Below are positions 1-23,991 of a stretch of DNA of 23,991 nucleotides, piece by piece. Numbering within the stretch: the stretch's first letter is position 1; the number at the start of each line of letters is the position of its first letter. Source of the stretch: DATKZS01 sp035527835 [NCBI: bacterium] (GTDB taxonomy: Bacteria > RBG-13-61-14). The notes under the pieces are model-generated. The model saw nothing but the letters and a program-made list of their open reading frames with translations. It ran no database searches and was not told the DNA's origin. The stretch lies in assembly GCA_035527835.1 (NCBI GenBank), contig DATKZS010000174.1, forward strand, positions 1 to 23,991. The letters run 5' to 3'. Made by a program: the position numbers and the translations under genes.

Positions 1-27
1 CTCCGTGAGGCCCCTTTTCCGGAGGCC

Positions 28-45
28 TGTGGAAATTGTGGATAA
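28..45. promoter_or_regulatory. Two abutting DnaA-box-like 9-mers
   Basis: Positions 37-45 read TGTGGATAA, the exact reverse complement of the classical DnaA box TTATCCACA. The 9-mer directly before it (28-36, TGTGGAAAT) matches at 7 of 9 positions. Paired boxes like these occur in origins next to dnaA, but no dnaA gene, AT-rich unwinding element or further box cluster is visible here, and the left side is cut off by the window edge. Chance occurrence is possible. Confidence 0.3.
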
Positions 46-123
46 CCCTTGTGCCCCCCTCGGGCGCCCCGGAGGTGCATGACTTTAACATCGAGGCGAC
101 TTGACAATTTTATTCATAGGAGA

Positions 124-346
124 CGCCAAGAGCGCCAAGTATCGCCAAGTAAATCATGATGTTTCTTTGCGGCCCAAAAAAGAACAGCTCCGGAGCGTTG
201 GCCCCAACCGGCTTGGCGAACCGGCCGACGGGAGCGCCAAGCCGGAAACATTCGCACCCAAGCCCTCTTAAAATCGTGTTTAAAAATAATCCTTGGCGCT
301 CTTGGCGTCTTGGCGGTTCTCCGGTCCGTTTATTTTGGACAGCACT
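124..346. repeat. MITE-like palindromic element, copy 1 (left end truncated)
   Basis: This stretch is a near-identical direct copy of the element at 3687-3935. It keeps the internal segment, the right inverted arm (291-318, CTTGGCGCTCTTGGCG core) and the outer end TATTTTGGAC (331-340). The left arm is eroded: it starts within the CGCCAAGAG units and lacks the outer GTCCAAAATA. No transposase is encoded. A short open frame here (156-353) is only translation of the repeat. Confidence 0.8.
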
Positions 347-397
347 GAGTTAATACACATTATCAGAGCGCATCATCCGAGAAGCTGGACGCGTTTA

Positions 398-503
398 TTT
401 CGCCCTTTCAGGGCTGAAAAGGTAATGGGGAACCGCGATATCCCAGGGTAGGCCGAAGACGGCCAACCCTGGGCTATCTTATTTTCGCCCTTTCAGGGCT
501 GAA
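398..503. repeat. Tripartite palindromic repeat, copy 1
   Basis: Two 21-bp direct units containing CGCCCTTTCAGGGCTGAA (398-418 and 483-503) flank a central hairpin with arms CCCAGGGT (442-449) and ACCCTGGG (466-473), plus inner GGCC pairs. The same three-part arrangement recurs inverted at 20286-20384. The following 504-604 holds only a low-complexity run of CCCCAAGC/CTCAAGC units just downstream of the lipocalin gene stop; I see no gene in 1-604. Confidence 0.7.
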
Positions 504-604
504 GATATAACCACCTGTCAGGTTGATACACCACACCAGCATTGACCGCATACGTTGCCGTTTCCGCGCCTCACGCCCCAAGCCTCAAGCCCCAAGCCCC
601 AAGC

Positions 605-1747
605 CTACTTCACGATCGTGGTCTCATACACGCCCTTGGCCGTGAAGGTGTCGTCAATGCTCTGGTCCGGCATGGTCAGGCGCCACTGGACCACCGCGTT
701 CTGCCGGATGAACACCGGCGCCGTCACGAACTTCTCCGCCACGGGACGGACGAAGGCAGGGACCTCGTCCATGGCGTCAACCGCGCCGATGAACTTCACT
801 CCCTTGATCTCGCCCGTGAGCTTCACTCCCGGCTGGTCAATCTTGACCGTGACCCTGGTCGGATACTTGTAGCCGCGCCTGGGCTCCACCTTAAAATCGA
901 ACATCTGCCGCTCCCACTTGTCGGTGGCGTAGAGTATCTCGTGGTCCTTCATAATCAGGATCCAGGTGCTGCGCTCGCGGCCGAATTTTTCCGGCGCGAT
1001 ATAATCGAGGAAGTTGATGGAGTAATCGTCGTTGAAGGAGCGGAGCGCCATGAGCTCATCGCACTGGGTGGTGGGGAACACGGTCTGGGAGTTGTGGTCG
1101 GAGTATCCGAAGCCTTTCACCTTGCGGGTCTTGCCGTCAATGGTCACGGTCCCGTCCAGGTCGGCCCACGGGATCATCACGATCAGGTCGTACCAGTCGC
1201 CGTCGGGCGCCCCGTAATGCACCGGCCCTTCCCCCGGCCTCCATCCCGGCGTGCGGCAGTGGAAGTGCAGGTCCGTCATCATCTGGGGCTGTCCGTCCTC
1301 CGCCGGGAAGTCCTGGTGCACGTAAAAGTCCGGGTAAAACCCCTTCCAGTAGTGCGGGCCCATCTTCATCTCCGGCGGATCGCCGCTATAGGACGTCTCG
1401 TCGGCGTCGGCCAGGCCCTTGCGCAGATACAGATGGTCGCCCTTGTCGTTGAACGCGAAGTAAAGGCCGCGCGTCTCCATTACGTAGTACTTCCAGTAGG
1501 TGAATTGGATCATGCCGCTGGAGTCGTCATCCAGGTAAAACATGAAGGTGTAGGTCCAGGAGAAGAAGCCGCTGTCGGGGGTCATGGGCTTGAGCTGTTG
1601 TTTGGTGATGCCCTGGTCCGCCCGCGTCCGGACCCCGCCCTTGAAGTTATACACCTGGCCCGCGGCCCACGCCGCCGCCGCGACGGCCAGTGCGGCGATG
1701 GCCAGTGCGGCGATGGCCAGCATCAATCCTCTCCTTGAGTACTTCAC
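605..1747 (-). CDS. Exported lipocalin-fold protein, CrtC/AttH (Svf1-like) type
   Basis: About 380 residues. I start it at GTG 1747-1745 because a strong AAGGAGGG ribosome site lies just upstream; the longer in-frame ATG at 1843 has no such site and would bury the signal peptide. The N-terminus (KYSRRG followed by a very Ala/Leu-rich helix ending near AWAAG) is a Sec signal or anchor. The body is rich in beta strands and aromatic residues, and around residues 212-219 has GFGYSDHN, which resembles the GYxDHNWG signature of the hydroxyneurosporene hydratase (CrtC)/AttH/Svf1 lipocalin superfamily; the usual W-G is replaced by S-Q. Family members bind or hydrate hydrophobic lipids or carotenoids, but no carotenoid genes are nearby, so the substrate is unknown. 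It probably acts in the periplasm. Confidence is good for fold, low for activity. Confidence 0.65.
   Translation of the reverse strand: MKYSRRGLMLAIAALAIAALAVAAAAWAAGQVYNFKGGVRTRADQGITKQQLKPMTPDSGFFSWTYTFMFYLDDDSSGMIQFTYWKYYVMETRGLYFAFNDKGDHLYLRKGLADADETSYSGDPPEMKMGPHYWKGFYPDFYVHQDFPAEDGQPQMMTDLHFHCRTPGWRPGEGPVHYGAPDGDWYDLIVMIPWADLDGTVTIDGKTRKVKGFGYSDHNSQTVFPTTQCDELMALRSFNDDYSINFLDYIAPEKFGRERSTWILIMKDHEILYATDKWERQMFDFKVEPRRGYKYPTRVTVKIDQPGVKLTGEIKGVKFIGAVDAMDEVPAFVRPVAEKFVTAPVFIRQNAVVQWRLTMPDQSIDDTFTAKGVYETTIVK
1685..1720 (-). repeat. 15-bp tandem repeat inside the signal peptide
   Basis: The unit GGCCAGTGCGGCGAT occurs at 1685-1699 and 1700-1714 and partly at 1715-1720. It encodes repeated LAIAA in the hydrophobic core of the lipocalin signal peptide. 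Because the unit is a multiple of three, copy-number change would lengthen or shorten the hydrophobic helix without a frameshift. Confidence 0.8.
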
Positions 1748-1844
1748 TTCAGCCCTCCTTGCCGTGAGCAACCGATCAATAATATCGGCGCCGCCGGTCC
1801 CGCCCGGCGCCCGCGTCCGTTCGAGGCGAATATCATAACACATC

Positions 1845-1910
1845 GCGCCATTGGTTTGTAACCGGTGGAGGAGCGCCCGCCTTGGTCCACCGGTTATAAA
1901 CCGATGGCGC
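1845..1910. repeat. 25-bp-arm hairpin upstream of the lipocalin gene
   Basis: Arms 1845-1869 and 1886-1910 are complementary at 23 of 25 positions (inner end ACCGGTGGA / TCCACCGGT) around a 16-nt loop. It lies between the end of the glycosyltransferase gene (2034) and the start of the lipocalin gene (1747), both minus strand, so transcription could cross it. No U-tract follows on either strand, so it is a palindromic repeat rather than a clear intrinsic terminator. I see no gene in 1748-2033. Confidence 0.7.
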
Positions 1911-2033
1911 TCATTCTCGCTGATGAATCAGAACTGGAAGTAAATGAACGGCGCGCTCATGGTCCTCATGAGGCTCAGGCCGGGCGATCATCATCGCCAT
2001 TTACATGCGGCTGCGGGCGCTTCCGGCTCCTCG

Positions 2034-3647
2034 TCAGTCCCGGGGGGGAAAGAACCTTTTTGCTTTGCGGCCGTGCATGCCCCACCTGTAATCAATGGAT
2101 CGGATTATTCCGATGATGGCATCAGAATCTTCAAAGCCCGGCCGCACGTAATACCAGTGGCAGCTTTGCCCGTCCAGGCTCCACACGGCGGCCAGGACAT
2201 ACCCTTTCTTTTCGGCATATCCATGCAATACCGCGCCCATTTTTCTCCAGGGGGTGTCCTCGGAGAAAGGTTCATTCGGACGCCATGGCGCGTTAAACAT
2301 GATCAACTCCGGTTTGTATTGATCCATGTAATCGTCCGTAATCATTCCATGGTGGGCGATATAGGCATCATTCAGTCCCCATGCATCTATCGCGATCCAA
2401 TCGCTGTAAAGGGGAAGGTTGCCTGCCGCCGTGACGGCCATTGAGTATTTCTTGTCCCGGTAGGCGGCCAGGGCCTTGGCGACTTCTACTCTGCCTTCTC
2501 TTCCATCCCGCCACCGCTCATTCATAACATACTGAACGTCCAGGCAGATGAAAGCAGCAACAAAGATCAGGGCAACCGCCGCTCTCCTGCGTAATGGTGA
2601 TCCTAACCACGGTCGCGCGAAGAGGCGATCCATGACCAGCCCTGCCGCCCGGGGCCATGCCAGCAAGAAGACGGGAATGACCGGATATTGAAAACGGTAC
2701 TCGGTGTTCATCTCCTGACTCATCAGGACCCAGACGAGAGTAAATCCCGCAACCGGTATTAAATTGGCAAGCCCCTCCCTGGTCCTTTTTAAAGGGAAGA
2801 ACCATGATACCGTCCACGCCAGAAAAGGCCAGGACAGCGTGAATACTCCCGTCAGCGAGGCGATCAAGCCATTGAGATGAAGTTCACCGCCTCCTTTTTT
2901 ATAGTAGGGGTTGGGGAGGGGATGGCCGAAGTATCTCCAGCGCCACAGGAAGTACGCTCCGCCCAGGACGGCAAAGACCGCCGTGAACCAAAACAGCGCC
3001 GGTTTGGATTGTTTTATCCCCATGCGCACTAAAATGCTGATGAGGAAGAGGGTGCAAAGGATGACTCCTTCCGGCCTGATCAGCCCGCAGGCCAGGCTGG
3101 CGAAAGCAAAGGCGGCAGCGGCGCCGAACCCGCCTCTTTCCATGTATAAGTAAGCCAAGGTCCATGCGATCAGGGCTGAAGCCGCGAATAACGATGTTCC
3201 GAAATAAGCCGACGAGTAGAAAATTCCGGGTCCGAAGGCTATCCACAGGGAGGGGAAAAGACACAACCATGGATTCGAGTTGAAAAGCCTCCTGGGAACA
3301 AAATAGAGCAGGATTATGATCACAAAATGTCCGAGCATTCCGGGCAGTATAGCCGCGCGTTCCATATCGAGCCCCAGCCGGACCAGTCCCGCGATAATCA
3401 CCATGAATCCGAAGTCGGTAGCCCCGTCAACCGGCCCCTCCCCGATGTTCCAGACAATGCCGTGGCCCTCCGCCAGGTGCTTCGCGTAGCGCATCAGCAT
3501 GGCCGCGTCTTCGAAAGGGAATGTTGCAAGTTTTAACCGCAACAGGAGGGAGATAAAGGATAAAAGGAATAATACCAGAATTATTATCCACTCATGTCTC
3601 TGCTGGTCGCCGCCGTGAAAAGGAGAGATTTCTTGGTTCTCATTCAT
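2034..3647 (-). CDS. GT-C fold integral membrane glycosyltransferase (PMT/ArnT/AftB-like)
   Basis: About 537 residues with roughly ten hydrophobic segments in the first 400 residues and a soluble C-terminal part of about 130 residues. After the first membrane helix comes a loop with the acidic pair ED (about residues 46-47) followed by RYAKHLAEGHGIVWN and GATDF. This ED...RYAxxLAxGHGxVxN...G pattern is typical of GT-C enzymes related to arabinofuranosyl- and mannosyl-transferases that use polyprenyl-phosphate sugars on the periplasmic face. I choose ATG 3647-3645 (MNENQEIS): it precedes the first obvious transmembrane segment. The open frame continues upstream for 64 codons to 3839, but that part is translated MITE DNA. 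The ribosome site is weak (GAGTGATGG). The sugar donor and acceptor cannot be told. It may be cotranscribed with the lipocalin gene downstream, but 286 bp and a hairpin separate them. Confidence 0.8.
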   Translation of the reverse strand: MNENQEISPFHGGDQQRHEWIIILVLFLLSFISLLLRLKLATFPFEDAAMLMRYAKHLAEGHGIVWNIGEGPVDGATDFGFMVIIAGLVRLGLDMERAAILPGMLGHFVIIILLYFVPRRLFNSNPWLCLFPSLWIAFGPGIFYSSAYFGTSLFAASALIAWTLAYLYMERGGFGAAAAFAFASLACGLIRPEGVILCTLFLISILVRMGIKQSKPALFWFTAVFAVLGGAYFLWRWRYFGHPLPNPYYKKGGGELHLNGLIASLTGVFTLSWPFLAWTVSWFFPLKRTREGLANLIPVAGFTLVWVLMSQEMNTEYRFQYPVIPVFLLAWPRAAGLVMDRLFARPWLGSPLRRRAAVALIFVAAFICLDVQYVMNERWRDGREGRVEVAKALAAYRDKKYSMAVTAAGNLPLYSDWIAIDAWGLNDAYIAHHGMITDDYMDQYKPELIMFNAPWRPNEPFSEDTPWRKMGAVLHGYAEKKGYVLAAVWSLDGQSCHWYYVRPGFEDSDAIIGIIRSIDYRWGMHGRKAKRFFPPRD

Positions 3648-3686
3648 TCCATCACTCTTTTTGATGAAACTTATAATATCACTCTT

Positions 3687-3935
3687 GTCCAAAATAGGCC
3701 GTAAGAAAACCGCCAAGACGCCAAGAGCGCCAAGGGTCGCCAAGTAAATCATGATGTTTCTTTGCGGCCCGGCAAAGAACAACTCCTGAGCGTTGGCCCC
3801 AACCGGCTTGGCGGACCGGCCGACGGGAGCGCCAAGCAAAAAATATTCGCACCCAAGCCCTCTTAAAATCGTGTTGAAAAATAATCCTTGGCGCTCTTGG
3901 CGTCTTGGCGGTTCTCCGGTCCGTTTATTTTGGAC
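3687..3935. repeat. MITE-like palindromic element, copy 2 (full length)
   Basis: A 249-bp element ends in GTCCAAAATA (3687-3696) and TATTTTGGAC (3926-3935). Inside these lie 28-bp perfect inverted arms at 3708-3735 and 3886-3913, each built from three tandem 9-mers of the CGCCAAGAG type. The interior has no transposase. It sits about 40 bp upstream of the glycosyltransferase start, so it forms that gene's 5' flank. Copy 1 is at 124-346. Such elements are usually moved in trans by an enzyme encoded elsewhere. Confidence 0.85.
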
Positions 3936-4098
3936 GGCACTGTTATAATATTATTAATTGTTGAGCTTGTAAAGAATACTGAACCTCGGAACTTTTTATG
4001 GGCCTCATGCCACTTCCCCGGAATGCACCGCATGATGTCCGCATACGTGGGCGGGAACGCCCCTTCCATTTCGCCGCCCGCCGCGCCCTCATTCCCCG

Positions 4099-4287
4099 TC
4101 ACTTGTCCGCCTCGATCAGCGGCGCCATGAAGTCCGCGAGGTTTTGCGCGACCTTTTCCGAGCCGGAGACGTTGAAGTGGCAGTCGTCATAAAACGTGGC
4201 CGTGTCTTTGGCCAGCAACGGGTCCATTTGATCTCCGATAATGATGCAGTGGAACCCGACCGGGATGAGCGCCGGCCCGCGCAGTCA
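4099..4287 (-). pseudogene. SGNH/GDSL hydrolase C-terminal remnant
   Basis: On the minus strand a stop-bounded frame ends at TGA 4099-4101 and reads ...DPLLAKDTATFYDDCHFN followed by VSGSEKVAQNLADFM. The D-x-C-H pattern followed by a G-x-x-x-V-A helix is the block that carries the catalytic Asp and His at the C-terminus of SGNH hydrolases, which are secreted esterases or polysaccharide O-acetyl/acyl-modifying enzymes. An in-frame TGA lies directly upstream (about 4286-4288) and no start codon or ribosome site exists, so the N-terminal GDS nucleophile block is missing. It is a decayed gene, perhaps once part of a surface-polysaccharide locus with the glycosyltransferase. Confidence 0.6.
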
Positions 4288-4497
4288 GGACAAGGAGGTT
4301 GCCGGAGGCCGGAGCCGGACGCCCTCGCCCCGGCCCTCGTTATTGCTGTCGTTGTTCGCCAATTCCGGAGCCTGTTCCCCCTGCCGCGACGGGCAGCGAT
4401 AAGTTTTTCCCGGACGAGTCGGGGGTTCCCTCGTCCGGGACCATGATTTTATCACATCCGTCCGGGCGTGGGAATTCCGGAAATGGACATCAATTGA
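4288..4497. other. Gene-free stretch with one perfect hairpin
   Basis: Between the SGNH remnant and the GH57 promoter region I see no credible gene. A perfect 10-bp stem, CCCGGACGAG (4409-4418) with CTCGTCCGGG (4430-4439), stands out. No T-tract follows on either strand, so a terminator role is doubtful. The stretch 3936-4098 also holds no recognisable gene. Confidence 0.5.
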
Positions 4498-4526
4498 TTG
4501 CGCGCGGTGCGCGGCAATGTTAGAAT
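4498..4526 (+). promoter_or_regulatory. Possible sigma-70 promoter for the GH57 gene
   Basis: TAGAAT at 4521-4526 matches the -10 consensus at 5 of 6 positions. TTGCGC at 4498-4503 is a weak -35 (3 of 6) at 17-bp spacing. The start codon is 28 bp beyond the -10 element. No experimental support is available. Confidence 0.3.
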
Positions 4527-4553
4527 TCCGGCGAAACAAGCAAGCGAGGAACC

Positions 4554-6689
4554 ATGATACCATTCCTGTTCGCGGTGCATAGCCACCAGCCGGTCGGCAA
4601 TTTCGGCTGGGTGTTCGAGAAGGCGTTCGCGGAATCTTACGAGCCGTTCCTGGAGCTTTTGGCCGAGTACCCGGAGGTCCGCGTCGGGCTGCACTACTCG
4701 GGCTGCCTGCTCGAATGGATCGAGGACCACCGCCCGGCCCACGTTGACCTCTTGAAGTCGCTTACGGACCGCGGCCAGGTCGAGATCATCGGCGGCGGGT
4801 ATTACGAGCCGATCTTCTCCGCCATTCCGGAGCGCGACGCCCGGGCCCAGGTGCAAACTTATTTCGACCATCTGGAGGCGGTCTTCGGCAGGCGTCCGGC
4901 CGGGCTGTGGCTCACCGAGCGGGTGTGGGACACCTCATTGCCCGCGCTCTTCCACGACCTCGGCGTCAAGTACACGCTGGTGGACGACTCGCACTTCCGC
5001 TACGCCGGGCTCGCCCCGGAGGACGTGTGGGGCCCGTTCATCGCGGAGCGGGAGGGCAAGGGCCTGGTCATCTTCCCCATTGACCAGAAGCTGCGCTACA
5101 TGATCCCGTTCCACGAGCCGGAGGACTCGATCGCCCACATCCGGGAGCGCGCGGAGAAGCATGAGGGCTTCGTGGCCTGCTACGGCGACGACGGCGAGAA
5201 GTTCGGGGTCTGGCCGGACACGCACGAGTGGGTGTTCGAGAAGGGGTGGCTCGAGCGGTTCTTCCGGGCGCTCACCGACGCCAAGGACGAGATCCGCACC
5301 GCGCTCTTCTCCGACTACCTGGAGGGCGCGGAGCCCCGGGGCCGGGTGTACCTCCCGCCCGCGAGCTACGAGGAGATGATGGAGTGGGTGCTCCCGCCCG
5401 CGCTGGGCCGCCGCCTCGAAGACCTGATGGAGGAGCTGAAAGAGGAGGGCAGGTGGGACGAGCTCGCGCCCTTTGTCCGCGGCGGGCACTGGGACATGTT
5501 CCTCGGAAAATATGAAGAGGCCAACCGCATGCAAAAACGCATGCTGCTCTGTAGCTCCCGGATCGCGGACCGCAAGGACGCGCCGCCGGAGGCCAGGCGG
5601 GCGCTCTACCGCAGCCAGTGCAACTGCGCCTACTGGCACGGCGTGTTTGGCGGGCTTTATCTTAACTTCCTGCGCCACGCGTTGTATCGTGAGATGCTGG
5701 AGGCCGAGGCCCTGGCCGGGCTGAACCAGGGGCTGACCATCGAGCGCAAGGATTACGACGTTGACGGCTACGAGGAGATACTGGTGAGCGCGGCCGGGAT
5801 CAACGCCATCGTGAGCCCTCGCTTGGGCGGCAGCATCGTGGCCCTGGAGTACCCTCAAAAGCGCTTCTCGATCGGGAACGTGCTCGGCCGCCGCGAGGAG
5901 ACGTATCACGGGAAGCTCGCGCAAGCGGCCGCGGGCCAGGACGCGGACACGCCCAAAACAATTCACGAGCGCGTGGCGGCCAAGGAGGAGGGCCTGGAAA
6001 AGTTCCTGGTCTATGACCGTTTCCCCCGGGTCAGCCTGCAGGACCACCTCACTTCTCCCGGGATAACGCTGGAGCAGATCGAGAAGGAACAGGCGCCCGA
6101 GCTCTCGTCCCTGGCCGGAGCGCGCTACCAGGCGGCGGTGGACCATGGCCGCGTCACCCTTTCCCGGGAGAGCGCGTGCGGCGAAGCCACGATCAAGGTG
6201 GAGAAGACGCTGCGCTTCAAGGCCGACCGCGCAGGCTTCACCGCCGACTACCGGATCAGAGCGGATCGTAGCGCCGGCGGCCCGCCGGCAAACGCCGCAG
6301 GCCAGAGGCCCGCGCCACAATTTCCGGACGGCAAGCTCTCGGCCCGCTTCGGGGTCGAGTTCAACCTGACCCTGCTCGCCGGCGACGAGCCGGAGCGCCA
6401 CTACCTGCTAAACGGTGCCCGGCCGGAGAACCCCACCATGATCGGCCGCGGCGCTCACGAGGACGTAACGTCGCTCGAGCTGGTGAACGGTCCGGACGGG
6501 TTCGCGGCCCGCATCCGCGCGAGCGCGCCGGCCCGGCTCTTCCGCTTCCCGGTGGAGGCGGTGTCGCAGTCGGAGAGCGGCTTCGAGCGGACCTATCAGG
6601 GCTCATGCCTCTGGCTCACCTGGCCCCTTAAGCTCGCGGCCGGAGAATCATGGTCGGTCGCGCTGGATTTTGACTTCCTGGAACGCTAG
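4554..6689 (+). CDS. GH57 4-alpha-glucanotransferase / alpha-amylase family enzyme
   Basis: 711 residues. All five GH57 blocks are visible: HQPVGNFG (11-18), GQVEIIGG (74-81), WLTERVWD (119-126) with the predicted nucleophile Glu122, YGDDGEKFGVWP (210-221) with the predicted acid/base Asp213, and WHGVFGGLYL (361-370). After the TIM-barrel-like domain come the helical and beta-sandwich modules usual in this family (DUF1925/DUF1926). The layout matches Thermococcus-type 4-alpha-glucanotransferase, which is about 660 residues, so it likely remodels alpha-1,4-glucans such as glycogen in the cytoplasm; there is no signal peptide. The start has GAGG five bases upstream. About residues 572-589 (RSAGGPPANAAGQRP) are encoded by a palindromic repeat inserted in frame in the C-terminal beta domain. 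The stop is followed in the same frame by an ABC-ATPase remnant. No other glycogen gene is present. Confidence 0.9.
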   Translation: MIPFLFAVHSHQPVGNFGWVFEKAFAESYEPFLELLAEYPEVRVGLHYSGCLLEWIEDHRPAHVDLLKSLTDRGQVEIIGGGYYEPIFSAIPERDARAQVQTYFDHLEAVFGRRPAGLWLTERVWDTSLPALFHDLGVKYTLVDDSHFRYAGLAPEDVWGPFIAEREGKGLVIFPIDQKLRYMIPFHEPEDSIAHIRERAEKHEGFVACYGDDGEKFGVWPDTHEWVFEKGWLERFFRALTDAKDEIRTALFSDYLEGAEPRGRVYLPPASYEEMMEWVLPPALGRRLEDLMEELKEEGRWDELAPFVRGGHWDMFLGKYEEANRMQKRMLLCSSRIADRKDAPPEARRALYRSQCNCAYWHGVFGGLYLNFLRHALYREMLEAEALAGLNQGLTIERKDYDVDGYEEILVSAAGINAIVSPRLGGSIVALEYPQKRFSIGNVLGRREETYHGKLAQAAAGQDADTPKTIHERVAAKEEGLEKFLVYDRFPRVSLQDHLTSPGITLEQIEKEQAPELSSLAGARYQAAVDHGRVTLSRESACGEATIKVEKTLRFKADRAGFTADYRIRADRSAGGPPANAAGQRPAPQFPDGKLSARFGVEFNLTLLAGDEPERHYLLNGARPENPTMIGRGAHEDVTSLELVNGPDGFAARIRASAPARLFRFPVEAVSQSESGFERTYQGSCLWLTWPLKLAAGESWSVALDFDFLER
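6268..6320. repeat. Palindromic REP-like element inserted in frame in the GH57 gene
   Basis: The DNA starts GTAGCGCCGGCGGCCCGCCG and continues with a second palindrome, GCAGGCCAGAGGCCCGC. It begins with the same GTAGCGCCGGC that overlaps the stop codon of the cyclase gene at 19584. Here the reading frame avoids the TAG, so the repeat is translated as a Gly/Pro/Ala-rich loop. Confidence 0.65.
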
Positions 6690-6914
6690 CCTACCGGGAA
6701 CCTCGACTCCAGGAATTCCGCCGCCGTGTTCGACATCTTCGAGAAGCTGAACCGCGAGCAGGGCCAGACCCTGGTGATCGTGACCCACGACCTGGAGCTC
6801 GCCTCCCGCGCCCGCCGCGTGGTGCGCATCCGCGAAGGCAGGATCGAGGGCGAGGAGGGCGGGCGGCCCGCTCCCGATGCCGGCCGGGAACGCCGGGGGA
6901 AATCCGGCGTCTAA
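6690..6914 (+). pseudogene. ABC transporter ATPase C-terminal remnant (LolD/MacB type)
   Basis: Directly after the GH57 stop, and in the same frame, the translation reads PTGNLDSRNSAAVFDIFEKL, then REQGQTLVIVTHDLELASRA. This is the D-loop stretch that follows Walker B (normally DEPTGNLDS) and the H-loop His (THD) of LolD/MacB/FtsE-type ATPases, ending in an RIREGRIEGE-like tail and TAA at 6912-6914. Walker A, the signature motif and Walker B are absent, so it cannot be an active ATPase. The junction replaces the DE of Walker B exactly with the GH57 stop. A GTG at 6726 is open, but no ribosome site suggests translation. It marks a deletion or recombination junction. Confidence 0.75.
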
Positions 6915-7039
6915 TCAGGGGAAGGCGCCGGGCATTTCGCGGGTCCATGCCCCCGGCTTGCGTCGGCACCCCGGTTCGGGGTATCATGGATATTATGGAA
7001 AGCATAATGAGGACCAACCATTTGCCAAGGGAGCGGGCC

Positions 7040-7981
7040 ATGAAGCATTTTTTCTTGCGGGCGGCGGTGCTGGCGCAGATCATCGCGCTTTGCCTGGTGG
7101 CGGCGTCATGCTGGAAGGGAGAGCAGGGCGCGGCGGAGAACAAGCTGCCGGAGGTGTCCTCCGTCAAATTGACGCCGGCCTCCATCCAGCCGGGGGACTC
7201 GGTGTATGCTTCGGTGCAGGCCCGGGACATGGAGGGAGACCAGCTCACCTACGAGTATCAATGGATCGTCAACGGCAAGCCGGCGGAAGGCGCCAGGGAC
7301 AAGATGTTTTCCACGGACGGTCTGGCGCCGGGGGACCAGATTTTCGTGAAGGCCAGGGCCGTGGAAACCTCGAGCGGGCGAGCCGGAAAATGGAAGGAAT
7401 CCAAGAAGATCAGCCTGGGCGAGTTTCCCCCCTTGCGGATCCAGGGCGTGGTCCTGGAGCCCGAGAGTATCAAGGCCACCGGGCCGGTGGAGGCCGTCAT
7501 TGATTACGGGGACCTTGACCCCAATGACGTGGACACCGTCTATTACCGCTGGAACGTGAACGGGACCGACCTCCTGGGGGAGGAAAACCACGCGCCGTCG
7601 CTGTCGCCGGGCCAGTTCTCCCGGGGCGACAGGATCATGGTCACGGTGTGCCTGGACGGATTATTCAAGTCCCCCAATACCTGGAGCTCTTCCGTGTATA
7701 CCGTGGCCGACACCGCGCCCGAGTTCACCTCATCCCCCGACATCGGCTATGATCAAGACAAGATCGTGATCTACTTCGAGGTCGAGGACCCGGACGGAGA
7801 CTCGATCACCTACTCGATCAGCGGCGCTCCCCCCGGATCCTATCTGGACAAGAAAGACGGGACCAAGTTGATCATCAGCGCCAACGCCCCGCCGGGGACC
7901 TACAATATCATGATCGGGGCCTCGGACAACTATGGAGGCTCGACCGGAAAACCCATCGTCGTAACCATCCCTGAAAGATAG
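7040..7981 (+). CDS. Lipoprotein with tandem Ig-like/cadherin-like domains
   Basis: 313 residues from ATG 7040, which has AGGGAG eight bases upstream; the in-frame ATG at 6947 lacks one. The N-terminus KHFFLRAAV...LCLVAASC is a type II signal peptide with the lipidated Cys predicted at residue 24 (AAS before C, a slightly unusual lipobox). The mature part looks like three beta-sandwich repeats: about 36-127 and 128-222 each contain a Y-x-W-x-V-N-G core (EYQWIVNGK and YYRWNVNGT), and 223-313 resembles a He-PIG/cadherin-type module (FEVEDPDGDSITYSI...APPGTYNIMIGASD). Such proteins sit on the cell surface or periplasmic face and bind partners or polysaccharide. It precedes the pilus operon but 600 bp of AT-rich DNA intervene, so cotranscription is unlikely. 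Confidence 0.7.
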   Translation: MKHFFLRAAVLAQIIALCLVAASCWKGEQGAAENKLPEVSSVKLTPASIQPGDSVYASVQARDMEGDQLTYEYQWIVNGKPAEGARDKMFSTDGLAPGDQIFVKARAVETSSGRAGKWKESKKISLGEFPPLRIQGVVLEPESIKATGPVEAVIDYGDLDPNDVDTVYYRWNVNGTDLLGEENHAPSLSPGQFSRGDRIMVTVCLDGLFKSPNTWSSSVYTVADTAPEFTSSPDIGYDQDKIVIYFEVEDPDGDSITYSISGAPPGSYLDKKDGTKLIISANAPPGTYNIMIGASDNYGGSTGKPIVVTIPER

Positions 7982-8480
7982 TCGTTATTAATCATATAGT
8001 TATACCATAACAGGCCGCGCCGCCCGCTTGGCCTGTATCTCTTGGCCCCAGCGGCGGCCAAGTCCACCATGATCCCGGCCCGGGTTCAAGCGAGGCGCCA
8101 TTTCCCCGGCGTCAATTACTGATCGTTGATGTTGGCAAAACAATACGGGAGGCCGGCGCCGGCGGGCCGGGGGAGCGGCAATCCTTAATTTAAATTGATA
8201 GTTATGTTAAAAAGCTTAAGTTTGCTAAAGGTTAACCCCGGGGGAGCTTTATTATGGCGAATCGGTTCAGCTATGGCGTGAGTTTACATAATTTAGATGA
8301 AGGTTAACGATAATTATAGGAGAGTGATACGAAGTTATATGCCATTTTAACCGCGAAAACCGCCCCGGCGAACGGGGGGGCGCCAAAAAAACGGGTCCGG
8401 AGTTTACCATATGTTGGGCTTGCGGCCTCAAGATACACAAGATGTAATATTAATTATATAAAATTTTAAAAAAATAATCG
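7982..8480. other. AT-rich intergenic region before the pilus operon
   Basis: No conserved gene is visible. A 7-bp stem ACAGGCC (8010-8016) / GGCCTGT (8030-8036) may end the lipoprotein transcript, but its U-run is poor. A 17-codon mini-frame, MANRFSYGVSLHNLDEG (8254-8307), has a GGGGGAG ribosome site eight bases upstream and could be a leader peptide; evidence is thin. Base composition falls from GC-rich to very AT-rich between about 8400 and 8540. Confidence 0.4.
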
Positions 8481-8533
8481 ATAATTATAAAAACTTCTTG
8501 ACAATTATATAAGGTATCATCCACAATTATAAT
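8481..8533 (+). promoter_or_regulatory. Phased AT-rich 9-mers and promoter of the HTH/pil operon
   Basis: The 9-mer AYAATTATA occurs at 8481-8489, 8501-8509 and 8523-8531, 20 and 22 bp apart, so on the same face of the helix; another copy is at 8310-8318. A perfect -10 hexamer TATAAT (8528-8533) overlaps the last copy, 60 bp before the HTH start codon. TTGACA at 8498-8503 is 24 bp from it, too far for a normal -35. The arrangement fits an operator array for the HTH protein encoded next door (inference). Confidence 0.4.
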
Positions 8534-8592
8534 CGAAGCAATCAGCTCTTCGTTCGGTACGGAGACGAAATTCAATACCGGGGAAGGACGCG

Positions 8593-8856
8593 ATGGGAAA
8601 AAACAGTGTGAGAGCGTTAAGAGAGGCACAACTGATGAGCAAGGCCGAGCTGGCCCGTAAGGCCGGCGTAAGCCCGCTCACGATTGACCGGATAGAACGT
8701 GGAGAAAGCTGCCGGATGGACACCAAGCGCAAGATCATCCTGGCGCTGGGATTAAGCCTGAACGAAAAGCAGAAGGTATTCAAGGATGATGAGAATTTCG
8801 CACCCGCGGGCAAGCGGCGGGAATCTAAAAAGAGAAAAGGTTCCGCCCGCAAGTAG
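8593..8856 (+). CDS. Small XRE/Cro-C1-type helix-turn-helix protein
   Basis: 87 residues. Residues about 5-60 form a five-helix XRE domain: VRALREAQLMSKAELARKAG, then VSPLTIDRIERGE (recognition helix), then TKRKIILALGLS. The tail is lysine/arginine-rich (KRRESKKRKGSARK), which may add nonspecific DNA contact. A GGAAGG ribosome site lies upstream. It is 36 bp from pilM on the same strand and probably shares its transcript, so autoregulation and control of the pilus operon are plausible. No effector-binding domain is present. Confidence 0.8.
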   Translation: MGKNSVRALREAQLMSKAELARKAGVSPLTIDRIERGESCRMDTKRKIILALGLSLNEKQKVFKDDENFAPAGKRRESKKRKGSARK

Positions 8857-8892
8857 GGACGGGCGGGTTCACGGGTCATAAGGAGGAGCCAG

Positions 8893-9960
8893 ATGGCGCT
8901 ACGAGGAAAGAAAGGGTTGATCGGCCTGGATATCGGGTCCAGCTCCATCAAGGTTGCCGAGCTCAAGGAGACCAAGAAGGGGTATTTGCTGGAGAATTTC
9001 GGGATGGTCCCGCTGCCCCCCGAGGCCATCGTGGACGGGGCCCTGATGAATTCCCCGGCCATTGTGGAGGCCATCCAGTCCCTGATCGGCGAGCGCAAGA
9101 TCAAGACCAAGGACGTGGCCATCAGCGTCTCCGGGGCCTCGGTCATGATCCGGAAGATCAGCCTGCCGGTGATGACGGAGGAGGAGTTGGACGATCAGAT
9201 CCAGTGGGAGGCCGAGCAGTACATCCCCTTTAACCTCTCGGACGTGAACCTGGCCTACGAGGTCCTGAACCGCGGCAACGACGAAGGCAACATGGACCTT
9301 CTGCTGGTCGCGGCCAAAAAGGACATGATCAACGATTACGTGGCCGTTATCACCGAAGCCGGGCTCAATCCGGTGATCGTTGACCTTGACGCCTTTTCGG
9401 TGCTGAACGCGTACGAGATCAACTATCAGATCATGGAGAACGAGGTCCTGGCCATCGTGAACATGGGGGCCTCGATCATCAACATGGTGATCACGAAGGG
9501 CGGGAAGTACCTGTTTTCCCGGGACGTTACGGTCGGCGGCAACCTCTACACCGAGGAGATCATGAAGGAGTTGTCGGTGAGCTGGGAGGAGGCCGAGCTC
9601 TTGAAACTTGGCGGCGCGGCCACGGGCGAGACCGAGGCGGTGATGCGCCAGGAGGTTGAGGCGGTGATCCGGCGGGTTTCGGACCAGATTGCGTCGGAGA
9701 TCGCGAAATCATTGGACTTTTACCAGGCGACGGCGGCGGAGGAACAGATTTCCAAGGTCTGGCTTGCCGGCGGGGCCTGCGGCATCTCGGGAATGGCGGA
9801 AGCTATCCAGCAGAAGCAGAACGTTCCCGTGGAGATAATGGACCCATTCCGGAACCTGGAGCGGAACCCCAAGCTGTTTGATCCGGCCTATCTGGAGCAG
9901 GTTGGGGCGCGGGCGTCAGTGAGCATAGGACTTGCGCTGAGGAGGGTGGGGGACCGATGA
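8893..9960 (+). CDS. pilM: Type IV pilus actin-like ATPase PilM
   Basis: 355 residues, the usual PilM length. Actin/FtsA-fold nucleotide motifs are visible: phosphate-1 GLDIGSSSIK (11-20), phosphate-2 IVNMGASIINM (188-198) and the adenosine motif LAGGACGIS (291-299). The 1C-like subdomain (about 75-165) contains VMTEEELDDQIQWEAEQYIP, a hallmark of PilM. The protein forms a cytoplasmic ring that binds the N-terminal tail of PilN and links the pilus motor to the envelope complex. The start has an AAGGAGGAG ribosome site. The stop overlaps the pilN start as ATGA (9957-9960), indicating translational coupling. Confidence 0.95.
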   Translation: MALRGKKGLIGLDIGSSSIKVAELKETKKGYLLENFGMVPLPPEAIVDGALMNSPAIVEAIQSLIGERKIKTKDVAISVSGASVMIRKISLPVMTEEELDDQIQWEAEQYIPFNLSDVNLAYEVLNRGNDEGNMDLLLVAAKKDMINDYVAVITEAGLNPVIVDLDAFSVLNAYEINYQIMENEVLAIVNMGASIINMVITKGGKYLFSRDVTVGGNLYTEEIMKELSVSWEEAELLKLGGAATGETEAVMRQEVEAVIRRVSDQIASEIAKSLDFYQATAAEEQISKVWLAGGACGISGMAEAIQQKQNVPVEIMDPFRNLERNPKLFDPAYLEQVGARASVSIGLALRRVGDR

Positions 9961-10880
9961 TAAAGATTAATTTACTTCCGGTCAAAGCGGCCAAGAAAAA
10001 AGAGAAGGTGATGACCCAGGTTTACATGGGTATCCTGGTGGTCATCTTCGCCGTGGTGGGCCTGGGCTACTTCTGGTTCACGCAGAAATCCAAGATCAAC
10101 GTGGTGCGGACGGAGATCCAGAAGACCAACGAGCAGAAAGCAAAGCTCGCGGACGCCAAGAAGAAGTTCGAGGAACTGCAGAAGAAAGAGAATCTGTTAA
10201 ACCAGCAGCTCGAGGCCATCACCAAGCTCGACCGCGGGCGCGACTGGTTCATCCGGGTCCTGGACAAGATCACCGAGAGCATTCCGCACAAGCAGGTGTG
10301 GGTGAACTCGGCCAAGTTCGGCGGGACCAAGTCGCGGGGCGCGCGCGGGGGCGGCGGGGGCGCAAACAACATCACGTTGCGCGGGTCCTCGTATGACCGC
10401 GACGCGGTGGCCCTGTTCATGGGCAACCTCTCCATCATCCCCTGCGACGACGCGCTGCCGGACGAGGAGAAGGCCCCGATCTGCCAGGAGCGCAATACCC
10501 GCTGCCGCCGCTGGAACGAGGCCACCAAGAACTGGGAGTGGGACTTCGAGGGCTGCCGCCGCTTTTATAAGGAGACTTGCGAGCAGTCCAAGACCTGCGC
10601 GGATGACGTGCGCAGCTGCAACAACGATGTCCAGACGGCCTGCACGGGACCGGAAGCCAAGGGGGGCAAGACCTGCCAGGACGCCAAGGACAAATGCGCC
10701 GCGCTCAAGAAGCAATGCGATGGGGCGAAGGCGGGCTGCGGCAAGCTGCACGAGGAGGAATACGTGGCCTACGACAGCGTGCGGCTCAACTATATCCGGA
10801 CGGGCAAGGAGAAGCCCGGCAGCGTGCCGGTTTATGACTTTGAAATCGTTTGCTCAGCCACGGAACCGTCGGGCGAGTGA
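9957..10880 (+). CDS. pilN: Type IV pilus alignment protein PilN with a cysteine-rich insertion
   Basis: 307 residues against about 180-210 for typical PilN. The PilM-binding INLLP motif is at 4-8, a single membrane helix at about 22-41, and a coiled coil at about 45-95. The periplasmic ferredoxin-like domain starts around 96 (DWFIRVLDKITESIPHKQVW), is interrupted by a Gly-rich loop (ARGGGGGANN, 129-138), and its first half ends at about 161 with FMGNLSII. The fold seems to resume at about 267 (EEYVAYDSVRLNYI...VPVYDFEIVC). Between these, residues 163-261 hold 12 Cys at 163, 176, 183, 200, 208, 214, 221, 229, 240, 247, 254 and 261, mostly 6-8 apart, with a 13th at 299. This looks like a disulfide-bonded helical module displayed in the periplasm. 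PilN normally pairs with PilO, so the insertion could add a new contact or a redox-sensitive lock (inference). Confidence 0.92.
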   Translation: MIKINLLPVKAAKKKEKVMTQVYMGILVVIFAVVGLGYFWFTQKSKINVVRTEIQKTNEQKAKLADAKKKFEELQKKENLLNQQLEAITKLDRGRDWFIRVLDKITESIPHKQVWVNSAKFGGTKSRGARGGGGGANNITLRGSSYDRDAVALFMGNLSIIPCDDALPDEEKAPICQERNTRCRRWNEATKNWEWDFEGCRRFYKETCEQSKTCADDVRSCNNDVQTACTGPEAKGGKTCQDAKDKCAALKKQCDGAKAGCGKLHEEEYVAYDSVRLNYIRTGKEKPGSVPVYDFEIVCSATEPSGE

Positions 10881-10918
10881 CGGCATGACGATGATTTTGC
10901 AAGGCGGGGGAGGGGATC

Positions 10919-11488
10919 ATGGCTCTTAACGCGGAATTCCTGGTCAAGATGCCGGTGAGTCAGAAAATCCTGGTTCTGGCGGCGGCGGTGGCGGTCCTGG
11001 TACTGGGGTACTGGTTCCTGATCGGCAGCTCGCTCAAGAGCGATTTGGAGAGGATGCAGGCGGAACTCTCCCAGGCCAAGTCCGACCTGGCCAAACTGGA
11101 GACGGTGCAGAAGGACAAGGAAAAGCTTGACCGGGAACTCAAGGAAAAGGAAAGGAAGCTGGAGAAGGCCAAGGAAAAGCTCCCCACCGAGACGGAGATG
11201 GAGAGACTGCTCCTCACCATCAACGAGCTGGGACAGCAGAACGGCATCAGGTTCTCCAATTTCAAGCCGCTGGCCGAACGCAAGGAGGGAAATCTCTACA
11301 TCGAGGTCCCCATCGAGCTCAAGTTCACCGGCGGATACCTCTACGTCATGAACTTCTTCGCCAAGGTGGCGGCGCTGCCCCGGATCGTCAATTTCAACGG
11401 GGTCTCGATTACCGGGGGCGGCAAGGGGAAAACCAGTGAGATCGATGTCAGTTGCACGGCCAGCACCTATAAATTTATCGGGAAATAA
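10919..11488 (+). CDS. pilO: Type IV pilus alignment protein PilO
   Basis: 189 residues, typical length. A short cytoplasmic tail is followed by one membrane helix (about 16-35, KILVLAAAVAVLVLGYWF), a highly charged coiled coil (about 37-85, many EKLDRELKEKERKLEKAKE-like heptads) and a ferredoxin-like periplasmic domain (about 88-189) with the usual TEMERLLLTINELGQQNGI and FTGGYLYVMNFFAKVAALPR blocks. It dimerises with PilN. It starts 38 bp after pilN behind a GGGGGAGGGG ribosome site. In contrast to its PilN partner it has just one Cys (CTAS near the C-terminus). Confidence 0.93.
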   Translation: MALNAEFLVKMPVSQKILVLAAAVAVLVLGYWFLIGSSLKSDLERMQAELSQAKSDLAKLETVQKDKEKLDRELKEKERKLEKAKEKLPTETEMERLLLTINELGQQNGIRFSNFKPLAERKEGNLYIEVPIELKFTGGYLYVMNFFAKVAALPRIVNFNGVSITGGGKGKTSEIDVSCTASTYKFIGK

Positions 11489-11499
11489 GGGGACTTGCC

Positions 11500-12024
11500 A
11501 TGAGAAGCCATAAGCTGACAAATGGTTTCGCGCTGGGGTGTTTGCTCCTCGGCGTGATCTGGCTCGCGGCCTGCGGCGGCCAAGCGCCGGCTCCGGGACC
11601 CAGCGTGCCCAAGGAAAATGTGGCCCCCACGGCCGCCAAGGAGGAGCCCGCGCCATCGGAGAGCAAGGCCAAGGAAACCGTGCAAAAGGAGTGGCATTAC
11701 GACGCCACCGACAAATGGGACCCGTTTGCCGTTCCTGAGCCGCCGGTGATCACGGAGCCGTCGTCGGAGCGCTACGATCTGGACCAGATGACGCTGCTCG
11801 GCATCATCCGGGGTTCGAACATGGACGCGGCTTACGTCCGCATGCCGGACGGCACGGACAAGATCGTCCGGGTCGGCGACATCCTGGGCAAGCACGGCGG
11901 CGAGATCAAGGAGATCGGCAAGGACTCGGTGACGGTTGAAGAGCGTTACATGGACCCCAAACGTCCCAACGATACTTTTATCATTGAAAAGGAACTGAAG
12001 CTGGCGGGAAGGCCAGGCGGATGA
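11500..12024 (+). CDS. pilP: Type IV pilus lipoprotein PilP
   Basis: 174 residues. The signal peptide ends in the lipobox LAAC with predicted lipidated Cys25. A Pro/Ala/Glu-rich flexible linker follows (about 28-60), then WDPFAVPEPP, the conserved DPF stretch that contacts PilN/PilO, and a C-terminal beta domain (about 83-174, DQMTLLGIIRGSNMDAAYVR ... VRVGDILGKHGGEI) that binds the N0 domain of the PilQ secretin. It starts 11 bp after pilO. Length and order in the cluster are standard. Confidence 0.92.
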   Translation: MRSHKLTNGFALGCLLLGVIWLAACGGQAPAPGPSVPKENVAPTAAKEEPAPSESKAKETVQKEWHYDATDKWDPFAVPEPPVITEPSSERYDLDQMTLLGIIRGSNMDAAYVRMPDGTDKIVRVGDILGKHGGEIKEIGKDSVTVEERYMDPKRPNDTFIIEKELKLAGRPGG

Positions 12025-12081
12025 GCCGGCTGGATACCTGGTGGCCACACTGGCTCAAGCTAAGCAGGGAGGATTGAACTG

Positions 12082-15000
12082 ATGGGCAAGCGGAAATACA
12101 AAAGCGGGAGCTTGAAAATCCTCGGATCGGCATGGTTCGTGGTACTGGCTTTGCTGGCCGCGTGCGCGGCGCAGAAGGGGCCGGAGACCAAGAGCCCGGC
12201 GGACGCCAAACCCGAGGTCTCGGCCGTCCGGGTCGAGAAGGCGGATGCCAATGACCGCGTCGTGATCGAGACCAATCCGCCATCCATGGGGTACAGCGTG
12301 TACAAATGGATGGACCCCGTGAGGATCGTGGTTGACTTCGCCGACGCCGTGGCCGCCCGAGAGCCCTCGACCATCTCCGTGGCCGACGGGCTGATCAAGG
12401 GGGTGGACGTCAAGGGCATCAAACCCGATGGTCAGGACGCCACCTCCCTGGTCCGCGTCATCATCAACCTGGAAAAGAACGCGGAGTACGAGGTCAACCG
12501 GGAAGACGGCAAGCTCGTGGTCTCCCTGGCCAAGTCCGCGTCCGCGGACGCAGGCTCCGCGGAGCAGGCCGGCCTGGCCGTCATGCAGGGTGACTCCGAA
12601 TCCGGCGCCGCCAACGCCCAGGATTGGGCCTGGGCCGGTCCGGCCGGAGCGGCCGCCGCTGACACGGGCGCCGCCGCCAAGAAACTCGTCAGCGTGTCCG
12701 TGAGCGAGGACGGGGACATGACCAGGGTAAGCCTGCTCGCCGACGGCGCCGTGGGCGATTACAGCGCGTTCACCCTGGAAAACCCGGACCGCCTGGTCAT
12801 TGACATGTGGGGAGTGAAGAACCCTTCCAAGATCGGGGCCAAGAGCATCAATCAGCAGGGCATTCTCCGGGTCCGGGCCGGGGAGCACGAGGACAAGCTC
12901 CGGCTTGTGTTCGACGCCAACGGCGACTTGCCCCATTATCGCTTTGACAAGGACGGCAACCGCCTGGTCGTGACCTTCAGCCGGACCATGGACGTATCGG
13001 TCGCCCCCGGCTCCGTCGAGGCATCCGCCACCGAGACCGCCAGCAGCGCCACCTCCGACAAGGACTGGCCGGTCATGGACCTGGCCCAGAACGAGTGGAG
13101 CGGACCGCAGCCCAGCTCGACCGCCAGCGAATGGAGCACGCCCTCCGCTCCGGCCCCGGCGCCGGTCGGCGCGCCGCCCGCCGTTTCGCCCACCCTCGAC
13201 TGGGGGCCGCAGGTGACCCTGCCGCCCAACGAGCGTGAGGCCGGGATCGCCAATATTGATTACGTTAAATTCGATTTCTCCAACAGCGCCTCGTCCATCG
13301 TGATCCACGCGGACCGGCCGATCCGCCGCGAGTCCTGGCGCAGGCAAGACAATCCCGACGAGAAGATCGTCAGCTTCTTCATCGGGAACGCCCAAGTCGC
13401 CGCGGACCAGCAGCGTTCGTATGACACCACCGAGTTCCAGAGCCCGATCGAGCTCTTCTCCGTGTTCCAGCGGCCGACCCAGCAAAACGAGGTCGCCATT
13501 ATCGTGGTGATGCGCAACTGGGCGGCCAGCAAGTGGAACCAGTACGATGAGAAGCTGGTGATCCAGTTCGAGAATTATCCGGGGAGCCTGGGTCTCGGCG
13601 GCGCGGCCACCACCGGCATGTTCGGGCCCATGGGCGAAGAGGTAACCGGCGGCACGGGCGCGCCCGGCGCCATGGCCCCCGGGGTGTCCGGCGTTCCCTC
13701 CGCCACCACCCCCTATACCGGGGCGTCCGTCAGCCTGGACTTCAAGAACATGGACATCCTCGATGCCCTGCGCACCATCGCCGAAGTCAGCAACATGAAC
13801 ATCGTGGTGGCCGACAACGTCAGGGGCAAGATCACCATCAAGCTCGACAGCGTGCCCTGGGACCAGGCCCTCGACCTCATCCTCGACACCAAGGGACTGG
13901 GAAAGGTCGAGCAGGGAAACATCATCCGGATCGCCCCCCAAAAGGACCTCCAAAAAGAGAAGGCCGACCGCCTGGCCGAGCTCGAGGCCCAGCGCAAGTA
14001 CGAGGAGCTGACCACCAAGATCATCCCCGTCAACTACCTCAAGGCCCAGGACCTGAGTAGGGTGGTGCGGCCCATCCTCACTCCCGGCCGCGGCAAGGTG
14101 GACGCGGACAAGCGCACCAACTCGATCATCATCCGGGACATCCCGGCGGCCGTGGAAGAGGCCTACAAGATGATCTCGACCCTCGACAAGCCCACCAAGC
14201 AGGTGCTGATCGAGGCCAGGATCGTCGAGGCGACCGTCGGCGTGACCCGCGAGATCGGAGTGCAGTGGGGCACCAATTATAACGTCGGACCCGCCACCGG
14301 AAACCCGACCGGCCTCGATTTCCCCGGCACCATTCAGCTCGGCGGCGCCGCCCTCGGAGGCACCTCCGGGTCGGGCGCCGTCACGGGACTGAGCCCCGGC
14401 GGAGGGGCATTGGGCATCAGCGTGGGATCCCTGTCCAACGCCGTATCGCTGGACGTGGCCCTCAGGACCCTCGAGGCCCAGGAAAGGATCAAGATCATTT
14501 CCAGCCCGCGCGTCCTGACGCTCACCGATGAGCGGGCCATGATCGAACAAGGCGTGAGCATACCTTATCCTCCGCCCTCCATCGTCGGCGGCGGGGCGGT
14601 GGGATGGACCTTTGTCGAGGCCTCCCTCCAGCTCGAGGTCACGCCCCACGTGGCCGCGGACAACAGCATCATCATGGATATCAAGTGCGCCAATAACGAG
14701 CCGGTCAGCATCGCCGGCTCCAGCCAGCCGGGCATCAGCAAGAAGGAGGCCCAGACCACCATCATGTTGAAAGATGGCGAAACCGCCGTGATCGGTGGTA
14801 TCTTCAAGATCAGGAAGAGCCAGCCCCGGACTCTGATCCCGTTTCTGGGCAGCCTGCCCGTGATCGGGACATTGTTCAGCGATAGGATTGACGAGTCGAG
14901 AAACGAGGAGCTGATCATCTTCCTCACCCCCCAGATCATCGAGGCCGGACGCGGCGTCGGAGACCAGGGGATGGGCGGCGGGTTCAGCGGACTCAGGTAG
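12082..15000 (+). CDS. pilQ: Type IV pilus secretin PilQ
   Basis: 972 residues, on the long side. A type II signal peptide with lipobox LLAAC (Cys28) suggests a lipoprotein secretin. Two AMIN peptidoglycan-binding domains follow (about 46-149 and 203-300), then a Ser/Pro/Ala linker and a third beta-rich AMIN-like block (about 391-499). The secretin part has the STN/N0 domain (about 549-620, SVSLDFKNMDILDALRTIAE), an N1/NolW-like domain (about 645-703, LSRVVRPILTPGRGKVDADK) and the C-terminal beta-barrel domain (about 706-953) with LIEARIVEATVGVTREIGVQ and the signature VIGGIFKIRKSQPRTLIPFL. It forms the outer-membrane gate for the pilus. It lies 57 bp after pilP with its own GGGAGG site. The antisense open frame across the entire gene is a GC-driven shadow. 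Confidence 0.95.
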   Translation: MGKRKYKSGSLKILGSAWFVVLALLAACAAQKGPETKSPADAKPEVSAVRVEKADANDRVVIETNPPSMGYSVYKWMDPVRIVVDFADAVAAREPSTISVADGLIKGVDVKGIKPDGQDATSLVRVIINLEKNAEYEVNREDGKLVVSLAKSASADAGSAEQAGLAVMQGDSESGAANAQDWAWAGPAGAAAADTGAAAKKLVSVSVSEDGDMTRVSLLADGAVGDYSAFTLENPDRLVIDMWGVKNPSKIGAKSINQQGILRVRAGEHEDKLRLVFDANGDLPHYRFDKDGNRLVVTFSRTMDVSVAPGSVEASATETASSATSDKDWPVMDLAQNEWSGPQPSSTASEWSTPSAPAPAPVGAPPAVSPTLDWGPQVTLPPNEREAGIANIDYVKFDFSNSASSIVIHADRPIRRESWRRQDNPDEKIVSFFIGNAQVAADQQRSYDTTEFQSPIELFSVFQRPTQQNEVAIIVVMRNWAASKWNQYDEKLVIQFENYPGSLGLGGAATTGMFGPMGEEVTGGTGAPGAMAPGVSGVPSATTPYTGASVSLDFKNMDILDALRTIAEVSNMNIVVADNVRGKITIKLDSVPWDQALDLILDTKGLGKVEQGNIIRIAPQKDLQKEKADRLAELEAQRKYEELTTKIIPVNYLKAQDLSRVVRPILTPGRGKVDADKRTNSIIIRDIPAAVEEAYKMISTLDKPTKQVLIEARIVEATVGVTREIGVQWGTNYNVGPATGNPTGLDFPGTIQLGGAALGGTSGSGAVTGLSPGGGALGISVGSLSNAVSLDVALRTLEAQERIKIISSPRVLTLTDERAMIEQGVSIPYPPPSIVGGGAVGWTFVEASLQLEVTPHVAADNSIIMDIKCANNEPVSIAGSSQPGISKKEAQTTIMLKDGETAVIGGIFKIRKSQPRTLIPFLGSLPVIGTLFSDRIDESRNEELIIFLTPQIIEAGRGVGDQGMGGGFSGLR

Positions 15001-15026
15001 ACGATAATTATCAGGGAGGGCTTGAA

Positions 15027-15623
15027 ATGAAACGTGCAATTTGTGCTATTATTGCGTTGACGGCTGCGGCGCTGACGCTGATGCTGCTTGGGTGCGCGAA
15101 GGACTCCGGACCGGGCAGGGACAATCAGTACGATACCGGATCTTTGCTCCAGGTGACCAGTCTGACATCAGGTGATGGCGGCGCCAGCAGCACTTGGACG
15201 ATTGATGTGTTCCAGCAGCCCTGGTGCGGCGATTCGACCGGCGACCCGGAAGATTTTTACGACGCCACTTTTAACGTTACCTTTGAGAACCTTGCGCCAG
15301 ACCACCTTAGTATATCGCAAACCGGTATTCTGGTCGAATCCTACAGCATTGCATATTCAACTATCGAACCAACCCAGCCGGCCCTGAAGCCCAAAACCAA
15401 CATCGCCATCAACCAGTATCTCGAGCCCGGCACCCCCTTAAATGTGAACGGATTGTTGCTGATGACCATCGCAACCAAGTTTGAATTCATGGCCTTTGGA
15501 AACCCGTTCGCTTTCCCCGTTTATAAATGCACGATCACGTTTCATGGCGAGAACGATTACGGCTATGAGGTCACCGCCACGGCGAGCGTTTTCGTGGTCT
15601 TGGGCGCCTATGATAATTGCTGA
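15027..15623 (+). CDS. Lipoprotein of unknown function, last gene of the pil operon
   Basis: 198 residues. The signal peptide ends in LLGC with lipidated Cys23 predicted. The mature protein is beta-rich (Ig-like guess) with SISQTGILVESYSIAYSTIE and an F-x-x-x-F-x-N-P-F-A-F segment; two Cys near the middle (WCGDS, YKCTI) and a terminal Cys could form disulfides. I recognise no family. It begins 26 bp after pilQ behind a CAGGGAGGG site, so it belongs to the same transcript. A role as an outer-membrane partner or pilotin-like helper of PilQ is inferred from position only. Confidence 0.65.
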   Translation: MKRAICAIIALTAAALTLMLLGCAKDSGPGRDNQYDTGSLLQVTSLTSGDGGASSTWTIDVFQQPWCGDSTGDPEDFYDATFNVTFENLAPDHLSISQTGILVESYSIAYSTIEPTQPALKPKTNIAINQYLEPGTPLNVNGLLLMTIATKFEFMAFGNPFAFPVYKCTITFHGENDYGYEVTATASVFVVLGAYDNC

Positions 15624-16033
15624 GGATGATCCTGGAGACGGGCCCGGAGGATGAAAGGACCGTGCAAGGAATGAGAATGGATTGATTATGCGCTTCCGGC
15701 CCGCATCATGTCCGCGTTCGCCTCGCCGCCGGCAAAACCAGCGGGGGCGGGGTTCCGAGGGACTGTAGTGAGATGATAACAAATTGACCCCGAAGGGGTT
15801 GGATCGAGGCAGCACGATAAAACAGGGCCCTCCGCAGGGCCCTGATTAGTTTGCGCGGCGCTTTCCACGAAAAAATATTACGGGTCGGCGGCCCCGGCGG
15901 CCCGGTTGACGGGCGAATAAAATTGTAAAAATACCCGGCAACCGTGCTTAGCGCGCCCCGCGGGCCTATGCCGCCAACAGCTTGCTTTTATTAACCACTG
16001 CGGATAAGCTATTAACTGACACGGAGAGCATAA
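15624..16033. other. Intergenic region between the pil operon and the TPR gene
   Basis: No gene is recognisable in these 410 bp. They contain the terminator hairpins near 15.8 kb and a GC-rich part (15880-15910). A weak promoter-like TTGACG (15906-15911) with an AT-rich stretch, TGTAAAAATA, downstream could drive the next operon; spacing is not ideal. Confidence 0.4.
15823..15844 (+). terminator. Intrinsic-type terminator after the pil operon
   Basis: CAGGGCCCT (15823-15831) pairs perfectly with AGGGCCCTG (15836-15844) around a 4-nt loop, preceded by TAAAA and followed by ATTAGTTT. A smaller hairpin ACCCC-GAA-GGGGT lies at 15787-15799. Both fit the end of the pilus transcript, though the T-tract is imperfect, so either may instead be a repeat. 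Confidence 0.5.
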
Positions 16034-17836
16034 GTGGCCACCACCCCGGCACAAACCAATCAGGACCCCAAGCCTGAGATCGAAAAGTACAGAAAGGCCC
16101 TGGCCGCGGACCCGGACTCCAGGCTCTTCGCCGCCCTGGCCGATTCCCTGCGCCGCTCCGGAGACATCAAGGCCGCTATCGCCGTGGCCGAGCAAGGCGT
16201 CGGCAAACACCCCAAATACTTGAGCGGTATCGTGGTCCTGGCCCAGGCCTATTTCGCCGACCAGAGGTACCCCGACGCCCTCGAGCTCTTCAAGAAAGTG
16301 GTCAAGCTCAACCCCGAAAACCTCACGGCCCACCGCGCCATGGCCGAGATTTACGACCGCATCGGAGACCATGAGCAGGCCCTCAAGGCCTACCGCGCCA
16401 TCACCATTCTCGACCATACCGATAAAAGGGCCATGGAGAGGCTCCAGATCCTCGAAGCCACCATGCCCAGGAAGGCCCCGGCCGGGACCCCCGCGGAACA
16501 GGCCCCCGCCGCGGGCCGGGAACAAGAACCGGCGGCAAAGCCAGCAATGGCCGATCAAGCACCGGCCCCCGAAGAAGCGCCGGCCCCGACACCGGAAGAA
16601 AACCAGGCCCCGGCCCCGGAGGAGGCCCCGGCCGAATCCATAGGCCAGGCCGCGCCGCCCGGCGGCCAGGCCCAAGCGCCGGCCCCTGCCGCGGCCGAGC
16701 CCTTTCCGAAATTGCCGGAAAACCTGGCCGGGCCGCAAGCGGAACCGCCGGAACCCGAGACCGGCGATCAGGAAATAACATCTCCTGGAACGCCCCCGCC
16801 GGAAGCCGCCATCTCCGCGCCGCCCGCTCCGCCGCCTGACGATGACCAGACCCTCGAAATCCCGCCGCCGTCAAAGCCCGCGGCGCCGCCGGCCGCACCC
16901 GGCGAAGACTCCATGACCGACGAGCTGCCGCGTCCGGAACCGCCGGGGCGGGAAGCCGATTCGCAAGGACCGGCGGAGCCGTCCGTCGAGGCGGCTCCCG
17001 CGGCGCAGGAAAAGGAGCTGAAGGCCGCCGCCGAAAAGAAAAAGGCCCTGTCCGAGGAAGAGAAGCTCGACCTCTTCTTCTCCGGCGAGAACCTGTCCCG
17101 TCTCGGCATTGCCGTGGAGGCCGAGGGATTCGAGGTCAAGGGAGCGAGGGACGCGCTGTCCAGCCCCCGGGACTCGGCCAAGACCCCGGCCGCGGGCCAG
17201 GACGTGAAGCCGGGCCGGTCCGCCCCGTCCCTCGCCGACGTCAAGATCACCAGGAGCGCCATGGCCAAGGTCTTCTGGAACCAGGGCTTCAGGCAAAAGG
17301 CCCTCGCGGTCCTCGCCGGCGAAACCTGTGAAAAACCGGATGACCCCGAGCTGCGGGCCGAGTTCGAGGCCGCTTGTCAGGCCATGAACAAGGACCCGGA
17401 TCAAATCATCGCCGAGGCGGCGCCTAGAGCCGATGCCCGGCCAAAGGAAGAGAAGAAGGAACAGCCTGCGGAGGAGCCGGAGCAGCCGGAGCCGGAGCCC
17501 GAGGAGCCGGAGCCCGGGGAGCCGGAGGACGACCAGACCACCGAGGTCCAGCCGCCGGCCCGGGACGTGGAATGGTTCCAGCCGCCCGTCTTGCACCCGC
17601 CCGCCAAGGCGGAGCCGGTCACTTCCCCCAAGGCGGAGCCGGTCGCTTCCCCCAAGGCGGAGCCGGTCACTTCCGAAGCGGCGGCGCCTGCAAGCAAAAC
17701 GGATGGCGGCGACGGCGGACCCCGCCAAGACGCGGCGGGACCCGCAAATACGGCCTCGGCGCCCGGCCCGGCCCGGGTCCAGGCCCTGCGCAAGTATCTG
17801 GATAAAATCAGGGGAGGCAAGGAGAACAAGCCATGA
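16034..17836 (+). CDS. TPR protein with long Pro/Ala/Glu-rich disordered regions
   Basis: 600 residues from GTG 16034, which has CGGAGAG six bases upstream; no earlier start fits. Residues about 13-145 form three to four TPR repeats (RLFAALADSLRRSGDIKAAI, VVLAQAYFADQRYPDALELF, AMAEIYDRIGDHEQALKAYR). About 150-335 and 470-580 are low-complexity Pro/Ala/Glu-rich and probably disordered. Between them lie a short conserved-looking segment (SEEEKLDLFFSGENLSRLGI) and another TPR-like helix pair (AKVFWNQGFRQKALAVLAGE). The C-terminus ends in a predicted helix, VQALRKYLDKIRGG. No signal peptide or membrane segment is seen, so it is cytoplasmic. The stop overlaps the start of the Roadblock gene (ATGA at 17833-17836), suggesting the two products work as partners, with the C-terminal helix as a possible contact (inference). 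Confidence 0.75.
   Translation: MATTPAQTNQDPKPEIEKYRKALAADPDSRLFAALADSLRRSGDIKAAIAVAEQGVGKHPKYLSGIVVLAQAYFADQRYPDALELFKKVVKLNPENLTAHRAMAEIYDRIGDHEQALKAYRAITILDHTDKRAMERLQILEATMPRKAPAGTPAEQAPAAGREQEPAAKPAMADQAPAPEEAPAPTPEENQAPAPEEAPAESIGQAAPPGGQAQAPAPAAAEPFPKLPENLAGPQAEPPEPETGDQEITSPGTPPPEAAISAPPAPPPDDDQTLEIPPPSKPAAPPAAPGEDSMTDELPRPEPPGREADSQGPAEPSVEAAPAAQEKELKAAAEKKKALSEEEKLDLFFSGENLSRLGIAVEAEGFEVKGARDALSSPRDSAKTPAAGQDVKPGRSAPSLADVKITRSAMAKVFWNQGFRQKALAVLAGETCEKPDDPELRAEFEAACQAMNKDPDQIIAEAAPRADARPKEEKKEQPAEEPEQPEPEPEEPEPGEPEDDQTTEVQPPARDVEWFQPPVLHPPAKAEPVTSPKAEPVASPKAEPVTSEAAAPASKTDGGDGGPRQDAAGPANTASAPGPARVQALRKYLDKIRGGKENKP
17605..17674 (+). repeat. 24-bp coding tandem repeat in the TPR gene
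   Basis: Three units starting CAAGGCGGAGCCGGTCACTT (17605, 17629, 17653) encode KAEPVTSP, KAEPVASP and KAEPVTSE. The second differs by one base. The near identity suggests recent slippage expansion in the disordered linker. Confidence 0.85.
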
Positions 17837-18192
17837 TATTCGACGAGGTCGTGAAAAAAGCGGTGGAGGAGACACACGGAGCGCTGGCGGCGGTGATTAT
17901 GGCCAAGGACGGCATTACCTTGAGCTCGTACATCAAGCCCGGCACCATCATTGACCTGGAGACCCTGGGCATCGAGTACGCCAACCTGCTCGCGACCACC
18001 TCCCGCGCCTCCGAGGCCATGGACGCGGGACCGCTCACCGAGCTCCAGCTAACCACCGACAAGTACCTCACCCTGCTCCGCTCCTTGAACCCGGAGTACT
18101 TCATCGCCCTCATCCTCTCGCCCTCCGGCAACCTGGGAAAGGGACGATTCATCCTCCGCGTCAGCGCCCCCGCCATCTTAAGGGAGTTCTAG
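17833..18192 (+). CDS. Roadblock/LC7 domain protein (MglB-like)
   Basis: 119 residues, a single Roadblock/LC7 domain: an N-terminal helix ([20 protein letters not shown]), a beta hairpin ([12 protein letters not shown]), a central helix with [17 protein letters not shown], then three strands ([40 protein letters not shown]). Bacterial members such as MglB dimerise and act on small Ras-like GTPases such as MglA in polarity and gliding or twitching motility. No MglA-like GTPase is in this window. Its overlap with the TPR gene and closeness to the pil operon make a link to pilus polarity reasonable but unproven. Confidence 0.8.
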
Positions 18193-18196
18193 CGCC

Positions 18197-18637
18197 ATGC
18201 GCGTCCTGGTCATCCACGGGCCCAACCTCAACCTCCTCGGCTCCCGCGAGCCCGAGCTCTATGGCAAGGCCACGCTCAAACAGATCAACGCCGCGCTCAA
18301 AAAGCTCGCCGCCGAGCTTAAAGTAGACCTCGAATTTCTCCAGTCCAACCACGAGGGCGAGATCGTGGACGCCATCCAGAAGGCCAAGGGCAACGTGGAC
18401 GCCATCCTCATCAACCCCGCCGCCTATACCCATACCTCCGTGGCCATCCGCGACGCCTTCCTCGCCGCCGCCGTGCCCTTTGTCGAGGTCCACCTCTCCA
18501 ACGTCGCCGCCCGCGAGGAATTCCGCCGCCGCTCGCTGCTCGCCGACGCCGCCATCGGCACCATCGCCGGCTTCGGACCGGACAGCTATCTGCTCGGACT
18601 GCGCGCCATTGCAAAAATAGTAGCAAGCAGCAAGTAG
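18197..18637 (+). CDS. aroQ: Type II 3-dehydroquinate dehydratase
   Basis: 146 residues, normal length. It converts 3-dehydroquinate to 3-dehydroshikimate in the shikimate pathway, as a cytoplasmic dodecamer. Visible motifs: [16 protein letters not shown] with catalytic Arg17 and Tyr22, [12 protein letters not shown] (49-60), [15 protein letters not shown] (72-86) and VEVHLSN with catalytic His99. It begins 4 bp after the Roadblock gene and is surely in the same operon; AGGGAG lies upstream. The last residues (IVASSK and the TAG stop) come from the left arm of a palindromic repeat that begins at about 18616, so the natural C-terminus was replaced. Confidence 0.95.
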
Positions 18638-18786
18638 CCAGTAGCAAGGGAAGGGAGAAGAGGTTTGTGGTTTGTGGTTTGGGGTTTGTGGTTCCCCAAT
18701 GCCAGATCCGCGTTCTCCGCTCCTCCCCTCTTCATCTTTTTTCTTCTCTTCCCCTGGCTACTTGCTACTGGCTCCTTGCTACTATT
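18616..18786. repeat. Long hairpin repeat between aroQ and the cyclase gene
   Basis: The left arm (18616-18663) holds AATAGTAGCAAG followed by AGCAAGTAGCCAGTAGCAAG. The right arm (18744-18786) is its imperfect reverse complement, ending CTTGCTACTATT. The centre has a run of TTTGTGG units (18664-18693). The left arm overlaps the 3' end of aroQ. The element separates aroQ from the cyclase gene and may fold in the shared RNA. Confidence 0.75.
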
Positions 18787-18807
18787 CAAACTTTCAGGAG
18801 GCAAACC

Positions 18808-19587
18808 ATGTCCCCCCAATTCATTGACCTCTCCGTCGCCATCGAGCACGAGCTGCCGTCCGACCCGCCAGGCATGCTGCCCAGGATAACCTACATGGAC
18901 CACAAGACCGGCGCCCAGACCATGAAGGCCTTCTTCCCGGACCTCACCCCCGACGACCTGCCCGCAGGACTGGGCTGGGCCGTCGAGATCTGCACCCTGT
19001 CCACCCACGCCGGGACCCACATGGACGCGCCCTGGCACTACCACCCTTACATGGACGGCGGCAAGCCCGCCCTCACCATTGACCAGATGCCCCTCGAATG
19101 GTGCATGGGGCCAGGCGTCGTCCTCGATTTTTCGCAAAAACCCGACGGCTACAGGATCGAGCCCGCCGACGTGGACCAGGCCCTTCAAAAGATCGGGCAC
19201 ACCCTGAAGCCGGGCGACATCGTGCTCGCCCGCTCCGGCGCCGACCGCTACTGGGGCACGCCCGAGTACCTCTCCCGCGGCGCCGGCTTCGGACGCGACG
19301 CCACCCTCCACATCCTCGAACAGGGCGTCCACGTCGTCGGCACCGACGCCTGGTCGTGGGACCCGCCGCTCCCCGTCGTGGCCGAGCGCTTCAAGCAAAC
19401 CCACGACCCGGCAATAGTCTGGGAAGGCCACTTCGCCGGCATCGAGCACGGCTACTTCCAGATCGAAAAGCTCATGAACCTCCACCAGGTCCCGCCCACC
19501 GGCTTCACCTTCTTCTGCTTCCCCGTCAAAATCAAAGGCGCCTCCGCCTCCTGGATCCGGGCGGTGGCAATGTTGGAGGAAAAGTAG
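18808..19587 (+). CDS. Cyclase / kynurenine formamidase family metal-dependent hydrolase
   Basis: 259 residues from ATG 18808, which has CAGGAGG upstream; the frame is open back to 18667 but that part is the hairpin repeat. The PF04199 signature is clear: STHAGTHMDAPWHY, giving metal ligands His67, His71 and Asp73 with His77 next to them. Further blocks are ILARSGADRYWG-like VLARSGADRYWG, GVHVVGTDAWSWD and a C-terminal substrate block FTFFCFPVKIKGASASWIRA. Members hydrolyse N-formylkynurenine, isatin or related amides and lactones, or cyclise polyketides; no tryptophan-degradation genes are nearby, so the substrate is open. It is cytoplasmic. Its stop codon TAG lies inside a GTAGCGCCGGC repeat. 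Confidence 0.85.
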   Translation: MSPQFIDLSVAIEHELPSDPPGMLPRITYMDHKTGAQTMKAFFPDLTPDDLPAGLGWAVEICTLSTHAGTHMDAPWHYHPYMDGGKPALTIDQMPLEWCMGPGVVLDFSQKPDGYRIEPADVDQALQKIGHTLKPGDIVLARSGADRYWGTPEYLSRGAGFGRDATLHILEQGVHVVGTDAWSWDPPLPVVAERFKQTHDPAIVWEGHFAGIEHGYFQIEKLMNLHQVPPTGFTFFCFPVKIKGASASWIRAVAMLEEK

Positions 19588-19605
19588 CGCCGGCATCTTG
19601 CCGGC
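19584..19605. repeat. REP-like palindrome supplying the cyclase stop codon
   Basis: GTAGCGCCGGC followed by ATCTTGCCGGC forms a GCCGG/CCGGC hairpin. Bases 19585-19587 of it are the stop codon of the cyclase gene. The first 11 bases equal those of the repeat inside the GH57 gene at 6268. Confidence 0.7.
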
Positions 19606-19674
19606 CTCCTTTGCCGCTGAGTCAGGCCCGAAAGTGAAAAGGTAAGGAATTATCTCTTATGCCCTTATCTTTAA

Positions 19675-19702
19675 ACTTTGTGCTCTTTGTGTCTTTGTGG
19701 TT
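19675..19702. repeat. Tandem-9-mer repeat arm left of the GxxExxY gene
   Basis: ACTTTGTGCTCTTTGTGTCTTTGTGGTT-type arm (three CTTTGTG-like units). It is the inverse of the arm at 20119-20148, so the two bracket the GxxExxY gene as inverted repeats about 420 bp apart. The start codon of the gene lies only 12 bp inside the arm. Confidence 0.8.
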
Positions 19703-19714
19703 GAATAAATCTTC

Positions 19715-20110
19715 ATGAAACAATTCGATCCCATACCCCAGGAGATAGAGGACATAGCGGCCCAGGTGATTGACGCCTGTTTCCGGGTGCATAAGAACCT
19801 TGGCCCTGGTCTACTGGAGTCGGTGTACGAGGTTTGCGTCTGCTACGAGCTCACCAAGGCTGACATCCCCTTTCAATCCCAGATTTATTTACCAGTGGTT
19901 TACGACGGGGAAAGGCTTGACGCCGGGCTCCGGATTGACCTGCTGGTGGCCGAGAAGGTGATTTTAGAGCTGAAGGCGGTGGAGAGAATGATACCGCTCT
20001 ACGACGCCCAGCTCCTGACCTACCTCAAGCTCACGGGCCTGCGGCTCGGGTTCATCATCAACTTCAATGTGCCTTTGATCAAGGATGGTATCAGGAGGAT
20101 CATAAGATAA
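19715..20110 (+). CDS. GxxExxY protein (PD-(D/E)XK-like fold)
   Basis: 131 residues, the usual size of this family. The naming motif is G32-L-L-E35-S-V-Y38 within VHKNLGPGLLESVYEVCV. A nuclease-like core follows: RIDLLVAEKVILELKAVE with Asp75, Glu85 and Lys87 (D...ExK), then QLLTYLKLTGLRLGFIINF. The arrangement D-x(9)-E-x-K matches PD-(D/E)XK enzymes, although nuclease activity has not been firmly established for the family to my knowledge. There is no Shine-Dalgarno site before ATG 19715; the leader is the repeat arm itself. The gene is bracketed by inverted 9-mer repeats. In many genomes homologous genes are flanked by such repeats, which suggests a functional bond, possibly gene mobility (inference). 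Confidence 0.85.
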   Translation: MKQFDPIPQEIEDIAAQVIDACFRVHKNLGPGLLESVYEVCVCYELTKADIPFQSQIYLPVVYDGERLDAGLRIDLLVAEKVILELKAVERMIPLYDAQLLTYLKLTGLRLGFIINFNVPLIKDGIRRIIR

Positions 20111-20118
20111 GAATGATT

Positions 20119-20191
20119 AACCACAAAGACACGAAGAACACTAAGAAGAATTTTTATTATCTTGCTTTGTGCTCTTCGTGCCTTTGTGGTT
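20119..20191. repeat. Tandem-9-mer hairpin right of the GxxExxY gene
   Basis: Left arm 20119-20148 (AACCACAAAGACACGAAG followed by AACACTAAGAAG) and right arm 20161-20191 are imperfect reverse complements with a 12-nt AT-rich loop. Each arm contains three 9-mers of the pattern CRCNAAGAN. It starts 8 bp after the gene's stop and could also terminate transcription. Confidence 0.8.
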
Positions 20192-20285
20192 AAAACTCTT
20201 CAGTCTCTTCCGCGCCTTTCCCAACCCGGACAAGGACGACATCAATGGCAGATGGGACACTCCCGTCCCTATCGCCACCCGCCGA

Positions 20286-20384
20286 TGCCCCGAAGGGGCT
20301 ATTTTACTAAGCTCAGAGTTGGCCGCCCCCGGCCTACCCTGGCAAACGATCAGGAAACGAGGTGTGCCCTGAAAGGGCTATTTA
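20286..20384. repeat. Tripartite palindromic repeat, copy 2 (inverted)
   Basis: Outer hairpins GCCCCGAAGGGGC (20287-20299 region) and GCCCTGAAAGGGC flank a central GTTGGCCGCCCCCGGCCTAC palindrome. It is the reverse complement of the element at 398-503 in layout and much of its sequence. Confidence 0.65.
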
Positions 20385-20425
20385 GCACGTCCCACGGTCG
20401 GCCGTACCATCTGCCTAAAGGAAAT

Positions 20426-20451
20426 GAGTTATGTATTGTGTCCCCAGAATT
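20426..20451. repeat. 26-bp repeat, inverted copy at 23548-23573
   Basis: The 26 bp (GAGTTATGTATTGTGTCCCC core) are an exact reverse complement of 23548-23573. Similar GGGGACACAATAC sequences commonly flank IS200/REP-associated transposase genes (from memory, not checked). The pair brackets the accessory block containing the AT-rich gene and the outer-membrane protein. Confidence 0.75.
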
Positions 20452-20522
20452 CCACTAAGACACAAAGATCACTAAGAAGACAATGGCTTATATTCCTTCG
20501 TGCCCTTCGTGCCTTCGTGGTT
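20452..20522. repeat. Tandem-9-mer hairpin, another copy
   Basis: Arms 20452-20479 (CCACTAAGACACAAAGATCA...) and 20495-20522 (CCTTCGTGCCCTTCGTGCCT...) pair imperfectly around a short loop. It has the same pattern as the hairpin at 20119-20191. A lone right arm follows at 20912-20934. Confidence 0.7.
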
Positions 20523-20702
20523 CAATTCTCTCCTCCTTCCTCTTTTCCAGCCCGATTCATCGGGCTTTCTTCGAGGTACAGGCCAGCCATTTATGGCGGG
20601 TATCCCGGCGCGGCCGGAGCAGGGAAGGGCGTTTTAACGTCCTTCTCCCGGTCCCGGGCTTCAGCCGTCCGCACATCTCAGCGCTGCAAGCGCGACTCTT
20701 CG

Positions 20703-20846
20703 TTAACCCAGGGCGGGAGCCATGGGAACCGGACATCTCATATCGTCTTAAGCGCTGAAAGTGCGGCCCAACACGGTCTTAGGCCGCCCCTGCAGGGCTA
20801 AGCGGGTTACGCAGTCTCTTTCCCAAGGCTCCCGCCTTGGGTTAAC
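20703..20846. repeat. Composite palindrome with 26-bp arms
   Basis: Arm 20703-20728 (TTAACCCAGGGCGGGAGCC...) and arm 20821-20846 (...GGCTCCCGCCTTGGGTTAA) match at 24 of 26 positions. The 92-bp interior holds further small stems such as GCCGCCCCTGCAGGGC. Flanks contain AGCGCTGCAAGCGC and GGCCGCCCCGGCGGGGC hairpins. Confidence 0.75.
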
Positions 20847-20911
20847 CAAGGCCGCCCCGGCGGGGCTTCAATCAATGAAATTCCAATAATGGATAAGAAA
20901 ACAATACCTTA

Positions 20912-20934
20912 TCTTCCTTCGTGCCTTGGTGGTC
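20912..20934. repeat. Lone half-arm of the 9-mer repeat
   Basis: TCTTCCTTCGTGCCTTGGTG (from 20912) matches only the right arm of the hairpins at 20119 and 20452. No partner arm is found nearby, so it is a truncated copy. Confidence 0.6.
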
Positions 20935-21221
20935 TCTTCTCTTTCTCGCTGCGCGCTACGCGCTATCCGCTACTCGCTACTTTTTTTCCACTTTTTGCTT
21001 GACATTGAATCAGGAGGGGATATACTGGAATACAAGTTACGGGAAGGCATGGACAGGAACAGCAGGAATGCCATAGGATGCTGGAAAGTGTCTCGATGGG
21101 TAAAGAATGAGGGGGATAATGTTAAATGTTAAGACCTGACCCCAATTCCCCCCGCCAATTCCCCCCGCACTCGGACTCTGAAGCAACGTGGGGTAATAAC
21201 AAGGTGGCGGTTTTGAATTCA

Positions 21222-21254
21222 CAGCCTGCGGCTAAAGCCGCCCACGCAATTCCG
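21222..21254. repeat. 33-bp direct repeat left of the AT-rich gene (partner at 22834-22866)
   Basis: CAGCCTGCGGCTAAAGCCGC followed by CCACGCAATTCCG. The partner at 22834-22866 differs at three positions. Each is followed by a GGCGGAAC-like stretch. Together they bracket the foreign-looking gene at 21358-22218 and the REP copies. Confidence 0.75.
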
Positions 21255-21357
21255 CAAGGCGGAACTGCTTAGGCCACCCGCCCACGAAATTCCGAATTAA
21301 GCAAATAGAAAAAGCACCAGTTGCATAATCGAATATAGGGAAAAGGAAGGGGAAGCA

Positions 21358-22218
21358 ATGTCTGATGAAGATCAAACAAGTAATGTAAAAGAAAATAATA
21401 AAAAAAATGAGAGAGATGATCAAAATGAGAATTATGAAAATCATTTCCGAAGTCTAAAAGAAGCTAAATCAAATGGCAATAAAAATGATTCAGCTTTTGA
21501 AATAATGGAAACTAAGGATAAAGAAGCAATTGAAGATGAATATAATCTCAGATGGTTATTACGTCATATATTTGACATACTTGCTTTTGTCATAGCTATA
21601 ATTGCATTTATATTTTCTTTCTTTACATGGTACATTAATTATATAGAAGATAAGCCGAAATTAGATTGTAAATATGAAGGCGGTTATTTTTTCGTAATTG
21701 ATGAACAATCTAATAAATCTTTACCAACTACATATGATATGATCGCTATATTTGAGATTACTATAACAAATTTGTCAGCTAGACCAGATTATATTACAGG
21801 CTTGGATCATATTGTTTATGATGGAAAATGGGGCGAAATGATATTTTTACCTGTAAATAATGCAGATCTCCAGAATTTAGATAATATATTTGATGTAGCA
21901 AATTATTTTCTAACAAAACGTAAAATCAATATTGAGCCCAAGCTATCCATTATTACTAGAAGATATTCTACTTATATAAACTTAAATAAAAAGATAATGG
22001 ACGATCCAACTTATTATGAGCCATACAATTCTCACAATGGCTATTTCATAATTAAGTTTACTAAAGGAATTAAAAAAATAGATGGACCAATTCGAGTAAC
22101 TATTAGAAATACTCGTAATAATACATATAGCGTGGTTTGTGATAATATTATAGAAGTTCCGAAACTATCAAATGGTGATACAACAAATAATTATAATTCA
22201 AATGCGAGGGGACCGTAA
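21358..22218 (+). CDS. AT-rich single-pass membrane protein, unknown function
   Basis: 286 residues, start ATG 21358 with a clear GGAAGGGGAAG ribosome site. Residues 1-65 are hydrophilic and charged (Asn/Lys/Glu-rich, likely disordered and cytoplasmic). One membrane helix spans about 71-93 (IFDILAFVIAIIAFIFSFFT). The remainder (about 98-270) looks like an extracytoplasmic beta-sandwich, with FEITITNLSARPDYITGLDH and a late GPIRVTIRNTRNNTYSVVCD strand pair. I recognise no named family. Codons are overwhelmingly A/T-ending, in sharp contrast to the GC-rich genes around it, so it was probably acquired from a low-GC source recently. Orphan, on its own; repeats lie on both sides. A role in defence or phage interaction is possible but has no direct evidence. 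Confidence 0.75.
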   Translation: MSDEDQTSNVKENNKKNERDDQNENYENHFRSLKEAKSNGNKNDSAFEIMETKDKEAIEDEYNLRWLLRHIFDILAFVIAIIAFIFSFFTWYINYIEDKPKLDCKYEGGYFFVIDEQSNKSLPTTYDMIAIFEITITNLSARPDYITGLDHIVYDGKWGEMIFLPVNNADLQNLDNIFDVANYFLTKRKINIEPKLSIITRRYSTYINLNKKIMDDPTYYEPYNSHNGYFIIKFTKGIKKIDGPIRVTIRNTRNNTYSVVCDNIIEVPKLSNGDTTNNYNSNARGP

Positions 22219-22258
22219 ATCGGGGGATACTATACCTATTTCTCTCTAAATCGGGGGA

Positions 22259-22353
22259 CCGGTGCCAGGCACTAACATAACTAACTTAAATCGGGGTACA
22301 CCATATTTCCCGGAAATCTGGGACCGAGCGAGATCAATTCTTTATATCAACTG
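22259..22353. repeat. REP-like repeat copy A (about 95 bp)
   Basis: Starts CCGGTGCCAGGCACTAACAT and continues through GGGTACACCATATTTCCCGG to GATCAATTCTTTATATCAAC. Copy B at 22611-22714 is nearly the same with a short insertion after ACTTAA. The GTGCCAGGCAC core is itself a palindrome. Confidence 0.85.
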
Positions 22354-22411
22354 AATCGGATCGGCCGTCCCGCCAAGTGCGTAATGTGGGCCTGACCCAG
22401 AAGCAGGATAG

Positions 22412-22433
22412 CCCACATAGCTTGCTATGTGGG
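22412..22433. repeat. Perfect palindrome CCCACATAGC, copy 1
   Basis: CCCACATAGC-TT-GCTATGTGGG, a perfect 10-bp stem with a 2-nt loop. The partner palindrome is 62 bp further on. Confidence 0.85.
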
Positions 22434-22495
22434 TGGCCTTGGCCACGGGATGGGATGCGGGTATGTTGCGATGGGGCATCCTGCGCCTGGCGGCG

Positions 22496-22518
22496 CCCAC
22501 ATAGCAGAGCTATGTGGG
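22496..22518. repeat. Perfect palindrome CCCACATAGC, copy 2
   Basis: CCCACATAGC-AGA-GCTATGTGGG. The stem is the same as in the copy at 22412-22433; only the loop differs. Between the two lies a GC-rich stretch that may pair in part (GGCATCCTGC with GGATGGG-like segments). Confidence 0.85.
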
Positions 22519-22610
22519 GTATCCAGTTGCTCCGCCCGCGTAATTGCGCCCTGCAGAACTGTACTTACTACACACCATTATGAAACTTGAAAACTGGGAC
22601 AGGTGGGACA

Positions 22611-22714
22611 GGTGCCTGGCACTAACATAACTAACTTAACTTGTCTTTGAATCAGGGTACACCATATTTCCCGGAAAGCTGGGACCGAGAGAGATCAATT
22701 CTTTGTATCAACTG
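22611..22714. repeat. REP-like repeat copy B (about 104 bp)
   Basis: Starts GGTGCCTGGCACTAACATAA and includes GGTACACCATATTTCCCGG and GATCAATTCTTTGTATCAAC. Direct orientation relative to copy A. It is preceded by a doubled GGGACAGGTG. Confidence 0.85.
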
Positions 22715-22718
22715 GAGA

Positions 22719-22753
22719 CCGGTGCCTGGCACTAACATAACTAACTTAACTTG
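22719..22753. repeat. REP-like repeat copy C (truncated)
   Basis: CCGGTGCCTGGCACTAACAT and the following AACTAACTTAACTT match the first third of copy B, five bases after copy B ends. The rest is missing. Confidence 0.8.
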
Positions 22754-22762
22754 GCGGGTTGT

Positions 22763-22791
22763 CCACGGGGTTTCTCTTGAAACTGCGTTGG
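22763..22791. repeat. Stem-loop repeat, copy 1 (partner at 23736-23766)
   Basis: CCACGGGGTTT and AAACTGCGTTGG form an imperfect stem around TCTCTTG. The same hairpin with better pairing is at 23736-23766. Confidence 0.6.
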
Positions 22792-22833
22792 TGGCGGAGC
22801 CATCGGCTGAGTGTAGTGGCAGCCGTTTATGCT

Positions 22834-22866
22834 CAGCCCGCGGCCAATGCCGCCCACGCAATTCCG
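22834..22866. repeat. 33-bp direct repeat right of the AT-rich gene
   Basis: CAGCCCGCGGCCAATGCCGC followed by CCACGCAATTCCG; partner of 21222-21254 in the same orientation, 30 of 33 bases equal. Confidence 0.75.
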
Positions 22867-22912
22867 ATGGGCGGAACCGGGTGGGGCGCCCGGCCACCGG
22901 GACGCGCGTTGA

Positions 22913-23512
22913 TTAAAATTTATACCCCATCTTGAGCATAAGGCTCGCCGCGGTGAGGGTGCCGATGCCTTCAACTTTTGCGGTATCCTTAAATCCGCTG
23001 ATGCTCGTCGTTCCCTTGTCGAACGGCGCGATCTGGTAGCCGATTTCCGGCCCGAAGTAAAAATGCGGGCCCTGATATAAGGCCCCGACCGCCGCGCAGT
23101 AGCCCAGCGTCGGATCAACGTCCAATGTTACCTCGGTGACAAATAAATCAAGCGTAGCCGATGCTTTGTAATAACCCAGTCCGGCCTCGCCGTAAATCCC
23201 CCAATGGTCGGAGAGACTGTGAGTGTAGCGCCCGACCACGTCAATGGCATAGTAGTCCCACATAACCAGAATGGTCGTTGGGCTGATGCCGTAAAGGGCC
23301 TTCAGCCCGACCGCCCATTGCTCGTTGAAGTTGTAATAGCCGTCAACCTGGACGTTCGCCCCAAAGACGGGCTCGTAGTCGCCGCTGCTTTGCGGCAAGA
23401 TATCCACCGCCCCGATCGCGCCGCCCAGGCTGATCCTTCCCTTCGCCCACGCCGGCCCTGAAAGCGCCAGTGACAGAGCCATAACCATCAGCGCCAATCC
23501 TGTCCTTTTCAT
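22913..23512 (-). CDS. Outer-membrane beta-barrel protein
   Basis: 199 residues. A Sec signal peptide (KRTGLALMVMALSLALSGP) is cut after AWA, near residue 23. The mature part alternates strands typical of an eight-stranded barrel of the OmpA/OmpX-like OMP_b-brl group: VDGYYNFNEQWAVGLKALYG, VVGRYTHSLSDHWGIYGEAG, FYFGPEIGYQIAPF, and it ends in LMLKMGYKF with a C-terminal Phe, the signal for BAM-dependent assembly. The start has an excellent GGGAGGAGGGAAG ribosome site. It is GC-rich like the core genes and stands alone between repeats. The ligand or function cannot be told; structural porin-like or attachment roles are common in the family. Confidence 0.85.
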   Translation of the reverse strand: MKRTGLALMVMALSLALSGPAWAKGRISLGGAIGAVDILPQSSGDYEPVFGANVQVDGYYNFNEQWAVGLKALYGISPTTILVMWDYYAIDVVGRYTHSLSDHWGIYGEAGLGYYKASATLDLFVTEVTLDVDPTLGYCAAVGALYQGPHFYFGPEIGYQIAPFDKGTTSISGFKDTAKVEGIGTLTAASLMLKMGYKF

Positions 23513-23547
23513 TACTTCCCTCCTCCCTTGTCAATTCAATTCCGGGC

Positions 23548-23573
23548 AATTCTGGGGACACAATACATAACTC
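23548..23573. repeat. 26-bp repeat, inverted partner of 20426-20451
   Basis: Exact reverse complement of 20426-20451 (core GGGGACACAATACATAAC). It lies about 40 bp upstream of the barrel gene start. Confidence 0.75.
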
Positions 23574-23735
23574 GCTTCCTCTCGCCTTCCTGGAATTTGC
23601 CTCTGGTCTTAAAGCTCCATCATCAGCCTCCTGATCAGGACGGCCTCATTGTTTGCGAAGGCGGCGGGGGCGAGGGGGCCGCTCCAATGAGAGAAGCCTA
23701 GCATAATGCCGATATGGATGCAAGGGGGCGGGTGG

Positions 23736-23766
23736 CCCATGCGGTTTTCTCTGGAAACTGCATGGG
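23736..23766. repeat. Stem-loop repeat, copy 2
   Basis: CCCATGCGGTTT (23736-23747) and AAACTGCATGGG (23755-23766) pair at 11 of 12 positions around TCTCTGG. Related copy at 22763-22791. Confidence 0.7.
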
Positions 23767-23864
23767 TGGCGACGCCACGAGATGAGGGGATAGGGAGCAA
23801 AGGCAAAAGGAAAAAGGAAAAAAAAGGCGGATGAAATCAGGTGACACCACAGAATGGCACTAAC

Positions 23865-23991
23865 TTAAGCCTTCTTGTATCGATTCCGATGCATGATTTC
23901 CTTGAACTCTCCGCGTGGTTTATTCAAGAGCTGATAGTTTTTCGGCCGGCGTTTTCGCGCGCGCGGCTCAACTCTGCCGGGTCGGTCCGGG
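23865..23991 (-). CDS. Transposase C-terminus, likely REP-associated/IS200-like (partial)
   Basis: The last 41 codons of a minus-strand gene that enters from beyond the right edge; stop TAA at 23865-23867. The peptide PRARKRRPKNYQLLNKPRGE, then FKEIMHRNRYKKA, is strongly basic and resembles, from memory, the C-terminal tails of REP-associated tyrosine (Y1/RAYT) transposases or related elements with R-x-R-x-K-N-Y-x-L-L-x-K-P-R. The HUH and catalytic Tyr blocks would lie outside the window, so activity cannot be judged. Just downstream of the stop, TTAAGTTAGTGCCA matches the REP repeats at 22259, 22611 and 22719 in inverted orientation, which supports the link between enzyme and repeats. Confidence 0.6.
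   Translation of the reverse strand, partial: PDRPGRVEPRARKRRPKNYQLLNKPRGEFKEIMHRNRYKKA

What the first reader, a model, noticed from the sequence alone, without database searches (positions are those of the whole stretch)
10443..10741. PilN carries a 100-residue periplasmic insertion with 12 near-heptad cysteines
Seen: PilN is 307 residues with Cys at 163, 176, 183, 200, 208, 214, 221, 229, 240, 247, 254 and 261; the last four are exactly seven apart and most others 6-8 apart. The insert lies between two parts of the PilN ferredoxin-like domain. Known: PilN is usually about 190 residues, Cys-poor, and pairs with PilO. Inference: a disulfide-stapled helical hairpin in the alignment complex, possibly a docking site or redox-sensitive control of the pilus. 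PilO and PilP show no matching Cys enrichment, so the partner would be another protein or PilN itself.
Basis: partly seen in the sequence, partly recalled or inferred. Interest (0 to 1): 0.8.

Follow-up and report, generated by a model that had tools for sequence, protein, structure and literature searches.

The report
Pilus protein with cysteine-laddered helical insert
In one uncultured bacterium, a core part of the machine that builds type IV pili carries an extra, roughly 100-residue segment with twelve regularly spaced cysteines that probably folds into a rigid helical arm held by disulfide bonds; no relative examined so far has it, and its job is unknown.

Summary
PilN (9957-10880, 307 aa), in a pilMNOPQ operon, has 12 Cys at the stated positions (a 13th, Cys299, is outside the insert). 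The segment is real coding sequence (GC3 0.89 in frame) and lies between helix 2 and strand 3 of the ferredoxin-like domain: 8-55 residues in 74 homologues, 116 here. Fold prediction with homologues and of the insert alone gives a two-helix antiparallel hairpin (about 199-230, 239-261) in which Cys can face each other as rungs. The three genomes held from the nearest phylum have VKOR and DsbA domains in one frame. So a disulfide-stapled hairpin is a reasonable fold model; bonds are unmeasured.

Not supported: conservation and redox switching. No PilN examined (81 genes; 64 further loci; a few truncated or repeated) has more than 3 Cys, including the three nearest relatives. The insert matched nothing in Pfam, NCBIfam, PDB sequences, plasmids or 593 genomes. 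It looks like a lineage-specific orphan in a loop where other PilNs carry unrelated Cys-free inserts; most likely a rigid strut or docking arm, partner unknown.

The parts
9957..10880 (+). pilN, 307 aa, with the Cys-rich insert
   Evidence: ORF; sits between pilM and pilO; residues 1-159 are 35-38% identical to PilN of the three nearest genomes
9963..10433 (+). ordinary PilN part 1: N-terminal I-N-L-L motif, one long helix (membrane segment plus coiled coil), first half of the ferredoxin-like domain (residues 3-159)
   Evidence: invariant I4 N5 L6 L7; helix 7-94, strands 114-121 and 138-145, helix 148-159; Pfam PilN 100-159
10434..10760 (+). Cys-rich insert in the alpha2-beta3 loop (residues 160-268; 12 Cys, all TGC)
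   Evidence: no match found in Pfam, NCBIfam, PDB sequences, plasmids, 593 genomes
10551..10646 (+). predicted hairpin helix A (residues 199-230) with Cys200, 208, 214, 221, 229; its base (201-210) is of low confidence
   Evidence: AlphaFold2 with homologues; insert alone gives 197-230
10671..10739 (+). predicted hairpin helix B (residues 239-261) with Cys240, 247, 254, 261 exactly seven apart
   Evidence: insert alone gives 238-266
10761..10877 (+). ordinary PilN part 2: last two strands of the ferredoxin-like domain (residues 269-307), with Cys299
   Evidence: strands 271-282 and 293-302; PilO/GspL-like fold over about 95-302
8893..9960 (+). pilM, 355 aa (overlaps pilN start)
   Evidence: Pfam PilM_2 E=3.4e-74; 74% identical to the Deltaproteobacteria bacterium RBG_13_61_14 protein
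10919..11488 (+). pilO, 189 aa, 1 Cys
   Evidence: Pfam PilO E=3.6e-32; Cys count
11500..12024 (+). pilP, 174 aa, probable lipoprotein
   Evidence: Pfam PilP E=1.8e-10; lipobox read from the sequence
12082..15000 (+). pilQ secretin, 972 aa, with AMIN domains
   Evidence: Pfam Secretin E=1.5e-39, AMIN E=6e-24 with 3 stretches

Best explanation
A working PilN carries, in the loop between helix 2 and strand 3 of its periplasmic ferredoxin-like domain, an added helical hairpin that is locked by disulfides after export. Helix A (about 199-230) and helix B (about 239-261) run antiparallel; Cys229-240, 221-247, 214-254 and 208-261 face each other as rungs, and 163, 176, 183 and 200 probably make two more bonds near the base (163-176 and 183-200; an alternative set is 183-200, 176-208 and 163-261). 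The segment is highly charged with few hydrophobic residues, so the disulfides stand in for a hydrophobic core. The stiff arm, roughly 3.5-5 nm by helix length, stands on each PilN in the PilN/PilO ring next to the PilN/PilO dimer contact. It most likely acts as a structural strut or docking surface (for PilO, PilP's N-terminal linker, the coiled-coil stalk or a lineage-specific partner). Shown: position, coding status, Cys regularity. Predicted: hairpin. Inferred: disulfides, their pairing, and the strut or docking role.
For: Cys positions and regular spacing beyond chance. Two fold predictions agree on the hairpin: with 38 PilN sequences (helices 199-230 and 239-261; ten-residue pLDDT means 81, 89, 75, 91, 78 for 211-260) and from the insert alone (197-230, 238-266; 84, 92, 70, 91, 82 for 210-259). 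Rungs summing to 468-469 hold four Cys-Cys pairs, are centred in the predicted turn (230-239), and of 26 registers 468 has the most non-Cys hydrophobic pairs (V218-L250, V225-A243, Y204-L264; 3 against 0-2). No CxxC or CxxxC, no Met, one His in the insert, so no usual metal, haem or thioredoxin-type motif. All 3 genomes held from the nearest phylum have VKOR and DsbA domains in one frame. The core matches PilO (2rjz, Z 9.9, rmsd 2.9, 93 residues) and GspL folds around the insert. Published passages place the loop after helix 2 and the next strand at PilO/PilN and GspL/GspM dimer contacts (PMC5805733, PMC3815138).
Against: Disulfides were not measured; no coordinates were available, so sulphur distances are unchecked. 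The rung pattern is weak by itself: 2680 of 20,000 random placements and 192 of 840 orders of the same gaps also give four rungs, and another register, 461-462, gives four Cys-Cys pairs as well, with 2 and 1 hydrophobic pairs; it would be centred at the end of helix A rather than in the turn. Polar, charged segments are readily predicted as helices without being folded so; the base of helix A (201-210) has pLDDT 49 and overall pTM is 0.48. The first third of the insert differs between the models (weak strands 183-196 against a helix 169-190). No homologue of the insert was found, so no conservation supports a function. The window's own genome is not held, so its oxidation machinery is inferred from relatives with 65-74% PilM identity. 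PMC3815138 itself calls direct involvement of helix 2 in the GspM contact uncertain.
Confidence: 0.5

Rival explanations
1. Tolerated loop expansion: the alpha2-beta3 loop of PilN accepts extra sequence, and this lineage gained a Cys-rich, disulfide-folded filler with no specific partner or function.
For: The same loop holds Cys-free inserts in many Myxococcota PilN (for example L018, and an Ala/Pro-rich one in L002), 8-55 residues over 74 homologues. No conservation of this insert was found.
Against: Twelve evenly spaced Cys, lined up with predicted helices, are unlikely to arise and stay without selection; this is an argument, not a test.
Confidence: 0.28
2. Redox- or metal-responsive switch: the thiols are partly reduced or bind metal in the periplasm, and oxidation or metal loading changes PilN/PilO pairing.
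For: The insert sits beside the published PilO/PilN dimer contact elements, so a shape change there could matter; an odd total of 13 Cys leaves at least one unpaired within the chain.
Against: No CxxC or CxxxC, one His, no Met in the insert; VKOR-DsbA in relatives should keep such Cys oxidised. Cys299, the odd one, lies in the last strand, where 13 of 74 homologues also have a Cys within two alignment columns, so it looks independent of the insert.
Confidence: 0.11
3. Copper-storage-like thiol bundle: reduced Cys line a helical bundle and hold Cu(I).
For: Predicted helices with many Cys.
Against: Spacing is mostly 6-8 without CxxxC pairs; only two confident helices; no Pfam or NCBIfam match. 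That Csp proteins use four-helix bundles with closely spaced Cys is recalled, not from a call.
Confidence: 0.03
4. Assembly or sequencing artefact, for example a chimera joining a foreign Cys-rich fragment into pilN.
For: Seen in one record only; no genome is held for the window and no reads were available.
Against: The frame is open through both junctions, codon-position GC is unchanged across the insert, no tandem repeats, and the fold model resumes the domain after it.
Confidence: 0.05

Closest known systems
PilN of type IVa pili (Pfam PF05137), e.g. Thermus PilN 4bhq, and its paralogue PilO 2rjz
   Same: Operon place between pilM and pilO, N-terminal I-N-L-L motif, long N-terminal helix, ferredoxin-like periplasmic domain
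   Different: About 100 extra residues with 12 Cys in the alpha2-beta3 loop; Pfam score 21.3 is just under the 22.8 cut-off, with only the first part of the model aligned
Myxococcota PilN with inserts in the same loop
   Same: Same insertion point between helix 2 and strand 3 in the alignment
   Different: At most 55 residues in that stretch and 0-1 Cys; no evident sequence likeness
PilN of Deltaproteobacteria bacterium RBG_13_61_14 and two other genomes of its phylum (L001, L083, L084)
   Same: Nearest operons by PilM (74, 68, 65% identity); PilN residues 1-159 are 35-38% identical
   Different: Loop of 9-12 residues, no insert, no Cys after the start codon
Alpha-hairpins of periplasmic adaptor proteins (MexA)
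   Same: Two-helix antiparallel hairpin of like length on a periplasmic domain (MexA 6iol, Z 8.2, rmsd 1.6, 57 residues)
   Different: Generic shape (the tool warns that such Z values are common for helical models); MexA hairpins dock to a TolC-family channel (recalled); no sequence kinship was found
CHCH / twin CX9C helical hairpins
   Same: Antiparallel helices cross-linked by disulfides (recalled)
   Different: No Cys pair is 10 residues apart here; most spacings are 6-8, and up to six bonds are possible, not two

Membership tests
PilN, type IVa pilus alignment protein | Gene lies between pilM and pilO in a pilMNOPQ operon | tested here: met
   PilM_2, PilO, PilP and Secretin called on neighbouring ORFs
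PilN, type IVa pilus alignment protein | N-terminal PilM-binding motif (I-N-L-L-P) | tested here: met
   I4 N5 L6 L7 invariant and P8 nearly invariant over 38 sequences
PilN, type IVa pilus alignment protein | Membrane segment and coiled coil followed by a ferredoxin-like periplasmic domain | tested here: met
   Helix 7-94 and the core elements; PilO, GspL and PilN structures align around the insert
PilN, type IVa pilus alignment protein | Score above the Pfam PilN cut-off | tested here: inconclusive
   21.3 bits against 22.8, E=0.00028, only model 1-46 of 78 aligned, as expected if the insert interrupts it
PilN, type IVa pilus alignment protein | Binds PilO and PilM and is needed for piliation | not testable with these tools
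   Needs experiment
CHCH / twin CX9C | Two pairs of Cys each 10 residues apart | tested here: not met
   Successive gaps are 13,7,17,8,6,7,8,11,7,7,7
Copper storage (Csp) type | Closely spaced Cys (CxxxC) on helices facing one core | tested here: not met
   No CxxC or CxxxC in the insert; the defining motif is recalled
Periplasmic adaptor alpha-hairpin | Sequence kinship to adaptor proteins | tested here: inconclusive
   No Pfam or NCBIfam family listed at E up to 1 for the insert, which does not exclude remote kinship; shape match only

The most novel reading that the evidence does not exclude
A new type of disulfide-ladder helical hairpin (near-heptad Cys on both helices, up to six bonds, almost no hydrophobic core) has been added to the PilN ring, so that about six stiff arms per machine dock a lineage-specific partner or lock the PilN/PilO arrangement against pilus retraction force.
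Probability: 0.25. Interest if true: 0.7.

Novelty: new variant of a known kind. Interest (0 to 1): 0.45.

Why it matters
The PilMNOP alignment complex is usually treated as a conserved core. If this insert is a real structural module, core pilus parts can take on large disulfide-stabilised arms at the dimer-contact loop, and that loop is a natural site for lineage-specific control or docking. The Cys ladder would also be an unusual small fold whose pairing can be tested directly by mass spectrometry, and a possible scaffold for rigid periplasmic hairpins.

Tried and rejected
PilN-PilO inter-subunit disulfide through last-strand cysteines (PilN Cys299, PilO Cys179): no sign of it as a general feature; among 75 PilN/PilO pairs, the window included, 3 have both, 11 only PilN, 8 only PilO, 53 neither (Cys within two alignment columns). 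The window itself is one of the three with both, so it is not excluded there.

Repeat expansion at DNA level as origin: no tandem repeats found in 10400-10800.

Insert as a known domain: nothing listed in Pfam or NCBIfam at E up to 1, nothing in PDB sequences at E up to 10, no plasmid match at E up to 1, none in 395 + 5 + 193 genomes at E up to 0.001 (the tool warns that an empty answer without a positive control shows nothing). In the 3 genomes of the nearest phylum one E=0.055 match, in G002, runs through two stop codons and was dismissed as chance. Foldseek with the insert model: 195 matches at E up to 10, none at E up to 0.001. VIA on that model gives only common two-helix arrangements (best Z 8.8 at rmsd 7.9, then a run at 8.6 and below).

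Other Cys-rich PilN: 178 of 195, 261 of 395 and 88 of 282 genomes gave PilN matches (with a profile of the N-terminal part, the others with window PilN); the match lists are cut. I fetched 64 places, mostly with unusually long open frames; all 64 have at most 3 Cys, but L148 is cut before the loop and some repeat earlier loci. PilN matches that were not fetched were judged only by the open-frame lengths listed. Several long frames were upstream read-through, several were Ala/Pro-rich tails. My first ORF picker chose wrong frames in some GC-rich loci; its counts are superseded.

PilM relatives in viral contigs: none. Literature: in the held library no paper has PilN with 'Cys-rich' and 'insertion', PilN with 'ferredoxin-like', 'insertion' and 'loop', 'disulfide ladder' with 'helical hairpin', or all five terms. 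PMC5805733, PMC3815138 and PMC13039148 were seen as passages only; the other papers as listings.

Full report
What is there. The window holds pilM (8893-9960), pilN (9957-10880), pilO (10919-11488), pilP (11500-12024) and pilQ (12082-15000) in order on the + strand. The nearest named relative by PilM is Deltaproteobacteria bacterium RBG_13_61_14 (74% identity). Only three genomes of its phylum are held, and the window's own genome is not held.

The observation. PilN is 307 aa with Cys at 163, 176, 183, 200, 208, 214, 221, 229, 240, 247, 254, 261 and also 299. The 18 other window ORFs tabulated average 0.82% Cys; at that rate 12 Cys in 99 residues has P about 4.5e-11. In 200-261, 7 of 8 gaps are 6-8 residues, reached by 6 of 200,000 random placements. 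Both stretches were chosen after seeing the Cys. Codon-position GC in the insert (0.57/0.49/0.89) matches its neighbours, and no tandem repeats were found. So it reads as real coding sequence, not a frameshift.

Where the insert sits. Pfam PilN aligns only to 100-159, but the fold model has core elements on both sides (strands 114-121 and 138-145, helix 148-159, strands 271-282 and 293-302), and solved PilO and GspL domains align across about 95-302 (PilO 2rjz Z 9.9, rmsd 2.9, 93 residues; Thermus PilN 4bhq Z 7.1, rmsd 2.6, 77 residues). The insert therefore lies between helix 2 and strand 3. In 74 aligned homologues this stretch is 8-55 residues (median 47, weighted by the many Myxococcota rows) with 0 Cys (72) or 1 Cys (2); here it is 116 with 12. 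Many Myxococcota PilN carry their own Cys-free inserts at the same point. The site is thus a length-variable loop, and this insert is the longest and only Cys-rich one seen.

Published work adds meaning to the site: in Pseudomonas PilO the region between helix 2 and the next strand is called the most conserved motif and is said to take part in PilO homodimers and PilN/PilO heterodimers; in GspL/GspM the strand after helix 2 is at the dimer contact, while direct involvement of helix 2 stays uncertain there (PMC5805733 and PMC3815138, passages). A recent Thermus model, partly predicted, builds a ring of six PilN and six PilO (PMC13039148, passages). In a ferredoxin-like fold the C-terminal end of helix 2 is on the same side as the N-terminus of helix 1, which would put the arm on the membrane-facing side of the domain near the coiled-coil stalk; this is topology reasoning from recall, not computed.

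Fold. AlphaFold2 with 38 PilN sequences gives helices 199-230 and 239-261, with ten-residue pLDDT means 81, 89, 75, 91, 78 for 211-260 but 49 for 201-210, and pTM 0.48. Rungs 229-240, 221-247, 214-254 and 208-261 sum to 468-469. On their own such rungs are not rare for evenly spaced Cys (2680 of 20,000 random placements; 192 of 840 gap orders), and register 461-462 also gives four Cys-Cys pairs. Two things favour 468: it has the most hydrophobic pairs among 26 registers after leaving out Cys (V218-L250, V225-A243, Y204-L264; 3, against 2 at 461 and 1 at 462), and its centre falls in the predicted turn. The 109-residue insert is 11% Cys with 19 K+R and 22 D+E, one His, no Met, and no CxxC or CxxxC. 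The hairpin resembles many two-helix hairpins in the PDB (MexA 6iol Z 8.2, rmsd 1.6, 57 residues); this is shape only and common.

Oxidation. All three genomes held from the nearest phylum have a VKOR match and a DsbA match in one open frame (G001 C65, G002 C231, G003 C368; open frames 412, 428 and 411 aa), read here as a VKOR-DsbA fusion. Disulfides are therefore the expected state of such Cys, though the window's organism itself could not be checked.

Conservation. PilN was found in 82 loci (79 of the 80 brought in by PilM, L040 being the miss, plus L081, L083 and L084); L081 repeats L001, leaving 81 genes, none with more than 2 Cys counted. L019 and L031 are cut by contig ends before the loop, L076 near it. 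Another 64 PilN loci, chosen mainly for long frames from three phylum searches, have at most 3 Cys; L148 is cut before the loop and a few are the same genes as earlier loci. The insert itself was not found in Pfam, NCBIfam, PDB sequences, plasmids or 593 genomes, with the tool's warning that such an empty genome search has no positive control. Because PilN of those relatives is only 35-38% identical over residues 1-159, the absence of closer genomes limits this.

Reading. Most likely a disulfide-locked helical arm used as a strut or docking surface beside the PilN/PilO contact (0.5). Second, tolerated loop filler without specific function (0.28). Redox or metal switching (0.11), copper storage (0.03) and artefact (0.05) are less likely. 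It is a PilN by operon, motif and fold; the addition is a new variant of a known kind. Interest is moderate: unusual in a core pilus part and directly testable, but seen once and unconserved so far.

Noticed in passing
window 20822-20867 (+): Acido-Lenti-1 RNA (RF01687) at 41 bits, over its gathering score of 37.
   Followed up: no
window 21358-22218 (+): 286-aa ORF with a hydrophobic stretch and GC3 0.17 in a 59% GC window, possibly foreign DNA; no family match over a cut-off.
   Followed up: no
window 15027-15623 (+): 198-aa probable lipoprotein with 5 Cys directly after pilQ, GC3 0.65, no Pfam or NCBIfam match; a 45-residue stretch matches L001 just after its pilQ (42%). A possible pilus-linked partner.
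   Followed up: partly
window 17833-18192 (+): Roadblock/LC7-like protein (E=0.00021, 21.4 bits against a cut-off of 23) downstream of the pilus operon; such proteins can set cell polarity (role recalled).
   Followed up: no
L002, L018 and other Myxococcota PilN loci; L127, L130, L139: PilN carries Cys-free inserts in the same helix 2 to strand 3 loop; some other PilN have long Ala/Pro-rich C-terminal tails.
   Followed up: partly
G001 C65, G002 C231, G003 C368 (L115-L117): VKOR and DsbA domain matches in one open frame in all three genomes held from the nearest phylum.
   Followed up: partly
L001 pilP, within about 7262-7850: PilP of RBG_13_61_14 has a C-x6-C pair just before its folded domain that the window PilP lacks (the start of that ORF is uncertain).
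   Followed up: no
window 605-1843 (-): ORF with a Svf1-like lipocalin C-terminal domain (PF17187, E=1.5e-11).
   Followed up: no
window 6947-7981 (+): 344-aa ORF, probable lipoprotein, with weak Ig-like matches upstream of pilM; 27-30% identical to stretches upstream of pilM in L001 and L084.
   Followed up: no
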